Assembly: GCF_000177675.1 (NCBI RefSeq)
Contig: NZ_ADGX01000041.1
Coordinates: 1-64,000 of the forward strand
Source: Parafrankia sp. EUN1f
GTDB lineage: Bacteria > Actinomycetota > Actinomycetes > Frankiales > Frankiaceae
Direction: 5' to 3'
Length of the DNA: 64,000 nucleotides
This document shows, piece by piece, positions 1 through 64,000 of this stretch; the stretch's first letter is position 1; each line of letters begins with the position of its first letter. Both the position numbers and the translations under genes were made by a program. The notes under the pieces were generated by a model that did no database searches, was not told where the DNA came from, and saw only the letters and a list, made by a program, of their open reading frames with translations.

Positions 1-29
1 CGAAGTACATCCGCTGTTCAGCCCAGATT

Positions 30-54
30 TTCGCTGTTCGCTGTTCGCTGTTCG
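30..54. repeat. Heptamer tandem repeat TTCGCTG
   Basis: Three full copies and a partial fourth copy of TTCGCTG lie immediately downstream of the SDR gene stop codon (the gene is on the minus strand). It is one of several short tandem repeats at gene ends in this window. No function is evident. Confidence 0.7.
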
Positions 55-56
55 GG

Positions 57-890
57 CTATTCCTGCACGCCGCGCAGGTGCGGGGCCATCATCAGCGGGG
101 TGACGCTGAGAACACCGGAATCCACCGGCAGTGTCACCCCGGTCACCCAGCGCGCCTCGTCGGAGGCGAGGTAGCCGACCGCCCAGCCGACATCCCAGCC
201 GGTGCCGGGCGTGCCCAGCAGGCCCGCCTCGTTGCGGAGCCGGGTACGGAAGTCGGCGGCCGCGTCCTGGCCCGACACCGAGTTGACCATCGGAGTCGTG
301 ATGTGGCCGGGCGCGATCGCGTTCACCCGGATTCCGTCCCGGCCGTGGGAGTAGGCCATGTCGACCGTCATCGCGAGGATCGCGCCCTTGGCGGCGGAGT
401 AGGCGATGGTGCCGTCACCGCGAAGCGCGGAGATCGACGAGATGTTGACGATCGAACCGGCTCCCTTCGCGGCCATCACCGGAACCGCGTACTTCGACGC
501 GAGGAAGACCGTGCGCAGGTTCAGGTTGAGGCTGCGGTCCCACGCCTCCTCGGTGGTGTCGACGACGGTCCCGACCGAGGCCAGGCCTATGTTGTTGACG
601 AGGATGTCCACCGTGCCGAACGTGTCGACGGCGGCGTCGACCATCGCCTCACAGTCGGCCGCGCTGGTCACGTCGGCGCCGAAGACCCGGGCCTTGCCGC
701 CCTCGTCCTCGATCATCTGTAACGTCTCCTCGGCCCGCTCGGGATGCAGGTCGACGAGCAGGACGCTCGCGCCTTCCCGGGCGAGCACCACCGCGCTGGC
801 CTTGCCGGTCCCCATCCCGGGACCCGGCGTGGAGCCGGCGCCCGTGACGATGGCGACCTTTCCCTCGACCCGTCCAGTTCCACGTGGCAT
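57..890 (-). CDS. SDR family NAD(P)-dependent oxidoreductase
   Basis: A 277-residue classical short-chain dehydrogenase/reductase, a cytosolic NAD(P)-dependent alcohol/ketone oxidoreductase. The N-terminal cofactor loop VTGAGSTPGPGMGTG (about residues 15-29) is a stretched version of the usual TGxxxGxG. NNIG follows near residue 100, then a catalytic Ser in the SSISA segment and YSAAK (Tyr-x3-Lys) near residue 165. The ATG start has AAGGAG about 7 nt upstream. The upstream neighbour (minus strand) is a thiolase-like gene about 115 bp away, so co-expression with a beta-oxidation-like pathway is likely. The substrate cannot be deduced. Confidence 0.93.
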   Translation of the reverse strand: MPRGTGRVEGKVAIVTGAGSTPGPGMGTGKASAVVLAREGASVLLVDLHPERAEETLQMIEDEGGKARVFGADVTSAADCEAMVDAAVDTFGTVDILVNNIGLASVGTVVDTTEEAWDRSLNLNLRTVFLASKYAVPVMAAKGAGSIVNISSISALRGDGTIAYSAAKGAILAMTVDMAYSHGRDGIRVNAIAPGHITTPMVNSVSGQDAAADFRTRLRNEAGLLGTPGTGWDVGWAVGYLASDEARWVTGVTLPVDSGVLSVTPLMMAPHLRGVQE

Positions 891-977
891 CGCCGTCTCC
901 TTGCTCTCGCCCCGCCTCGTACCCGGTGTGTGTCGGTACAGCTTCGGTACAGCTCGTTCGCTGGTCAGTGCGGCCAG

Positions 978-1023
978 CGCGGCTAGCGCCAGCGGGTCAG
1001 CGCGGCTAGCGCCAGCGGGTCAG
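978..1023. repeat. 23-bp perfect tandem duplication over the thiolase stop codon
   Basis: Two identical 23-bp units (978-1000 and 1001-1023) cover the last codons and the TAG stop of the thiolase-like gene. The duplicate carries a second copy of the C-terminal Leu-Thr-Arg-Trp-Arg-stop codons outside the gene. The same stop-codon duplication pattern recurs at several other gene ends in the window. Confidence 0.9.
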
Positions 1024-2193
1024 CAGGGCCGCGCCGGCCTCGAAGCCGCCCACGTTGGTCACCGCCGCCACCTCGGCGCCGGCGACCTGCCGGGCACCCG
1101 CCTCACCCCGCAGCTGGCGGACGGCCTCCGCCGTGTGCCCGAAGGACGCGTGCAGCCGACCGCCGGAAAGCTGCCCGCCCCAGGTGTTGAGCGGCAGCTC
1201 ACCGCCGAGCCCGATCCGCTTCCCGCCCTCGACGAAGTCGCCGGCCTCGCCGGTGCCGCAGAACCCCATGGCCTCCAGCCACCACACCGCCTCGATCATG
1301 AAGCCGTCGTAGAGCTGGGCGACGTCGACGTCGGCCGGGCGCAGGCTCGTCCGGTTCCACATCGCCGCCGCGGTGGCGTAGCCGACCCGGCTCATGTCCT
1401 CCCACTGCTCCCAGGACGGACGTCCGTCCACCACCCCGGCCATCGCCTCGATGGCGACCGGTGCCCGCAGGTCCGCGGCGGCGTCCGCGGTGGAGATGAC
1501 GATCGCGGTCGCGCCGTCGACGGGCACGTCGCAGTCGTACAGGCAGATCGGCGTGGAGATCATGCGGGAGGCCAGGTAGTCGTCCACGGTGAGCGGGTCG
1601 CGGTAGACGGCGTCCGGGTTGAGCGCCGCGTGCGCGCGCTGGGTCACCGGGATCCAGGCGAGCTGCTCACGGGTCACGCCGTAGTCGTGCATGTAGCGGG
1701 TGGCGTATGGGGCGACCTGGCACACCGGGGAGAGCGCGCCGATCGGCAGCAGCCAGGCGAGCGGGCCCTCGGCCGCCGGATGGATCGAGCCGTAGGCGGG
1801 CCGGCCACCGGCGTTGCGGGCCGCGCTGCCCTCCTTCACCGTCCGCCAGATGACGACATGCCTGGCCTGCCCGGTGGCTACGGCCTGCGCGGGGCCGTAG
1901 AACGGCAGGCTCATGCCCTCGACCTGGCCCTGCCGCCAGGACGTCGTGATGCGCAGCGCGTCCTGGATCTCGTACAGGTTGCCGTTCGCGTAGCCGGGCA
2001 GGTTGGCCTTGCCCCCGCCGGGGAACATGGCGAGCCCGTCGATGTCGTCGACGGTGAGCCCGGCGTCGGCGATCGCCGCCAGCACGGCGTCGAGGGTGAG
2101 CTGGAACCCGGACCGGTCGAGGCGCCGCCCGACAGCGGACTGCCCGATCCCGGAGATGACGGCCCGCCGCTCGAAGTGGTCGGCGCCGGTCAT
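1006..2193 (-). CDS. Thiolase-like protein (lipid-transfer/Ltp2 type)
   Basis: A 395-residue thiolase-superfamily protein of the sterol-carrier/lipid-transfer class. It has the C-terminal GGQLSGGRLHASFGHTAEA glycine/His segment (about residue 340) and YDGFMIEAVWWLEAMGFCG, typical of this class. Its stop-start overlap with the DUF35 gene upstream (ATGA at 2190-2193) matches known thiolase-like/DUF35 pairs. In actinobacterial steroid degradation such pairs (Ltp2 with a DUF35 partner) act as retro-aldolases that release a short-chain CoA rather than as true thiolases. A role in beta-oxidation or aldol cleavage of a CoA-thioester side chain is therefore likely. The start is fixed by the overlap; the substrate is unknown. 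Confidence 0.9.
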   Translation of the reverse strand: MTGADHFERRAVISGIGQSAVGRRLDRSGFQLTLDAVLAAIADAGLTVDDIDGLAMFPGGGKANLPGYANGNLYEIQDALRITTSWRQGQVEGMSLPFYGPAQAVATGQARHVVIWRTVKEGSAARNAGGRPAYGSIHPAAEGPLAWLLPIGALSPVCQVAPYATRYMHDYGVTREQLAWIPVTQRAHAALNPDAVYRDPLTVDDYLASRMISTPICLYDCDVPVDGATAIVISTADAAADLRAPVAIEAMAGVVDGRPSWEQWEDMSRVGYATAAAMWNRTSLRPADVDVAQLYDGFMIEAVWWLEAMGFCGTGEAGDFVEGGKRIGLGGELPLNTWGGQLSGGRLHASFGHTAEAVRQLRGEAGARQVAGAEVAAVTNVGGFEAGAALLTRWR

Positions 2194-2738
2194 GACCCCG
2201 CACCGCCCGCCGCGCCGGAGTGGTCCGCGTCACCAGGGGCGTCCGCGTCGCCGGGGGCATTCACGGCGCCGGGCACGGCGACGAAGCTGGGGACGGCGTA
2301 GCCGCCTGGTCCTGGTTCGAAGCCGACCTCGACCTCGGCGCCGATGGCCACCTCCTCGGGGGCGCAGCCGCGCAGCCGGCCGGCGACCCGCACTCCGGGA
2401 TGCCCCGGGAACTCGACGAGGACGATCGCGTAGGGCACCTCCAGCCCGGGCAGCCAGCGCTGGTGGTTGACGGTGAAGCTGTAGACGCGGCCCCGCTCGG
2501 TGATCTCCACGAACTCGACCGGCCGGTGGCGGCAGGTCCGGCAGACCCCGTAGGGCGGGAACGACTCGGCGCCGCAGGCGCCGCAGTGCTCGACGAGGAG
2601 GCGACCCTGCGCGGCGGCGGCCCAGAACGGTTCGGTCTCCTCCGTCACCGCCGGCGGAATGCCGACCGGCGCCTTGACATTCTCCCCGTCCTGAAGTCCG
2701 GTGATTCCCGCCCTCGCGGGCAGGTTTTCCTGCTTCAT
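2190..2738 (-). CDS. Zn-ribbon/OB-fold DUF35 protein with IS-derived N-terminus
   Basis: A 182-residue DUF35 partner of the thiolase-like protein. A rubredoxin-like zinc ribbon (EHCGACG ... CRTCRHRP, about residues 51-70) is followed by an OB-fold that closes over the acyl-CoA channel of the partner. The first 22 or so codons (MKQENLPARAGITGLQDGE...) translate the hairpin end of an IS200/IS605-family element lying at 2674-2738; the family-like part begins only at about residue 23 (APVGIPPAVTEETEPFW). The element thus supplies the only in-frame ATG. No other good start lies near the natural N-terminus, so expression may now depend on the element, or the gene may be impaired. Confidence 0.82.
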   Translation of the reverse strand: MKQENLPARAGITGLQDGENVKAPVGIPPAVTEETEPFWAAAAQGRLLVEHCGACGAESFPPYGVCRTCRHRPVEFVEITERGRVYSFTVNHQRWLPGLEVPYAIVLVEFPGHPGVRVAGRLRGCAPEEVAIGAEVEVGFEPGPGGYAVPSFVAVPGAVNAPGDADAPGDADHSGAAGGAGS

Positions 2739-3335
2739 TGACAGACGCCTCCCTGTTCTAGGAACGGGGTGGTCTCACTCCGTCTCCACAGGCTGACACC
2801 GTGAGCCCCACGGCCAGAAGGTTCCGTGCCGCGTTCACATCCCGGTCGTGCACCACGCCGCAACGGCAGGTCCACCCCCGGATGTTCAGCGGCAGGGATT
2901 CGACCTGTGCCCCGCAGGACGAACAGGTCTTCGAGCTCGGATACCAGCGGTCGACGGCGATGACCGTCCGGCCATACCAGCCGGCCTTGTACTCCAGCAT
3001 CCGGCCGCAACTCCGACCACGACGCGTCCGAGATCGCGCGGGCAAGGGAACGATTTCGGACCATGTTCCGGACCACCAGAGCATTTTGTCGGTCTCGGCA
3101 TGACTGATCCGGCGCTGCTCCCCGACCCAGGCGCGGTGCCGTTCGGCCAGCGCGCGGTTGTACACATAGCGCACACAACCGAAGGTTCTCGCGAGGTTCT
3201 CGACCTGTTCCTGATTCGGGTAGAAACGGTACCTGTATGCCCGCTTCACCACCCGACTCCCCATAACCGGAAGAATACAACACGCCACTTACCGTGACGG
3301 CGGAGTGATGCGCTGGCCCCACCCTGAAGGACGGA
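2674..3335 (-). mobile_element. Decayed IS200/IS605-family (IS1341-like) element
   Basis: The right end at 2674-2740 reads, on the minus strand, as a GC-rich hairpin followed by GGACTTCAGGACGGGGAG and ends in TGTCAA, the usual layout of the IS605-family right end. Left of the tnpB remnant (about 3315-3350) another similar stretch, CCCCACCCTGAAGGACGG, is probably the other end, but that boundary is uncertain. No tnpA is present. The element sits between the DUF35 gene and the LLM oxidoreductase region. Confidence 0.75.
2758..3252 (-). pseudogene. tnpB: tnpB (OrfB) remnant, internally deleted and frameshifted
   Basis: This keeps the TnpB N-terminal helix-turn-helix region (RAYRYRFYPNQEQVENLART) and the C-terminal zinc finger and RuvC-III region (CSSCGAQVES ... 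CRCGVVHDRDVNAARNL). Roughly 190 residues between them are missing, including the first two RuvC catalytic acids. The piece VRNMVRNRSLARAISDASW lies in a neighbouring frame just before RMLEYKAGWYG, so a frameshift accompanies the deletion. A full TnpB is about 380-400 residues. It cannot be an active nuclease. The start is GTG at about 3250-3252 or 3247-3249. Confidence 0.88.
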
Positions 3336-3709
3336 GCCTGCGCGCTACCTCGGCTGGTCACGCCACGCGCCCCGGTCTGACCGGCTCCGGACCGGGGGCC
3401 GGTGCAGACGCCAGACCCGTCGACGGGTCTGGTCGAGCTTCCCCTCGAACCACTAAAAAGTGTACGCTCACTCCGCTATTCTGCCACGCAAGCTCGGCCG
3501 TGCGTGCCGACATTCCGCGACTGACGCCGGCAAGAGCCGAGGTCACGGCCCGCACCGGTCCGAACGCGGGGCGCCGGCAGCCTGCGGCCCGCAGCCTCGG
3601 GCGGGGCCGGCGCCCTCGGCCGGGTTCGGACCCGGCCGACCGGCCAGCCGGCCAACCGGCCAGCCGGCCAGTGCACGCGCTCGACTGGTCGTCCGCGAAG
3701 GAGCCCTTG
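3289..3709. other. Intergenic region with operator-like site and GC-rich leader
   Basis: A 421-bp stretch between the tnpB remnant and the LLM monooxygenase. It contains the probable outer end of the IS element, an A-rich segment ending in a 14-bp operator-like palindrome at 3459-3472, and a GGCCAGCC/GGCCAACC repeat at about 3636-3670. An open frame runs through it into the downstream gene, but its translation does not resemble that family, so it is treated as leader. Confidence 0.6.
3459..3472. promoter_or_regulatory. Operator-like palindrome (site 1 of shared motif)
   Basis: AGTGTACGCTCACT matches 13 of 14 positions of the palindromic consensus AGYGARCGYTCRCT that recurs upstream of catabolic operons in this window. 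It lies in a locally A-rich segment about 240 bp upstream of the LLM monooxygenase start. Confidence 0.55.
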
Positions 3710-4780
3710 TTGCCAGACAACCACATCGTCTTCGGAGCAGCGGCGATTCCCGAGCCGGACCGGGCGTGGCTCGCCGCCGCCGAGCGCCTCCCGATCGAGT
3801 CCGTCTGGCATGGCGGGCACGTCCTGCCGCGGACGGGCACCGGTGAGGCGCTCACCCGGCTCGCGCTGATGACGGCCTGGACCGAGCGGGTCCGCGTCGG
3901 CACCGCCGTCCTGCTGGCCCCGCTCTACCAGCCGGTCGTGCTCGCCAAGCAGATCGCCGATCTCGACGTGCACAGCGGCGGGCGGCTCTCGATCGGGGTC
4001 GGGGTCGGCGGCGAGTTCCCGCACGAGTTCGACGCCGTCGGCGTGCCGGTCGCCGAGCGCGGGCCGCGCACCGACGAGACCCTGGAGATCCTGCGCGCGC
4101 TGTGGAGCGGGGGCCCGGTCAGCCACCACGGCAAGTTCTTCCACTTCGACGACGTCGAGCTGCACCCGGTGGCGTTAAGGGACACAGCCGGTGCCGCGCC
4201 CCGGACGGCCCGGCCCGGTGGGCCGCCGCTGCTGGTCTCCGGCCGCAAGGGCGCCGCGATGCGCCGCGCGGCCCGCCTCGGCAACGGCTGGATGCCGTAC
4301 CTCGTCTCCCCGGACGCCTACGCCCGGACCGTCAAGACCGTCCGCGAGCACGCCGAATCCGCTGGTCGTGACCTCGACGCGAGCGGCTTCGAGTGGATGA
4401 TCTTCCTGTACTGCTCGATCCGCCGCGACCGGGACCGCGCCCGGGACGACGTCGCGAAGTTCCTCGGCAAGGCCTACGGAGACAAGCCGGGCAGCATGCT
4501 GGACCGCATCGCCCCCGCCGGCACGCCCGAGGACGTCGCAGCCCGCCTCCAGGAGTACGTCAACGCCGGTGTGCGCCACTTTGTGATCTCACCCGCCGCG
4601 CACGAGGACACCCTCGACGTGATCACCCTCGCGGCCGAGGAGGTGCTGCCGAGGCTGGTCGCCCCACCGGCACCCGAAGCCGGGCCCGAACCCGGCGGGG
4701 CCGAACCCGGCGGGGCCGCCGTCGAACCGTCCGCGGCCGCGAGCGGGCTGTCCACGTCGGCCGCCGGGAGCGCCTCATGA
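3710..4780 (+). CDS. LLM-class F420-dependent oxidoreductase
   Basis: A luciferase-like TIM-barrel monooxygenase/oxidoreductase of 356 residues. Family features are the WHGGHVLPRTGTGEALTRL segment, RVRVGTAVLLAPLYQPVVLA, SIGVGVGGEFPHEFDA and YRTDETLEIL-type strand/helix pairs (here PRTDETLEILRALWSGG), and a C-terminal PAGTPEDVAARLQEYVNAGV region. Actinobacterial members normally use reduced F420. The TTG at 3710 was chosen because GAAGGAG lies 6 nt upstream; the longer frame upstream has no family similarity. The C-terminus carries a Pro/Glu/Ala low-complexity tail. The stop overlaps the next start (ATGA), so it is coupled to the CoA-transferase. The substrate is unknown. Confidence 0.9.
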   Translation: MPDNHIVFGAAAIPEPDRAWLAAAERLPIESVWHGGHVLPRTGTGEALTRLALMTAWTERVRVGTAVLLAPLYQPVVLAKQIADLDVHSGGRLSIGVGVGGEFPHEFDAVGVPVAERGPRTDETLEILRALWSGGPVSHHGKFFHFDDVELHPVALRDTAGAAPRTARPGGPPLLVSGRKGAAMRRAARLGNGWMPYLVSPDAYARTVKTVREHAESAGRDLDASGFEWMIFLYCSIRRDRDRARDDVAKFLGKAYGDKPGSMLDRIAPAGTPEDVAARLQEYVNAGVRHFVISPAAHEDTLDVITLAAEEVLPRLVAPPAPEAGPEPGGAEPGGAAVEPSAAASGLSTSAAGSAS

Positions 4781-7179
4781 GCGCGGCCGTCGCCGCCGCC
4801 GGGGCGCAGCGCCCGTGCGCGGGGCTGACCGTCGTCGAGGTCGCCGTCGGCACCAGCGACCTCGGGCTGGGGCTCGCCGGCGGCGTGCCCGGCATGATCT
4901 TCGCCGACCTCGGCGCTCGGGTCGTGCGCGTGGTGGGCACGGCGACACCCGAGCTCGACGAGGAGGTCGCCTGGGGCCAGGTCTGGCACCGCGACAAGCA
5001 CCTGGTCGTCACCGACGACCCGGCGCGGATCCGTGACCTGTTGCTCGGTGCGGACGTGGCCATCGTCTACGGCCCCGAGCAGCTCGTCGAGGAGCGCGGA
5101 CTGGGCTGCCTCGAGCTCACCACCGCCCACCCGGGCCTGGTCTACCTGCGCTGCCGGCCCAGCCGGACGTCCAAGGGCACCGCGGCGGACTTCGGACTGC
5201 TCGTCGAGGCACGCGCCGGCTTCTGCACCCAGCTGGCCGGGCACCGCCCGGGCCCGATCTTCGTCGACGCGCAGGCGTCAGGCAGCGGCACGGCGTTCCT
5301 GCTCACGACCTCGGCGCTCGCGCTGCTGCGCCGCCGGGCCGCGACGGGCCACGGCGGCTGGGCCGAGACGTCCCTCTACGACGGTCTGCTGGCCACCCTC
5401 GGCTGCATGATCGGGCGCTCCGAGCGGGCCGCCACGGAGATCGAGTCGTACTGGGAGAAGGGCTCGACCTTCCCCAACTTCCTCTACCGCTGCGCGGACG
5501 GCGAGCTGCTCCAGGTCTGGTTCGGCGGCAAGGGCATGTACGCGCGCCTCATCGAGGTGCTCGGCGACACCCCCAGCGCGGAGGGCTACTACGCCGACCA
5601 GATGACCGGGGCGCTGAACGAGCGCGCCCGGCGCTGGCGGTCCCCGTTCGCGCTGCGGCCGCGGGCGGACTGGCTGACCCGGCTGCGGGCCGCCGGGATC
5701 GCCTGTGAGCCGGTGCTGCGCCCCGGTGAGGCGCTCGCCGACCCACACCTGACCGAGATCGGCCTCGCCGTAACCCGTTCCGAGGCGGGCCACGAGGACG
5801 TCGTCGTCGGCTCGCCGATCTCCGTCCAGTCAGTGGAGCCGGCCACCGGCACCGACGCCGGCGCCGACAGCGCCGCGGGCAGGCGTGGCCCACAGGCGGG
5901 AGGGGCGCCGGGGCTCGCGCTGCACGGCGTGCGGGTCCTGGACTTCTCGGCCTTCGTGGCCGGCCCGCTCGCCGCCCAGGTGCTGGCTGACCTGGGCGCG
6001 GACGTCATCAAGGTCGAGCCGCCGGGCGGTGAGGCGATGCGGGCCGCGGCCTACGCGGTGGCCGCCTGCCAGCGCGGCAAGCGCAGCCTCGCCATGGACC
6101 TGGGCGCCGCCGAGACCAGGCCGGTCGTCGAGCGGCTGATCCGCTGGGCCGACGTCGTCCTGCACAACTTCCGCGTCGGCGTGGCCGAGCGGCTGCGCAT
6201 CGACGCCGACACCGTCGCCGCGCTCAACCCGAGCGCCGTCTACTGCCACGCCAGCGCCTTCGGGCCGTCCGGGCCGCGGGCGAAGCACCCCGGCAACGAC
6301 GCGCTGATGCAGGCGCTGACCGGGCTGGAGCAGGCCGTCGGCGGCGCCGGGAACGACCCGGTGGCCCCGACCTGGATCCCGCTGGACATGACGGGTGGCT
6401 GGGTCGCCGCGGCCGGGATCCTCGCCGGGCTGTACGCGCGGGAGGCCACCGGGCGCGGGCAGCGGGTCGATACCAGCCTGCTCGGTGCCGGGATGCTCCT
6501 GCAGAGCGGCGTGTTCTTCCGGGACGGCGAACCCGTGGCCACCCCCACCCTGGACGCCGCCCAGACGGGCTACGGCCCGGGCTACCGCATCTACCCGGCC
6601 CGGGACGGCCGCTGGTTCGCGCTCGTCGTGCCGGACCGGGACGCCTGGCAGCGCCTGCGCGCCCTGCCACCGCCCGCCGGCGTGGGCGTCAGCGGCGGAA
6701 GCGGCACCGGCACCGGCACCGGCACGCCGGTAACCGGCGGTGAATCCCTGCCCGAGGTGTACGTCCCGCTGCGCGGCGGCGCGCAGGACGCGCTCGCCCG
6801 CCAGGCGGAGGCCACGCTGGAGGCGACGTTCGCGACCGCGACCGCGGCCGAGTGGGTGGCGCACCTGCGTGCGCACGGCGTGGCGGCCGAGCTGGTCGAC
6901 GAGCCCGACCGGGACGGGTTCCGCCGCGCGGTGCTGGACGATCCGGTGAACCGCCAGCTCGGGCGGGTCGCATCCTACGACGTGGCGGACTGGGGCTGGT
7001 TCGAGCAGATCGGGCCGCTGCTGCGATACGGCCCGCGCACTCCGGAGGCACCCCGGCCGACGCTCCCCGGTATCGGCGAGCACAGCACGGACGTCCTGAC
7101 CGCGCTCGGCTTCTCCGCGGAGGAGATCAACAGCCTGTTGGCCAGCAAGAGCATCCACCAGGCGGGCCAGGTCCTATAA
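4777..7179 (+). CDS. Double-domain class III (CaiB/BaiF) CoA-transferase
   Basis: 800 residues, twice the usual 400, made of two consecutive CoA-transferase family III halves. The first half (about 1-365) has LGLAGGVPGMIFADLGARVV and a TGHGGWAETSLYDGLL segment. The second half (about 380-800) has the canonical start GVRVLDFSAFVAGPLAAQ, ADVIKVEPPGGEAMR and TGRGQRVDTSLLGAG. Both keep an Asp at the position usual for the acyl-anhydride intermediate (IFVDAQASGSG and IPLDMTGGW). The second half is much closer to the family norm than the first. It probably moves CoA between acyl donors and a carboxylic acid to activate a catabolic substrate. It overlaps the LLM gene by 4 nt. Confidence 0.9.
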   Translation: MSAAVAAAGAQRPCAGLTVVEVAVGTSDLGLGLAGGVPGMIFADLGARVVRVVGTATPELDEEVAWGQVWHRDKHLVVTDDPARIRDLLLGADVAIVYGPEQLVEERGLGCLELTTAHPGLVYLRCRPSRTSKGTAADFGLLVEARAGFCTQLAGHRPGPIFVDAQASGSGTAFLLTTSALALLRRRAATGHGGWAETSLYDGLLATLGCMIGRSERAATEIESYWEKGSTFPNFLYRCADGELLQVWFGGKGMYARLIEVLGDTPSAEGYYADQMTGALNERARRWRSPFALRPRADWLTRLRAAGIACEPVLRPGEALADPHLTEIGLAVTRSEAGHEDVVVGSPISVQSVEPATGTDAGADSAAGRRGPQAGGAPGLALHGVRVLDFSAFVAGPLAAQVLADLGADVIKVEPPGGEAMRAAAYAVAACQRGKRSLAMDLGAAETRPVVERLIRWADVVLHNFRVGVAERLRIDADTVAALNPSAVYCHASAFGPSGPRAKHPGNDALMQALTGLEQAVGGAGNDPVAPTWIPLDMTGGWVAAAGILAGLYAREATGRGQRVDTSLLGAGMLLQSGVFFRDGEPVATPTLDAAQTGYGPGYRIYPARDGRWFALVVPDRDAWQRLRALPPPAGVGVSGGSGTGTGTGTPVTGGESLPEVYVPLRGGAQDALARQAEATLEATFATATAAEWVAHLRAHGVAAELVDEPDRDGFRRAVLDDPVNRQLGRVASYDVADWGWFEQIGPLLRYGPRTPEAPRPTLPGIGEHSTDVLTALGFSAEEINSLLASKSIHQAGQVL

Positions 7180-7181
7180 TG

Positions 7182-7195
7182 AGCGGGTGTTCACT
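7182..7195. promoter_or_regulatory. Operator-like palindrome (site 2 of shared motif)
   Basis: AGCGGGTGTTCACT matches 12 of 14 consensus positions. It lies between the CoA-transferase stop and the GGAGGT ribosome site of the amidohydrolase, 20 nt before the start codon, where a bound repressor would block transcription or initiation. Confidence 0.5.
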
Positions 7196-7215
7196 ATCTT
7201 TGTGGAGGTGGATCG

Positions 7216-8439
7216 GTGGACTACGAGCTGATCGATGCCGACGGCCACTACTACGAACCGGATGACTGCTTCTCCCGACACATCGAGTCCCGTTGGAAGA
7301 ACGAGACCGTGCGGGTGGAACGCGGCACGGACGGTCTCGGCCGGGTCTTCATCGGCGACCGCCGCACCTTCATGAGCGTCATGCCCGGTGACTACGCCTC
7401 CGCCCCCGGAGCGCTGCAGGGGCTGTTCGTCGGCGAGGTCGCCGACGGCTTCACCCACCGGGAGGTCCTCAACGCCAAGGACCACCCCGCCTTCATCGAG
7501 CGGCCCGCCCGGCTGCGCCTGATGGACGACCAGGGCGTCGAGGCGAGCATCATGCTGCCGACGCTCGGCGTGGCCGTCGAGCAGGACATGGTGGATGACA
7601 TCGAGCTCACCTACGCGAGCCTGCGGGCGTTCAACCGCTGGTTGGAGGAGGACTGGGGCTACGCGGCGGAGAACCGGATCTTCGCCGTGCCGATGCTCTC
7701 CCTGCTCGACCTCGACCACTGCCTGGTCGAGCTACGCCGGGTGCTCGACGCCGGGGCCCGCCTGGTGCACCTGCGCCCTGGCCCGGTCGGGGGGCGCTCC
7801 CCCGCCGACCCGGTGTTCGACCCGTTCTGGGCGACGGTCGCCGAGGCCGGCGTCGGGGTCGTCTTCCACGTCTCCAACAGCGGCTACAACCTGGCCTACG
7901 GAAGCCTGTGGTCGGAGGACGCAGGCAACCCGTCCCATCGCCAGTCACCGCTGCAGTGGGCGCTGTGCAACACCGAGCGCCCGATCGTCGACACCCTGAC
8001 CGCCCTGACCCTGCACAATCTCTTCGGCCGCCACCCCGGCGTGAAGATCGTCTCGATCGAGAACGGCAGCAACTGGGTCCGGCACCTGCTCAAGACCGTC
8101 GACAAGGCGGCGGCCCTGGGCCGGCGCGGCCCGATGATCGGCGGCGCGCTCAGCGCCCGCCCGAGCGAGATGCTCACCGAGCATCTGTGGGTCTGCCCGT
8201 TCCCGGAGGACGACGTCCACGACCTGATCGACATCCTCGGCCCGGACCAGGTCCTCTTCGGCTCGGACTACCCGCACCCCGAAGGCCTGCGCCAGCCGGT
8301 CGACTACGTGGAGCGCCTGGACACCTGTGAGCCGGCGGTGGCCCGCAAGATCCTGCGCGGCAACACGGCGGAGCTGCTGCGCATCCCCGACACCGGCTCA
8401 GAGCGGCCCCGCCAGGCACAGGCCGCTGTTCAGGCCTGA
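7216..8439 (+). CDS. Amidohydrolase 2 family (ACMSD-like) metal-dependent hydrolase/decarboxylase
   Basis: A 407-residue TIM-barrel protein related to 2-amino-3-carboxymuconate semialdehyde decarboxylase and other amidohydrolase_2 enzymes. It opens with IDADGHYYEPDD (DxxxH variant of the metal site), has VFHVSNSG near residue 215 and the closing acid LFGSDYPHPEG (about residue 350), where the Asp completes the metal site. The start is GTG with GGAGGT 6 nt upstream. Members decarboxylate or hydrate aromatic and ring-cleavage acids. A homologous gene lies at 24921-26126. The gene stop is inside a 15-bp tandem repeat. Confidence 0.9.
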   Translation: MDYELIDADGHYYEPDDCFSRHIESRWKNETVRVERGTDGLGRVFIGDRRTFMSVMPGDYASAPGALQGLFVGEVADGFTHREVLNAKDHPAFIERPARLRLMDDQGVEASIMLPTLGVAVEQDMVDDIELTYASLRAFNRWLEEDWGYAAENRIFAVPMLSLLDLDHCLVELRRVLDAGARLVHLRPGPVGGRSPADPVFDPFWATVAEAGVGVVFHVSNSGYNLAYGSLWSEDAGNPSHRQSPLQWALCNTERPIVDTLTALTLHNLFGRHPGVKIVSIENGSNWVRHLLKTVDKAAALGRRGPMIGGALSARPSEMLTEHLWVCPFPEDDVHDLIDILGPDQVLFGSDYPHPEGLRQPVDYVERLDTCEPAVARKILRGNTAELLRIPDTGSERPRQAQAAVQA

Positions 8440-8518
8440 ACGGCGCAGGTCTGAACGGCGCAGGTCTGAACGGCGCAGGTCTGAACGGCGCAGGTCTGAA
8501 CGGCGCAGGTCTGAACGG
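8431..8518. repeat. 15-bp tandem repeat, six copies, spanning a stop codon
   Basis: The unit CAGGTCTGAACGGCG is repeated head to tail; the first copy (CAGGCC variant) contains the terminal codons and TGA of the amidohydrolase, and the last copy is incomplete. Each copy carries TGA in the same register. Confidence 0.92.
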
Positions 8519-8870
8519 ACTGGCGCCGGCATCCGGCAACTGGCAGCCGCCGGACGAAAACCTGAGGATTGTGGCCACCGCGAACCCCGAAGCGTGTAAC
8601 GGAATCCCGGGCTTCGGGCTCCAGGCTTCGGGCTTCGGGCTTCCGCTGATGCCGCCGCCGCCGCCGAGCAAGAAGTGAGGATTTTGGCTGCTAAAACAAC
8701 CGAAATCCTCACTTCTTGTTGATTGCCAAGTCTTGTTTGCGGCTATTGGCATGATTGCTGGCACCGCGGTCGGTGGCAGAATCTCACCGTCGCAGTAATC
8801 ACCGGCCGGCCGCCCGCGGTTCCACGGAACCGGACGCATCACGCGGGCCCGCCCAGGTGGCCGGTCCGGG
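8519..8870. other. Non-coding interval with short repeats and a hairpin element
   Basis: No gene is seen between the amidohydrolase and the convergent septum-formation gene. The interval has an incomplete half of the dispersed repeat (about 8558-8575), a run of GGGCTTC repeats (about 8607-8642) and one full dispersed hairpin repeat (8669-8718). Confidence 0.6.
8669..8718. repeat. Dispersed palindromic repeat, copy 1
   Basis: Arms of 19 bp (CAAGAAGTGAGGATTTTGG and its complement with one G:T wobble) enclose a 12-nt spacer. A nearly identical element is at 34929-34978 and diverged members are near 42756 and 42839-42889. It lies between convergent genes, where it could serve as a bidirectional terminator or be a small non-autonomous mobile repeat. 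Confidence 0.85.
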
Positions 8871-9872
8871 TCAGGCCGCCGGCACGGGCAGGGCCGCGTG
8901 GACCGGCACCGGTGTTCCGTTCCCGTCGACGAAACCGACATAGCAGTTCGTCCGGCGGGTGCCCGCGCGCCAGCTCTCCGGTTCGATGGTGTTCCACTGC
9001 GGCGTCAGCAAGGCGGACTCGAAACGCTCCGTCCGCAGGTAGGGCGCGGCCAGTTCGGCGCACCGCGGGCCCACCTGCTCGTCGAGCCAGCTGTCGGACG
9101 GCGGGCCGCCTCCCGGCGGAGTGCCCGGCACGGTGACGGCCCCGATGCTCTGCAGATTGTGGGGGGCGCCGCAGGGCGTCTCGATCATGTGGTCCGCGTC
9201 GTCACTGAAGCAGGTTCCGACAGCGCGCACCCGGGTCTGGTCAGCGCCCCGGACGGCGCCCTCGAACGGCGGGAAGGCGACCGGCGAAGGGTCCGTCTCG
9301 GAGGCGCTCGACCCGATCCCGCACGTGATCGACCGGTCGCCTTCCTCCCATCCCAGCTGCTCCGGATGGATCACGGCGGGACCGAAGCGCCCGTACGGGT
9401 CGAGGGGATAGCCGAGGTATTCACCGATCATCTCCGAGCAGTACCGGCCGGCGATATCGGACCACTCCTCGGGCCTGGGAAAGAAAGCCGAGCCCGAATA
9501 CTCCCCGCTGAGGTCCGCCCGGTCGACCGCCTCGAAGAGGTGGCGATCCGCGCAGGGGACGTCCTTCACATACGACCTGGCGAGATCCTGCTCCCAGGTG
9601 TAGCAGTGCCCGGTCGCATAGATGTACTGCTCGAGCTCGACGTTCCGGTCCGCGCCTGCGCTGGTGGGTGACGACGATGGGAGCGGCTTCCCGCCCACCG
9701 GCGCGTCGATCCCCGTCGCGGCAGCGGAGTCGTCCTGAGAGGAGTCGTCGGAGCGAACCTCCACCAGGGCGTAGACGACCGCGCCGGCAAGCACGACGTT
9801 GATCGCGATGGTCACCGCGTGCCCACGCCAGCCCCGTCGCCACCTGTTGGCACGTTCTCGGTTGACGGGCAT
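8871..9872 (-). CDS. Septum-formation-domain membrane protein (copy 1)
   Basis: 333 residues from the ATG at 9870-9872, chosen because GGGAG lies about 7 nt upstream and a positive N-terminus (NRERANRWRRGWRG) followed by one hydrophobic helix (AVTIAINVVLAGAVVYALV) starts here. The extracytoplasmic part holds two copies of a Cys-x-VPC-xx-H pattern (GHCYTWEQ ... DVPCADRHLFEAV and GTCFSDDA ... TPCGAPHNLQSIG), typical of the actinobacterial septum_form domain. It is paralogous to 11798-13141. A role in envelope or septum biology comes from the family name only; the molecular function is unknown. Confidence 0.8.
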   Translation of the reverse strand: MPVNRERANRWRRGWRGHAVTIAINVVLAGAVVYALVEVRSDDSSQDDSAAATGIDAPVGGKPLPSSSPTSAGADRNVELEQYIYATGHCYTWEQDLARSYVKDVPCADRHLFEAVDRADLSGEYSGSAFFPRPEEWSDIAGRYCSEMIGEYLGYPLDPYGRFGPAVIHPEQLGWEEGDRSITCGIGSSASETDPSPVAFPPFEGAVRGADQTRVRAVGTCFSDDADHMIETPCGAPHNLQSIGAVTVPGTPPGGGPPSDSWLDEQVGPRCAELAAPYLRTERFESALLTPQWNTIEPESWRAGTRRTNCYVGFVDGNGTPVPVHAALPVPAA

Positions 9873-9998
9873 GACGGCTCCCACTCCCTGGGCACGAGGA
9901 TCAGTACGCGCCGCGACGGTTCGAGCCACCGACCCGCGTGTTCGTGAATCTGCGGGGTCTCGCCTCGCCCCTGCCACCGGCGGCACCCACCACCGGCA

Positions 9999-10021
9999 GC
10001 GCAGCAGGCCATCCTAGGACA
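9999..10021 (-). promoter_or_regulatory. 23-bp upstream element shared by both septum-formation genes (copy 1)
   Basis: The plus-strand sequence starts GCGCAGCAGGCCAT and ends TAGGACA; 21 of 23 bases match the element at 13248-13270. It lies about 130 bp upstream of the copy-1 start. Being kept upstream of both paralogues while the surrounding sequence has diverged suggests a promoter or activator site. Confidence 0.6.
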
Positions 10022-10110
10022 AGCTGTGAAAAAGTTCGCATCGAGCCCGTCTGGGCTGACAACGGGTCAGGCGCACAACTGAGCCGGCCTGCACCGCACC
10101 GCACCGCACC

Positions 10111-10142
10111 GCGAAATGTAACCACGCCTGGTTACATTTCGC
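10111..10142. promoter_or_regulatory. Perfect 14-bp inverted repeat, operator candidate A
   Basis: GCGAAATGTAACCA is followed by a 4-nt spacer and its exact reverse complement. The same TGTAACC/GGTTACA core is repeated at 10235-10263 just before the AlbA-type gene, and both are followed by CCACGCGAC. They are probably binding sites for a dimeric regulator, plausibly the gene product itself, which ends in a winged-helix-like domain. Confidence 0.75.
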
Positions 10143-10234
10143 GGGCCACGCGACGCCGCAGGTCATGCCAGGCGCTGCAGCGGACTTCAGCCGCCTCGGC
10201 CCCGATCTCGGGGTGTCAAATATAACCCCCACGC

Positions 10235-10263
10235 CAAATGTAACCGCCCCGTGGTTACATTTG
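10235..10263. promoter_or_regulatory. Perfect 11-bp inverted repeat, operator candidate B
   Basis: CAAATGTAACC, a 7-nt spacer and GGTTACATTTG end only 3 nt before the GTG start at 10267. A related half-site (CAAATATAACC) is at about 10217. Binding here would block initiation directly. Confidence 0.75.
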
Positions 10264-10266
10264 GGT

Positions 10267-11751
10267 GTGCCACGCGACGTGAGCCAGCTGATCGATCATC
10301 TCCGCCGCTCAGGTGGCGACACAACCGACGTCGAGGTCAAGTCCGCGGCAGGTGGCCTGCCTGCCTCGCTGACCGCAACGTTGAGCGCGTTGGCGAACCA
10401 GCCCGGCGGTGGGACTGTCATCCTGGGTCTCGACGAGCAGGCGGGGTTCCGCCCGGTCAGGCTTCCCGATCCACAGGTCCTCAAGCAGGGTCTGGCTGCC
10501 AAGGCCCGAGCATTCACCCCGCCGGTCCGCCTGACCATCGACGACGCGGAGGTCGACGGCACCGCTGTCATAGTCGCCCAGGTCCACGAGTGCGACCGGT
10601 CGGCCAAACCATGTCGCGTGGCGGCGACCGGCACGGCGTACCTCCGTGGCTACGACGGTGACTACGCACTTTCCGACCTGGACGAACAGGGTTTTCTCGC
10701 GGCCCGTCAACCGCCCCTGTTCGACCGGTCCCCCGTCGAGGACGCCACCATCGACGACCTCGACGCCGAGCTTGTCGACGCGTACCTGTCCGCCGTGCGC
10801 GACCGCGACCCGCTCGGACTCGGCCGCTTCCCCGACGATGACGAACTCCTCCGCCGCGCGGGTGTCACCCGCGACGGTGGGCAGCCGACTGTCGCCGGGA
10901 TCCTCGCCCTCGGGGTCCATCCTCAGCAGTGGTTCCCTCGCTATGTCATCCAGGCCGCCGCGCAGCGCCTCCCCACCGACTCGGCCGCCACCCGGGCCCG
11001 CAACCAGGTCGTCATCAGCGGACCCATCCCGCGGATGCTCGACGCCGCACTGCTGTGGGCACGTCGGACCTTCGACACCGCGATCGTCGCCGAGCCGGAC
11101 GGATCCGTCCACGACCGGCCGAGCTATCCGCTCGTCGCCTTCCGCGAGCTGGTCGCCAACGCGCTGGTCCACCGCGACCTCGACCACTGGTCCGCCGGGC
11201 TCGCCGTCGAGGTTCGGCTCCTGCGAGACCGCCTGATCGTGGCCAATCCCGGCGGACTCTACGGGATCACCGTCGACCGGCTCGGCCGCGACGCCGTGAC
11301 CTCCGCACGCAACGCCCGGCTCGTCGCCATCTGCCAGCATGTGCGATCACCAGAGACCGGGGCTCGGGTGATCGAGGCCCTCGCCAGTGGAATACCCACC
11401 GTGACCGAATCCCTCGCCGACCAGGGGCTGCCTCCCGCCCACTACATCGACAGCGGCATCCGGTTCACCGTGGTCCTCCACCAGCACGCGACCGCACCGC
11501 CCGGGCCCGCCGAACGTACGACTGCCGAGACTTCTCTGGGTATCACGGAACGTCGCGTTCACCAGGCGCTGACCCAGAACGGAAAGACGGTCCGTGAGCT
11601 CTCCGAAGAACTCGCGCTTTCCGCCCCGAGTATCCGCAAGGCACTACGCGGCCTCCGCGACCGGGGACTGGCTACCCAGAGCGGCGGCAGAGGAAGAATC
11701 ACTCTCTACCAAAGGAAAGAATTCCCGGCCGGGCCCGGCGGACCACGGTAG
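10267..11751 (+). CDS. AlbA_2/Schlafen-type putative transcriptional regulator with ATPase domain
   Basis: About 494 residues. The N-terminal AlbA_2 (divergent AAA-4/Schlafen) domain shows DTTDVEVKSAAGG and LSALANQPGGGTVILGLDE. The middle carries the GHKL-like C-terminal ATPase region (FRELVANALVHRDLDHWS ... RLIVANPGGLYG). The end has a winged-helix-like segment (RRVHQALTQNGKTVRELSEE ... SIRKALRGLRDRGL). Such proteins occur as regulators and in some phage-defence systems. GTG 10267 was chosen because the conserved domain begins right after it and palindrome B ends 3 nt upstream, which would make the mRNA nearly leaderless. It is inserted between two paralogous septum-formation genes. Confidence 0.85.
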   Translation: MPRDVSQLIDHLRRSGGDTTDVEVKSAAGGLPASLTATLSALANQPGGGTVILGLDEQAGFRPVRLPDPQVLKQGLAAKARAFTPPVRLTIDDAEVDGTAVIVAQVHECDRSAKPCRVAATGTAYLRGYDGDYALSDLDEQGFLAARQPPLFDRSPVEDATIDDLDAELVDAYLSAVRDRDPLGLGRFPDDDELLRRAGVTRDGGQPTVAGILALGVHPQQWFPRYVIQAAAQRLPTDSAATRARNQVVISGPIPRMLDAALLWARRTFDTAIVAEPDGSVHDRPSYPLVAFRELVANALVHRDLDHWSAGLAVEVRLLRDRLIVANPGGLYGITVDRLGRDAVTSARNARLVAICQHVRSPETGARVIEALASGIPTVTESLADQGLPPAHYIDSGIRFTVVLHQHATAPPGPAERTTAETSLGITERRVHQALTQNGKTVRELSEELALSAPSIRKALRGLRDRGLATQSGGRGRITLYQRKEFPAGPGGPR

Positions 11752-11797
11752 AGGGTCGACGCACCGGGACTGCGCCGACGGCATCGGTTGGCGGTGC

Positions 11798-13141
11798 TCA
11801 GACGTCGGCCGTGCCCGCCCCGGCCGCTGGATTCGCCGGGTCGAGCCGGCCGGTGGTCGCCACGGCTTGCCCCATGTCATCCACCAGGCCGACCAGACAG
11901 GTGGTGGAGCGGGTGCCCGCGCGCCAGCTCTCGGGACGGATCAGGTGCCAGTTGCCCTGGACAACCACGCCGCCGTTGCCACGGGCGCCGTTGCCGTGGC
12001 CCAGGTAGGGCGCGAACCGCGGCGCGCAGGCAGCCTCGGCGAGTTCGTCGAAGCGCTCGGCCGACGGCGGTGCGCCATCGACCGTGTCTGGCAGGACGGC
12101 CGTTCCGACGCTCTCGGTGTGATGGGGCTCCTCGCACGGAACCACGTCGTCGAGTTCGTCGGCGGCGTGCCGAAAGCAGGTACCCGCCGGGAAGATCATC
12201 GCCTGGTCCGCTCCCCGGACACCACCGGAAAACGTGTCGAGGAACCACGGCCGACTCGGATCGGCCTCGCCCTTGACGACCAGCCCACAGACGACCTCGC
12301 GACCGCCGCTGTCCCATTCCGGTCGCCTGGGGTGAATCGTGCTCGCGGCGTAGCGCCCGAACGGGTCGAGCGAATAGCCGAGGTATTTCGTGACCAGCGG
12401 GCCGCAGTGACGGTCCGCGACGTCGTTCCACTGTGATGGGTACGGGGCGTCATCGGGGTAGGCCGGGCCGAGGTCGAGCCTCCCGACCGCCTCGAACAGG
12501 TGCGGCGTGGCGCACGGAACGTCGTCAACCGAGACGTCGACGGGCACCTGTGTCCAGCGGTAGCAACGGCCTGATTCCCACTTCCACCGATGCAGCTCCG
12601 GAAGGCTCTCGTCCGAGGCATCGGCCGGTTCCCCGGCGGCCGGCCCGGTGGGATCGGCCGGCGAACTCGGCGCGGCGGCGGGCACCGTCGTGCGCGGTAC
12701 GTCGTCGAGATCGAACTCCGAGCGGACGAACGCCACCAGGGTGCTGACCAGGAGGGTCAGGCTGATCACGGCGAGAATGACCCGGCCGCGGGTCCATCCA
12801 CCGCCAGTCGCGGACGGCGACGACAGCAACGACCGACCGCGGGGCGGGCGCGGGGTGCGCCCCGCGGAGCCAGCCCAGCGCCCTCGCCTGGCTCGGGTAG
12901 GCCGCGGCTTCGCCAGCAGCGGCGACCGTTCATCCTCGGCCGCTCCGAAGCGGGCGATCGCATCCCGGGTGCGCGCCGGTGCCTCGTAACGGGTCGCCGC
13001 GGCGACGAACGCGTCGTCGAGGACCAGCCCGGCGAACGGGTCCGGCTCCGCGGCACCGGCCGGCGGCGCACCGTCATCCTTCGGGAGGGACGTGCCGTCG
13101 GCGGGAACGGCACCGTCAGGGGGCATGCCATCGGCGGGCAT
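11798..13141 (-). CDS. Septum-formation-domain membrane protein (copy 2)
   Basis: 447 residues. The long cytoplasmic N-terminus is rich in Pro/Ala/Asp (about 1-115) and ends in a basic stretch. One transmembrane helix (GRVILAVISLTLLVSTLVAFV) follows, then an extracytoplasmic region with the paired Cys patterns seen in copy 1 (GRCYRWTQ ... VPCATPHLFEAVG and GTCFRHAA ... VPCEEPHHTESVG). The shared phrase ESWRAGTR near the C-terminus of both confirms paralogy. It is convergent with the AlbA-type gene with only about 45 bp between stops. The start could lie at a later Met (for example residue 6), but the frame is secure. Confidence 0.82.
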   Translation of the reverse strand: MPADGMPPDGAVPADGTSLPKDDGAPPAGAAEPDPFAGLVLDDAFVAAATRYEAPARTRDAIARFGAAEDERSPLLAKPRPTRARRGRWAGSAGRTPRPPRGRSLLSSPSATGGGWTRGRVILAVISLTLLVSTLVAFVRSEFDLDDVPRTTVPAAAPSSPADPTGPAAGEPADASDESLPELHRWKWESGRCYRWTQVPVDVSVDDVPCATPHLFEAVGRLDLGPAYPDDAPYPSQWNDVADRHCGPLVTKYLGYSLDPFGRYAASTIHPRRPEWDSGGREVVCGLVVKGEADPSRPWFLDTFSGGVRGADQAMIFPAGTCFRHAADELDDVVPCEEPHHTESVGTAVLPDTVDGAPPSAERFDELAEAACAPRFAPYLGHGNGARGNGGVVVQGNWHLIRPESWRAGTRSTTCLVGLVDDMGQAVATTGRLDPANPAAGAGTADV

Positions 13142-13247
13142 GTGCGGGCTCCTCGGGTCAGGGAATCATTCAGCTGGCCGCGGTCAGGCGGCGGACAGCA
13201 CCATGAATCAACTGACACCCAATGCGCTGATCTGGCTACCGTCGGCT

Positions 13248-13270
13248 GCGCAGCAGGCCATAGTAGGACA
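13248..13270 (-). promoter_or_regulatory. 23-bp upstream element shared by both septum-formation genes (copy 2)
   Basis: Begins GCGCAGCAGGCCAT and ends TAGGACA, with two mismatches to the copy at 9999-10021. It lies about 107 bp upstream of the copy-2 start. Confidence 0.6.
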
Positions 13271-13324
13271 GAAGGCAAAGGAGACCGCAATCGCCGCTAT
13301 CGGGGCACACGGCTCGCGCGGTGA

Positions 13325-14974
13325 TCAGGCGGTGCGGGCGTGCAGGAGGCGGCCGGGGGCGGCGTCGGGGAGGTCCTTGCCGGCGGTGCGGGTCGCGACG
13401 CCATTCACCCAGACGTACTCGATGCCGGTGCTGCGCACCACCAGGCGGTCCGCGCCGCCCGGCTGGTCACGGACCCGCTCGACCGGGGTCGTGCCCACCG
13501 TCGCCGGGTCGAAGGCGACCAGATCGGCGTGGAAGCCCTCCTGCACCAGGCCGCGGTCGGCGACGCGGAACGCCTGCGCCGGCTGGCCGGTGAGCCGCCA
13601 CACCGCGTCCTCCAGCGACAGCACGCCACGCTCGCGGACCCAGTGGCCGAGCAGGTGGGTGGAGTAGCAGGCGTCACAGAGCTGGCTGGCGTGGGCGCCG
13701 GCGTCCGACAGCCCGAGCAGCGTGCGCCGGTCGGCGAGCAGGTCGCCGACCTCGGCATCGCCGTCGTTGTCGAGCACCACCCGGAAGCGCGTCAGCTCGG
13801 TGTCGCCCAGCGCCAGGTCGAGCATCAGGTCGAACGGGGTGGTGCCCCGCTCGGCGGCCAGCCGGTCGAGCGGGATGCCGACGGCGTCGTGGTGCGCGCC
13901 GGTCTCCTCGACGTCGATCTTGGGCCAGCGGTGGCTCCACGCGGCCAGCGTCGCCGGGCGGGCCCGGTCGCGCCAGGTCTGGTCCCGGTACAGGTCGGCG
14001 CGTTCCGCCCGCGGCCGGGCCAGGACTTCCTTCCACTCGTCGATCTCGGCGAGCGGCACCGGGTCGTCCATCGTGATCTGCATGACGATCGGGCGGCAGG
14101 CGATCTGCGGGTAGACCTCGCCGGGCAGCGCCGCGCCGCGCTCGACGGTGCGCAGCGCCGCGCCCGGCTTGTCCGCCCGGGCGACCAGCGCCGTCCAGGT
14201 CACCGGAACGTTGTAGCGGGTCGCGAGCTCGGAGAACTGGTCGACGAAAAGGCCGGGGCCGATGGAGACCTGCACGACGCCCCGGCCCAGCTCACCGAGC
14301 ACCGAGACCAGCTCGTAGACCTCGCTGACCTCGGCGAATCGGCTGGGCACCGGACGCCCGTAGGCACCCTGGTGGGCGGGCTGGCGGGAGGTGGAGAACC
14401 CCAGCGCACCCGCGTCGAGCGCCTCACGGACGATCTCACGCATCCGCCCGATCTCCTCGGGCGTGGCTGCCCGCTCCTCGCCACCGGTGACGAACGCCCG
14501 CAGCGGCGAGTGCCCGAGAAAGGCACCGACGTTGAGGCGCTTGGGCCGGGCGTCGAGCGCGGCGAGGTACTCGGGGAAGGTCTCGAAGCACCAGTCGATG
14601 CCGGAGTCGAGCGCGTCCAGGGACATCCCCTCGACGTTCTCCAGGATGCGCATGATCGTGTCGCGGTGCTCGGGTCGGGTGGGGGCCACCCCGAAGCCAC
14701 AGTTCCCCATGATCACGCTGGTGACGCCGTGCCAGCTCGACGGGGTGAGGTCACCGTCCCAGAGGATCTGCGCGTCGTAGTGCGTGTGGACGTCTATGAA
14801 CCCCGGGGCGAGGGTGAGCCCGCCCAGGTCGACGATCTCCGTCCCGGCGGTGGGGGTCAGCTCGCCGGGCGCGGCGACGGCGACCACACGGCCGCCACTG
14901 ACCGCGACCTCGGCGGGGCGGGCGGGAGCCCCCGTTCCGTCGATCAACGAGGCCTGACGCAGCAGGAGGTCCAT
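13325..14974 (-). CDS. N-acyl-D-amino-acid deacylase family amidohydrolase
   Basis: 549 residues of the D-aminoacylase branch of the amidohydrolase superfamily, cytosolic and zinc dependent. The small beta domain comes first (LLLRQASLIDGTGAPARPAE), then the metal site GFIDVHTHYDAQILWD (HxH, about residues 59-72). Family phrases follow: TSVIMGNCGFGVAPTRP with the metal-ligand Cys, GALGFSTSRQPAH, and the late LLGLSDAGAHASQLCDACY with the catalytic Asp. The ATG has CGGAG 7 nt upstream. A paralogue is at 34994-36709. Such enzymes cleave N-acyl or ring amide bonds; the catabolic neighbours favour a role in xenobiotic or side-chain amide breakdown. Confidence 0.92.
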   Translation of the reverse strand: MDLLLRQASLIDGTGAPARPAEVAVSGGRVVAVAAPGELTPTAGTEIVDLGGLTLAPGFIDVHTHYDAQILWDGDLTPSSWHGVTSVIMGNCGFGVAPTRPEHRDTIMRILENVEGMSLDALDSGIDWCFETFPEYLAALDARPKRLNVGAFLGHSPLRAFVTGGEERAATPEEIGRMREIVREALDAGALGFSTSRQPAHQGAYGRPVPSRFAEVSEVYELVSVLGELGRGVVQVSIGPGLFVDQFSELATRYNVPVTWTALVARADKPGAALRTVERGAALPGEVYPQIACRPIVMQITMDDPVPLAEIDEWKEVLARPRAERADLYRDQTWRDRARPATLAAWSHRWPKIDVEETGAHHDAVGIPLDRLAAERGTTPFDLMLDLALGDTELTRFRVVLDNDGDAEVGDLLADRRTLLGLSDAGAHASQLCDACYSTHLLGHWVRERGVLSLEDAVWRLTGQPAQAFRVADRGLVQEGFHADLVAFDPATVGTTPVERVRDQPGGADRLVVRSTGIEYVWVNGVATRTAGKDLPDAAPGRLLHARTA

Positions 14975-15019
14975 CGAGACTCCGATCGGTCACCAGCGAG
15001 CAACGATCCCCACGAAGAT

Positions 15020-15033
15020 AGCAAATGCTCACT
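15020..15033. promoter_or_regulatory. Operator-like palindrome (site 3 of shared motif)
   Basis: AGCAAATGCTCACT, 12 of 14 consensus positions, 46 bp upstream of the D-aminoacylase-type gene start. Confidence 0.5.
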
Positions 15034-15848
15034 TAGTTTTCGAGCGACCCGGCAAGACGCGGTGCCCGCCCGGCCCAGCGCCCGCCCGGCCCAGCGCCCG
15101 CTTGGCCCAGGGCCCGCTTGGCGCAGGGCGCAGCCCCCCGGCCGGCATCCCGACTGGACGGCCTGCCGGCTGGCATCCCGACTGGACGGCCTGCCGGCCG
15201 GACGACGCGACAGCGAAAGTGACAAGCTGACGTCAGCGTCAGAGCTTCGAATCAGGTCGCCGCAGGGCAGCCCCACCGAGACCACGGCCACCAGCGCCGA
15301 GCGGCCGCCCGGGCGGTCCCGGATCGTCATCGCCCGATCCGCGCCCAGTCCGCGCGCGGCTCACGTCGAATCTCGTGGATGCCGCCGAGGCGAAACGGGG
15401 CGACCGACAGCCCACCTGACCGGTTCCACGCCCTCTACCAGGGTCTTCAGAGCACCGACAGCCCGCCGGGTGGTGTTCCCCATCCCCTGCCTCGCCGCAG
15501 GCCGCGTAAGGCGGTGGCAGCGACTAAAGGCGTCCTTGTGGCCTCTTGCCTTCAGTGGCTTGCGGAACCCGCGCCGCTCGCGACGTCAACAGGTGTTCCG
15601 TAAGAGGTCACAGGGAGCCCTTTAGTTCCGCGAACGCGACGGCAGAACCCGCCACGAAAACCAGACAGCAGTGTCAGATCACCAACGCGCGTGTCCGGGC
15701 CGGGCAGCGCCCGGCCCCACCCGAACCCGGCCTCCGAACACGGCTTCCAGACCCGGCCCCATCCGGACACGGCCCGGCCCCGGCCTCGGCCCCGGCCTCC
15801 GGCCTCCACGCCCGGGTGCTGGCCGCATGCGAACCGGAAGCGCCTGGA
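15034..15848. other. 815-bp non-coding interval with tandem repeats
   Basis: No convincing gene is seen. It holds a 16-bp repeat, about four copies (about 15064-15127, unit like GCCCGCCCGGCCCAGC), a 28-bp perfect tandem duplication (15144-15171 and 15172-15199), and GGCC-rich short repeats at about 15700-15830. The part around 15400-15640 is less GC-rich, includes CGCGTAAGGCGGTGGCAGCG-like sequence, and may be a decayed insertion, but no known gene could be recognised. Confidence 0.6.
15144..15199. repeat. 28-bp tandem duplication
   Basis: Two adjacent copies of a 28-bp unit beginning GGCATCCCGACTGGACGG, identical except at the last base. It lies in non-coding DNA upstream of the D-aminoacylase-type gene. 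Confidence 0.85.
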
Positions 15849-18800
15849 TCACGAGGATCCGCCGTCTCCGTCGCCGTCGGCGGTGGCCGGAACAGCGCCA
15901 CGGGCGGCCTCGAGCTCGCCTCTCAACCGGGTGACCTCGTCGCGCCATCTCGCCACGGCGGCCTCCTTGATCTCCCCGTAGCCCTTCACCGCAAGCGGGG
16001 AGCGGGCGGCCCGCAGCAGCGCCTCGTACGGCACCGCGGGCCCCGGTTCGAGCAGCTCGGTCATGAGCCGTTCGAACTCCTCGATCACGGCGCGCTCGGT
16101 CCGCCGGTCGGCGAGCAGGCCGAACGGGTCGAACGGCGTCCCGCGCAGCGGCTTCATCGCGCGCAGCAGGCGGAACGCGGCGGCGTAGGGCCGGCCCATC
16201 GGGAGCTTCTTCGACATGCCCAGCGCGCGCAGCACCGGCGGGTGGAGGTGGTAGGTCACCTGGTACGGGCCGTCGATGCCCAGCTCACTCGCGACCTGGT
16301 CATAGTCGACCTTCAGGTGCAGCCGGGCGACCTCGTACTCGTCCTTGTAGGTCAGCAGCTTGAACCAGGCCTCGGCCACGGCGCGGGTGAGCTCCCACCC
16401 GTACTCGGCTCCGTCGCGGGCCGCCGCCTTCTCGACCAGCCCCACGAAGCGGCGTGCCAGCCCGGGACCCGAGTAGTCGATCACCTGCGCGGTCCGGCGG
16501 ACGAGTAGATCGCGCAGTTCAGGCAGCTCACGCAACTCGCTCGGCAGGGCCGAACCGTCGACCAGCGGCGCGGCCCGGTCGAGCGCCGCCGGCGATGGAT
16601 CGTGCAACGCCGGGCCGCTCGCCGAAGCCCTTCCCCCCGCCGCGGAACCACCCGCCGCGGAACCGCCCGCCGACGGGCCTGCGGGGCCCACTGCCAGGCA
16701 GGCCTCGACCGCGGCGGGGTCGTGGGCGGCCCAGCGGCCCCACTCGAACGCCTCACGGTTCGCGGCGGCGGCCCGGCCCTGGCGGCGCAACGCGGCCTCG
16801 AGGTCGTCCAGGGTCAGCGGCAGCCCGCCGAGCTGGAACGCGGCCCCGAGCAGGACGACGTTGCCGAGGAGCTGGTCGGCGAAGACCCGCTCGGCGATCC
16901 GCCGCCCGTCCACGAACGCCGTTCGCTCGCTGCCGAGCCGGCCCTCGACCGCTCGGCGCAGGTCGTCGGGATCGGGCGCGGCGGCGTTGCCCTGGAGCAT
17001 CGCGGTGGTCGGGGTGAGTTCCGCCTCGACCACCGCGATGGTGTGCCCGGGCCTGGTCCGGCCCAGGTTGGAGGCGGTCGCGGCCTGCAGGATGTCTCCG
17101 GAGAGATACAGGTCCGCGCCGCCGGACCCGACTGTGGCGGACCCGATCTCGGCCCGGGACGTCGCGAGGTTCAGGTGCGAGACGACCGCGCCCGCCTTCT
17201 GCGACAGCCCGGTCTGGTCGACGCCACCGACGACGAGGCCAGCCGATTCGGCCGCCGCGGCGATGATCCGGCTCGCGGTGACGATGCCCGTCCCGCCGAT
17301 GCCGGTGAGGTAGATGCCGTACTGGCCGTCGACGCGCGGGGCGTCCGGCACCGGCAGGGTGCCCGCCGGGAGCGCGGGCCGGGCGTCCCGGCCACGCCGG
17401 CGCCGGCCGCCCACCGAACCGGCACCAGCCCCCGAACCGGCACCACTTTCCGCTGCCGCACCGCTCCCCTGCTCCGGGATGTCCGCCTTCGGCGCGGGCC
17501 GCGCGGGCCGCGCGGGCCGCAGGCGCGACGGGCGCTTCGGGCGCACCGTGACGAACGACGGGCAGTCGCCGTCCAGGCAGGTGTAGTCGCGGTTGCAGGA
17601 CAAATCGTCGATACGCCGCTTGATCCCGAGCTCGGTCTCGACGGGCAGCACCGACAGGCAGTTGCTCTTGGTGCCGCAGTCGCCGCAGCCCTCGCAGACG
17701 GCCTCGTTGATGACGACCCGCCGGGGCGGTTCGGGCAGCTCACCGCGCTTGCGCAGCCGTCGCGCCTCCGCCGCGCAGCGCTGGTCGTAAATGATCACCG
17801 TCACGCCGGTGACGTCGCGCAGTTCCTCCTGGACCTGCGGCAGCGCATCGCGCCCGCGTACCTGGACCCCCCGCGCCCAGCGGGCCCGGCGCCCGTACCG
17901 CTTCGGGTCCTCCGCGCAGACGACGATCCGCCGCACGCCCTCGGCTTCCAGCGCCCGGGTCATCGCCGGGACGTCCATCAGGCCGGTGACGTCCTGGCCG
18001 CCGGTCATGGCCACGGCAGCGTTGTAGAGGATCTTGAAGGTGATGTCGGCGCCGGCCGCGACACTCGCCCGGATGGCCAGTGTCCCGGAGTGGCTCAGCG
18101 TGCCGTCGCCGAGGTTCTGGATGAGGTGCGGCTCGCCGACGAACGGCGACAGCCCGATCCACGGGACGCCCTCGGACCCCATCGGCGTCGGCGGCATGCT
18201 TGTCATGCCCTTGTTGCGGCTCTCGAAGTACATGATCCCGTGGCAGCCGACGCCACCGCCGACGAGCGCGCCGTCCGGGAAGACGGTGGAGCGGTTGTGC
18301 GGGCACCCGCTGCAGAACCCGGGCGACCGCGAGGGCAGGTCGATCAGCGGCAGCGGCACCGGCACCCGCCGTGGCCGGGCGGCACCGGAGGCGCCCGCCG
18401 CCCCGGCCCCGGCGGCACCCGCACCCGCATCCGCATCGGCAGGTACGGCCAGCTCCGGGCGCACCCGGGTGAGCGCCTTCGCGATCACCGCCGGATCCAG
18501 CTCGCCGACGCTGGAGAGCAGCGTGCCGCCGCCGACGGCCCGCTTGCCGTGGATCGGCGTCAGGACCCCCGCCTCGTGCAGGACCGAGCGCAGGTGCGTC
18601 TCGACGAACGGCCGCTTCTCCTCGACGACGACGATCTCGTCGACGGACCGGGCGAACTCGGTGACGGTGCTCTCCACCAGGGGATACATCATCCCGAGCT
18701 TGAGCACCCGCACGCCCGCGGCGGCGAGGTCGCCGGGACGCACACCGAGATCGGTGAGCGCCTGGACGACGTCGAAGTACGTCTTGCCGCCGCAGACGAC

Positions 18801-19661
18801 GCCCAGCGGCGCGCCCGGGGCGGCGCCGACGACCCGGTCGAGGCCGTTGCGGCGGGCGTAGGCGGCGGCGGCGCGCAGCCGGTGGTCGACGACGAGCGCC
18901 TCCTGGCCGGGCACCGCGTGCGGGCCGATCGTCACCTGCGGCCGGTGCCGCCACGCGACGCCGTCGACGAGCACGTCCGAGTCCGGCGGGTCCACCGGGT
19001 CGTGCCGGTCCAGGTCGAGGTCGACACTGCCGACCCCGTCCGCCACCGCGGTGACGATCTTCATCCCGACCCAGGAGCCGCAGTAGCGCGAAAGCCGGTA
19101 GGCGTGGACGCCGAGGTCGAGGACTTCCTGCTGGTCGCCGGGGTACAGCACCGGCACGCAGGCGTCCTCGAAGGTGAAGAGGCTTTCGCAGGGCAGCGTG
19201 GACGACTTGGCCGTCGGGTCGTCGCCGCAGAACATCACGACGCCGCCGCCGGGACCGGAGCCCATCGCGTTGGCGTGCTTGAGGACGTCGCCGCAGCGGT
19301 CGAGGCCGGGCGTCTTGCCGTACCAGGCCCCGACGACCCCGTCGACCTCGGTGTAGCCGCTGACCGCGCCCATCTGGCTGCCCCACACCACCGCGGCGGC
19401 GAGCTCCTCGTTCAGCCCGGGGCGGTGCACGATCCGGTGCTCGCCGAGCGTGGCGCCGAGGCGTTCCAGCGTCAGGTCGAACGTGCCCAGCGGGGAGCCC
19501 GGGTAGCCGGAGACCATCGTCGCGGTCGTCAGTCCGTCCCGGGCGTCGACCTGCTCGCGGACCACCAGCAACCGGGCGAGGGTCTCGACGCCCGACAGCA
19601 GCTTCGCCGCCGCCCGGGCGGGGCGCGCCGCGGCGGCTTCCGTTCCCACCACCGCGGTCAT
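15849..19661 (-). CDS. Fused indolepyruvate-type 2-oxoacid:ferredoxin oxidoreductase
   Basis: 1270 residues joining the alpha (IorA) and gamma (IorB) parts in one chain. The N-terminus has the PFOR-type region VSGYPGSPLGTFDL and GVVMFCGDDPTAKSST. The thiamine diphosphate domain shows GFCSGCPHNRST and LGDGTLSHSG. A cysteine-rich Fe-S region (CEGCGDCGTKSNC ... CLDGDC) lies near residue 650-700. A gamma-type Rossmann domain (YLTGIGGTGIVTASRIIAAA) follows, then a DUF6537-like C-terminus. It decarboxylates an aryl or branched 2-oxoacid to the acyl-CoA and reduces ferredoxin. It overlaps the upstream amidohydrolase by 4 nt. Ala/Gly/Pro linkers around residues 410-430 and 735-775 are low complexity. 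Confidence 0.92.
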   Translation of the reverse strand: MTAVVGTEAAAARPARAAAKLLSGVETLARLLVVREQVDARDGLTTATMVSGYPGSPLGTFDLTLERLGATLGEHRIVHRPGLNEELAAAVVWGSQMGAVSGYTEVDGVVGAWYGKTPGLDRCGDVLKHANAMGSGPGGGVVMFCGDDPTAKSSTLPCESLFTFEDACVPVLYPGDQQEVLDLGVHAYRLSRYCGSWVGMKIVTAVADGVGSVDLDLDRHDPVDPPDSDVLVDGVAWRHRPQVTIGPHAVPGQEALVVDHRLRAAAAYARRNGLDRVVGAAPGAPLGVVCGGKTYFDVVQALTDLGVRPGDLAAAGVRVLKLGMMYPLVESTVTEFARSVDEIVVVEEKRPFVETHLRSVLHEAGVLTPIHGKRAVGGGTLLSSVGELDPAVIAKALTRVRPELAVPADADAGAGAAGAGAAGASGAARPRRVPVPLPLIDLPSRSPGFCSGCPHNRSTVFPDGALVGGGVGCHGIMYFESRNKGMTSMPPTPMGSEGVPWIGLSPFVGEPHLIQNLGDGTLSHSGTLAIRASVAAGADITFKILYNAAVAMTGGQDVTGLMDVPAMTRALEAEGVRRIVVCAEDPKRYGRRARWARGVQVRGRDALPQVQEELRDVTGVTVIIYDQRCAAEARRLRKRGELPEPPRRVVINEAVCEGCGDCGTKSNCLSVLPVETELGIKRRIDDLSCNRDYTCLDGDCPSFVTVRPKRPSRLRPARPARPAPKADIPEQGSGAAAESGAGSGAGAGSVGGRRRRGRDARPALPAGTLPVPDAPRVDGQYGIYLTGIGGTGIVTASRIIAAAAESAGLVVGGVDQTGLSQKAGAVVSHLNLATSRAEIGSATVGSGGADLYLSGDILQAATASNLGRTRPGHTIAVVEAELTPTTAMLQGNAAAPDPDDLRRAVEGRLGSERTAFVDGRRIAERVFADQLLGNVVLLGAAFQLGGLPLTLDDLEAALRRQGRAAAANREAFEWGRWAAHDPAAVEACLAVGPAGPSAGGSAAGGSAAGGRASASGPALHDPSPAALDRAAPLVDGSALPSELRELPELRDLLVRRTAQVIDYSGPGLARRFVGLVEKAAARDGAEYGWELTRAVAEAWFKLLTYKDEYEVARLHLKVDYDQVASELGIDGPYQVTYHLHPPVLRALGMSKKLPMGRPYAAAFRLLRAMKPLRGTPFDPFGLLADRRTERAVIEEFERLMTELLEPGPAVPYEALLRAARSPLAVKGYGEIKEAAVARWRDEVTRLRGELEAARGAVPATADGDGDGGSS

Positions 19662-20908
19662 GGGTAGAGCCTCGGGTTGACGTAGGCGAACTCGCCGCCC
19701 TTGAGCACCGCGCGACGGCGGTCCGGGTTCTGCAGGACGGTGATGTCGGTGGTCGGGTCACCGTCGACGATCAGCAGGTCGGCGAGCGCGCCGGGACGGA
19801 TCTGGCCGACGTCGAGGCCGACGAGCGGGCCCAGGTCGCGGGTGGCGGTGTTGATCGCCTCGACCGGGCTCATACCGACCAGCTCGACGTAGCGCTCCAG
19901 CTCGGCGGCGTAGGTGCCGTGCCGGGTCCACTGGTGGCCGAAGTCGCCGCCGGCGACGATGCGGATGCCCTCGTCGCGCAGCAGGCGCAGGCCCTCGACC
20001 TGGGCGTGGAACTCCTTCTCGTACCCGGCGCGCTCGATCTTGTCCGGGGTGACGCCCCACGGCTCGGCGTGGCCGCTGACCATGGCGTAGAGGTAGTGCA
20101 GACCGGGGCACACCCAGACGTCGTCGCGCCGGGCCCGCAGCTCGCGCAGCGCGACCTCGTCGAGGAAACAGGCGTGGTGGATGAGCCGCACCCCGGCGCG
20201 GGCGGCCATCGCGACGCTGGCGGAGCCGCGGGCGTGGACGGATATGAACGCCCCGTGCCGGTCGGCCTCGTCGACGGCCGCGGCCAGCATCTCGTCGTTC
20301 ATGTAGAGGTCGTCGGAGGGGTACTCGGGGACGATCCCGTCGCCGGAGATGAACAGCTTCAGCACCCGCACGCCGGTGTCGCACTGCCGGGCGACGGCCT
20401 CGCGCAGGTCACGGGCGTCGGTGACGACGATGGTCATCCCGGTGTCGGCGCTGATCGCGCCCGCCTCGGTGATCATCGTGCCGCTGGGGAGGATGCGCGG
20501 GCCCGGTAAGTAGCCGCGGTCGATCGCGTCCCGGGTGCGGATGTCGTCGAAGGGCTGGGAGACCCCGGCACCGATGACGAGGGTGTAGCCGCTCTCCAGG
20601 TAGGTGCGGGCCACCGCGGCGACGTCGAGCGCGTGCGGCGCCGCGGGGGCGTTCGCCACCGAGACATGGTCGAAGACGAAGTCGAGTGGCCAGCTCAGGT
20701 GCACGTGGGCGTCCCCGAGCCCCGGCAGGACGGCCGCGCCCCGGACGTCGACGACCCGCACCGCGTGCTCGTCCACCGCCAGCCGCCCGGCGCTGACCTG
20801 GGCGACGCGCTCACCGTCGAGCAGGATGTCGCCGTCGGCGATCACTCCCGCCGGCTGCTCCGCGCAGGTCACTATCCGGGCGTTCCTGATCAGCGTGCGC
20901 TCGGTCAT
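19658..20908 (-). CDS. Amidohydrolase family protein (imidazolonepropionase/prolidase-like)
   Basis: 416 residues, metal-dependent amidohydrolase. The start is RTLIRNARIVTCAE, the metal site is GLGDAHVHLSW (HxH, about residues 67-69), HARGSASVAMAARAGVRLIH carries the next ligands, and VAGGDFGHQWTRHG carries the late Asp. The C-terminus LRPGALADLLIVDGDPTTDI (here QIRPGALADLLIV) is typical of the class that includes Xaa-Pro dipeptidase-like and imidazolonepropionase-like enzymes. It is the first gene of a two-gene unit with the ferredoxin oxidoreductase. The substrate is unknown. Confidence 0.9.
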   Translation of the reverse strand: MTERTLIRNARIVTCAEQPAGVIADGDILLDGERVAQVSAGRLAVDEHAVRVVDVRGAAVLPGLGDAHVHLSWPLDFVFDHVSVANAPAAPHALDVAAVARTYLESGYTLVIGAGVSQPFDDIRTRDAIDRGYLPGPRILPSGTMITEAGAISADTGMTIVVTDARDLREAVARQCDTGVRVLKLFISGDGIVPEYPSDDLYMNDEMLAAAVDEADRHGAFISVHARGSASVAMAARAGVRLIHHACFLDEVALRELRARRDDVWVCPGLHYLYAMVSGHAEPWGVTPDKIERAGYEKEFHAQVEGLRLLRDEGIRIVAGGDFGHQWTRHGTYAAELERYVELVGMSPVEAINTATRDLGPLVGLDVGQIRPGALADLLIVDGDPTTDITVLQNPDRRRAVLKGGEFAYVNPRLYP

Positions 20909-20960
20909 GGTCGCGTTCCCCTCCCGACACGTCGGCGACAGGTCTCACCCGCCGCCACCC

Positions 20961-21078
20961 GCCCAACCCCAGCTCGCCCAACCCCGACTCGCCCGAGCTC
21001 CAGCTCGGCCGAACCCCAGCTCGGCCGAACCCCAGCTCGGCCGAACCCCAGCTCCGCCAGACGCCAGCTCCGCCAGAC
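20961..21078. repeat. Degenerate 15/16-bp tandem repeat
   Basis: Repeats of a unit like GCTCGGCCGAACCCCA fill most of the space between the amidohydrolase start and the alcohol dehydrogenase stop. The last copies (GCTCCGCCAGACGCCA) merge into the sequence just beyond the alcohol dehydrogenase stop codon. Confidence 0.85.
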
Positions 21079-21079
21079 G

Positions 21080-22156
21080 TCAGACGATCACGGTTCGGAT
21101 GCCTTCGGCGCGGTTGAGCAGGGCGATCCCGTCGTTGATCTCGTCCAGGCTGATCTTGTTCGAGACCATCGAGCTGAGGTCCAGCCGCCCGCTCTCGGCC
21201 AGCCGGATGAATCGGGGCATGTCTCTGAGAATCTGCGCCCCACCCACCACGGAGCCAGCGATGCGCTTGCCGGAGAAGATCGCGGAGATCGCCGGCAGGG
21301 TCAGCGTGGCGTCCTTCGCGGGCATGCCGACCAGGGTCACCGCGCCCTCGGCCCGGGCCATGTCGAAGGCCTGCACCATCAGGGCGGGCAGCCCGACGAC
21401 CTCGAAGCTGTAGTCGACGCCGCGGCCCGCGGTCAGGTCGCGGACCTGCGCGACGGGGTCGCCCTCGGCCGGGTCGATCACGTGGGTCGCCCCGGCGAGC
21501 AGGCTCGTCTCACGCCGCCCCGCCGACAGGTCGATGGCGATGATGGTGGCCGCGCCGGCGATCCGCGCACCCTGGATGACGGACTGCCCGACACCACCGC
21601 AGCCGATCACGGCGACGGACGAGCCGGGGGTGACCCCGGCCGTGATGAGCGCGGCACCGAGCCCGGTGGTCACTCCACAGCCGATCAGCGCGAGGTGCTC
21701 GTCCGGCAGGTCGGTCTGGACCGCGATCACCGAGGCCTCGTCGACCACCATCGCCTCGGCGAACGTCCCGCAGCCGCACACCGCGGGCGCCTGGCGGCCG
21801 TCGGGCAGCGTGAAACGCGGCTTCGCCTTGACGGGACCACCCAGCTCACAGTGGTTCGACATCCCGTTGATGCACCACCAGCACGAACCGCAGGCCGGCG
21901 AGACGGAGGCGAGCACCCGGTCGCCCACCCGCACCCGGCGGACCTCCGCGCCGACCTCCTCGACCACGCCGCAGGCCTCGTGGCCCGGCACGGTCGGAAG
22001 CGGCAGCGGCGAGAGACCGTTGATGACGGTCAGGTCGGTGTGGCAAATGCCGCTCGCCCTGATCCGGACCAGCACATCCCGCGGGCCGACCGCGGGCTGC
22101 GCGACATCCTCCAGGACCAGCGGCTTCTCGGCTTCGTAGGCGACGGCGACCCGCAC
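21080..22156 (-). CDS. Zinc-dependent alcohol dehydrogenase (MDR family)
   Basis: 358 residues of the long-chain zinc alcohol dehydrogenase family. Catalytic zinc ligands are seen in GICHTDLTV (Cys-x-His) and GHEACGVVEEVG. A set of cysteines for structural zinc lies in the loop CGSCWWCINGMSNHC. NAD-binding VAVIGCGGVGQSVIQGA follows. GTG at 22154-22156 was chosen because AGGAGGA lies 6 nt upstream and the family N-terminus VRVAVAYEAEKPLV begins there. The divergent SDR at 22342 shares the promoter region, suggesting joint control of an alcohol-to-ketone or acid conversion. Confidence 0.92.
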   Translation of the reverse strand: MRVAVAYEAEKPLVLEDVAQPAVGPRDVLVRIRASGICHTDLTVINGLSPLPLPTVPGHEACGVVEEVGAEVRRVRVGDRVLASVSPACGSCWWCINGMSNHCELGGPVKAKPRFTLPDGRQAPAVCGCGTFAEAMVVDEASVIAVQTDLPDEHLALIGCGVTTGLGAALITAGVTPGSSVAVIGCGGVGQSVIQGARIAGAATIIAIDLSAGRRETSLLAGATHVIDPAEGDPVAQVRDLTAGRGVDYSFEVVGLPALMVQAFDMARAEGAVTLVGMPAKDATLTLPAISAIFSGKRIAGSVVGGAQILRDMPRFIRLAESGRLDLSSMVSNKISLDEINDGIALLNRAEGIRTVIV

Positions 22157-22240
22157 GGACGATCCTCCTATCGGCACGGGCAGGCGGCGGCACGGGGAGA
22201 CACGTGCGCCGGGTCCGCGCAACAGCGCCGACAATATTTC

Positions 22241-22254
22241 AGTAACCGCTCACT
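22241..22254. promoter_or_regulatory. Operator-like palindrome (site 4 of shared motif)
   Basis: AGTAACCGCTCACT, 12 of 14 consensus positions, centred between the divergent alcohol dehydrogenase and SDR starts (about 85 bp from each). A weaker related site with GTGAGCACTC lies at about 22286-22299. Confidence 0.55.
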
Positions 22255-22341
22255 CCGCAAGACCTCCCACATTTGCCGTAAGTATGTGAGCACTCTGTTA
22301 TCATTCGGCCTGACAACGGTGCCGACGATGGTGAGGTCCTC

Positions 22342-23157
22342 GTGGGGTCCCTGGATGGCCGCATAGCAATCGTCACCGGCGCCAGCCGCGGCATCGGCGC
22401 GAACATCGCCGAGCGCCTCGCCGGCGAGGGAGCAGCCGTGGCCCTGGTCGCCCGCACCGTCGACGCGGGTTCCGCGCCGCTGCCGGGCTCGATCTCGGAG
22501 ACCGTCGAGCGGATCCGGGCCCGCGGTGGCGAGGCCGTCGCGATCCGGGCCGACCTCACCGACCCGGCGGACGTCGAGACGGTCATCGAGCGGGCCGAGG
22601 CGGCCCTCGGTCCGGTCGACATCCTCGTCAACAACGCGGGGGTCAACTTCTACGGGCCCGCGCTCGACATCACCCCCCGGCGCTACGCGCTGATGTTCCA
22701 GATGATGGTCCACGCCCCCTTCCGGCTCTGCCAGCTCGCCGTTCCCGGCATGGTCAGCCGCGGCCGGGGCTGGATCGTGAACATCACCTCGAAGCAGGCC
22801 CGGCACCCGCTCGGGCCGCCCTATCCGGACTGGTCGCGCGACGGCTGCGTCCCCTACGGCATGTGCAAGGCAGCGATCGACCGGCTCTCCACCGGCCTCG
22901 CCGCGGAGCTTGAGGGCACCGGTGTCGCCGTCAACGCGCTCGGGACGGCAGGCCTGGTCATGACGCCGGGCGTCGCCGTCGTCTCCCCGCACACGCCGGA
23001 CAACGTCCCGGTCGAGCCGGACAGTGCGATGGCCGACGCGGCCCTGCGGCTGTGCGGCGTGGACCCGGCGACCGCGACCGGAAAGATCGTCTACAGCATG
23101 CACTATCTCGACCAGCCCTTCCAGGAAGGCCCCTGGGCGCTCGCCGAGACCTTCTGA
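22342..23157 (+). CDS. SDR family oxidoreductase
   Basis: 271 residues. The cofactor loop VTGASRGIGANIAERLAGEG is canonical, with NNAGVNF near residue 98 and the catalytic tetrad completed by NITSKQ and YGMCKAAID (Tyr-x3-Lys). A stretch between Ser and Tyr (ARHPLGPPYPDWSRDG) is longer than usual and resembles SDRs with peroxisomal-type hydroxyacyl or large substrates. GTG start with GTGAGG about 5 nt upstream. It is transcribed divergently from the zinc alcohol dehydrogenase. Confidence 0.9.
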   Translation: MGSLDGRIAIVTGASRGIGANIAERLAGEGAAVALVARTVDAGSAPLPGSISETVERIRARGGEAVAIRADLTDPADVETVIERAEAALGPVDILVNNAGVNFYGPALDITPRRYALMFQMMVHAPFRLCQLAVPGMVSRGRGWIVNITSKQARHPLGPPYPDWSRDGCVPYGMCKAAIDRLSTGLAAELEGTGVAVNALGTAGLVMTPGVAVVSPHTPDNVPVEPDSAMADAALRLCGVDPATATGKIVYSMHYLDQPFQEGPWALAETF

Positions 23158-23182
23158 GGCTCACAGACACAAAGCGCAAAAC

Positions 23183-23221
23183 CGAGGCGGCCACCCTCTC
23201 AGCTCGGGGGCGGCCGCCTCG
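23183..23221. terminator. Bidirectional terminator-like stem-loop
   Basis: Perfect 10-bp arms CGAGGCGGCC and GGCCGCCTCG with a 19-nt loop lie between the convergent SDR and SnoaL-like genes. There is no U-run, as is common in high-GC actinobacteria. Confidence 0.65.
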
Positions 23222-23253
23222 CGCTCAGGTTGTCGCTGCCAGGCAAGATGCCG

Positions 23254-23742
23254 CTAGGCCGGGTCGAGCGTGGCCAGCAGCAGGGCGGTGTCCTGCTGGA
23301 AGACCCTGATCTCGCGGATCACACCCGCCCGCACCCGGATCAGCTCGACGACGTCGACCGTCGCCGAGCGGCCGGTGGACGTCGCCGTCCAGGTCTGGGT
23401 CGTGAGCTGGACGACCAGCTCACCGGCGTCCCCGGACTCCCCGGATCCGCCAGCGTCCCCGGAACCGCCGGCTGCGGTGCCGGTGCCGGTGCCGGCACCG
23501 CAGCCGCTGATCCTGGTGTCGCTGATCGTGCGGCTCCAGTAGCGGGCGAACTCGACGCCCATCTGCTCGGCGCCGGCGTGCCCGGAGTACCAGCCGCCGT
23601 GTGGGAGGGACGCCGGCTGCTGGATGCGGATCTGCGGGTCGAACAGCGCGAACGCGCCGTCCCGGTCACCGGCGAGGAACCGCCGGGCCAGCTCCTCCAC
23701 CACGGCGGCCGGGCTCTCCCGCGCGAGCGCGTTCCCGCTCAC
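23254..23742 (-). CDS. SnoaL/NTF2-like protein
   Basis: 162 residues with an alpha+beta barrel pattern typical of SnoaL-like/limonene-epoxide-hydrolase-like folds: VVEELARRFLAGDRDGAFALF near the N-terminus, SLPHGGWYSGHAGAEQMG in the middle and a C-terminal VDVVELIRVRAGVIREIRVF strand pair. A Gly-Thr-Gly-Ala insertion (about residues 75-105) is low complexity. Its GTG start overlaps the Rieske gene stop by 4 nt, so it is probably an accessory, cyclase or isomerase in the same pathway. The catalytic role is not deducible. Confidence 0.85.
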   Translation of the reverse strand: MSGNALARESPAAVVEELARRFLAGDRDGAFALFDPQIRIQQPASLPHGGWYSGHAGAEQMGVEFARYWSRTISDTRISGCGAGTGTGTAAGGSGDAGGSGESGDAGELVVQLTTQTWTATSTGRSATVDVVELIRVRAGVIREIRVFQQDTALLLATLDPA

Positions 23743-24917
23743 GCCTCCCGGACTTTCCGCTGTTCGCGGTAGGCCGCCACCGCGGCGGCGAAGTTACGGT
23801 GCAGGTGCTGCGGGGCCGGCTCGTTGCGGCCGAACACGACCGTGTCGAATCCGCCCGTGCGGACACCGGGCTCCGTGCGGCCGGCCACCCAGAAGTCCTC
23901 ACCGTCGACGACCGTCTCGCAGATCCACGGTGCCATGTCGACGGCCTTGGCGCGTTCCGCCTCCGAAAGCCCGGGACGCAGGTAGACGGAGTGCAGGACC
24001 TGGGAGGTGGCGCTGCCGGTAGGCATGATCTGCCACAGCTCGATGTGCCGGCTGTCGAAGGTCATGCAGGTGTTCGGGAAGAGCGAGTACTGGTAGCTGA
24101 AATGCTGCGTGACGTCGCCCCATTCGCCCTCGGGCCGGTCGATCAGCTCGTCGATCGAGCGCAGCGCGGAGCAGTTGCGCAGGTGCGCGCCGAAGGCGTC
24201 GAAGGTCAGCACACCTCCGTACGCGTAGGTCCGCAGTGTCTTCCGGTGCAGGTAGTTGAAGTGGTAGTTCTCCCGGAAGGTGTCGAGCGTGACCTTCCAG
24301 TTGGCCCCCACCTCGTGGATGTGCGGCGCGTTGTGCGGCGCCCACCCGGCGAAGTCGAGCATGGCCAGCTCACCGGCGAGCTGCGGGCCGAGGTAGGCGT
24401 CGATGTCCAGCGGCTCGCCGCCCGGCCGCAGCCGGCCGACGATCAGCCCGTACCCCTCGACGACCGGCAGCTCGACGAGCCCCTTGTCCTCCCGGCACAT
24501 CCCGTCGAAGTACTGCTCGGACGGAACGCTGACCAGGCTGCCTTCCAGGTCGTAGGTCCAGGAGTGGAAGGGGCAGCTGAACCTCTTGGCCTTGCCCGTG
24601 CCGTCCGCCAGCCGCACACCACGGTGCCGGCAGGCGTTCGTCAGTGCCCGGAGCTGGCCGCCCGCGTCCCTCGTCAGCAGGATCGAGGTGCCGCAGATGT
24701 CCACCGTGTGGTAGGTCTCCGGGCCGGGCAGGGCACCCGAAAGGCACAGCACGATCGGCTGGTTACGGAAAAGCGCCTCGAACTCGTCGGAGAAGTACCC
24801 GTCCGAGTAGATCTCGGTCGACACCTCGAGCACCGAGTCGACCACGTCGGTGGTGTTGTTCTCGATGTGGTCGAGCAGCCGGCGTACCAGGCTGTGGTCC
24901 AGCGACTCCCTGTCCAC
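23739..24917 (-). CDS. Rieske non-heme iron oxygenase, large subunit
   Basis: 392 residues, aromatic-ring-hydroxylating dioxygenase alpha-subunit type. The Rieske [2Fe-2S] site is CRHRG ... CPFHSW (about residues 92-115). The mononuclear iron ligands lie in ENYHFNYLHRKTL (about residues 195-207), with a late Asp expected in the C-terminal SRPBCC-like domain. The start is GTG, 3 nt after the upstream amidohydrolase stop. It uses O2 and electrons from a reductase not seen nearby. Its neighbours suggest oxidative attack on a ring or methyl group. Confidence 0.93.
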   Translation of the reverse strand: MDRESLDHSLVRRLLDHIENNTTDVVDSVLEVSTEIYSDGYFSDEFEALFRNQPIVLCLSGALPGPETYHTVDICGTSILLTRDAGGQLRALTNACRHRGVRLADGTGKAKRFSCPFHSWTYDLEGSLVSVPSEQYFDGMCREDKGLVELPVVEGYGLIVGRLRPGGEPLDIDAYLGPQLAGELAMLDFAGWAPHNAPHIHEVGANWKVTLDTFRENYHFNYLHRKTLRTYAYGGVLTFDAFGAHLRNCSALRSIDELIDRPEGEWGDVTQHFSYQYSLFPNTCMTFDSRHIELWQIMPTGSATSQVLHSVYLRPGLSEAERAKAVDMAPWICETVVDGEDFWVAGRTEPGVRTGGFDTVVFGRNEPAPQHLHRNFAAAVAAYREQRKVREA

Positions 24918-24920
24918 GCC

Positions 24921-26126
24921 TCAGACCTCGATCGTCGCCGGGTCAGCCGGGGTGAAGTCGTAGACGCGGCAGGCGTTCCCGACCGCGATCTTGTGCTGGA
25001 CGTCCTCGGAGAGGTGGGCGAGCCAGCCGCTGGCGAGCTTCGAGGTGTCCGGCCAGGTGGAGTCGGAGTGCGGGTAGTCGCACTCCAGCATCACGTTGTC
25101 CTCGCCGATGATGTCCAGCAGCCGGATGCCGGCCGCGTCCTCGATGAATGTGCCGAAGACATGGTCGCGGAAGAGCTGGCGGATGTCGGTGTCGAGGTTG
25201 AAGCTGGCCGCGCCCTTGGCCTCGCCGCGCTCGTGGCTCGCGTTCATGTCGATGTCGAAGCGCGACGCCCAGAACCGCTGCTTGTCGATGACCTGCTCGG
25301 CCCGCTCCAGGAAGTACGGAATCCAGCCGATCGAGCCCTCGGAAAGCGCGATCTTCAGGTTCGGGAACTTCTCGAACTTGCCGCTGAACAGCCAGTCGAG
25401 CAACGTGCCGGCCTGGTTCGCCGCCGCCGAGTAGGCCATGAACGCCAGCGTCGGCATGTCCGGCGAGGTGCGGATCAGGTTCGACGAGGAGCCGACGTGC
25501 ATCGAGACCACGAAACCGGTCTCGTTGCAGGCGTCCAGCATCGGGTCCCAGAAGTCGGTGTGGATGGACGGGAGCCCGAGCTTGGTCGGGTTCTCCGAGA
25601 AGGCGATCGACTTGGCGCCGCGCGCCGCCGTGCGCCGGATCTCGGCGGCGGCGGCCACCGGATCCCACAGCGGGATGATCATCATCGGGATGAAGCGCCC
25701 TGGGTAGGCGGCGGCGAAGTCCTCGAGGATGAAGTCGTTCCAGGCCTGCACGCCCAGCAGGGCGAGCTCCTTGTCCTTCGCCTCGTGGAACACCTGCCCG
25801 CAGTACCGCGGGAACGACGGGAACAGGATCGAGGAGAGCACCAGCCCCTGGTTCATGTCGGCCACCCGGGCCGCCGGCTCGTAGCAGCCCGGCCGCATGT
25901 CCTCATACGAGATCGGCTCAGGCGAGAACTCCTCGCGGGACTTGCCCGCGACGGCGTTGAGGCCGGTGGTGACGATCTGCCTGTCCTCGTAGACCCAGAA
26001 CTCGGACGTGCCCTCGCGCACGATCCGCGGGCCCGTGTCGCGCCACTTCTGCGGGAGCCGCTCCTGCCAGAGCCGTGCCGGCTCGATGAGATGGTCGTCG
26101 ACTGAGATGAACCAGCCCAGTGTCAC
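24921..26126 (-). CDS. Amidohydrolase 2 family (ACMSD-like) protein
   Basis: 401 residues from GTG 26124-26126, which has GGGAGG about 5 nt upstream; an open frame extends further but lacks similarity. It begins LGWFISVDDHLIEPARLWQ (the DDHxxE variant of the metal site seen in many actinobacterial members), has VVSMHVGSSSN in the core and ends with MLECDYPHSDSTWPDTS, where the Asp completes the site. Downstream of it in the same unit are the Rieske oxygenase and SnoaL-like genes. Paralogue of 7216-8439. Confidence 0.9.
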   Translation of the reverse strand: MTLGWFISVDDHLIEPARLWQERLPQKWRDTGPRIVREGTSEFWVYEDRQIVTTGLNAVAGKSREEFSPEPISYEDMRPGCYEPAARVADMNQGLVLSSILFPSFPRYCGQVFHEAKDKELALLGVQAWNDFILEDFAAAYPGRFIPMMIIPLWDPVAAAAEIRRTAARGAKSIAFSENPTKLGLPSIHTDFWDPMLDACNETGFVVSMHVGSSSNLIRTSPDMPTLAFMAYSAAANQAGTLLDWLFSGKFEKFPNLKIALSEGSIGWIPYFLERAEQVIDKQRFWASRFDIDMNASHERGEAKGAASFNLDTDIRQLFRDHVFGTFIEDAAGIRLLDIIGEDNVMLECDYPHSDSTWPDTSKLASGWLAHLSEDVQHKIAVGNACRVYDFTPADPATIEV

Positions 26127-26198
26127 GAGTCCTCCCTGACGGCCACCCACTCGACGGCCACGCACCTGACGGTCACAGGAGCGATCGCCCCGTAAGAA

Positions 26199-26212
26199 AG
26201 CGAACGCTCACC
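26199..26212. promoter_or_regulatory. Operator-like palindrome (site 5 of shared motif)
   Basis: AGCGAACGCTCACC, 13 of 14 consensus positions, 72 bp upstream of the amidohydrolase-Rieske-SnoaL unit, in a small A+T-rich dip that probably holds the promoter. Confidence 0.6.
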
Positions 26213-26792
26213 TATATGTTAGCCACGGCACGCCCCCGGCACCAGCCACACCGGCTGGCACGCCTCACTCCGGGGCCGTCGGCCGTTGCGGCGGAGGGTC
26301 ACCAGGCGGCCGGCGGGATCAGTGGTGCGCACTCAGTTGCTCCTTTGTCACTGTTCCGTGCCGCCTACCACTCCCGCTAGTCGCTACTTTCGGTAGCCGT
26401 CGAGGTGGGATCGGGTAGCGACCTGCCGCATCTCAGTGGATGGCATGATCTGGCCGCCGGCGGTCAGCACCGCCCGAGAGGCAGAGCCATCCGAAGCATT
26501 GAGGCTTTTCGTCGTTCCAACGACCACAAACCTCGGACCTTGCTCGGCAGCTGCGGCTGCCTGAGGCTCGGGATCTCGCGGCAGGCTCTCCAACGACCAG
26601 GATCCTCAACCGCTCACCGTGCCAGCCCCAACCGCGCCGCCGCCGGGCGCCGCCAGGCGCCACCAGGCCGTCAGCCGTTGAAGAGGGTCGCCAGGCGGCC
26701 AGTTACACCGAAGTCCAGGAATCGCACCGAAGTCCAGGCCGGAAAGGCTTATACCTGGACATACACGACGTAACAACAGGAAACTCCCGCAA
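26213..26792. other. Non-coding interval
   Basis: About 580 bp with no convincing gene. It contains a short direct repeat ACCGAAGTCCAGG (about 26709 and 26729) and presumably the promoter of the excalibur-domain gene. Confidence 0.5.
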
Positions 26793-27359
26793 ATGCGAGC
26801 ACGTGCGATGGCCAGAAGGCCAGCGGAGTGGAGCGCCCAGGCGATCACATGGGCCCGCCTGCACCCGCGGGCGAGCAGCGGCATCGGCGGGGTCTTCCTG
26901 GTCCTCCTCCTCGTCGTCGCCGTACTCGTGCCCGCCCAGGGGCCCGGCAACGCCAGCACCGCCGCGACCAGGACGGACCTGCCCCCGGCGACGACGAGCC
27001 CTGCGGGCGGCGGCTCACCGACCACCGCGCCAGCGCCGCCGTCAGTGCCGGAAGTGGTGTCCGTCCAGGAGGCGGCGCCGACGCCGGCAGCACCTCCGGT
27101 GACCCGCCGGCCGCAGCCCACGGCACCGGCGCTGCCGGTCGCCGCGTCGACACCCGCGAGCCGGCAGAAGACCACCCAGAAGGCCACCAAGCCCGCGCCG
27201 AGCGCCACGCGGAGCCCGGCGAAGGCCACCCGTTCACCGGCCGTCTTCTACGGCTCATGCCTCACCGCGCGTCTCGCCGGGGCGGCTCCGCTCTACGAGG
27301 GTCAGCCCGGCTACTCACGCTGGCTCGACTGGGACGGCGACGGAGTCGCGTGCGACTGA
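26793..27359 (+). CDS. Excalibur calcium-binding domain protein, membrane anchored
   Basis: 188 residues. A short basic N-terminus is followed by one hydrophobic helix (GIGGVFLVLLLVVAVLVPA, about residues 32-50), a Pro/Ala/Thr-rich extracytoplasmic stalk (50-150), and a C-terminal excalibur domain. The latter shows YGSCLTARLAGAAPLYEGQP and the terminal calcium loop DWDGDGVACD. Such proteins are cell-surface or secreted in actinobacteria and are thought to bind Ca2+ through the DxDxDG loop. Preceded by CAGGA about 12 nt from the ATG. Confidence 0.85.
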   Translation: MRARAMARRPAEWSAQAITWARLHPRASSGIGGVFLVLLLVVAVLVPAQGPGNASTAATRTDLPPATTSPAGGGSPTTAPAPPSVPEVVSVQEAAPTPAAPPVTRRPQPTAPALPVAASTPASRQKTTQKATKPAPSATRSPAKATRSPAVFYGSCLTARLAGAAPLYEGQPGYSRWLDWDGDGVACD

Positions 27360-27424
27360 CCCGGGCCAGTCGCACGCGCCTCCAGACGGTTCGCCGAACC
27401 TCAGGGAGCGGCTGAACCTCAGCG

Positions 27425-27486
27425 AGCGGTGAACCTCAGAGGGCGGTGAAGCTCAGAGGGCGGTGAAGCTCAGAGGGCGGTGAAGC
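27425..27486. repeat. 17-bp tandem repeat across an acyl-CoA dehydrogenase stop
   Basis: Units of GGCGGTGAAGCTCAGAG at 27442 and 27459, flanked by diverged or partial copies. The copy at 27459-27475 contains the TGA stop of the acyl-CoA dehydrogenase, so the extra copies duplicate its last codons (Phe-Thr-Ala-Leu-stop). Confidence 0.88.
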
Positions 27487-28651
27487 GGGCGGCGAGCCGG
27501 GCGCGGTGAGCTGCCGGGGCACCGAACAGCGAGCGCCCCAGCAGCGCTCGCTTCAGGTAGACGTGGACCCCGCCCTCCCAGGTGTAACCGATGCCGCCGT
27601 GCAGCTGCATCGCCGCGCCGGCGATGTCGACCGCCGCGGCACCGAGGTACGACTTCGCCCGGGAGACGGCCACGCTGATCTCCTGATCGTGCGGACCCGC
27701 CGGATCCTCCGCCGCTGCCAGCGCCCGCACCGCCGCGGCGAGGAGCTCCCGCCCCACCGTGATCTTCACGTGCATGTCGGCGCAGGCGTGCTTCACCGCC
27801 TGGAACGAGCCGATCGGACGTCCGAACTGCCGGCGGGTGCCGGCGTACTCGACGGTGGCTTCGAGCATCGCCTCCGCCAGCCCCAGGCTGTCGCAGGCCA
27901 CGGCCAGCGCGGCTCGGTCCAGCAGCCGCCGGGCCGAGGCTGCGGACGCGGCCGGGTCGGTTCCGCGGAACCGCCACACCGCGCCCGGGTCGACCTCGGT
28001 GCCTTCCACCACTACGGTGCCCAGGTGGCGGGTCTCGTCGAGCACCGGACGATCGGACACGGTAACCCCGGGATCGGTCGGGCGCACCGCGACCACGACC
28101 GGCGTCCCGGACTCGTCCGCGGCGAGGAGCAGGATCCGGTCGGCGCCGGCCGCATCGGGAACGAAGTCCGCGCTTCCGCTCACCACCATTCGACCGGCCC
28201 CGGGCTGGTCGCCCTCGCTCACCGGCGCGGCGGCCAGACGGAACGCGGTCACGTCGCCGTCGCTGTCGCCGGTGGGCAGCGCGAGGGCAGGGCGCTGCTC
28301 ACCCGCGGCGACCGCGCGCAGCAGCTCGTCCCGGGCGGCACCCGCTTCGAGCAGGCCCAGGGCGCCGACCCCCAGCACGGCCGTGCCCAGGTACGGCGTG
28401 CTCGCCGCGGCCCGGCCCAGCTCGTGCAGGACGACCGCCACCTCGGCGAAGGTCGCGCCCGCCCCGTCGAACTCCTCCGGGATCTCCAGACCGAGCCAGC
28501 CGGTGTCGACGAGCAGCGACCAGTCGACGGTGGGGTAGGTCTGGTCCGGCCCGGCCTTCGCCGCGTTGCGACGCAGCAGGTCACGGGCCACCACGCGCAG
28601 CTCGCGATGCAGCTCCGCCAGCTCGCTTTCGCTCATGGCGACGTCGCTCAT
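27470..28651 (-). CDS. Acyl-CoA dehydrogenase
   Basis: 393 residues, FAD-dependent acyl-CoA dehydrogenase fold: N-terminal helical domain with LGLEIPEEFDGAGATFAE, middle beta domain, and C-terminal domain with RRQFGRPIGSFQAVKHACAD and AAMQLHGGIGYTWEGGVHVY. The usual catalytic Glu region of the C-terminal domain is not of the standard form, as is common in the heteromeric FadE26-29-like enzymes of actinobacterial steroid side-chain degradation. Last gene of a four-gene unit with stop-start overlaps, so it probably forms a heteromeric complex with one of its neighbours. Confidence 0.92.
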   Translation of the reverse strand: MSDVAMSESELAELHRELRVVARDLLRRNAAKAGPDQTYPTVDWSLLVDTGWLGLEIPEEFDGAGATFAEVAVVLHELGRAAASTPYLGTAVLGVGALGLLEAGAARDELLRAVAAGEQRPALALPTGDSDGDVTAFRLAAAPVSEGDQPGAGRMVVSGSADFVPDAAGADRILLLAADESGTPVVVAVRPTDPGVTVSDRPVLDETRHLGTVVVEGTEVDPGAVWRFRGTDPAASAASARRLLDRAALAVACDSLGLAEAMLEATVEYAGTRRQFGRPIGSFQAVKHACADMHVKITVGRELLAAAVRALAAAEDPAGPHDQEISVAVSRAKSYLGAAAVDIAGAAMQLHGGIGYTWEGGVHVYLKRALLGRSLFGAPAAHRARLAARFTAL

Positions 28652-29916
28652 GCCGACGCCGCCGGTTCCCGGGGCAGGCCGAGGCCGCGCTCACCGATGA
28701 TCGTGCGCTGGATCTCGCTGGTCCCGCCGGGGATGGTCCACTCCCACGATCCGATGAAGTCCAGCACCCATGCTCCCGACTCCCAGCCGCTGGACGCGGG
28801 CTTACGCAGCTCGGCGTGCGCCGGCAGTCCGGCGACCTCTACGGCGAAGTCCATCGTCCGTTGCAGCAGCTCGCTGTAGAAGAGCTTGACGACCGAGGCG
28901 TCCGCCGGGCCGGCGGTGTCCGCCTCGTGCCGTTCGACCAGCCCGCGGCACAGCGCCCGCAGGCCGGTGATCTCGGTCTCCAGCTCGGCGAGCCGGTCGG
29001 CCACCCGAGGGTCGTCGACGGGACGTCCGCCGCCGGGCCCCGGGGTGCGGCAGGTGTCGACCAGCCACCGGAAGCCCGCGTTGCCGAGCCGTTCAGCCAG
29101 CTCCAGCATGGTCATCCCGCGTTCGGCGGCCAGTGTCGCCTGGGCCACCTGCCAGCCGGCGTTGACCGGGCCGACCAGGTTCTCGGCCGGGATCACCACC
29201 CCGTTGAGGAAGATCTCGCAGAAGTGGGAGTCGCCGATCGCGTTGCGCACCGGACGGACGTCGACACCCGGCGAGCGCATGTCCATCAGGAAGTACGAGA
29301 TGCCCTTGCGCTTGGGTGCGTCGGGATCGGTGCGGGCGAGCAGCAGGCACCAGTCGGCGTGCGCGGCACCGCTGGCCCACAGCTTCTGCCCGTCGACGAC
29401 GAACGTGTCACCGTCGCGGCGGGCGACGGTGCGCAGGCTGGCCAGGTCGGAGCCCGCCTCCGGCTCGGAGAAGCCCTGCACCCAGATCTCGCCGTCGAGG
29501 ATCGCGGGCAGATGCCGGCGGCGCTGCTCGTCGGTGCCCGCGACGAGCAGCGTCGACGCGGCGTGATGGATCGAGACGAAGCCGAGCACGAGCCGCGGCG
29601 CGTCGTGCGCGGCGAGCTCCTGGTAAAGGACGACCTGCTGGGCGACGGGCATCCCACCGCCCCATTCGGCGGGCCAGTGCGGGACGGCGTAGCCGGCGGC
29701 GCGCAGCTGCTGGAACCAGTCCTGCTGGAACGCGGCGAACTCCTCGGCGGAGGCGCCGGTCTGGGCCCGTCGCCAGTCGGACGGAACGTTCTCCCGGCAC
29801 CAGCGCTGGACCTCGGCGCGGAACTCGGCGAGATCCACGGGGCCAGCCACACTCGCGCCACTCGCCGTGCTCCCGCCGCTCCCGGTGCTCCCGCCGCTCC
29901 CGGTTGGGATCGTCAT
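28648..29916 (-). CDS. Acyl-CoA dehydrogenase
   Basis: 422 residues from ATG 29914-29916, set by the overlap with the upstream gene. After a Gly/Ser repeat (TGSGGSTGSGGSTASGAS) come family motifs: HWPAEWGGGMPVAQQVVLYQ, QGFSEPEAGSDLASLRTVA (FAD/substrate loop), GQKLWASGAAHADWCLLLAR, and the C-terminal GTSEIQRTIIGERGLGLPRE. It is a fully formed family member, unlike its shorter neighbour at 29913-30938. It probably pairs with one of the adjacent subunits for alpha,beta-dehydrogenation of a branched or bulky acyl-CoA. Confidence 0.93.
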   Translation of the reverse strand: MTIPTGSGGSTGSGGSTASGASVAGPVDLAEFRAEVQRWCRENVPSDWRRAQTGASAEEFAAFQQDWFQQLRAAGYAVPHWPAEWGGGMPVAQQVVLYQELAAHDAPRLVLGFVSIHHAASTLLVAGTDEQRRRHLPAILDGEIWVQGFSEPEAGSDLASLRTVARRDGDTFVVDGQKLWASGAAHADWCLLLARTDPDAPKRKGISYFLMDMRSPGVDVRPVRNAIGDSHFCEIFLNGVVIPAENLVGPVNAGWQVAQATLAAERGMTMLELAERLGNAGFRWLVDTCRTPGPGGGRPVDDPRVADRLAELETEITGLRALCRGLVERHEADTAGPADASVVKLFYSELLQRTMDFAVEVAGLPAHAELRKPASSGWESGAWVLDFIGSWEWTIPGGTSEIQRTIIGERGLGLPREPAASA

Positions 29917-30938
29917 CGGGGCTGCACCTCGAGCTGCGTGGCGAACGGGCCAGCGAGGCCGATCCGGCCGATCCGCTGGGTCAGGTGGTCGCGGGTCGCC
30001 GCCTGGCCCAGTGGGAGGCGGCGCAGCGGCTGGCTGTACCGGGAGATCCACGACAGCGTCGTCTCGTCGCAGAAACCCATCGCGCCGTGGAGCTGATGCG
30101 TCACCCGGAACACCAGGTCGGCGGCCTCCAGCGCGGCGAGGCGCAGCGCGAGCGCGTCGTCCACCGCCTCCGGGCGGCCGGTCGCGACCGCCCACAGCGC
30201 GTATTTCGCCAGCTCCTCGACGCCGACCCGTTCGACCTCGGCGTCGGTCAGCTGGAACTGCACGCCCTGGAACCGGGCGAGCGGCTGGCCGAACTGCTCC
30301 CTGGCCAGGACGTGGGCGCGGGCCAGCTCCATCGCGCGGTCGAGCATGCCCAGCAGGGTCCAGCAGGGCAGCACCAGGCCGAGGGCCAGATCGGCGAGGC
30401 CGTCGGCCGGCCCGTCGATGGCCGGGAGATCCGGGACCGGGGCCGGGATCGGATCGGGGATCAGCTCCGTCACGAAGGCGGTGTAGCGGGGCGAGCCGAC
30501 CGGCTCCGCGGCGGTCGCGAGACCGCGCCGGCCGTCGAGGGTCACCGTCGACCAGCGCGGGCCGAGCCCGGCGACCGGTGCCGCCGGCCCGGGGCCGGAG
30601 CGCGGCCCCGGCTCGGTTCCGGCGATCACGACCAGGCCTTCGGTGGATGCGTCGGTGGAGCCGTCGGTGGGGCGGCACAGCCGCTCGGCCACCGGGTACG
30701 GCAGCGCCCACCAGCCGGCGGCCTTGCACAGCGCGGCCGCCGCCTCGAGCTCGTCGGCGCCGCCGCGGGGGTCGAGCTCCCAGGCGCCGAGTTCGTCCAG
30801 CACCGGTTCGACGAGCTCGGCCCGCCGGGCCGGTTCCCGCTCGGCGTCCTGGACGAGCTGGTCGCCGCCAGCAGCCTCGAAGGCGCGCAGGGCCGTCCGG
30901 CCGAACTCGACGGCCTCCTCGCTCAGCTCGGTGTTCAC
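29913..30938 (-). CDS. Acyl-CoA dehydrogenase, short subunit
   Basis: 341 residues, shorter than the usual 380-400. The N-terminal helical domain is reduced and the middle domain is divergent. The C-terminal four-helix region is clear (AREQFGQPLARFQGVQFQLT and HQLHGAMGFCDETTLSWISR). Such degenerate partners occur in alpha2beta2 acyl-CoA dehydrogenases of cholesterol and bile-acid side-chain catabolism. GTG start overlapping the upstream stop, ATGA overlap with the downstream gene. Probably a structural or FAD-binding partner of a neighbour. Confidence 0.88.
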   Translation of the reverse strand: MNTELSEEAVEFGRTALRAFEAAGGDQLVQDAEREPARRAELVEPVLDELGAWELDPRGGADELEAAAALCKAAGWWALPYPVAERLCRPTDGSTDASTEGLVVIAGTEPGPRSGPGPAAPVAGLGPRWSTVTLDGRRGLATAAEPVGSPRYTAFVTELIPDPIPAPVPDLPAIDGPADGLADLALGLVLPCWTLLGMLDRAMELARAHVLAREQFGQPLARFQGVQFQLTDAEVERVGVEELAKYALWAVATGRPEAVDDALALRLAALEAADLVFRVTHQLHGAMGFCDETTLSWISRYSQPLRRLPLGQAATRDHLTQRIGRIGLAGPFATQLEVQPR

Positions 30939-32089
30939 CGCGCCGCCAGCAGGGAGCGTGCCATCAGGATCCGCTGCATCTCGACGCTGCCGGAAGCGAC
31001 GGTTGCGGACACCGAGTAGCGGCGGTGGTCCTCGACGGCGCGGCGGAACCGCCGGCCGTCCTCGTCAGGCAGGGAAGCACCGGCGACGATGTCCATGAGA
31101 ACCTCCGCGCTCTCCTGGTCCAGTCGGGTCACGGCGATCCGGTAGGCCGCCGAGTCCTCCGGGCGGATCCGACCGCCGGACTGCAGCGACACGACCCGGT
31201 AGGCGAGCAGCCGGGCGCGGCGGGCGTGCACGAGCATCCGGGCCCAGCGGCTGCGCAGCTCGTCGGGCAGCTGGTCCCATTCGGCGCCCAGCGCCGCCGG
31301 CGCGGCCTGCAGCAGGCGCTCGCAGCGCGCGTACCGGGCGATGCCGACCCGTTCAAAGGCCAGCACCTCCTGCACGATGGCCCAGCCCCCGCCGACGGTG
31401 CCGAGGACGTCCGCCTCGGTGACCCGCAGCTCGTCGAAGAAGACCTCGTTGAGATGGTGTGGGCCGATCATGCTCGGGATCGGCCGGACCTCGATCGCGG
31501 GGTCGGACATCGGGACCAGGAAGATCGTGAGGCCCTGCTGCTTGCGCTGCTCCCGCGAGGTGCGGGCCAGCAGGAAGCACCACTGCGCCATGGTGGCGTA
31601 GGACGTCCACACCTTCTGCCCGCTGACCCGCCAGCCGCCGGTCTCGGGGTCCGGCGCGGCTGTGGTGCGCAGTGATGCGAGGTCGGAGCCGGCCTCGGGC
31701 TCGCTGAAGCCCTGGCACCAGATCACCTCACCCCGAGCGATCGGGGGGAGGTGCTGGGCCTGCTGCTCGGCGGTGCCGTGCCGCATGATCGTCGGACCCA
31801 CCCAGTTGACGCCCATGTACTGCGCGCCGCGGGGCTCGTGGTGCGCCCACATCTCCTCGCGGACGACGGTCTGCTCCCAGGGGGTCGCGTCACGCCCGCC
31901 GTACGCCGCCGGCCAGGCCATGCACAGCAGGCCGAGGTCGGCGAGCGTCCGGCAGAAGCTCTGGGCGACCTCGAGATCGGCGGGGTCGTCGGTGAAGGCA
32001 CCCAGAAAGTCGGGCGGCACGTGCTTGTGGACCAGTTGACGCAGGTCGCGCCGGAGTGCCGCCACTCCCTCGCCCATGTCGTATTCCAT
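30935..32089 (-). CDS. Acyl-CoA dehydrogenase, first gene of the operon
   Basis: 384 residues with all main family segments: MAWPAAYGGRDATPWEQTVV, QGFSEPEAGSDLASLRTTA, VSGQKVWTSYATMAQWCFLL, VLAFERVGIARYARCERLL and a C-terminal SATVASGSVEMQRILMARSL. It leads the four-gene unit and is divergent from the GntR regulator, with 72 bp between starts. No ribosome site is visible before the ATG at 32087-32089, so a leaderless transcript or a start at Met5 is possible. Confidence 0.92.
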   Translation of the reverse strand: MEYDMGEGVAALRRDLRQLVHKHVPPDFLGAFTDDPADLEVAQSFCRTLADLGLLCMAWPAAYGGRDATPWEQTVVREEMWAHHEPRGAQYMGVNWVGPTIMRHGTAEQQAQHLPPIARGEVIWCQGFSEPEAGSDLASLRTTAAPDPETGGWRVSGQKVWTSYATMAQWCFLLARTSREQRKQQGLTIFLVPMSDPAIEVRPIPSMIGPHHLNEVFFDELRVTEADVLGTVGGGWAIVQEVLAFERVGIARYARCERLLQAAPAALGAEWDQLPDELRSRWARMLVHARRARLLAYRVVSLQSGGRIRPEDSAAYRIAVTRLDQESAEVLMDIVAGASLPDEDGRRFRRAVEDHRRYSVSATVASGSVEMQRILMARSLLAAR

Positions 32090-32161
32090 GAACGGCAGAC
32101 AGTAGTCGCAAACCGCTCAACCTTCAATACTTATAAAGATAAAGAGGCGTATGATCCTGGT

Positions 32162-32977
32162 GTGCCTACCAGCCGCCCGGGACGAGTCTCACAGGTCAGG
32201 ATCGCCGAGACGGTCGCCGCGGCGCTGCGCGAGCGCATCCTCACCGGCGACTACCAGCTCCCGACCCAGGACCAGCTCGTCGGGGAGTTCGGCGTGAGCT
32301 ACCCGTCCGTCCGGGAGGCCATCCGGATCCTGGAGACCGAAGGCCTGGTCACCGTGCGGCGCGGCAAGGTCGGCGGGGCCGACGTGCACCGGCCGGACGA
32401 GACGTCCGCCGCCTACCATCTCGGGCTCGCGCTGCAGGCCGGTCGGGTCACCCTCGGCGATCTCGCGGTCGGCCTGCAGACGTTCGAGCCGCAGTGCGCG
32501 GCCCAGTGCGCGCTCGCCACGGCCGCGGACCGCAGCGAGCGGATCGTGCCCGCGCTGCGGGCGAACATCGAGGCCACAACCAGCCTCGTCGGCAGCGGCG
32601 ACGGCAGCGCGTTCACGCATGCGGCCCGGGAGTTCCACGAGCTCGTCGTCGCGCTCACCCCGAACGCGACGATCCGCCACATCGTCGGCAGCCTGGTGGC
32701 GCTCTGGTCGGCGCAGGAACGGACCTGGGCGGAGTCGGTCACCAGCCGGGGCGAGTATCCCGACGAGGTCGAGGCCGAGCAGGTCGTCCGGGCTCACCGC
32801 CGACTACTCACCGAGATCACCGCCGGGCGGGCGACGGCCGCCGAGCGGATCGCCCGCGCGCATCTCGTCGCCTCCCAGGCCTACCTGCTGGACAGGTTCG
32901 ACGACAGCGTGGTCACCGTCACGAACGCCCGGCCGCTCCAGGCGCCGGGCGTTCCGAGCCCGCTGTGGCGGGTCTGA
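32162..32977 (+). CDS. GntR family (FadR-like) transcriptional regulator
   Basis: 271 residues. The N-terminal winged helix-turn-helix shows IAETVAAALRERILTGDYQL, VGEFGVSYPSVREAIRILET and GLVTVRRGKVGGADV. The C-terminal all-helical FCD ligand domain follows (FHELVVALTPNATIRHIVGS, AHRRLLTEITAGRATAAER). The GTG at 32162 was chosen because the family start (PTSRPGRVSQVRIAETV) follows immediately; a longer frame runs antisense to the dehydrogenase. Position and family point to control of the divergent acyl-CoA dehydrogenase operon by an acyl-CoA or organic-acid ligand, and the 72-bp gap with ATAAAGATAAAG is the likely operator. Confidence 0.92.
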   Translation: MPTSRPGRVSQVRIAETVAAALRERILTGDYQLPTQDQLVGEFGVSYPSVREAIRILETEGLVTVRRGKVGGADVHRPDETSAAYHLGLALQAGRVTLGDLAVGLQTFEPQCAAQCALATAADRSERIVPALRANIEATTSLVGSGDGSAFTHAAREFHELVVALTPNATIRHIVGSLVALWSAQERTWAESVTSRGEYPDEVEAEQVVRAHRRLLTEITAGRATAAERIARAHLVASQAYLLDRFDDSVVTVTNARPLQAPGVPSPLWRV

Positions 32978-33057
32978 GCCCGCTGTGGCGGGTCTGAGCG
33001 GCGGGTCTGAGCGGCGGGTCTGAGTCGCGGGCCTGAGTCGCGGGCCTGAGCAGCTGG
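32956..33057. repeat. 20-bp tandem duplication and degenerate 13/15-bp repeats over a stop codon
   Basis: Two identical 20-bp units (32956-32975 and 32976-32995) encode the regulator C-terminus Ser-Pro-Leu-Trp-Arg-Val followed by TGA in both, then shorter GCGGGTCTGAG-type copies continue to about 33057. Confidence 0.9.
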
Positions 33058-33158
33058 CCTGACGTGGCACGACGGTCGCCGGCCATCGCTGTGGCGCGGG
33101 CTAGAATCTTCCGAGCCACAGCGAAAATCCACACGGAAAATTCACACGCAAACCGGGA

Positions 33159-34847
33159 ATGGTTACCTTGCCGATTGACCGCACGGAGATCGACGCGCTC
33201 TTCCCGAGCGATCTGCCCGAGGTCGAGCACTGGGAGCGGCAGTACCCGCCGCGCCAGCTCGCCCCGGGCGCGCAGGTCACCCGGTTCTGCCCGAGCCCGA
33301 CTGGCTCACTGCACCTGGGCGGCGTGTTCGTCGCCATGCTCGACCGCGCGGTGGCCCGGCAGTCCGGCGGCACCTACCTGATCCGCATCGAGGACACCGA
33401 CCAGGAGCGCGAGGTCGCCGGCGCGGTCGACGAGTTCGACCGGGCGTTCGCCCACTTCGACCTGGTCTCGGACGAGCGCGACGGCGCTGCCGACGGCCCC
33501 GCCGGCGCCGGCGCCGGCGCGTACGGCCCGTACCTGCAGTCGGCACGCTCGCGGATCTACCTGAGCTATGTGCGGGAGCTGATGCGCGCGGGAGCGGCGT
33601 ATCCCTGCTTCGCCTCCAAGGAGGAGCTGACCGCGTTCGCGGAGGAGCAGCGGGCCGTGAAGGTCCCCACCGGGTACTACGGCCGCTGGGCGCCCTGGCG
33701 CGACGCCGACCCCGAGGCCGTGCGCTCCCGGCTGGCCGCCGGCGAGCCGTATGTGGTGCGTTTCCGCTCGCCCGGCGAGGCCGCCGGCCGGGTCAGCTAC
33801 ACCGATGTCATCCGCGGCACGATCTCCGCCGACGACAACCGGAACGACGTCGTCATTCTGAAAAGCTCGGCGAACGAGCTGCGGCTGCCGACATACCATT
33901 TCGCGCACGCGGTCGACGACCATCTCATGCGGGTGAACCTGGTCATCCGCGGCGACGAATGGATCTCGTCCGTCCCGGTGCATCACCAGCTCTTCGACGC
34001 GGCCGGTTTCGAGCGGATTCCCTACGCCCATGTGGCGCCGCTCATGAAGCAGGACGGAAAGGCGAAGCGCAAGCTCTCCAAGCGCAAGGACCCGGAGGCC
34101 TCGGTCGAGTACTACGTCGCCGGTGGCTATCCGACGGATGCGCTCTGGTTCTACCTGCGCAGCCTCGCGAACGGCCGCCTCGCGGACCTTCCGATCGAGC
34201 AGGCACTGGCCGAGCCGCTGCGACTGGAGGAATGCGGCGTCGCGGGGCCGCTCGTCGACCTGGTGAAGCTCGCGGACGTCGCCGCCGACCTGGTGGCCAC
34301 GATGAGCGGCGAGGCGATCCTGGCGGAGGTGCTGGCCTGGGCGCAGGTCTACGACACCGAGCTCGCCGCCGCGGTCGCCGCGAACCGGGACGTGGCGCTG
34401 CGGGCGCTCGACATCGAGCGGGTGGGGGTCGCCAACCCGCGTAAGGACCTGCACAAGTGGTCCGACTTCCGCCAGGTCTACGGGTACTTCTTCCCCGGGG
34501 TCTTCGAACCGGTCGCGAATCCCGCCGACCCGCGGCTCGGTGAGCTGCCCGCCGAGGTCGTCCGCGGGCTCGCCACCGACTTCCTGCGGGCCTACCAGCA
34601 CGTGAACGACAGTGACGCATGGTTCGAGCAGATCCGCGTCGCCGCGCTGGCGAACGGCTTCGCCGGCAGCCCGAAGGAATACAAGGCCGACAAGGCGTCC
34701 TTCGTCGGGTCGACGAAGGAGGCCGCCCAGGTGTTCCGGGTCCTGCTCACCGGCTCGAACCGCAGCCCCGCCTTCAACCTGGTGACCCAGGCTCTGGGCG
34801 AGGCCGAGACCCGCCGCCGGATCGGCGCCGTCATCGACCAGGCCTGA
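33159..34847 (+). CDS. Glutamyl-tRNA synthetase-like protein (class I aaRS)
   Basis: 562 residues of the GluRS/GlnRS family. The HIGH-type signature is in RFCPSPTGSLHLGGVF (HLGG, about residues 42-57). The glutamate pocket is LIRIEDTDQERE and the tRNA/ATP loop is KRKLSKRKDPEAS (KLSKR, about residue 308). A helical anticodon-binding region follows. It is longer than typical bacterial GluRS, with a Gly/Ala insertion near residue 112-122. A candidate -10 (TAGAAT, 33102-33107) and a short A-rich leader precede it. Frankia should have a housekeeping GluRS elsewhere; whether this is it or a paralogue cannot be decided from the window. Confidence 0.87.
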   Translation: MVTLPIDRTEIDALFPSDLPEVEHWERQYPPRQLAPGAQVTRFCPSPTGSLHLGGVFVAMLDRAVARQSGGTYLIRIEDTDQEREVAGAVDEFDRAFAHFDLVSDERDGAADGPAGAGAGAYGPYLQSARSRIYLSYVRELMRAGAAYPCFASKEELTAFAEEQRAVKVPTGYYGRWAPWRDADPEAVRSRLAAGEPYVVRFRSPGEAAGRVSYTDVIRGTISADDNRNDVVILKSSANELRLPTYHFAHAVDDHLMRVNLVIRGDEWISSVPVHHQLFDAAGFERIPYAHVAPLMKQDGKAKRKLSKRKDPEASVEYYVAGGYPTDALWFYLRSLANGRLADLPIEQALAEPLRLEECGVAGPLVDLVKLADVAADLVATMSGEAILAEVLAWAQVYDTELAAAVAANRDVALRALDIERVGVANPRKDLHKWSDFRQVYGYFFPGVFEPVANPADPRLGELPAEVVRGLATDFLRAYQHVNDSDAWFEQIRVAALANGFAGSPKEYKADKASFVGSTKEAAQVFRVLLTGSNRSPAFNLVTQALGEAETRRRIGAVIDQA

Positions 34848-34928
34848 CCCGACGCCGAACCACCACCGCCCGCCGCCCGCAACCACACCAATAGCCGCGA
34901 ATGAGGCATCCGCTCACTTGACGGCCAA

Positions 34929-34978
34929 CAAGAAGTGAGGATTTCGGTTGCTTCAGCAGCCGAAATCCTCACTTCTTG
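34929..34978. repeat. Dispersed palindromic repeat, copy 2
   Basis: Perfect 19-bp arms (CAAGAAGTGAGGATTTCGG and complement); the inner bases continue to pair (TTGC ... GCAG around TTCA) to give a long hairpin with a 4-nt loop. It lies between the convergent GluRS-like and amidohydrolase genes, like copy 1, consistent with terminator use. Confidence 0.9.
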
Positions 34979-34993
34979 CTCGGAGCAGCCACA

Positions 34994-36709
34994 TCAGCCA
35001 GCGGTGAGGATTCCGCCTGGGCGTTCGTCGGTGAGCTCGTCGCCCTCGATCAGGACCCGGCCGTTGACCAGGGTGTAGTCGTAGCCGCGTGCTCGCTGGA
35101 CGAACCGGTTCGCGCCGAGCGGGAAGTCCGCGCGCATCTGCGGCACGTCGAGGTCGAGCCGATCGAGGTCGATGACGTTGATGTCGGCGAAGGCCCCGGG
35201 AGCAAGCACCCCGCGGTCGGCGAGCCCGAACAGCTCGGCGCCCTCGGAGGTCAGCTTGCGCACGGCCGTGCCGATGTCGAGCAGGCCCCGCTCGCGGGTC
35301 CAGTGCCGGAGCAGGAAGGTCGACTGGCCGGCGTCCATGGTCAGGGCGACGTGCGCGCCGGCGTCCCCGACGCCGACGACGACATCCGGGTTGGTCAGCA
35401 TCGCGGCGACCGCGTCGAGGTCCTGGTTGAGCACCGGGTAGTAGAGCAGCCCGAGGCCATCGGTCTCGACGGTGAACTCCAGGAAGGCCGCCGCCGGGGT
35501 GATGCCGCGCCGGGCCGCCTCGGCGGCGAGGCTGTTGCTCGGGTCGACGTCGTACCGCGCCGAGCCGGGCGGCAGCAGGTACAGCTTGGCGGGGTCCTTC
35601 GGCGCGAGCGGCCCGGACAGCTCGACCGGGCGCTCGGCCTCCGTGGCCAGCGCCGCGCGCCGGCCGACGTCCGCGAGTGCCGCCAGCCGCTCCGGCCACG
35701 GCCGGGCCATCAGCTCCGCCCAGCCGGGCAGCGCGTCGTAGGGGGTGCGGCCGACCAGCCCGTACAGGATGCCGCTGCCGCGCGCCGCCGTCTGCGGGCG
35801 CAGGTCGGCGCCGCGGCCGCGGGCGGCCGCCACCTCCTGCATCACCCAGGACCACAGCCCGGGCCGGCGGTCGCTCTGCATCATCGCGAACGTCAGCGGG
35901 CGGCCCGAGTCCCGGCTGACCTGTTCCATCCAGGCCAGCTCCGCGACGGAGTTCGCCTTGTCCGGCCCGTCGCGCTCGCCGATGCGGGGCACGACCTCGA
36001 TCGTGCCGCGGCCGCGTGCCGCGAGCGCGCCGCCGATCGCGGCCAGCTCCGCCTGGGCGGCGTAGGTGCCTGGAACCGGGCGGCCGTCCGGCACGGTGTG
36101 CATGAAGCTGCGGGACGTCGAGAAGCCGAGCGCGCCGGCGTCGATCGCCTCCCCGACGACCTCCGCCATGCGGGCGATGTCGTCGGCGGAGGCCGGGACG
36201 TCGTCCAGGGCGCGGGAGCCCATCACGTAGGTGCGCAGCGCGCAGTGGCCGATCATGCCGCCGACGTTGATGCCGAGGCCGCGGCGCCCCAGCGCGCGCA
36301 GGTAGTCGCCGTAGGACTCCCAGTTCCAGTCCATCCCGGACATGATCGTCTCGGCCGGGATGTCCTCGACCGCCTCCATCATCTCGGCGAGGTAGCGCTG
36401 CTCGCCGGGGCGCACCGGGGCGAAGGTGACACCGCAGTTGCCCAGAACGATGCTGGTCACCCCGTGCCAGCAGGACGGGCTGGCCACCGGGTCCCAGAAG
36501 AGCTGGGCGTCGAGGTGGGTGTGGATGTCGACGAAGCCGGGCGTGACCAGGCGGCCCCGGGCGTCGATCCGGCGACGCCCGGATGCAGCGAGCGTGCCGG
36601 GCTCGGCGATCTCGGCGACCCGGTCCCCGTCGATCGCCACATCGGCGCGTCGCGGCGGGGAGCCGGTTCCGTCGACCACCTCACCGCCGTGGATCACGAT
36701 GTCGTGCAT
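34994..36709 (-). CDS. N-acyl-D-amino-acid deacylase family amidohydrolase
   Basis: 571 residues from ATG 36707-36709 with GGAGG about 10 nt upstream; upstream codons of the frame are unrelated to the family. Motifs parallel those of the paralogue at 13325-14974: IHGGEVVDGTGSPPRRADVA at the start, GFVDIHTHLDAQLFWD metal site, TSIVLGNCGVTFAPVRPGE with the ligand Cys, GALGFSTSRSFMH, and VVGVGDAGAHVALTMDAGQS near the end. Metal-dependent hydrolysis of an N-acyl or ring amide is likely. Divergent from the TetR regulator. Confidence 0.92.
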   Translation of the reverse strand: MHDIVIHGGEVVDGTGSPPRRADVAIDGDRVAEIAEPGTLAASGRRRIDARGRLVTPGFVDIHTHLDAQLFWDPVASPSCWHGVTSIVLGNCGVTFAPVRPGEQRYLAEMMEAVEDIPAETIMSGMDWNWESYGDYLRALGRRGLGINVGGMIGHCALRTYVMGSRALDDVPASADDIARMAEVVGEAIDAGALGFSTSRSFMHTVPDGRPVPGTYAAQAELAAIGGALAARGRGTIEVVPRIGERDGPDKANSVAELAWMEQVSRDSGRPLTFAMMQSDRRPGLWSWVMQEVAAARGRGADLRPQTAARGSGILYGLVGRTPYDALPGWAELMARPWPERLAALADVGRRAALATEAERPVELSGPLAPKDPAKLYLLPPGSARYDVDPSNSLAAEAARRGITPAAAFLEFTVETDGLGLLYYPVLNQDLDAVAAMLTNPDVVVGVGDAGAHVALTMDAGQSTFLLRHWTRERGLLDIGTAVRKLTSEGAELFGLADRGVLAPGAFADINVIDLDRLDLDVPQMRADFPLGANRFVQRARGYDYTLVNGRVLIEGDELTDERPGGILTAG

Positions 36710-36758
36710 GGCATCCGTTCCTCCGGTCCGCCCATCCACCCAGCACCGACGAGAACAA

Positions 36759-36780
36759 TAAATGAGTAAGTCCTCATTTA
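36759..36780. promoter_or_regulatory. Inverted repeat upstream of amidohydrolase
   Basis: TAAATGAG, 6-nt spacer, CTCATTTA: perfect 8-bp arms in the A+T-rich promoter zone, 50 bp upstream of the amidohydrolase start. It differs from the shared 14-bp motif but shares the TGAG/CTCA cores. Confidence 0.6.
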
Positions 36781-36943
36781 ATATCGATGCTAGGGATGCC
36801 CCGTAGGCCACGTCAAGGCACCTGGGATCACGGCGACCCGCACCGGGACGGCGGCCGTCCGGCATCGCCTTCGGGTGACGCAGCCGACACGGAAATTATC
36901 GCGGCATGGCAGCTCGCGCGGACGATGGTCGATTCGACGGAGT

Positions 36944-36957
36944 AGTGTACGTTCATT
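36944..36957. promoter_or_regulatory. Operator-like palindrome (site 6 of shared motif)
   Basis: AGTGTACGTTCATT, 12 of 14 consensus positions, 31 bp upstream of the TetR regulator start, consistent with autoregulation. Confidence 0.55.
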
Positions 36958-36988
36958 TACCATCTGTGGTACAAGGCGCGGAGGGACG

Positions 36989-37663
36989 ATGTCCGAACAG
37001 GTAGTCAATCCCCCGGGGGCCGAGGAGCCACCACGTCCACGCCGGCTGACCGCCGAGGCGCGCAAGCGCTCGATCCTGAAGGCCGCCCGCCAGGCGTTCA
37101 CCGAGACCGGTGACATGAACGGCACCACCATCAAGGCGATCGCGGAGCGCGGCGGGATCAGCGAAGGCGTCATCTACCGCCATTTCGAGAGCAAGGACCA
37201 GCTCTTCTACGAGGCGGTCGTCGAGCCGCTGCGTGACGCCGTCGACGAGCTCGTCGCCGCCACCGAAGTGATCGACCTGGAGGAGCCGCTCACTCCGGAG
37301 CGCCAGATCCAGACGATGAACGGCCTCTACCGCCAGCTCATCTCGACCCTGGAGGAAGTGCTCCCGCTGCTGGGCCTGGTGCTGTTCGGTGACCCGAAGG
37401 TCGGCCGGAAGTTCTACCGCAAGCACTTCTCGGTGGCGATGGACCGGCTGGCCGACGCCTGGCGGGACGTCGAGGACCGCTACGGCTTCGAGTTCGAGTC
37501 GCCGGACCTCTCCGCGCGCGCCGTCATGGGGATCGCGCTGATCCTCGCGATGGAGAGCCGGCACAACGACCTGTTCAACCGTGATCGCGCGGTGACCCTG
37601 ATCACCGAGAGCACGATCAAGGGGTTCTTCCCCGTGCTGGAGCCCTCCCGCCGCCGCCGCTGA
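36989..37663 (+). CDS. TetR family transcriptional regulator
   Basis: 224 residues. The N-terminal TetR helix-turn-helix is clear: RKRSILKAARQAFTETG, TTIKAIAERGGISEGVIYRH, FESKDQLFYEAVVEPL. The helical C-terminal ligand domain has no recognised subfamily. The ATG is preceded by GGAGGG at 5-8 nt. It lies between the D-aminoacylase-type amidohydrolase (divergent) and the aldehyde dehydrogenase genes (same strand), and carries a copy of the shared palindrome in its own promoter, making it the best local candidate for the regulator of that motif. Confidence 0.93.
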   Translation: MSEQVVNPPGAEEPPRPRRLTAEARKRSILKAARQAFTETGDMNGTTIKAIAERGGISEGVIYRHFESKDQLFYEAVVEPLRDAVDELVAATEVIDLEEPLTPERQIQTMNGLYRQLISTLEEVLPLLGLVLFGDPKVGRKFYRKHFSVAMDRLADAWRDVEDRYGFEFESPDLSARAVMGIALILAMESRHNDLFNRDRAVTLITESTIKGFFPVLEPSRRRR

Positions 37664-37730
37664 GCCCCCGCCGCCGATTACCGCCCGGCGCTGCCGCTGA
37701 GCCCCCGCCGCCGATTACCGCCCGGCGCTG
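37657..37730. repeat. 37-bp perfect tandem duplication over the TetR stop codon
   Basis: Two identical 37-bp units (37657-37693, 37694-37730), starting CCGCTGAGCCCCCGCC; the first contains the TGA stop of the TetR gene. Degenerate GCTGCCGCTG/CCCCGGCG copies continue to about 37795. Confidence 0.92.
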
Positions 37731-37899
37731 CCGCTGGGCCCCCGGCGCTGCCGCTGAGTCCCCGGCGCTTGCCGCTGGGCCCCCGGCGCGGCGGCGAGCC
37801 CTCCCGGCCCCTACGCGTTGCTTCTCAAGTAAGTGCTCACATATCGTTGGATGGCGATCTACCAGCACCTTGTGGGCACTTGAAGATCTTTTGAAGCTA

Positions 37900-37913
37900 G
37901 CGAGCATTCGCTC
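37900..37913. promoter_or_regulatory. Operator-like palindrome (site 7 of shared motif)
   Basis: AGCGAGCATTCGCT, 13 of 14 consensus positions, 42 bp upstream of the aldehyde dehydrogenase start. A second, weaker site (AGTAAGTGCTCACA, 11 of 14) lies at 37828-37841 in the same promoter region. Confidence 0.6.
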
Positions 37914-37955
37914 ATGCTGTTACGCTCCACGCCGGGAGCTACCCAGGGAGGCACT

Positions 37956-39443
37956 GTGCGTGATCGGTTAATGCACAGAGATGCGTTCTACATCAACGGA
38001 GCCTGGCCCGAGCCCGCGAGCTCGGAGATCCTCCCGGTCGTCTCCCCGTCCACGGAGGAGGTCGTCGGCGGCGTCCCGCTGGCGACAACCGCCGACATCG
38101 ACCAGGCCGTCGGGGCCGCCCGCGACGCCTTCGACCACGGCCCCTGGCCCCGGATGGCACCCGCCGAGCGGGCCGACATCCTCGCCCGCGTGGCCGACGC
38201 CCTGCGCAAGCACGAGGCCGAGATCGCCCAGGTCACCACCGACGAGATGGGCTGCGCCGCGAGCCAGGCCCGGGCCGCGCAGACCGGCCTGGTAGCCCCC
38301 GTCTTCGACTACTACGCGGAGCTCGCGCGCACGTACGAGTTCGAGCGCACCGTGGTCACCCCCGCCGCCGACCGCGGCGGTCTGGTGACCACCGCGCCGG
38401 TGGGCGTGGTCGCCGCGATCGTCCCCTGGAACGCCCCGGTCACCCTCGGCGCCTGGAAGACCGCTCCCGCCCTGGCCGCCGGCTGCACCGTCGTGCTCAA
38501 GCCGGCGCCGGAGGCCCCGCTGAGCAACTACCTGCTCGCCGAGGCGATGGAGGAGGCCGGGGTACCGGCCGGCGTCGTCAACGTCATCCCGGGCGGCCGG
38601 GAGGTCGGCGAGTACCTGGTGACACACCCGGGCGTCGACAAGATCGCGTTCACGGGCTCGACGGCCGCGGGCCAGCGGATCATGAGCCTCTGTGGGGAGC
38701 GCATCCGCCGGGTCTCCCTCGAGCTGGGTGGCAAGTCCGCGTCGATCCTGCTCGACGACGCCGACCTGGCGACCGTCGTCCCGGCGGTGGTCAAGGGCGG
38801 GATGCATCTGTCCGGCCAGGTCTGCGGGGCGCACACCCGCGTCCTGGTGCAGCGCTCCCGGTACGCCGAAGCGCTGGAGATCGCCGCGAAGGCTGCCAAC
38901 GCGATCCCGGTGGGCGACCCGCACGACCCGGCGATCCTCGTCGGGCCGCTCGTCGCGGCCCGGCAGCGCGAGCGGGTCGAAGGTTACATCGCCGGCGCGG
39001 TACGCGATGGCGCGCGGATCGTCGCCGGCGGCGGCCGGCCGGCCCACCTGCCCCGCGGCTGGTACGTGGAGCCGACGATCCTCGGTGACGTCGACAACTC
39101 GATGCGGGTGGCCCAGGAGGAGATCTTCGGGCCGGTGCTGTGCTTCATCCCCTACGACGACGTCGACGACGCCGTGCGCATCGCCAACGACTCCGACTAC
39201 GGCCTGTCCGGTGGGGTGTGGAGCGCGGACCCGCAGCGCGCTGTCGATGTCGCGCGGCGGATCCGCACCGGGAGCGTGGCGGTCAACGGCAGCTACCCGC
39301 CGTTCCCGCTGGTGCCGTTCGGGGGCTTCAAGCAGTCCGGGCTCGGCCGGGAGCTGGGGCCCGAGGGCCTCCACGAGTTCCTGGAGACCCGCAGCATCGG
39401 GCTTCCCCCGGCGCTGCTGCCCGCCGCCGGCTCGACCTCCTGA
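37956..39443 (+). CDS. Aldehyde dehydrogenase (NAD(P)+)
   Basis: About 495 residues from GTG 37956 (AGGGAGG ends 4 nt upstream); ATG 37971 is an alternative closer to the family N-terminus MHRDAFYINGAW. Family motifs: VGVVAAIVPWNAPVTLGAWK, FTGSTAAGQRIMSLCGERI, the general base Glu in SLELGGKSASILLDDAD, the nucleophile Cys in SGQVCGAHTRVL, and EEIFGPVLCFIPYDDVDDAV. It oxidises an aldehyde to an acid or acyl-CoA precursor. First gene of a catabolic unit with an EthD-like protein, a second aldehyde dehydrogenase and a P450. Confidence 0.94.
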   Translation: MRDRLMHRDAFYINGAWPEPASSEILPVVSPSTEEVVGGVPLATTADIDQAVGAARDAFDHGPWPRMAPAERADILARVADALRKHEAEIAQVTTDEMGCAASQARAAQTGLVAPVFDYYAELARTYEFERTVVTPAADRGGLVTTAPVGVVAAIVPWNAPVTLGAWKTAPALAAGCTVVLKPAPEAPLSNYLLAEAMEEAGVPAGVVNVIPGGREVGEYLVTHPGVDKIAFTGSTAAGQRIMSLCGERIRRVSLELGGKSASILLDDADLATVVPAVVKGGMHLSGQVCGAHTRVLVQRSRYAEALEIAAKAANAIPVGDPHDPAILVGPLVAARQRERVEGYIAGAVRDGARIVAGGGRPAHLPRGWYVEPTILGDVDNSMRVAQEEIFGPVLCFIPYDDVDDAVRIANDSDYGLSGGVWSADPQRAVDVARRIRTGSVAVNGSYPPFPLVPFGGFKQSGLGRELGPEGLHEFLETRSIGLPPALLPAAGSTS

Positions 39444-39518
39444 CCCGGCGGCCCTGATCCAGCGCTCCTGACTGACCAGGGCTCCTGCCCCAGCCGTTGA
39501 CGAGACCGGGAGGCCGGC

Positions 39519-39851
39519 GTGGCCAAGGGTGTGTTCGTCGTTCAGTCCCATCCGGTCTCACCGGAGCGGGAGGACGAGTTCAACAAGTGGTACTCCGAGG
39601 AGCACATCCCGGACATCCTTGAGATTCCGGGCTTCGTCTCCGCGAAGCGCTACCGGCTGCGCGACGCCGGGCACCTCACGGCGGACCCGGCGGCGCGCGC
39701 CTACCTGACGGTCTACGAGATCGAGGCCGACGACCTCGGCGCGCCCCTGCTGGAGATGGCGGCCCGGTCGGCCGAAGGCCGGGTGCGGCGCAGCAGCTCC
39801 GTCCAGTTCGATCCGCCGCCGGTCCGGTCCTTCTACGAGCTCATCGACTGA
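39519..39851 (+). CDS. Small dimeric alpha/beta-barrel (EthD-like) protein
   Basis: 110 residues. NKWYSEEHIPDILEIPGFVS is the typical WYxxxHIPxxLxxPG segment of EthD/DUF4286-like dimeric ferredoxin-fold proteins, followed by YLTVYEIEADDL. Relatives act as accessory proteins for P450s (EthD with EthB) or as small isomerases or lyases. GTG start. It sits between two aldehyde dehydrogenases with a P450 downstream, so an accessory role in the oxidation is plausible. Confidence 0.82.
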   Translation: MAKGVFVVQSHPVSPEREDEFNKWYSEEHIPDILEIPGFVSAKRYRLRDAGHLTADPAARAYLTVYEIEADDLGAPLLEMAARSAEGRVRRSSSVQFDPPPVRSFYELID

Positions 39852-39863
39852 CAAGGAGCCCCG

Positions 39864-41366
39864 GTGTCGACTCTCAGCCCACCCGAAGCGGCGACGATCC
39901 CGCTCCTGACGGCCGGGCCCGGGCGGCTGCTGATCGGCGGCGAGTGGGTTCCCGCCGCAGACGGCGCGACGTTCCCCAGCATCAACCCGTCCACCGGGGA
40001 GACTCTGGTCGAGATCGCCCAGGGCGGCGCGGCGGACGTCGACCAGGCGGTCGCGGCGGCCCGCGCCGCCTTCGAGGGGCCGTGGCGGAACAGCACGCCG
40101 GACGAGCGACAGCGGCTGCTGTGGGCGCTCGCGGACGCCGTCGCCGAGAACTACGAGGAGCTCCGGCTGCTGGAGACCCTCGACATGGGCACGCCGATCG
40201 GCCGCCGCCGGCCCGGGCCGAGCTCGTCCTGGGAAGCCAGTGTGCTGCGCCACTTCGCCGGGATGGCGGTCGGCATCCACGGGGAGACGATCCCGAACTC
40301 GGTGCCGGGCTCCATGTTCACCTACACCCTGAAGGAGCCGGTCGGGGTCGTCGCGGCGATCGTCCCGTGGAACCGCCCGATCAGCAACGCGATCTGGAAG
40401 ATCGCCCCGGTGCTGGCCACCGGCTGCACGATGGTGCTCAAGCCGGCGGAGGAGGCCAGCCTCGCCGCGCTGCGCCTCGGTGAGCTGATCAACGAGGTCG
40501 GGATCCCGCCGGGCGTGGTGAACATCGTGACCGGCTTCGGCGAGCCGGTCGGTGCCGCGCTGGCGGCGCACCCTGGCGTCGACAAGGTGGCCTTCACCGG
40601 TTCGACGGCCGTCGGGCAGCACATCGTGCGGGCGGCGGCCGGCAACCTGAAGCGGGTCTCCCTCGAACTCGGCGGCAAGTCCCCCGATGTGGTCTTCGCC
40701 GACGCCGACCTGAACAAGGCCGTGCCGGGCGCCGCGCTGGGAGTCTTCTTCAACTCCGGGCAGATCTGCTGCGCCGGCACCCGGATCTACGTCGAGCGCC
40801 CCATCTACGGCGAGTTCGTGGAGCGGATCTCGGCGCAGGCGGCGAAGCTGCGGGTCGGCAACAGCCTCGACCCGCAGACCAGGATCGGCCCGCTGGTCTC
40901 CGCGGAGCAGCTCGAGCGGGTCGTCGGCTACCTCGACCTCTCCCGGGAGGAGGGTGCGCGCACCACCGTCGGCGGCGCCCGGCTCACCGACGGCGACCTG
41001 GCCCGCGGCTACTTCGTCGCGCCGACGGTGCTCGCCGACGTGGAGGACGACATGCGCGTCGCCCGGGAGGAGATCTTCGGGCCGGTCGCGTGCGTGCTGC
41101 CCTTCGACACGGCCGAAGAGGTCGTGGCACGGTCCAACGACACCCAGTTCGGCCTCAGTGGCGGGGTGTGGACGCGCGACGTCGGCAAGGCGCACCGGTT
41201 CGCCCGTGACCTGCAGGCCGGCACGGTCTGGGTGAACTCGTACAACGTGATGGACCCGGCCGTTCCGTTCGGCGGCTACAAGACCAGCGGCTGGGGCCGG
41301 GAAATGGGCCAGCAGTCCCTCGACGACTACCTCAACGTCAAATCGGTCTGGATTGACACGGCCTGA
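39864..41366 (+). CDS. Aldehyde dehydrogenase (NAD(P)+), second copy
   Basis: 500 residues with complete family motifs: LIGGEWVPAADGATFPSINP at the start, VGVVAAIVPWNRPISNAIWK, AFTGSTAVGQHIVRAAAGNL, SLELGGKSPDVVFADADLNK with the general base Glu, NSGQICCAGTRIYVERPIYG with the catalytic Cys, and EEIFGPVACVLPFDTAEEVV. GTG start with AAGGAG about 6 nt upstream, 12 bp after the EthD-like gene. It is more like the phenylacetaldehyde/betaine-type than the first copy, so the two probably act on different intermediates. Confidence 0.94.
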   Translation: MSTLSPPEAATIPLLTAGPGRLLIGGEWVPAADGATFPSINPSTGETLVEIAQGGAADVDQAVAAARAAFEGPWRNSTPDERQRLLWALADAVAENYEELRLLETLDMGTPIGRRRPGPSSSWEASVLRHFAGMAVGIHGETIPNSVPGSMFTYTLKEPVGVVAAIVPWNRPISNAIWKIAPVLATGCTMVLKPAEEASLAALRLGELINEVGIPPGVVNIVTGFGEPVGAALAAHPGVDKVAFTGSTAVGQHIVRAAAGNLKRVSLELGGKSPDVVFADADLNKAVPGAALGVFFNSGQICCAGTRIYVERPIYGEFVERISAQAAKLRVGNSLDPQTRIGPLVSAEQLERVVGYLDLSREEGARTTVGGARLTDGDLARGYFVAPTVLADVEDDMRVAREEIFGPVACVLPFDTAEEVVARSNDTQFGLSGGVWTRDVGKAHRFARDLQAGTVWVNSYNVMDPAVPFGGYKTSGWGREMGQQSLDDYLNVKSVWIDTA

Positions 41367-41414
41367 GCGCAACGAGGAACCGAGGACAAAACAAAGAGGA
41401 GCCGAGGGACTGAG

Positions 41415-42659
41415 ATGGACCCGACAACACCGAACACGGCCACTGGCACAGCTGCCGCCCAGGCACCGGAGGGCCGGCTGCCCGACGAATGGTGTACCCG
41501 GAGCTTCGACCATCTCTCCCCGGAGCTGGCGGCGACGCTCCCGGAAACCCTGACCCGGATGCGAACCTTGTGCCCGGTCACCCACAGCGACCGGCATGAA
41601 GGCTTCTGGGTGCTCACGAAGTACGACGACGTCCTGCGCGTCGCCCAGGACTGGCAGTCGTTCACCTCGACCCAGGGCCTCAACATCCCGCCGAGCACGA
41701 CCCACGTCCGCAACATTCCGGTGGAGGTCGATCCACCGGAGCAGCGGGCCTACAAGAAGCTCATCAACACGCACTTCACCCCGGCCGCGATCGCCAGCTG
41801 GGCGGAGCCGACCCGGGAGCTGGTCACCCGGCTCATCGACGGTTTCATCGACCGGGGCGAATGCGAGTTCATGGACGACTTCGCCCGCCCGTTCCCCAGC
41901 CTGAGCTTCTTCACCTTCGCCCTCGACGCGCCCGTCGAGGACCTGGAGAAGGTCGCCTACCTCGCGTCGAAGTCGTCCATTCCCAACGATCCGGAGGGCA
42001 AGGAATGCTGGGCCGGGCTCTCCGAATGGATCACCGGCTTCGTCGAGTCCAGGCGTCGGCGGCCGCCGCGCGGTGACGTCGTCGACGCACTGTTCACCGC
42101 CGAGATCGGTGAGCGCCCACTGACCGAGCGCGAGATCATCGGTATCGTCCAGTTGCTCATTCTGGGCGGTCTGGAGACGACCGCCGGCGCGCTCGGCCTG
42201 ATGATGGCGCGCTTCTGCCGAGAGCCGGAGATCCCGGCCTACCTCCGGGCGCATCCGGAGCGGATTCCCGCCGCCGTGGAGGAGCTGCTCCGCCTCGACG
42301 CGCCGTTCATCGCCATCGCGCGCACCGCGACGACGGACGTCCAGCTCCGCGACCAGCAGATCAGCGCGGGCGACAAGGTGCTCATGTACTGGGCGTCGGC
42401 GAACCACGACGACGACGAGTTCACCAATCCGGACACGTTCGACCTGGAGCGGACCACGAACCGGCACCTGGCGTTCGGCGCGGGCCCACACCGCTGCCTC
42501 GGCTCGAACGTCGCCCGGCTGAACATGCGCATCGCCCTCGAGGAGCTGCTCCGCCGGATGGTGGACTTCCGCCTGCGCGACGACACGGAGATCCACTACC
42601 ACACGACGTTGACCCGGGCCCCGCTCAACCTGCCGATCACCTTCACCGCGGCAAGCTAG
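41415..42659 (+). CDS. Cytochrome P450
   Basis: 414 residues, soluble bacterial P450. The I-helix oxygen-activation region is LLILGGLETTAGALGLMMAR, with Glu-Thr where most have Asp/Glu-Thr. The ExxR motif is seen near EELLRLDAPFIAIARTA, and the heme loop is FGAGPHRCLGSNVARLNMR with the Cys ligand near residue 360. Requires ferredoxin and reductase partners not adjacent. It closes the ALDH-EthD-ALDH unit and likely starts the oxidation whose aldehyde products the dehydrogenases remove. Confidence 0.95.
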   Translation: MDPTTPNTATGTAAAQAPEGRLPDEWCTRSFDHLSPELAATLPETLTRMRTLCPVTHSDRHEGFWVLTKYDDVLRVAQDWQSFTSTQGLNIPPSTTHVRNIPVEVDPPEQRAYKKLINTHFTPAAIASWAEPTRELVTRLIDGFIDRGECEFMDDFARPFPSLSFFTFALDAPVEDLEKVAYLASKSSIPNDPEGKECWAGLSEWITGFVESRRRRPPRGDVVDALFTAEIGERPLTEREIIGIVQLLILGGLETTAGALGLMMARFCREPEIPAYLRAHPERIPAAVEELLRLDAPFIAIARTATTDVQLRDQQISAGDKVLMYWASANHDDDEFTNPDTFDLERTTNRHLAFGAGPHRCLGSNVARLNMRIALEELLRRMVDFRLRDDTEIHYHTTLTRAPLNLPITFTAAS

Positions 42660-43254
42660 CGCCAAGGGCATGCGGAGCCGCGTCCGCCAAGCCTTCGAAC
42701 TCCCGCCGCTCCTGCCACTGCTGTCGCTGCTGTCGCTGCCGCCGCTGCTGCTGCCGAGCAAGACCTGAGGATTTTGGCGGTTGGAGCTTGGAGCGCGTGG
42801 AGCAAGATCCCGAACGTCGGGCTGCGGCTGCTGCCTGGCAAGAGTTGAGGATCGCGGTCGTTCCGGCGACCCGAATCGTCAACTCTTGCGGATCGCCAGG
42901 CGACTCTGCGCCCTGTTTGTCGCTATTGGTGTGAATTGCTGGCGCTGGGCGACGGTGCGGGATCCCCGGTAGGTGGTCGCGCGCCGCCCGGGGCAGCAAG
43001 CGGAACTGCCCGCGATGCGGCCGATCGCTGCGCCCGCCGGATCCCGCCACGGCCCGACCACGCACCCTCCCCGGACTCCCACCTGCCGTTGTCCCGCTTT
43101 CGTTTCCGCTGGTCAGAGGGCACCCCGGTGGCATTTGCCGGGTGTCCACCCATGTGATCCCGTACCAAGGTTGGGATGATGGGTCGGCGTCCGCCGACAT
43201 AGGCGTCGCACGGTTGCGCCCCGCCCGAGGCCTGCGGGGCTCAGGCGGCGGGCG
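42660..43254. other. Non-coding interval with repeats
   Basis: 595 bp between the P450 and the GH26-like gene. It has GCTGCTGTCGCTGC-type triplet runs (about 42710-42755), a half copy of the dispersed repeat (CAAGACCTGAGGATTTTGG, about 42757-42775) and a full, diverged copy (42839-42889). The rest shows no gene. Confidence 0.6.
42839..42889. repeat. Dispersed palindromic repeat, copy 3 (diverged)
   Basis: CAAGAGTTGAGGAT pairs with ATCGTCAACTCTTG with one mismatch; the arms differ from copies 1 and 2 at matching positions on both sides (GAGTT/AACTC for AAGTG/CACTT), i.e. compensatory changes that keep the hairpin. Confidence 0.75.
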
Positions 43255-44844
43255 GTGAGTGTGCGGCGGGGCGCTCGATGGGGGAAGTGCGTGCGACGGC
43301 ACGAGGCAGCCAGCAAGGCAGACGGCGCGACGGTGACGGTGGCGGTGGCGGTGGCGGAGACGAAGCCGGAAGCCGCCGGCGTGGGCACGGAAGCCGCCGG
43401 CGTGGCCACGGCAGTCACGGCGGCCCCGACGATGACCCGCACGATCAGTGACACGGTTCCGCTCCCCACGGTCGACGGCATGCCCGAAGCCACGACCGCG
43501 AGCACCGGCGGCGACGCCCCCGATGGCACAGCCGAGGGCACAGCCGAGGGCACACCCGAAAGCACGCCCGGCGGCGCGGACAGCGGCAATGCCCACGGTG
43601 CGGATGGCGGCACAACCCACGGTGCGGACGGCGGCGAAGCCCACGGTGCGGACGGCAAGGCGCCCGCGAAGCCCGGTGGAGGCCGGCGGCGCGGGAGTCA
43701 TCGCAGCGCGCCGGCGAACGGGCGCCCACGCCGGCGCCGGCGCCGGACCGTGATCGGCGCGGTGGCCGCCGGCCTGGTCCTGATGCTGGGGGCACTCGGC
43801 CTGGTGGCGCTCACCACCGGCTCCGGCGATCAGCGGCGGACCTCCGGCACCGCCGCGCCCAGCCCGCGCCCGGCCACGGCCACCGGCACGGCGGACGCCC
43901 CACCGGCCCCGGAACCCGCCGAGCCGGAACCGACCTCGGACGGACCGGCCGCCCCCGGTGTCCGCTGGCCGTCCGGCACGAACGCGAACCCGCCGCTCGA
44001 CATCTGGGCCTGGGACCGCTGGACCGGGCGGGCGTCCGACATCGCCGTGATCTTCACCATCCGGAACAACTGGCAGCACATCGTGTTCTCGGACTGGCCG
44101 CTCTCGAACTACCCGAAGAGCGTCTTCCCGGGGCAGGTCTCCGTCGCGCAGCCGCTGTTCCCCGAGTCCGGGAACGAACGCAGCTGCGCGAACGGCCAGT
44201 ATGACCAGTACTGGGCGGCTTTCGGGCAGACGCTGACCCGCAACGGGCGGCCGGACGCGATCGTGCGGCTCGGCTGGGAGTACAACGGGAACTGGTTCTG
44301 GTGGCATCCGCGCAACACCGAGACCTGGAAGACCTGCTTCCAGCGCGCGGTGACGGCGATCCGGTCAACGGCCCCGGGTGTGCTGATCGACTTCAACGTG
44401 AGCGCGCACCGGGACCGGATGACCAACGGTGACGACGTCTGGGCCGCCTATCCGGGCGACGGCTACGTGGACATCGTCAGCAGCGACGTCTACGACTCGT
44501 ACCCGCCGTCTACCACCGCGGAGCTTTTCGACGAGCAGTGCAACGTCCCGTCCGGAACGTGCACGGTGATCAACTTTGCGCGGGCGCACGGGAAGAAGTT
44601 CGCGGTGCCCGAATGGGGCCTGGCCCGCGCGGACCGCCACGGCGGCGGCGACAACCCTCTGTTCATCGAGAAGATGCACGACCTGTTCGACCAGAACCGG
44701 GACATCCTCGCCTACGAGGCCTACTTCAACACGTCCGAGTCGAACAACGTCCGTTCGTCGCTGCTCAACCCGCAGCTGCACCCGAACTCGGCGCAGAGAT
44801 ACCTGGAGCTGTTCGGCGCCACCGCATCCGGCGGAGGGATCTGA
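43255..44844 (+). CDS. GH26-like glycoside hydrolase, membrane anchored
   Basis: 529 residues in the longest frame; the start is uncertain. Residues 1-160 are low complexity (Ala/Thr/Gly, repeats such as HGADGGTTHGADGG), followed by an Arg-rich stretch and one hydrophobic helix (VIGAVAAGLVLMLGALGLVAL, about 164-184), then a Pro/Ala linker. The C-terminal part (about 235-525) is like beta-mannanase/GH26 enzymes: IVRLGWEYNGNWFWWHP with the acid/base Glu (about residue 342), DFNVSAHRDR, and KFAVPEWGLARADRHGG with the nucleophile Glu (about 451). It probably cleaves a beta-linked polysaccharide outside the cell. Confidence 0.82.
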   Translation: MSVRRGARWGKCVRRHEAASKADGATVTVAVAVAETKPEAAGVGTEAAGVATAVTAAPTMTRTISDTVPLPTVDGMPEATTASTGGDAPDGTAEGTAEGTPESTPGGADSGNAHGADGGTTHGADGGEAHGADGKAPAKPGGGRRRGSHRSAPANGRPRRRRRRTVIGAVAAGLVLMLGALGLVALTTGSGDQRRTSGTAAPSPRPATATGTADAPPAPEPAEPEPTSDGPAAPGVRWPSGTNANPPLDIWAWDRWTGRASDIAVIFTIRNNWQHIVFSDWPLSNYPKSVFPGQVSVAQPLFPESGNERSCANGQYDQYWAAFGQTLTRNGRPDAIVRLGWEYNGNWFWWHPRNTETWKTCFQRAVTAIRSTAPGVLIDFNVSAHRDRMTNGDDVWAAYPGDGYVDIVSSDVYDSYPPSTTAELFDEQCNVPSGTCTVINFARAHGKKFAVPEWGLARADRHGGGDNPLFIEKMHDLFDQNRDILAYEAYFNTSESNNVRSSLLNPQLHPNSAQRYLELFGATASGGGI

Positions 44845-44880
44845 GGGTTGTGTGTCAGCGGTTGGCCCGGCTCGGGCCTG

Positions 44881-44933
44881 CGTGTGTCTGTGGAGCGATG
44901 CGTGCCCAGGCGTCCTTCGACGCGATCAGCGCA
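44881..44933 (-). pseudogene. 53-bp duplicate of an internal nifS segment
   Basis: Identical to 49195-49247 inside nifS except for one base. On the minus strand it still reads Leu-Ile-Ala-Ser-Lys-Asp-Ala-Trp-Ala-Arg-Ile-Ala-Pro-Gln-Thr-His. It lies just outside the nif cluster, downstream of the ferredoxin gene, with no other nifS sequence around it. Confidence 0.88.
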
Positions 44934-45057
44934 CACCGGGCCGAGGACGGCGACCAGTGTGACGACGTCGTACACCCACAGCCGGCCACGAGATCACGTT
45001 CCCAGGCGCCGTGCCACCACCTCGGATCGCACGATGACTGCCGCCGGGAACGCGAAC

Positions 45058-45087
45058 GGCCCATCCGGCGACGGTGACGGATGGGCC
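45058..45087 (-). terminator. Terminator-like stem-loop after the ferredoxin gene
   Basis: Perfect 10-bp arms GGCCCATCCG and CGGATGGGCC with a 10-nt loop, about 62 bp downstream of the ferredoxin stop, at the end of the nif-kor region. No U-run. Confidence 0.65.
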
Positions 45088-45149
45088 TGGCGTTCCGCGG
45101 ATCGATGTCCCTGAGGTGAGGTGTGGTCCCGGGGACTGGCGGATGCCGC

Positions 45150-45491
45150 TTACTCCGCGGCCTGGAACTCGGCGACGAAGGGGGTGTCGACGCCGATCTT
45201 GCCTGCGGCCTTGGCGCCGCCCGGGTCACCGAGCGGCTCGTCGCGGCCCGGCAGAGCCTTCGAGAAGAACTCCTTGTCGGTCTTCACGAACGGCCGTTCG
45301 GGCTTGGGCACCTCGAGGTCGAGCATGATGGCGCCGATCGGGCAGGCCGAGGCGCAGGCACCGCACTCGGTGCACTCGTTGGGGTTGATGTAGAGCTTCC
45401 GGGCGCCCTCGTAGATGGCGTCGACCGGGCACTCGTCGAGGCATGCGCCGTCTTTGACGTCGATGCAGGGGGACGTGACGACGTAGGGCAT
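45150..45491 (-). CDS. fdxA: 7Fe ferredoxin (FdxA type)
   Basis: 113 residues. The first cluster motif is CIDVKDGACLDECP (Cys9, 17, 21) and the second is CTECGACASACP (Cys40, 43, 46, 50), the pattern of [3Fe-4S][4Fe-4S] ferredoxins. A C-terminal extension (about 60-113) is usual for actinobacterial FdxA. The ATG is preceded only by a weak AAGAAG. It lies 188 bp downstream of korB behind a strong hairpin. As a low-potential carrier next to a ferredoxin-reducing enzyme and nif genes, it is a good candidate to pass electrons from KorAB to NifH (inference). Confidence 0.93.
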   Translation of the reverse strand: MPYVVTSPCIDVKDGACLDECPVDAIYEGARKLYINPNECTECGACASACPIGAIMLDLEVPKPERPFVKTDKEFFSKALPGRDEPLGDPGGAKAAGKIGVDTPFVAEFQAAE

Positions 45492-45598
45492 CGGAGTTCT
45501 TCTTTCCGTCGACGGGACCGTGTCGGGCCCGGGAGAATCTCGTTGCCTGCGGTTCGCTCGGACCGCCCTGGCCCGGGTTTGACAAGCCCTGGCCTGAC

Positions 45599-45643
45599 TG
45601 GCTGCCCCGGCCGGATCGACAGATCGACCGGTCGGGGCAGCCA
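45599..45643 (-). terminator. Strong stem-loop between korB and the ferredoxin gene
   Basis: Arms of about 20 bp (TGGCTGCCCCGGCCGGATCGA against 45624-45643, two mismatches) with a 4-nt loop, located 36 bp after the korB stop. It could end the main nif-kor transcript or act as an attenuator before the ferredoxin gene. Confidence 0.75.
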
Positions 45644-45679
45644 GGTCAGCTACGGGGAGAGGTCAGGTCTGTCGCCGGG

Positions 45680-46711
45680 TCAGGACCGGGCCGGAACCGT
45701 CCAGGAGTCGTTGCCGGTGAGCAGGTCCTGCAGGTCACCGCGGCCACCTGCGCGGGCGTCCGCGAGCCGGTCCTGGTACTGGTTGTCGAAGCTCGGCCGC
45801 TCCACCGCGCGGTACACGCCGATCGGGGCGAGCTCCGGCTCGGTGTCGGCGATCCGGGCCAGCGCGTAGGCGTAGGTCGGGCTGGTCGAGCGCGGGTTGT
45901 GCACCACGACGCCCTTCTCCGTCGAGCGGCCGAGCTTGAGGTCGCCGGTCTCGGCGTCGCGCAGCACCGCCCACTGGCTGTCGGCGCCGAACAGGATCGG
46001 TGAGCCGGCCTCCAGGCGGATCGGGCCGTCGGCCGGTGTCGGCACCGACGTGTCGGCGGTGACGGCCCGTTCCCCGTGGTTGAAGGTGGGGCAGTTCTGC
46101 CGGATCTCGACCAGCGCGGAGCCGTTGTGGGCGGCGGCCGCGGCGAGGATCTCCATCATGTGCTTGCGGTCGGTGTCGACGGTGCGGGCGACGAACGACG
46201 CCTCCGCGCCGAGCGCCAGCGCCAGCGGGTTGAAGGAGTGGTCGAGCGAGCCGAACGGGCTGGACGGGGTGATGGTGCCGGGCTTGGTCGCCGGCGAGAA
46301 CTGACCCTTGGTCAGACCGTAGATCTGGTTGTTGAACAGCAGGATCTTGAGGTTGACGTTGCGGCGCAGCGCGTGGATCAGGTGGTTGCCACCGATCGAC
46401 AGCGCGTCACCGTCACCGGTGACGACCCACACCGACAGGTCGGGCCGGTTGATCGAGACGCCGGTCGCGATCGACGGCGCCCGGCCGTGGATCGAGTGCA
46501 TGCCGTAGGTGTCGAGGTAGTACGGCAGCCGGGAGGAGCATCCGATGCCGGAGATCACCACGAAGTTCTCGCGCGGGATGCCGAGGGTCGGCATCAGGTT
46601 GCGCATGTTGTTGAGGATTGCGTGGTCACCGCAGCCAGGGCACCAGCGGGCCTCGCCCGCGGAGAAGTCCTTGGCGGTGAGCTGCTTTCCTCCCGCGTCG
46701 GCGCTGGTCAC
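45680..46711 (-). CDS. korB: 2-oxoacid:ferredoxin oxidoreductase, beta subunit
   Basis: 343 residues. The Fe-S cysteine motif WCPGCGDHAILN (about residues 23-34) and GIGCSSRLP are followed by the thiamine-diphosphate motif VVTGDGDALSIGGNHLIHAL and NNQIYGLTKGQ, typical of KorB-type beta subunits. With KorA it oxidatively decarboxylates a 2-oxoacid (2-oxoglutarate in named relatives) to acyl-CoA and reduces ferredoxin. GTG start overlapping the korA stop by 4 nt. The substrate choice (2-oxoglutarate versus pyruvate) cannot be fixed from sequence. Confidence 0.93.
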   Translation of the reverse strand: MTSADAGGKQLTAKDFSAGEARWCPGCGDHAILNNMRNLMPTLGIPRENFVVISGIGCSSRLPYYLDTYGMHSIHGRAPSIATGVSINRPDLSVWVVTGDGDALSIGGNHLIHALRRNVNLKILLFNNQIYGLTKGQFSPATKPGTITPSSPFGSLDHSFNPLALALGAEASFVARTVDTDRKHMMEILAAAAAHNGSALVEIRQNCPTFNHGERAVTADTSVPTPADGPIRLEAGSPILFGADSQWAVLRDAETGDLKLGRSTEKGVVVHNPRSTSPTYAYALARIADTEPELAPIGVYRAVERPSFDNQYQDRLADARAGGRGDLQDLLTGNDSWTVPARS

Positions 46712-48696
46712 TTGTTCTTCTCCGATCCGAGCTCGCTGCGGCCGACCTTGCCGGTGCCGCCGATGGCCTTGATGTCCTCGGTGGACAGCGCCGCGGCGCC
46801 GTCCTCGAGGTCGTTGACGAGCCGGGTGAACACCGCGGCCAGCTCGACCGCGCGGAAGGGCAGGCCACGGGTCTGGGTGTAGCCGACCGGCTCGATCTGG
46901 CAGTGCATGCGCAGCAGCCCGCCGAGCTGCCCGAGGTTCATCTCGGGGACGAGCACGGTGTCGTAGGCCGCCAGGATGGAGGCGAGGTTGGCCGGCAGCG
47001 GGTTGAGGTAGCGCAGGTGCGCCTGGGCGATGGCGAGCCCCTGCTGGCGGACGAGCCGGCAGGCCGCGCCGATCGGGCCGTAGGTGGAGCCCCAGCCGAT
47101 GACGAGCAGCTTGGAGCCGAATCCGGGCGGGCCGGAAGGGTCGTCGACCTCCAGCGGCGGCACCTCGATGCCGTCGACCTTGTTCTGGCGGGTGCGGACC
47201 ATCAGGTCGTGGTTGTCCGCGTCGTGCGAGATCTCACCGCTGCCGTCGGCCTTCTCCAGACCACCGATGCGGTGCTCCAGACCGGGGGTGCCGGGGATGG
47301 CCAGCGGACGGGCCAGCGTGCGCGGGTCACGCTTGTACGGGTGGAACGCGGGCTTGCCGTCCTTGCCGACGCCGTTGGGCTCGGTGGCGAACTCGATGCC
47401 CAGGTCAGGCAGCTCGCTGACGTCCGGCACCTTCCACGGCTCGCTGCCGTTGGCGATGTAGGAGTCGGACAGCAGGATGACCGGGGTCCGCCGCTCCAGG
47501 GCGATCTGCGCCGCTTCGAAGGCCGCGTTGAAGCAGTCCGCCGGGCTCTGCGCGGCGAGCACGGGGAGCGGGGCCTCTCCGTGCCGGCCGTACAGGGACT
47601 GCAGCAGGTCGGACTGCTCGGTCTTGGTCGGCAGGCCGGTGGACGGGCCACCGCGCTGCACGTTGACGATGACCAGCGGTAGCTCCAGCGAGATCGCCAG
47701 GCCGATCGCCTCGGACTTCAGCGCCATGCCCGGCCCGGAGGTCACGGTGACGGCGAGCATGCCGGCGAACGCGCCACCGATCGCCGCGCCGATCGCCGCG
47801 ATCTCGTCCTCCGCCTGGTACGAGCGGACGTCGTGCGAGATGAGCTTGCTCAGCTCGTGCAGGACGTCGGTGGCGGGGGTGATCGGGTACGCGCCGAGGA
47901 ACAGCGGCATGCCAGCCTGGTGCGCGGCGGCGACGAGGCCGAACGCGATGGCCCGGTTGCCGCGCATGTGCCGGTAGGTGCCCGGGGGCAGCGGCGCGGG
48001 CTTGACCTCGTAGGAGACGGCGAACGCCTCGGTGGTGTCGCCGTAGTCCACACCGGCCCGCAGCGACGCGAGGTTGCCGGCGAGGATCTCCGGCGGCTTC
48101 TTCGCGAAGCGCTTCTCCAGGTAGGCGACGGTGCTCTCGATCGGCTGGTTGAACATCCAGGACACCAGGCCGAGCGCGAACATGTTCTTCGTCCGGGCGG
48201 CGTCCTTGCGCTTGAGGCCGAGGCCTTCGGTGGCGCCGACGGCGAGCCCGGTCAGGTCGACCGCGTGCAGGATGTAGTTGCTCAGTGAGCCGTCGGTCAG
48301 CGGGTCGGAGTCGTAGCCGGCCTTCTCCAGGGCGCGCACGTTGAACGCGCCGGAGTCGACGATCAGCACGCCGCCGGGGCGGAGGTCCTTGAGGGTGGCC
48401 TTCAGCGCCGCCGGGTTCATGGCGACGAGGACGTCGGGCTGGTCACCGGGCGTGGTGATGTCGTGGTCGGCGACGTGCAGCTGGTAGCTGGAGACACCGC
48501 CGACGGTGCCGGCTGGCGCCCGGATCTCGGCCGGGAAGTCCGGCAGGGTCGCCACGTCGTTGCCGGCCTCCGCGGCCTGCGCACCGAAGCGGTCACCGGT
48601 GAGCTGCATGCCGTCACCGGAGTCACCGGCGAACCGGATGACGACTCCCTTAAGCCGGCGTACCCGCGGGTCGGGCTGTTCGAGCTCGGTTGTCAT
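46708..48696 (-). CDS. korA: 2-oxoacid:ferredoxin oxidoreductase, fused gamma-alpha subunit
   Basis: 662 residues from ATG 48694-48696. The gamma domain comes first (GVVIRFAGDSGDGMQLTGDR, residues 1-200), then the alpha domain with GNRAIAFGLVAAAHQAGMPL, AYPITPATDVLHELSKL, SGPGMALKSEAIGLAISLEL and QRGGPSTGLPTKTEQSDLLQ. This gamma-alpha fusion is the usual KorA form in actinobacteria. Its start lies 47 nt inside the end of nifS, and it overlaps korB by 4 nt, so it is translated as part of the nif transcript. It makes the enzyme part of the nitrogen-fixation unit. Confidence 0.93.
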   Translation of the reverse strand: MTTELEQPDPRVRRLKGVVIRFAGDSGDGMQLTGDRFGAQAAEAGNDVATLPDFPAEIRAPAGTVGGVSSYQLHVADHDITTPGDQPDVLVAMNPAALKATLKDLRPGGVLIVDSGAFNVRALEKAGYDSDPLTDGSLSNYILHAVDLTGLAVGATEGLGLKRKDAARTKNMFALGLVSWMFNQPIESTVAYLEKRFAKKPPEILAGNLASLRAGVDYGDTTEAFAVSYEVKPAPLPPGTYRHMRGNRAIAFGLVAAAHQAGMPLFLGAYPITPATDVLHELSKLISHDVRSYQAEDEIAAIGAAIGGAFAGMLAVTVTSGPGMALKSEAIGLAISLELPLVIVNVQRGGPSTGLPTKTEQSDLLQSLYGRHGEAPLPVLAAQSPADCFNAAFEAAQIALERRTPVILLSDSYIANGSEPWKVPDVSELPDLGIEFATEPNGVGKDGKPAFHPYKRDPRTLARPLAIPGTPGLEHRIGGLEKADGSGEISHDADNHDLMVRTRQNKVDGIEVPPLEVDDPSGPPGFGSKLLVIGWGSTYGPIGAACRLVRQQGLAIAQAHLRYLNPLPANLASILAAYDTVLVPEMNLGQLGGLLRMHCQIEPVGYTQTRGLPFRAVELAAVFTRLVNDLEDGAAALSTEDIKAIGGTGKVGRSELGSEKNK

Positions 48697-49900
48697 CGCG
48701 AACCTCGTCTTGGATGGGGGTGCTCTGGGTAAGGGAGCGAACGCGCTGGACAGCGCGGGCCACCTGGTCCGCGACGGTGCGGATTTCCTCGGGGGTCGTG
48801 GCGCGGCCCAGGCTGAAGCGCAGGCTCTCCCGGGCCTCGGTGGCGGTCCGGCCCATGGCCAGCAGGACGTGCGACGGGGTGTCCCCACCGCCGCTGCAGG
48901 CCGATCCAGCCGAGACCGCGACGTGCGGAAGGCAGGCCTGGATCTCGTCGGCGCCCGCGCCGACGAAACGCAGGTTGACCGTGTTCGGCAGCCTGGCCCG
49001 CACCGGGCCGTTCAGTTCGACGGCGCCCCGGCCGAGCCGTTTGACGAGCAGCTCGGTCAGCAGCGCCACCAGCGCACGCTGGCGGTTTCCGTCGTCGGTC
49101 ATCGACGCGGCCGCGAGGCGGGCGGCCGCGCCGAAGCCGGCGATCCCGGCGGTGTTGAGGGTGCCGGGACGCCGGCCATGTTCCTGGCCTCCGCCGTGTG
49201 TCTGTGGCGCGATGCGTGCCCAGGCGTCCTTCGACGCGATCAGCGCACCGATGCCCTTGGGGCCGTACAGCTTGTGCGCGGACGCGACGGCCACATCGAC
49301 GCCGGTCCGGTCGAGGCTGACCGGGATCCGGCCCAGGGCCTGGGTGATGTCGCTGAACAGCAGCGCACCGGCCGCGTGCACGGGTTCGACCAGGGGCCGC
49401 AGGTCGTTCACGGCCCCGGTCTCGTTGTTCGCCGCCATGACGGCGACGAGGGCGACGTCGGGCCCGAGCCGGCGGCGCAGGTCGTCGACGTCGATGGTGC
49501 CGTCCGGGTGGACGGCGATGCGTTCGGCGAGGGTGCTGGAGCCCGCACCGGGACCGGCCGCCGCGGCGGCGGCGTCGGCGGCGCCGAGCACGGCAGGGTG
49601 TTCGGTCGCCCCGACGAGCACCCGGCGCCGGTCGGAACCGGCGGCGATGAGGGCGGCGAGCGCCCCGCCGATGGCCAGGTTGGCCGCCTCGGTGGCGCCG
49701 GAGGTGAAGACCACGTCACGGGCCCGCGCGCCGGCGAGCGTGGCGACCTCGCGGCGGGCCCGCTCGACGATGCGGGTCACTTCCTGGCCCGGCCCGTGCT
49801 TGCTCGCCGGGTTGGCGAACTGCTCGGTGAGCAGCGGCAGCATCGCCTCCAGCACGCGCGGGTCCACCGGCGTGGTCGCGTTGTGGTCGAGGTAGATCAC
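48650..49900 (-). CDS. nifS: NifS cysteine desulfurase
   Basis: 416 residues, PLP-dependent cysteine desulfurase that supplies sulfur for nitrogenase Fe-S cluster assembly. It starts VIYLDHNATTPVDPRVLEAM. The PLP-lysine is in VAVASAHKLYGPKGIGALIA (about residue 208), and the mobile Cys loop is AVSAGSACSGGGDTPSHVL (about residue 335). GTG 49898-49900 was chosen (GAGGAG 5 nt upstream). It overlaps hesA by 185 nt upstream and korA by 47 nt downstream, both unusually long overlaps. A 53-bp piece of it is duplicated at 44881-44933. Confidence 0.95.
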   Translation of the reverse strand: MIYLDHNATTPVDPRVLEAMLPLLTEQFANPASKHGPGQEVTRIVERARREVATLAGARARDVVFTSGATEAANLAIGGALAALIAAGSDRRRVLVGATEHPAVLGAADAAAAAAGPGAGSSTLAERIAVHPDGTIDVDDLRRRLGPDVALVAVMAANNETGAVNDLRPLVEPVHAAGALLFSDITQALGRIPVSLDRTGVDVAVASAHKLYGPKGIGALIASKDAWARIAPQTHGGGQEHGRRPGTLNTAGIAGFGAAARLAAASMTDDGNRQRALVALLTELLVKRLGRGAVELNGPVRARLPNTVNLRFVGAGADEIQACLPHVAVSAGSACSGGGDTPSHVLLAMGRTATEARESLRFSLGRATTPEEIRTVADQVARAVQRVRSLTQSTPIQDEVRDDNRARTARPAGTPA

Positions 49901-50828
49901 CTCGGCTCCTCGGGCTGCCGCCGGGCCCGGCCCGGGCGCACGCTGGGCAGGTCGGGTCGGACCGGACCCGCAGCGACCGGAAGTCCATGTCCCAGAGGTC
50001 GTACTGGAGCAGCCGGCCGCTCGCGGGCTCACCGAAACGAGCGATGATCTTGATGGATTCCATCGCCGCGAGGCAGCCGGCCAGCCCGGACACCGCGCCG
50101 AGCACGGTGAACCCGAGCGGTTCCCAGGTGGGGTCGCCCTCGCTGAACACGCAGCGCAGGCAGGGTGTCCCCGGCTCGACGACCAGCACGTTGCCCTCGG
50201 TGGCGTTCATCGCGGCGATGACCGCCGGGGTTCCGGTCGCCACGCACAGGTCGTTGAGCCGGTACCGGTCGGGAAAGTTGTGCCGGGCGTCCACGACGAC
50301 ATCCGCCGCGGCGACGAGCTGACCCAGCTCGGGCAGGTCGGCCAGCTCACGGTCGAAGCCGACGATCTCGACTCCCGGGTGGTGCGCGCGCAGGGTCTGC
50401 TCCGCGCAGGCCACCCGGGAGCGACCGATCCATTCGGGGCGCATGAGGGTCTGCCGGTTGAGGTCGGGTTCCTCCAGCACGCCCGGATGAACCAGGAGCA
50501 GCCGACCGACACCGGCGGCGGCGAGGTAGGTCGCCGCCGCACCACCGAGACCACCGATTCCCGCCACGAGCACCGTCGCCCGGCTCAGTCGCTCCTGGGC
50601 CTGCGGCCCGAAGCCCGGAATGCCGAGCTGGCGGTCGAACAGGCCTGGCAGGTCGTGGCGGGCGGTCCGCTGCTGCGGCGGCGCGTTCTCCGCCCGCGCG
50701 GCGGCCCCGCCGACATCGGCCGGACGAGCCGGACGAGCCGGACGAGCCGGGGCCACCGGCGTCACCGGCGCCACTGGGGCGAACGCCTGCTCAGGTTCGC
50801 ACGAGGTAACGATCATGTCGTTGTCCAT
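49716..50828 (-). CDS. hesA: HesA/MoeB/ThiF family adenylyltransferase
   Basis: 370 residues. After a Pro/Ala/Arg N-terminal repeat (ARPARPARPAD), the ThiF fold begins: DRQLGIPGFGPQAQERL, nucleotide loop VLVAGIGGLGGAAATYLA, then LNRQTLMRPEWIG, DNFPDRY-type segment (here ARHNFPDRYRLND), and zinc cysteines CLRC and CPAC. Relatives activate a small protein or sulfur carrier; in nif clusters HesA is linked to Fe-S or molybdenum handling. The last 61 or so residues lie over nifS in another frame and look like random Arg/Gly/Ala-rich readthrough, so the natural stop near CPAC may have been lost. Confidence 0.88.
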   Translation of the reverse strand: MDNDMIVTSCEPEQAFAPVAPVTPVAPARPARPARPADVGGAAARAENAPPQQRTARHDLPGLFDRQLGIPGFGPQAQERLSRATVLVAGIGGLGGAAATYLAAAGVGRLLLVHPGVLEEPDLNRQTLMRPEWIGRSRVACAEQTLRAHHPGVEIVGFDRELADLPELGQLVAAADVVVDARHNFPDRYRLNDLCVATGTPAVIAAMNATEGNVLVVEPGTPCLRCVFSEGDPTWEPLGFTVLGAVSGLAGCLAAMESIKIIARFGEPASGRLLQYDLWDMDFRSLRVRSDPTCPACARAGPGGSPRSRGDLPRPQRDHAGGPARAGGDAAAAHRAVRQPGEQARAGPGSDPHRRAGPPRGRHARRRAGP

Positions 50829-50884
50829 GAAGGCCCCCTCTGCTCGGTGGCGTGATCGGTCTGGTGGTGTTGCCGTCAGGCGGG

Positions 50885-51505
50885 TCAGGGAACGAGCGCG
50901 ACGCGCCCGATCTCCGGCAGGCTCTCCTTGATCCGCTTCTCGATCACCGCGGTGACGGTCGCCGAGGCGCTGGAGCAGCCGTTGCAGGCCCCGACGAGGC
51001 GGATGTGGACCTCGGCCGTGCCGGGCTGCCCGTTGCCGGCGAGCACGGTGACCACCTGGACGTCGCCGCCGTCACCCTGCAGGAACGGCCGGATCTCGGC
51101 CATGACGTCCTCGACCTGCGCGCGCAGCTTCGCGTCGGCCTCGGCCCGCTCGGGCTCCTCGGGGGTGCCGAAGCTGTTGCCGCAGCCGCAGGATCTGGTG
51201 GCGTTCGGGTTGGTGAAGGTGAAGCCGGACGAGGTCAGCGACTCCACGTAGTCGACGAGCAGGCCCCGCAGGTGGCCGATCATCGACGTGTGGACGAACA
51301 CGTCGAAGCCGTCCTCGTGAATGACGATGTCGTCGCTCTCCGCGCCCGGAGCCAGGGCCAGGGTGTAGGTGAAGCCGGAGCATCCGCCCGGGTTCACCCC
51401 GACCCGCAGACCGAAGCCCGCGGTCTCGGCGCTGCCGCCGATCAGGGTGCGCACCTGCTTCCTGGCGCGCTCGGTCAGTTCGATGGTGCTCGGGGCGAGG
51501 GTCAT
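50885..51505 (-). CDS. HesB/IscA-NifU C-terminal domain fusion, Fe-S scaffold
   Basis: 206 residues. The N-terminal HesB/IscA (A-type carrier) domain covers about 1-112 ([20 protein letters not shown] and the terminal SCGCGNSF cysteines). The C-terminal NifU-like thioredoxin-fold domain covers about 128-206 ([15 protein letters not shown] and [16 protein letters not shown] with the Cys-x-x-Cys site). The IscU-type N-terminal domain of classical NifU is absent, so this fusion probably does the scaffold and carrier work with NifS in this cluster. ATG overlaps the nifB stop by 4 nt. Confidence 0.93.
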
Positions 51506-53520
51506 GACCGGGCTACCTCCAGGTCGGCGCCGTCGGAGGCGGCGCTTTCGAGACGGGGACCTTCGGCGCGGGCACCGACCGAGTGGGATCGGTCGGCGTC
51601 GGCGTCAACACTGCGTGAGGCAGCTGTGCGGGAGCTGTCGGCTCGGGAGCTGTCGGCTCGGGAGCTGGCGATTCGGGGGCTGTCGGCGGGAGAGCCCGTG
51701 TCCGGGCGGGTCTGACCGCTTCCGTCGCCAGCGGGCTCGGTCAGCCGCCCGGACACGGCCTGGCCCGGGCCGGCCTCGGCGTGACGTGGTCCGCCCGAGC
51801 AGCCACCACCCTTTCCACCCTTTCCGGCGCCGCCGGAGCAGGAGCCGGGGCGGACGGTGACCGCGAACTCGAACGGGTCCTCGTCCATCAGGTCCGGGTC
51901 GAGCAGGTCGACGTCGACCAGCTCGCCCCCCAGCACGTCGAGGTCCAGCTCGGCGACGACGTCGGTCGGGGAAGTACCGGCGTCGTCGGAGCCGGCCGCC
52001 TGGTCGGCGGCGGCCCGGGCCGTGATCCGGGCGCCGGTCGTGGCGACAGCCTTCTCGATCAGTTCGTAGACCTCGACCGGTTCGATGCCGGCGTCCTCGA
52101 GGGCGTCATACGGACCGGGACCGATCTTGCTGCACAGCACGGCGGCGCAGTCCGAAAGCATCGCGATGGTCTTGTCGAGCACCGAGGCCCCGTCCCCGCA
52201 CTCGGTCGCGCCTTCGCAGTAGCGCTGCACGTCACGGGTCTGGACGAGGCGGGCCCAGTTGAGCCCGGCCTCGTAGATCCAGAACTCGGTGGCGTGCCCG
52301 AAGTGCTGGTTCACCACACCGCTGCCCTTGGTCGCGACGGCGACCAGGACGGTGTCCTCCGGCTTGCTCCCGGTGCTGGTGATGCTCAGCGTCTCGCGCT
52401 CGGCGCGGTTCTCCTCGCGCCACCGCTCGATCTGGGCGTGCGCGGCCTGGCGGCCCTCGAGGTCGTAGGCGATCTCGCGGCCCTGGTACGTCTCCGGGCT
52501 GAACTCGTCGCCGCGGTCCTCGCCGAGCAGGCCGACGGCGTCGGCCCGGCACTGCCGGCAGTGCCGCATCATGTTCATGTCGGCGCCGTCGACGCCCTCG
52601 CAGCGGTCCTGCAGGGCCTTGAGCTCCTGCGGGGTCGGCCCGCGCTGGCCGGCGAGCCCGAAGACGGTGCCATGCTCGGGCGCGGAGACCAGCGGCATCA
52701 CGTTGTGCAGGAAGGCACCGAGTCCGCGGACGGTCTGCGAGACCTCGACGAGGTGCTCGTCGTTGACCCCGGGGATCATCACCGAGTTGACCTTGGCGAG
52801 GATCTTGCGCTCGGCGAGCATCGCGAGCCCCTCGAGCTGACGCTCGGAGAGGATCTTCGACGCCTCCCGGCCGGTGTACTTCTTGCCCTTGTAGGCGACC
52901 CACGGGTAGATCCGCTCGCCGACCTCGGGATCGATCATGTTGATGGTGATCGTCACGTGGTCGACGTTCAGGTCGGCGATGCGGTCGACGTGGTCGGGCA
53001 GGGTGAGCCCGTTCGTCGACAGGCACAGCTTGATGTCCGGGCAGTCCCGGGCGACCAGCTCCAGGGTGCGGAAGGTGCGCTTCGGGTTGGCCAGCGGGTC
53101 ACCCGGGCCGGCGATGCCCAGCACGCTCATCTGCTTGATCTCGCTGGCGACCAGCTTGACCTTGGCGAGGGCGTCCTCGGGGGTGAGCAGGTCGCTGGTG
53201 ACGCCCGGCCGGCTCTCGTTCGCGCAGTCGTACTTGCGGTTGCAGTAGTTGCACTGGATGTTGCAGCCGGGCGCCACCGCCACGTGCATCCGGGCGTAGT
53301 ACTGGTGCGCCTCGGAGCTGTAGCACGGGTGGTTCGCGATCTTCTCCGCGATCTCCGGGTCGGTCGCCGGAGCGCTGCTGCCGCAGCTCTTCTTCGACGC
53401 GCAGCCACCGCCGGGCGTAGCCGGCGCGGCGGCGGCCTGGCCGGCCGAGCCGGGCTGAATCGACAGGGGCGCCGCCGGCGCGGTGGACAGCACCGGAAGC
53501 GCGACGGGCTCGTTGGTCAC
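51502..53520 (-). CDS. nifB: NifB, radical SAM FeMo-cofactor precursor synthase
   Basis: 672 residues. After a Cys-containing N-terminus ([13 protein letters not shown]), the radical SAM site is [14 protein letters not shown] (about residues 85-98). Further NifB features: [36 protein letters not shown] NifX-like domain (about 395-500) has [19 protein letters not shown]. It makes NifB-co from Fe-S clusters and SAM. Residues about 545-672 are a long low-complexity tail: a Cys/Gly patch ([17 protein letters not shown]) then Ser/Arg/Asp repeats ([11 protein letters not shown]). Most NifB proteins end near 500. GTG start overlapping nifZ. Confidence 0.95.
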
Positions 53521-53885
53521 GACAGCCCCTCCTCCTCATCGGTGGTCCCGCTGGTCACGGCGACGCTGCTGTCAGCCGCGGAACTCGTGGCGTGGACGGT
53601 TTCCCCGTCCTGGGTGTGGTCGGCGTGGCCGGGCGTGCCGGGCCGGAACTCGCGGCCCGCGGCCTCCAGTTCCCGCTCGAGTGCCCCGACGACGCGCCCG
53701 TTCTCGAAGGCGACCGCGTAGACGATGTGCTCCTGCAGGTAGAGACCCACGTTGATGACCTCGCCGCGGGTGCCCTCCTCGACCAGGATCTGGCCGGTGG
53801 GGATGTCCGGGTCCGGGAAGGTCCCGTCCTGGCGCAGCGCCTTGGTGGTGGCGACGACATCGCCGACGTCGAAGGCCGACCTCAT
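53517..53885 (-). CDS. nifZ: NifZ, nitrogenase maturation protein
   Basis: 122 residues. The NifZ domain (about 1-80) starts [20 protein letters not shown] and includes [20 protein letters not shown] and [10 protein letters not shown]. The remaining 40 residues are acidic/Ser-Thr rich and probably disordered. NifZ assists P-cluster formation in NifDK in studied diazotrophs. ATG overlaps the nifW stop by one base and its own stop overlaps nifB. Confidence 0.93.
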
Positions 53886-54268
53886 CAGCTCTGCTCCTTC
53901 CCCTGCGGGCCCGCGGTCGCGGAACGCTCGATGGTGATCTCTGAAACCGGGACGAACGCCTCCGGCTCCGGCGCGCGGTCCTTGAGGACCTTGAACAGCC
54001 GGTGGTCCAGCGCCGTCGCTGTGGTGAAGGCCTCGTACGAGCGGATCAGGGCCTGGCGGTAGTCGCGCAGCAGTTCCTCCGGCGACTGCGAGGCGTCCGC
54101 CGCATGCAGGCCGGCGATCTCCCCCGCGAAGTAGCGCAGGATGTGCAGCCGGTTGACGGCCACCACCCGCGGGTCGAAATCGACGTCGAGCAGCTCGAAG
54201 TACTGCTCGGCGGTGGAGCAGCGCCGGAACTCGGCGAGCTGCTCGTCGACCTGGCCGGCGGCGCTCAC
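53885..54268 (-). CDS. nifW: NifW, nitrogenase stabilising protein
   Basis: 127 residues. Typical NifW start with [20 protein letters not shown], then [20 protein letters not shown] and [20 protein letters not shown], ending near FKVLKD. NifW protects or assists MoFe protein. GTG start overlapping orf1 stop by 4 nt. Confidence 0.94.
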
Positions 54269-54492
54269 TTCGCCGCCTCCTTCGCCGCGCGCAGCTCGTT
54301 CTCCAGCACCGCGACCTCGGCGTAGGCGTCGTAGGTGCGGCGGGCGACGTCGAGGATGCCCTCCCAGCCGAGCGGCAGCTCCTCGGAGAGGTCGTGCAGG
54401 TCGAGCTTGAGCTGGGACGCCTTGCTGTTCATCTTGCGCAGCCGGGTCTGGATGGCGGCGACGTCGGTGCCGGCGCTGGTGTCAGGAGTCAT
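54265..54492 (-). CDS. Orf1, CCE_0567-type small helical nif protein
   Basis: 75 residues, predicted as a two-helix hairpin ([20 protein letters not shown] ... [20 protein letters not shown]). It resembles the small helical proteins (DUF683/CCE_0567 type) that follow the NifX-associated protein in many nif clusters; relatives bind iron or nickel. ATG lies 11 nt inside the orf3 end. Confidence 0.88.
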
Positions 54493-54949
54493 CGCGGGCA
54501 GCCTCCCGGTACTGGTCGACGTACTTGGCGGCGGCGGTCACGAAGGCCTCGCCGCGGGCGGCGAGGTCCTCCAGGGAGTTGAAGCCGAAGCGCTGGGCGT
54601 CACGCAGGACGTCGGAGAGCACCACGAGCCGTCCCGCGAAGATGACGACCCGGCCGAACCCCTCGTGGTTCAGGTCGAGCACCGTGGTCGTCTCTGCCCT
54701 GGTCGCCTTCTCCACCGCGGCGGCGACCGCCTGGTAGAAGGAGCGCACCCGGGCCTCGATGACCGCGTCGATGTCGCAGGCCACCGAGATCTGGCGCCGC
54801 TGCTCCTTCGTGAGGACGAACGGGGCGAGCATCGCCTCGTCGGAGAACTTGTCGAGCTTGCCGTAGGTGTCGCCGGCGCGGAGCTGGTCTGCGAGGTCCT
54901 TCAGGAACCCCTCGACCTTCCCGTTCGCCGCGGATGTCGATGCGGTCAT
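54482..54949 (-). CDS. Orf3, NifX-associated nitrogen fixation protein (DUF269)
   Basis: 155 residues from ATG 54947-54949 with GGGAGG about 6 nt upstream. Family features: [20 protein letters not shown] and the C-terminal [16 protein letters not shown]-like segment (here [20 protein letters not shown]), ending [17 protein letters not shown]. Nearly always adjacent to nifX in diazotrophs; the exact function is not settled. Overlaps nifX stop by 4 nt. Confidence 0.92.
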
Positions 54950-55407
54950 GCCGTTCCTCCCATGGTTGTCGGGGTCGACGTGGCCGAATCCGAGGCGGAC
55001 GAACCGGTCGTGGCCGGCGTCCAGGCGGGAGCTTCCTGGGGGCTGTGCGCCCGCAGGATCTTGCGCAGCCACGGCGGCGGGCTGCCGGCGAGCACGTCGA
55101 CGAACTTGGTGAGCAGGCCGTCGATCGCGGTGCCCTTGGCGACCTTCATCGGGTAGATCTGGGCCTTGATGACCTTCGCGGCCGCGGTCCCTCCGATGTC
55201 GGAGACGTTGAGGATCGCGCAGTCGGTGACGGCGGCCAGCCGAGAGGCGATCTTGTCCTCCTCGTCCTCCTCGGCGGGCCCGAGCTCACGGGTCTCGAAC
55301 AGTCGGTAGCCCTGCGGTCCGACCTCGTAGACGTCGAACCGGCGGCACCAGCCGAAGTGCTGGTCGACGGCGCTTCCGTCGCCGGTCGCGAAGGCGATCT
55401 TCAACAT
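54946..55407 (-). CDS. nifX: NifX, FeMo-cofactor precursor carrier
   Basis: 153 residues from ATG 55405-55407 (GAGGAG 5-6 nt upstream). [20 protein letters not shown] is the dinitrogenase iron-molybdenum cofactor-binding start; [20 protein letters not shown] and [18 protein letters not shown] follow. About 35 residues of Thr/Ser/Ala tail extend beyond the domain. It binds cofactor precursors during transfer between NifB and NifEN. Overlaps nifN by 7 nt. Confidence 0.94.
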
Positions 55408-55622
55408 GAGGGCTCCTCGCACAGAACGTCGAGCTCGTCGAACGGGTGGATCGGGTGCGGGCTGACGTCGACGTCGCTGCGCTCGGCGCGGTGGCCCGGG
55501 TCGTCCCGGTGCGGTTCCGCGCGGTGGTCGGCGTGCTGGTGCTCTATGTGCTGGTGCTCTATGTGCTGGTGCTCCGCGTTCGGGTGCTCTGCGTGTTGGT
55601 GCTCTGCGTGCTGGTGGTGGTG
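55401..55622 (-). repeat. Repeat block encoding the NifN His-rich tail
   Basis: In-frame 15-bp repeats (such as CTATGTGCTGGTGCT on the plus strand) between about 55530 and 55620 produce alternating Glu-His-Gln-His units. Similar short tandem repeats occur at other gene ends in the window, so slippage of this kind probably created the tail. Confidence 0.85.
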
Positions 55623-56945
55623 GTCGAGCAGCCGGTTCGCCGCGTCCACCAGGAGCCGCAGGCTGCCGCTGTACCCGGCGGTCGTGCGCAGGGCCGCGCC
55701 GAGCCGGTCATAGATCGGGAAGCCGACCGGCAGGTGCGGGATGCCGATGCGGTCGGCGACCGCCCGGGTGTGGCTGGACCCGATGACCAGCTCCGCACCG
55801 CCCTCGACCGCCCGCTCCTCCAGGTCGACCAGGTCGCCGATGACGATCTCGTCCCACGGGGCGGTGGCCAGCACGGGGGCGTCCGTCGGGGAGACTGCCG
55901 CCACGATCTCGACGCCGACGTCGCACAGCAGCGAGCCGACGGCGACCAGCGCCTCGGGCTCCATCGCGAGCGCGACCCGGGCGCCGCCCAGGTAGAAGTG
56001 GGTGTCGAGCAGGCCGTCGGCGAGGCGGGCCCGGGCCCGGCGCACCTCGTAGGACGGACCGCGGCCGGACCGGGCCATCAGGTCGCTGACCAGCCCGTCC
56101 ACCGCCCGCAGGCCGCTGAGGTGGTCATAGCGCAGGAGATCGGCGTCGGTGCGGCCGGCGAGGTCGGCACCGGCGGCGGCCGCGGTCGCCCCGGCCGTGA
56201 TCACCAGGCCCGCGCGGTCGAGGCGGCGCAGCCGGGTCAGGTCCGTCCCGCCGGTCGTCGTCGGCTGCCAGGCCGGGGCGAGGTGCCCGTCCAGCGAGCC
56301 CGACAGGTCCGGGACGAGGATCGGGCTCAGCCCGAACGAGCGGATCAGCGCGCTCAGCTCGTCGAGGTCCGCGGCGGTCAGGGACGGGCCGACGAGCACC
56401 GCGACCGTGGTCTCACGCTCGAGGCCGTCAGGGTCGGGCCCGTCAGGGTCGGGGCCGTCGAACGGCACCGTCGTGACGAGCGCCCGCAACGCGGCCGACC
56501 AGCCGTCCGACAGGCCGCCGACGAAATCAGGCGTCGACACCCGCACGATCAGCGGGGCGCCCTCGGGAGTGGTGTGCTCCATCATCGCGATGTACTGGCG
56601 CATCTGGCCGGCGACGTCCTCGCCGCTGACCTCGGTGACCCCGGTGGTAAGCAGCCCGATGATCTCGGGGCGCTGCTTGGCGCGAATCGCGTCGAGGTGC
56701 ACCACGAGCTCCTCACCGCTGCCCATGACCGCGGTGACCTCGGTGATCCCGGTGGTCTGCAGCGGAACGGGCTCGTTGAAGTGCCGGGTGAGCAGCGCCT
56801 TGGCGAACGAGGCGCAGCCCTTCGAGCCGTGCATCACCGGCATGGAGCTGGCGAGGCCGAGGAAGACCAGGGCGCCGCCGAGGGGCTGGCTGAACTTCAG
56901 CGGGTCCAGGCCGGCCCGCCGGCTGCTCGTGACGACCCGCGCCAT
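55401..56945 (-). CDS. nifN: NifN, FeMo-cofactor scaffold subunit, with His-rich tail
   Basis: 514 residues from ATG 56943-56945, overlapping the nifE stop by one base. NifN/K fold: [40 protein letters not shown] (cluster Cys), [20 protein letters not shown], and a C-terminal [20 protein letters not shown]. With NifE it forms the scaffold on which the cofactor matures. The last 73 residues (from about 442) are an added tail with 18 His, in repeats [15 protein letters not shown]; this is absent from typical NifN (about 440-460 residues) and looks metal binding. Confidence 0.95.
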
Positions 56946-58330
56946 CACGCCACCCCCGCTGAGGTGCTGGCGACGTCCCAGGGTGCGGGGGCACGGACCT
57001 GCTCCCACACCGGGTTGGTCAGGGCCAGGTCGAGGCGGCGGGCGAGCTCGACGGCGCCGCGGTAGCCCGCGTAGGGGATGTGCCGCTCCTGGTTGATGTC
57101 CAGGAAGGGCAGCCGCCCCTTGAGCGCGGTGTACATGTTGCGGCCACCGGCGACCAGGATGTCCGCGCGGGTCTCGTCCGCGATGCGCAGCAGCTCGCGC
57201 GGGCTGCCCTCGGAGACGATCTTCGCATCCGGGCCGAGCAGCTCGGAGATCTTCTCGACGTCCCCGTCGGAGCTCTTGGTGATGCCGTTCGCGACGACCT
57301 CGATCCCGAGGTCCTGCAGCGCGGCGACGATCGACCAGCTCTTGACCCCGCCGGTGTAGAGGACGGCGCGCTTGCCGGCGAGCCGCTCCCGGTAGGGCTC
57401 CAGGGCCAGGTCGACGGCGGTCTGCTCGAGCTCGATGAGTTCCTCGGCGCGCTCGGCGAGCGCGCCGCCGCCGAGCAGGCGGGCGAACTGGCGCAGCGTG
57501 TCGTTCATCGCCCGGACGCCGTAGAAGCTGCCCTCGAACCAGGGGATGTCGTAGCGCTCCTCCAGCCCGCGGGCCAGCCCCAGCAGGGCCCGGGAGCAGA
57601 CGACCATCGTCGCGCGGGCCCGGTGGGCGGCGGCGACGTCGGCGTAGCGGGCGTCCCCGCTGATGCAGGCCCGCACCCGCAGGCCCAGCTTGGACAGCGT
57701 GGGCAGGACGTCCCACAGCTCGCCGGCGATGTTGTACTCGCCAACCAGGTTGACGTCGTACTCGCTCACGTCGGCCGGTTCGACCGTGCCGATGACGTGA
57801 TCGAGCAGCGCGTCACCGGCGATCTTGTTGCCGAGGTTCTTGTTGCCGACGAAGCCCGGCGCGTGCACCGGGATCACCGGCACGCCGGTGTGCGTGGCGG
57901 CGGCGGCGCACACGGCGTCGAGATCGTCGCCGATCATGGCGGTGACGCAGGTCGAGTAGACGAACACCGCTGGCGGCCGGTGTCGCTCGACGGCTTCGAG
58001 AATGGTGTCGAACAGGCGCTGCTCGCCACCGAAGATCACATCCTGCTCGCCGACGTCGCTGGTGAAGCCGCGTCGGTAGAGGTCGGGTCCTGACGACAGG
58101 CTTCCCCGCCCGTCCCAGGAGTTGCCGGCGCAGGCGATGGGGCCGTGCACGACATGGGCACTGTCAACGATCGGGACCAGGGTGATCAGCGCACCGTCGA
58201 AGGTGCAGCCCCCGCTGGTGCCACCAGGCGCGGGCTTGGGGCAGCCGGCCTTGCGCTCCTTCGCGGACTTCTCCCGGTTGTGGTCACAGGCCGGTTCGGT
58301 GAAGAGAGTTGCGCGGTCAGTGGCGGCCAT
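56945..58330 (-). CDS. nifE: NifE, FeMo-cofactor scaffold subunit
   Basis: 461 residues from ATG 58328-58330 with GGAGAG about 8 nt upstream; a longer frame upstream crosses the nifK-nifE spacer without similarity. NifE/D fold: [40 protein letters not shown] (cluster Cys), [18 protein letters not shown], and [20 protein letters not shown]. Partner of NifN. First gene of the tightly overlapped block that runs to hesB. Confidence 0.95.
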
Positions 58331-58634
58331 GGCGATCTCTCCGCTTGGGAGGGCGTTGCCCTCAATGAGCTGGGTGAGCGGGGCCGTTCGATGGACCAGC
58401 GGTTCTTCTGAACCGGAGCGGTTGTCGGCGGTGGGGGTGTGGCCGGCCGACCAGGGCGCCGACCCCGGCAGGGGCGGGGCGCCGGCCTCTCGCGACACAG
58501 GGGGCGCGGTCCCGGCGCGCGGGCGGGGCTCCGTCCGAGCGGGGGCGTGGGGCCGCCGGCCGGCCGACCACTGGGAAGGCCGTGCGTACCGTTCGGGGGA
58601 TGCCGATGCTCAGGAGACATCCCCCGAACGGGAC
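58331..58634. other. nifK-nifE spacer
   Basis: 304 bp without a gene, very GC-rich. It holds the stem-loop immediately after nifK and the leader of nifE. No clear promoter could be identified by eye. Confidence 0.7.
58589..58631 (-). promoter_or_regulatory. Stem-loop directly after the nifK stop
   Basis: Perfect 14-bp arms CCGTTCGGGGGATG and CATCCCCCGAACGG with a 15-nt loop; the hairpin begins 3 nt after the nifK TAG. No U-run follows. It could stabilise the nifHDK mRNA end or attenuate read-through into nifE. Confidence 0.8.
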
Positions 58635-60191
58635 CTAGCGCACGGCGTCGAAGCTATGCGGCAGGCAGTTGCGGTCCAGCTCGTCCAGGAAGGTGTTCAC
58701 CATCTGGGTGAGCAGGCTCAGCCCACCGGTGTACCCGATAGTCGCCTGGCGGTGCAGGTGGTGACGGTCGAAGATCGGGAATCCGACCCGGAGCAGCGGA
58801 ACGTTCGCCTCCCGGGAGATGTACTTCAGGTAGGTGCTGCCGATGAGCAGGTCGACCGGCTCGGTGAAGACCAGCGACCGCAGGTGCCACAGGTCCTTCT
58901 CCGGCCAGACGGTGGCGGCGTCGCCGAACTTGCTCGCGGAGAGAACCTTCTCCATGCGCGCCTTGAAACCGCTGTCGGCGTTGGTGCTCACCAGGTGCAC
59001 CGGCACCATGCCGCACTCCAGCACGAACCGGGTCAGCGCGACGACCAGGTCCGGGTCGCCGGCGATCGCGACCCGCTTGCCGTGCAGGTAGGCGTGCGAG
59101 TCGGCGAGGGCGTCGACGAGACGTCCACGCTCGACGGTGAGCTCGGCCGGGACCGGCAGGCCGGTCAACCGCGCGATCTCGGTCAGGAACTGGTCGGTGC
59201 CCCGGATGCCGATCGGCGTCTCCAGGACGGCCGTCTCCTGCTTCCAGGTGTCCCGGACGAGTTCCGCCGTCCGGCGCATCGTGGATTCCTGCAGGACGAC
59301 GCTGGCCTTGCTGAACTTGGCGGTCGCGGCGTCCGCCAGCTTGGTGCCACCGGGGTAGAGGTCGTACTCCCCGTTCGCCGGCGAGTCGAGCGCGTCGGAG
59401 TGGTCGCCGAGGATCAGGGGGGCGACCCCCATCAGCTCGAGGATCCGGCGGTACTCACGCAGGTTGCCGAGGTAGGTCTCGAAACCGGGGAAGATGTTGA
59501 GCTGCGGCTTCCCACCGGTCTGCGGAGCCTTGGCGTCCGGCCCCGCCGTGACCATGTCAAGGATGCCCTTGATCATGACGTCGTAGCCGTTGAGGTGCGA
59601 GCCCACGAAGCTCGGGGTGTGGGCGTACGAGACCGGGAACTCCTGGGTGATGGCTTCCTGGTCCCGCGCGGTGCGGATGTAGGCGAAGAGGTCCTCGCCG
59701 ATGACCTCGGCCATGCAGGTGGTGCTGACCGCGATGTGCTTCGGCTTGTACAGCGCCGTCGAGTTCGCGAACGACTCGACCAGGTTGTTGATCCCGCCGA
59801 AGACCGCGGCGTCCTCGGTCATGGAGGTGGAGGCCGCCGGGACGGGCTCCTTGAAGTGCCGCGCGAAGTGGCTGCGGAAGTACGCGACGCAGCCCTGCGA
59901 CCCGTGCACGATGGGCAGCGTGCCCTCGAAGCCGATGGCCGCGAGCACCGCGCCGAGCGGCTGGCAGGCCTTGGCCGGGTTGACGGTCAGGGCCTCGCGG
60001 GCGAAGTTCTTCTCGCGGTACTCCCAGGTGCGGGTCCACTCCAGGACCCGGTTGACCTCGGCGTCGTCCGCACCGTTCTCGAACTCGCGCTTGGTCTCGA
60101 ACTGCTTGGTGTAGACCTCGTCCTTGAACAGCTCGGTGTGGTCGAGGACCTTAAGCGGGATGTGACTGTTCGTCTCGGGAGTCGTCGTCAC
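58635..60191 (-). CDS. nifK: NifK, nitrogenase MoFe protein beta subunit
   Basis: 518 residues. The P-cluster cysteines are in NPAKACQPLGAVLAAIGFEG, IVHGSQGCVAYFRSHFARHF and VSTTCMAEVIGEDLFAYIRT. Other family phrases: TPSFVGSHLNGYDVMIKGIL and the C-terminal RVGFPIFDRHHLHRQATIGY. It forms the alpha2beta2 MoFe protein with NifD and shares the P-cluster. GTG start with AAGGAGGAGG about 6 nt upstream. Confidence 0.97.
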   Translation of the reverse strand: MTTTPETNSHIPLKVLDHTELFKDEVYTKQFETKREFENGADDAEVNRVLEWTRTWEYREKNFAREALTVNPAKACQPLGAVLAAIGFEGTLPIVHGSQGCVAYFRSHFARHFKEPVPAASTSMTEDAAVFGGINNLVESFANSTALYKPKHIAVSTTCMAEVIGEDLFAYIRTARDQEAITQEFPVSYAHTPSFVGSHLNGYDVMIKGILDMVTAGPDAKAPQTGGKPQLNIFPGFETYLGNLREYRRILELMGVAPLILGDHSDALDSPANGEYDLYPGGTKLADAATAKFSKASVVLQESTMRRTAELVRDTWKQETAVLETPIGIRGTDQFLTEIARLTGLPVPAELTVERGRLVDALADSHAYLHGKRVAIAGDPDLVVALTRFVLECGMVPVHLVSTNADSGFKARMEKVLSASKFGDAATVWPEKDLWHLRSLVFTEPVDLLIGSTYLKYISREANVPLLRVGFPIFDRHHLHRQATIGYTGGLSLLTQMVNTFLDELDRNCLPHSFDAVR

Positions 60192-60294
60192 CGGACCTCC
60201 TCCTTTCTGCCGTGACTTGAGCCTTTTCCATCGCCGACTCGGGCTGACGGCATTCCTGGCCGTGCGCCGCGAGATGGAGAAGGCTCACTGATGG

Positions 60295-60344
60295 CCGCCG
60301 GCAGCCACCGGTGATCACCGGTGGTCGCCGGTGGTTGCCGGCGG
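60295..60344 (-). promoter_or_regulatory. Stem-loop between nifD and nifK
   Basis: 17-bp arms (CCGCCGGCAGCCACCGG and its complement with one G:T wobble) with a 16-nt loop that itself contains CACCGGTG; it begins 16 nt after the nifD stop. A likely RNA-stability or processing element. Confidence 0.75.
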
Positions 60345-60360
60345 AGCCGGAACTAGCTGG

Positions 60361-61821
60361 TCAGGAGACCTCTCCGGACTTCGACCACGGGGTCTCCATC
60401 AGGTCCCAGGTCGGGCTGTTGATGGCGATGTCCATGTCGCGGGCGAAGATCGCGAAGCCGTCGACGCCGTGGTACGGCCCGGAGTAGTCCCAGGAGTGCA
60501 TCTGGCGGAAGGGGATGCCCATCTTGTGGAAGACGTACTTCTCCTTGACACCGGCACCCATGAGGTCCGGCTTCAGGAACTTCGCGAATTCCTCGAGCTC
60601 GAAGGCGGTCGGGTCGTCGTAGAGGACCGTGCCTTCCTTGAGCATCCCGTAGGTCCGGGTGTAGTCGTCCTTGTGGGCGAACTCGTAGCCCGTGCCGATG
60701 ACCTCCATGCCGAGGTCCTCGTAGGCGCCGATGGTGTGGCGGGGGCGCAGGCCACCGACGGCGAGCATGACCCGCTTGCCCTCGAGCCGCGGCCGGAAGG
60801 CCTTGATGATCTCGTCGAACTGCTTCTGGTACCGGGCGATCGCGGCCTCGGTCTTGGCCTGGATCGTCTCGTCGAACTTCTCCGCGATGGCACGCATCGA
60901 CTTGACGATCTTGGACGGGCCGAAGAAGTTGAACTCCATCCACGGAGTGCCGTAGCGCTCCTCCATGGTGGTGCAGATGTAGTTCATCGACCGGTAGCAG
61001 TGGATCAGGTTCAGCTTCGACAGGTGCGTCGAGGCCATCTCGTTGATCGTGCCGTCACCGGACCACTGGGCGATGATCCGCAGGCCCATGTCCTCCAGGA
61101 TCCGGCGCGACGCCCAGACGTCACCACCGATGTTGTAGTCACCGATGAGCGCGACGTCGTACGGGGTGGAGACGTGGTTCTCGCCACCGGTGCCGAGCAC
61201 GTGGTCGCGGACCGCGTCGTTGGCGATGTGGTGGCCCAGCGACTGGCTGACACCGCGGAAGCCCTCACAGCGAACCGGGATGACCGGCTTGCCGAGCTTC
61301 TTCGAGGCCGCGCGGGAGGTGGCCTCGATGTCGTCACCGATCAGACCGATCGGGCACTCGGACTGCACCGAGATGCCCTTGGCCAGCGGGAACAGCTCGT
61401 TGATCTCGTCACAGACCTGCGCCAGCTTGGGGTCACCGCCGAAGACGATGTCCTTCTCCTGGAAGTCCGTGGTGACCTGCATCGCGGCGAAGTTGGTGAC
61501 ACCCCACGGGCCGCGGGCGTAGTTACGCCGGGTGGCCCAGGAGTACTGGCCACAGCCGACGGGGCCGTGGCTGATGGTGACCAGGTCCTTCACCGGGCCC
61601 CACACCACGCCCTTGGAGCCGGCGTAGGCGCAGCCACGGATCGTCATGACTCCGGGGCGGGACTTGATGTTGGACTTGACCTCGCACTCCTTCGACCCCT
61701 CGGGGTCGTTGGCCTTGAGGTGCTTGGCGCGGAACTTGGCCGCCTTCGCGGGGTAGTGCGACAGGACTTCGGCGATCATCGCCTCGGTCTCGGCCCGCGG
61801 CGGGGTCGGCGTCGTCGTCAT
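60361..61821 (-). CDS. nifD: NifD, nitrogenase MoFe protein alpha subunit
   Basis: 486 residues. P-cluster Cys in [40 protein letters not shown] and [20 protein letters not shown]. The FeMo-cofactor Cys ligand is in [20 protein letters not shown] and the His ligand in [15 protein letters not shown] near the C-terminus. Catalytic subunit of dinitrogen reduction. Starts 46 bp after nifH; ATG with GAGG about 9 nt upstream. Confidence 0.98.
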
Positions 61822-61867
61822 GATCGGAACCTCATCCTCGACGGTGACAGAGCTGGAGCCGGGTCGG

Positions 61868-62923
<1,056 letters not shown>

Positions 62924-63167
62924 TTAACAAGAAATCGATCGGGATGACGGTGAACTGGCCACTCAGGAAAGCACGAAAGATAATCCCGAGGAAAAACTTA
63001 TCCTGCTGGCCATTACCGGCGGCGCTACCTGCACGTGCGCTGGCACGCGCCTTAGCAGAAGCCGCGGCACGGGGCCCTACGGGGACCCCCACTCGGTGCC
63101 TGACCCGGTTTCGACCCGATCAGCGCCTCGTTAATCGGAAGTATCCTCGCTGGTGACCGCACCAGAT

Positions 63168-63183
63168 ATACCTGCCCAGGTAT
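63168..63183. promoter_or_regulatory. Palindrome in the nifH upstream region
   Basis: ATACCTG, 2-nt spacer, CAGGTAT: perfect 7-bp arms, an operator candidate about 430 bp upstream of nifH and 455 bp upstream of the divergent gene. Confidence 0.45.
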
Positions 63184-63547
63184 GACGTGAAACACAGGAT
63201 TACCGACCGAAGACTTTCGCCTACAGCCGCATCTGCGCCAACCCGAACAGCTCACATCCGTGCCTGCGGAACTATACCCGAGATTTCTGCCGTGTTCGCG
63301 GACCACTATCGTCCCCGCTGCGGATACCGTGGGCCACGACCCCCTTCGCGGCACCCTCCACCGAACCAGCCCGGCCGTGGGTCGTGGCGGGATTTACGTC
63401 TCGGAAACCGCACCCACCGGGCCGTTCTGGACCAGGTCCGGTGGGCCGGGTAGCGTTGCCTCGCGCACACGCGGAAAAAGGCGCGCGTGCGCACCCGCAA
63501 ACAGCTCGACAGGCAATCTCGGCAGACGCGGACGACTCGACAGACAG

Positions 63548-63597
63548 GACGACCCGACAGGTTGAACGGCTCGGCAGGTTGAACGACTCGACAGCTC
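63548..63597. repeat. Imperfect repeat near the divergent gene
   Basis: CGACAGGTTGAACGGCTCGG and CGGCAGGTTGAACGACTCGA in tandem, within 90 bp upstream of the partial gene. No function is evident. Confidence 0.6.
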
Positions 63598-63638
63598 GTG
63601 CCCATCCGCAGCGGTACCGAAAGCCAGGACGGTAGGAA

Positions 63639-64000
63639 GTGACGGAAGCTCAGGCCGTCGACGCCTGGTCCGGCTCGCCCATCTCATGGGAAGAACTGCG
63701 CACCGCGGTCGTCGGCAACAACGGTGTCTATCGCATCGACATGGCAGTCCTGCGTGAGATCGGCGGCTATGGCCGGCTCGGCACCAATGTACGACAGATA
63801 CTCAGCCGGAAACTCGCCGGAGTCGGCCTCGGCCATCTCCCCGCCGAGCTGCCGTCCTATCAGGACAAGCAGGTGCTGTTGTACCAGTACGGCACCCCGG
63901 CGGCGGAGATCGTCGAAGCGCTCAGCGAAGGCGCCACCGACGGCGCGGAGGCCGCGCTGCTGCGGCTGAACTCCTCACAGGACCTCGCCAAGGTGCGGGA
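63639..64000 (+). CDS. Conserved actinobacterial protein of unknown function (partial)
   Basis: Open to the window edge (about 120 residues seen). Likely GTG start at 63639-63641 with AGGA/TAGGAA just upstream. The translation includes ISWEELRTAVVGNNGVYRID, EIGGYGRLGTNVRQILSRKL and GLGHLPAELPSYQDKQVLLY, a pattern I associate with small uncharacterised actinobacterial proteins; no function is known to me. Divergent from nifH. Confidence 0.7.
   Translation, partial: MTEAQAVDAWSGSPISWEELRTAVVGNNGVYRIDMAVLREIGGYGRLGTNVRQILSRKLAGVGLGHLPAELPSYQDKQVLLYQYGTPAAEIVEALSEGATDGAEAALLRLNSSQDLAKVR

What the first reader, a model, noticed from the sequence alone, without database searches (positions are those of the whole stretch)
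55401..55622. NifN carries a C-terminal histidine-rich repeat tail
NifN ends with 73 extra residues holding 18 histidines in repeats [10 protein letters not shown], encoded by short tandem DNA repeats. NifEN is where iron and molybdenum are loaded into the cofactor, so a His-rich tail could store or deliver metal (Ni, Zn, Fe or Mo) or be a neutral product of slippage.
Basis: partly seen in the sequence, partly recalled or inferred. Interest (0 to 1): 0.65.

Follow-up and report, generated by a model that had tools for sequence, protein, structure and literature searches.

The report
Slippage-grown histidine-rich tail on NifN
The NifN protein of this Frankia-type bacterium does end in a histidine-rich repeat tail, but comparison with its relatives shows mostly a fast-changing, repeat-grown flexible linker whose fixed end is the start signal of the next gene (nifX), so a metal-storing role is possible but not favoured.

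Summary
NifN (window 55401-56945, minus strand) ends in 73 residues with 18 His, built on a 15-bp tandem repeat (55523-55616).

In 24 Frankiaceae genomes the tail is hypervariable: 24-86 residues and 1-18 His, sometimes with His-free repeats at the same place. The sister species has one 15-bp unit fewer. NifN has a second, His-free 15-bp repeat in a loop, and in-frame repeats of 15-24 bp are common in this genus. The tail is under weaker protein-level constraint than the NifN body, and His sites are not preferentially kept.

Two parts are conserved. The last five codons hold the Shine-Dalgarno and start codon of the overlapping nifX. Just before them, a D(E/Q)LDxL peptide is shared by Parafrankia and Frankia. 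In Azotobacter NifEN the same point of the chain (H434/H435) begins a strap that bridges to NifE (PMC13128457).

Best reading: a slippage-expanded flexible tether in front of a short conserved terminus, kept in frame because nifN termination is coupled to nifX initiation (inferred). Modest or incidental metal binding is a minority hypothesis.

The parts
55401..56945 (-). nifN coding sequence (514 aa plus stop)
   Evidence: TIGR01285 equivalog, 437 bits against cut-off 326.8; closest solved chain 3pdi_B NifN, E 5.8e-100
55404..55622 (-). C-terminal tail, residues 442-514, 73 aa with 18 His; mostly disordered in the AlphaFold model
   Evidence: AlphaFold2 pLDDT below 50 for residues 460-514
55523..55616 (-). 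15-bp tandem repeat array encoding (Q)H(A/I)EH units; the hypervariable linker
   Evidence: TRF period 15, 6.3 copies, score 118; one unit fewer in sister species G003
55422..55439 (-). Conserved terminal peptide D-E-L-D-V-L (D(E/Q)LDxL in Parafrankia and Frankia)
   Evidence: Between the two genera pN 0.045 against pS 0.454 for the D-E-L-D-L positions; only predicted helix in the disordered part is residues 503-506
55413..55418 (-). GAGGAG, Shine-Dalgarno-like site of nifX inside the nifN 3' end (encodes Glu-Glu)
   Evidence: (G/C)AGGAG or a near variant, 5 nt before the nifX start, in Frankiaceae nifN genes that keep the overlap
55401..55407 (-). ATGTTGA: nifX start codon overlapping the nifN stop codon
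   Evidence: (A/G)TG(T/C)TGA in every Frankiaceae copy but one and in two actinobacterial relatives outside the family (L049, G043); absent from about 80 non-actinobacterial nifN
54946..55407 (-). nifX, the overlapping downstream gene
   Evidence: TIGR02663 nifX, 132 bits against cut-off 112
56425..56459 (-). Second 15-bp repeat inside nifN, in a variable loop ([11 protein letters not shown]), without His
   Evidence: TRF; 2 DPDG units here, 3 in sister species G003, large RSTRS-type expansion in Frankia s.s. G008

Best explanation
The tail is a flexible linker that grew by slippage of short in-frame DNA repeats. It joins the end of the NifN fold (His442/443, equivalent to H434/H435 of Azotobacter NifN) to a short conserved terminus. 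Shown: the repeat, its in-frame copy-number variation between species, its weaker protein-level constraint, and the nifX Shine-Dalgarno and start codon embedded in the last codons. Inferred: (1) nifN and nifX are translationally coupled, so ribosomes must leave the linker in frame, which filters repeat changes to multiples of 3; (2) the linker tethers the D(E/Q)LDxL segment, which plausibly contacts NifE as the Azotobacter NifN C-terminal strap does; (3) the high His content is mainly historical, because the seed segment after the last helix already contained His and 15-bp duplications copied it. Some weak binding of Ni, Zn or Fe by the His repeat is chemically likely but probably not what the tail is kept for.
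For: Tails from 24 nif-bearing Frankiaceae genomes: 24-86 residues after the fold and 1-18 His, nearly all joined to the same ending. Sister species G003 has 5 units against 6 here, and two adjacent units here are identical including ATA. Tail dN/dS exceeds body dN/dS: 0.82 against 0.14 for G000/G003 (Fisher p 0.016) and 0.87 against 0.09 for G004/G002 (p 1.8e-5). Background: 189 arrays in 464 kb; 97 of 105 coding arrays have a period divisible by 3, against 37 of 84 elsewhere; 15 bp is the second commonest coding period. Related repeat DNA elsewhere in the genus reads as GAGAP- or LVL-type sequence. Repeats without His at the same place: DVPE/DVSR in G034, PTGAA in G023. Overlap and SD retained almost throughout the family, and the one copy that lost the overlap (G016, L178) also lost the DELD..QESPC ending. 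The terminal 13 codons show no synonymous change in 10 of 15 Parafrankia pairs, as expected for a DNA-level signal. DELD-L is conserved as protein. Azotobacter: NifN beyond H435 bridges a gap and binds NifE (PMC13128457).
Against: The G000/G003 dN/dS depends on how repeat units are matched: 0.82 by MAFFT, 0.31 (p 0.08) by a hand unit alignment. The MAFFT alignment of G004/G002 may be uncertain in the same way. His-rich linkers appear in several lineages with different units (AEHQH, ASDGH, AASHG, and DHHHHTGHHH outside the family), which slippage alone does not predict. His is rare in other coding repeats of the genus (1.4%; only 4 of 97 arrays reach 10%). Coupling of nifN and nifX and docking to NifE were not tested. 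Protofrankia-type NifNs lack a clear DELD motif.
Confidence: 0.65

Rival explanations
1. The His-rich tail binds and stores or hands over a metal ion (Fe, Zn, Ni or Mo) for cofactor assembly on NifEN, like the His-rich segments of HypB, UreE or Hpn.
For: Highest His window compared with 287 genes checked (18 of 73 against at most 10). His-rich in all six Parafrankia (16-24%) and separately in some Frankia and in L049 (9 of 40). His-rich low-complexity regions in prokaryotes are enriched in metal-binding proteins (PMC6821194).
Against: His count is 1-4 in several nif-bearing relatives and 0 in the G043 ending. Non-His repeats occupy the same position in G034 and G023. His columns are not better kept than others in the closest pair (2/17 against 5/51 changed). 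No paper in the library holds NifN with 'histidine-rich'.
Confidence: 0.17
2. The tail is purely neutral filler: everything beyond the fold is spare, and only the nifX ribosome-binding site and start constrain it.
For: Large length range, weak protein-level constraint, and the last five codons explained by the nifX start signal. G016 copy L178 has a short tail without the ending.
Against: D-E-L-D-L positions have pN 0.045 against pS 0.454 between Parafrankia and Frankia, which a nucleotide-only constraint does not predict. The Azotobacter NifN C-terminus has a structural contact with NifE (PMC13128457).
Confidence: 0.17
3. The tail is an assembly or sequencing artefact.
For: Tandem repeats can be miscounted in draft assemblies (396 contigs).
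Against: Five other separately assembled genomes of the genus have homologous tails, and the 94-bp array is short.
Confidence: 0.01

Closest known systems
Azotobacter vinelandii NifN C-terminal strap (PDB 3PDI and the 2026 cryo-EM structure, PMC13128457)
   Same: Starts at the equivalent residues (H434/H435 align with window H442/H443), leaves the fold and is partly flexible.
   Different: About 25 residues in Azotobacter, reaching NifE; here 73 residues, with a repeat linker and a different terminal motif. Contact with NifE not shown here.
His-rich metal-storage tails and proteins (HypB, UreE, Hpn)
   Same: High His content in a low-complexity segment of a metallocentre assembly protein.
   Different: His content not conserved between orthologues; the protein makes FeMo-co, not a Ni centre; no binding data.
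In-frame coding tandem repeats (VNTR-like) of the same genus
   Same: 15-bp period, in frame, low complexity, unit number differing between sister species; such arrays are common in this genus.
   Different: Unusually His-rich, and anchored by a conserved 3' end that overlaps the next gene.

Membership tests
NifN (TIGR01285) | Score over the curated cut-off across the full model | tested here: met
   437.4 bits against 326.8, profile positions 2-430 of 433
NifN (TIGR01285) | Gene order nifE-nifN-nifX | tested here: met
   nifK 58635-60191 and nifX identified by NCBIfam; the ORF at 56945-58498 between nifK and nifN is nifE by its sequence and place; all on the same strand
His-rich metal-storage tail (HypB/UreE type) | His-richness conserved among orthologues that have the function | tested here: not met
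   1-18 His among nif-bearing Frankiaceae; some non-His repeat tails
His-rich metal-storage tail (HypB/UreE type) | Binds several metal ions per chain | not testable with these tools
   Needs protein
Variable in-frame tandem repeat | Copy number differs by whole units between close relatives, frame kept | tested here: met
   6 against 5 units in G000 and G003; all Frankiaceae copies but one end at the nifX start
Variable in-frame tandem repeat | Variation among strains of one species | not testable with these tools
   One genome per species is held
Translationally coupled gene pair | Stop and start overlap with the SD inside the upstream gene | tested here: met
   GAGGAG-N5-ATGTTGA at 55401-55418; conserved across the family
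Translationally coupled gene pair | Downstream translation depends on upstream translation | not testable with these tools
   Needs a reporter experiment
NifE-docking strap | Tail contacts NifE | not testable with these tools
   Only a single-chain model was possible; residues 460-514 have pLDDT below 50

The most novel reading that the evidence does not exclude
The Parafrankia NifN tail is a tunable tether: repeat-number changes adjust how far a conserved D(E/Q)LDxL docking peptide reaches from NifN to NifE or a cofactor carrier, while the His repeat buffers Fe or Mo locally at the NifEN scaffold.
Probability: 0.1. Interest if true: 0.7.

Novelty: new variant of a known kind. Interest (0 to 1): 0.3.

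Why it matters
NifEN is where the FeMo-cofactor is finished, and its C-terminal strap was only recently resolved. Frankiaceae provide a natural length and composition series of that strap (24-86 residues, 1-18 His) in organisms that carry nif genes. That makes it possible to test whether the strap needs a given length, a given sequence or metal ligands. The finding also cautions against reading a His-rich repeat as a metal site when the genus makes such repeats everywhere.

Tried and rejected
RNA structure in the tail mRNA: z-score -0.75, nothing special. Tail as a dispersed or duplicated element: no second copy in its own genome, and distant matches in the genus are simple repeats read in other frames. 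The simple gene caller used for the background missed nifN itself, because its longest ORF overlaps nifE, so nifN was compared by hand. The first idea that (Q/E)E(S/P)(P/S)C-COOH is a conserved protein motif was dropped when the codons showed it to be the nifX Shine-Dalgarno and start region. A literature search for NifN with 'histidine-rich' found no paper.

Full report
Observation. On the minus strand it carries nifK, nifE, nifN, nifX and further nif genes. NifN is 514 aa. Its fold ends at ...DAANRLLD441, and residues 442-514 form the reported tail: 73 residues with 18 His and a 15-bp repeat at 55523-55616. No other gene checked in 464 kb of this and the sister genome has more than 10 His in 73 residues.

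What the neighbours show. All six genomes of the genus have the tail, with 18, 16, 12, 8, 7 and 6 His. Across the family (25 of 35 genomes with a match; the C-terminus could be read in 24) the segment after the fold ranges from 24 to 86 residues and from 1 to 18 His. Some members have repeats without His at this place: DVPE/DVSR-type in G034 and PTGAA-type in G023. Some Frankia have other His-bearing units (ASDGH in G013, AASHG in G018), so His-rich linkers appear more than once. Outside the family, L049 (a MAG labelled Mycobacterium) has 9 His in 40 residues, while G043 has none in its short ending. Seventy-nine NifNs from other phyla have a median of 36 residues after the same point and 8% His, usually in a short His patch right after the last helix. 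The His patch is therefore widespread and probably old, and the long repeat is a local expansion.

Slippage. Sister species G003 (97% identical NifN) has five units where this genome has six, and units 4 and 5 here are identical including an ATA codon. In-frame arrays are a habit of this genus: 189 arrays in 464 kb, of which 97 of 105 in genes have a period divisible by three against 37 of 84 outside called genes, and 15 bp is the second commonest coding period. NifN itself has a second 15-bp repeat, without His, in a variable loop (56425-56459) that also differs in unit number between G000 and G003. DNA similar to the tail repeat elsewhere in the genus is read in other frames or strands as GAGAP- or LVL-type sequence.

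Selection. By MAFFT alignment the tail has dN/dS 0.82 against 0.14 for the body in G000/G003, and 0.87 against 0.09 in G004/G002 (Fisher p 0.016 and 1.8e-5). A hand alignment by repeat unit lowers the first value to 0.31 (p 0.08), so the safe statement is 'relaxed', not 'neutral'. In that hand alignment His columns changed 2 of 17 times and others 5 of 51: no sign that His is specially kept, though the numbers are small.

The fixed end. In every Frankiaceae copy but one, nifN stops inside (A/G)TG(T/C)TGA, the start of nifX, preceded at 5 nt by (G/C)AGGAG or a near variant. The same start/stop arrangement is found in L049 and G043, and not in about 80 non-actinobacterial genes. The apparent protein motif (Q/E)E(S/P)(P/S)C is thus a by-product of the nifX start region. 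In 10 of 15 Parafrankia pairs the last 13 codons show no synonymous change at all. The exception, a second nifN copy in G016, has lost both the overlap and the ending. Just upstream, D(E/Q)LDxL is conserved as protein between Parafrankia and Frankia (pN 0.045, pS 0.454). An AlphaFold model (mean pLDDT 77.9) is confident over much of the fold, has pLDDT below 50 for residues 460-514, and shows one short helix there at 503-506, on this motif.

Mechanism. In Azotobacter, NifN beyond H435 was not resolved in the crystal but is seen by cryo-EM to bridge a gap and bind NifE, ordered up to P449 (PMC13128457). H434/H435 align with H442/H443 here, so the tail occupies the place of that strap. The best-supported reading is a slippage-expanded flexible tether in front of a short terminus, kept in frame by the nifX overlap. 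Coupled translation and NifE docking are inferences. Metal binding remains possible, given composition and its recurrence in several lineages, and His-rich low-complexity regions are in general enriched in metal-binding proteins (PMC6821194), but it lacks conservation here.

Verdict. Real feature, ordinary mechanism of origin, one useful new detail (variable tether plus conserved terminus plus embedded nifX start). Interest 0.3.

Noticed in passing
window 56425-56459: A second 15-bp repeat within nifN, in a variable loop (GPDPDG units), with one more unit in the sister species; in Frankia s.s. (G008) the same loop is expanded to a long RSTRS-type insert.
   Followed up: partly
window 51629-51687: 15-bp repeat near the C-terminus of NifB encoding SRADS-type units, beyond its NifX-like domain.
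   Followed up: no
L178 (G016:C106) and L034 (G016:C788): Genome G016 carries two nifN copies, one Parafrankia-like without the nifX overlap and one Frankia-like with it: possibly two nif sets or a mixed assembly.
   Followed up: no
L183, position about 1560-1670 (G003:C6): A CACCAGCAC-type repeat encodes a Gly/Ala-rich N-terminus of a short-chain dehydrogenase-like ORF in the sister genome.
   Followed up: partly
G003:C4:238183-238276 (L136): Another His-bearing coding repeat (EHGENGKHSKHGENGKHGENSEHGE) in an unrelated gene of the sister genome.
   Followed up: no
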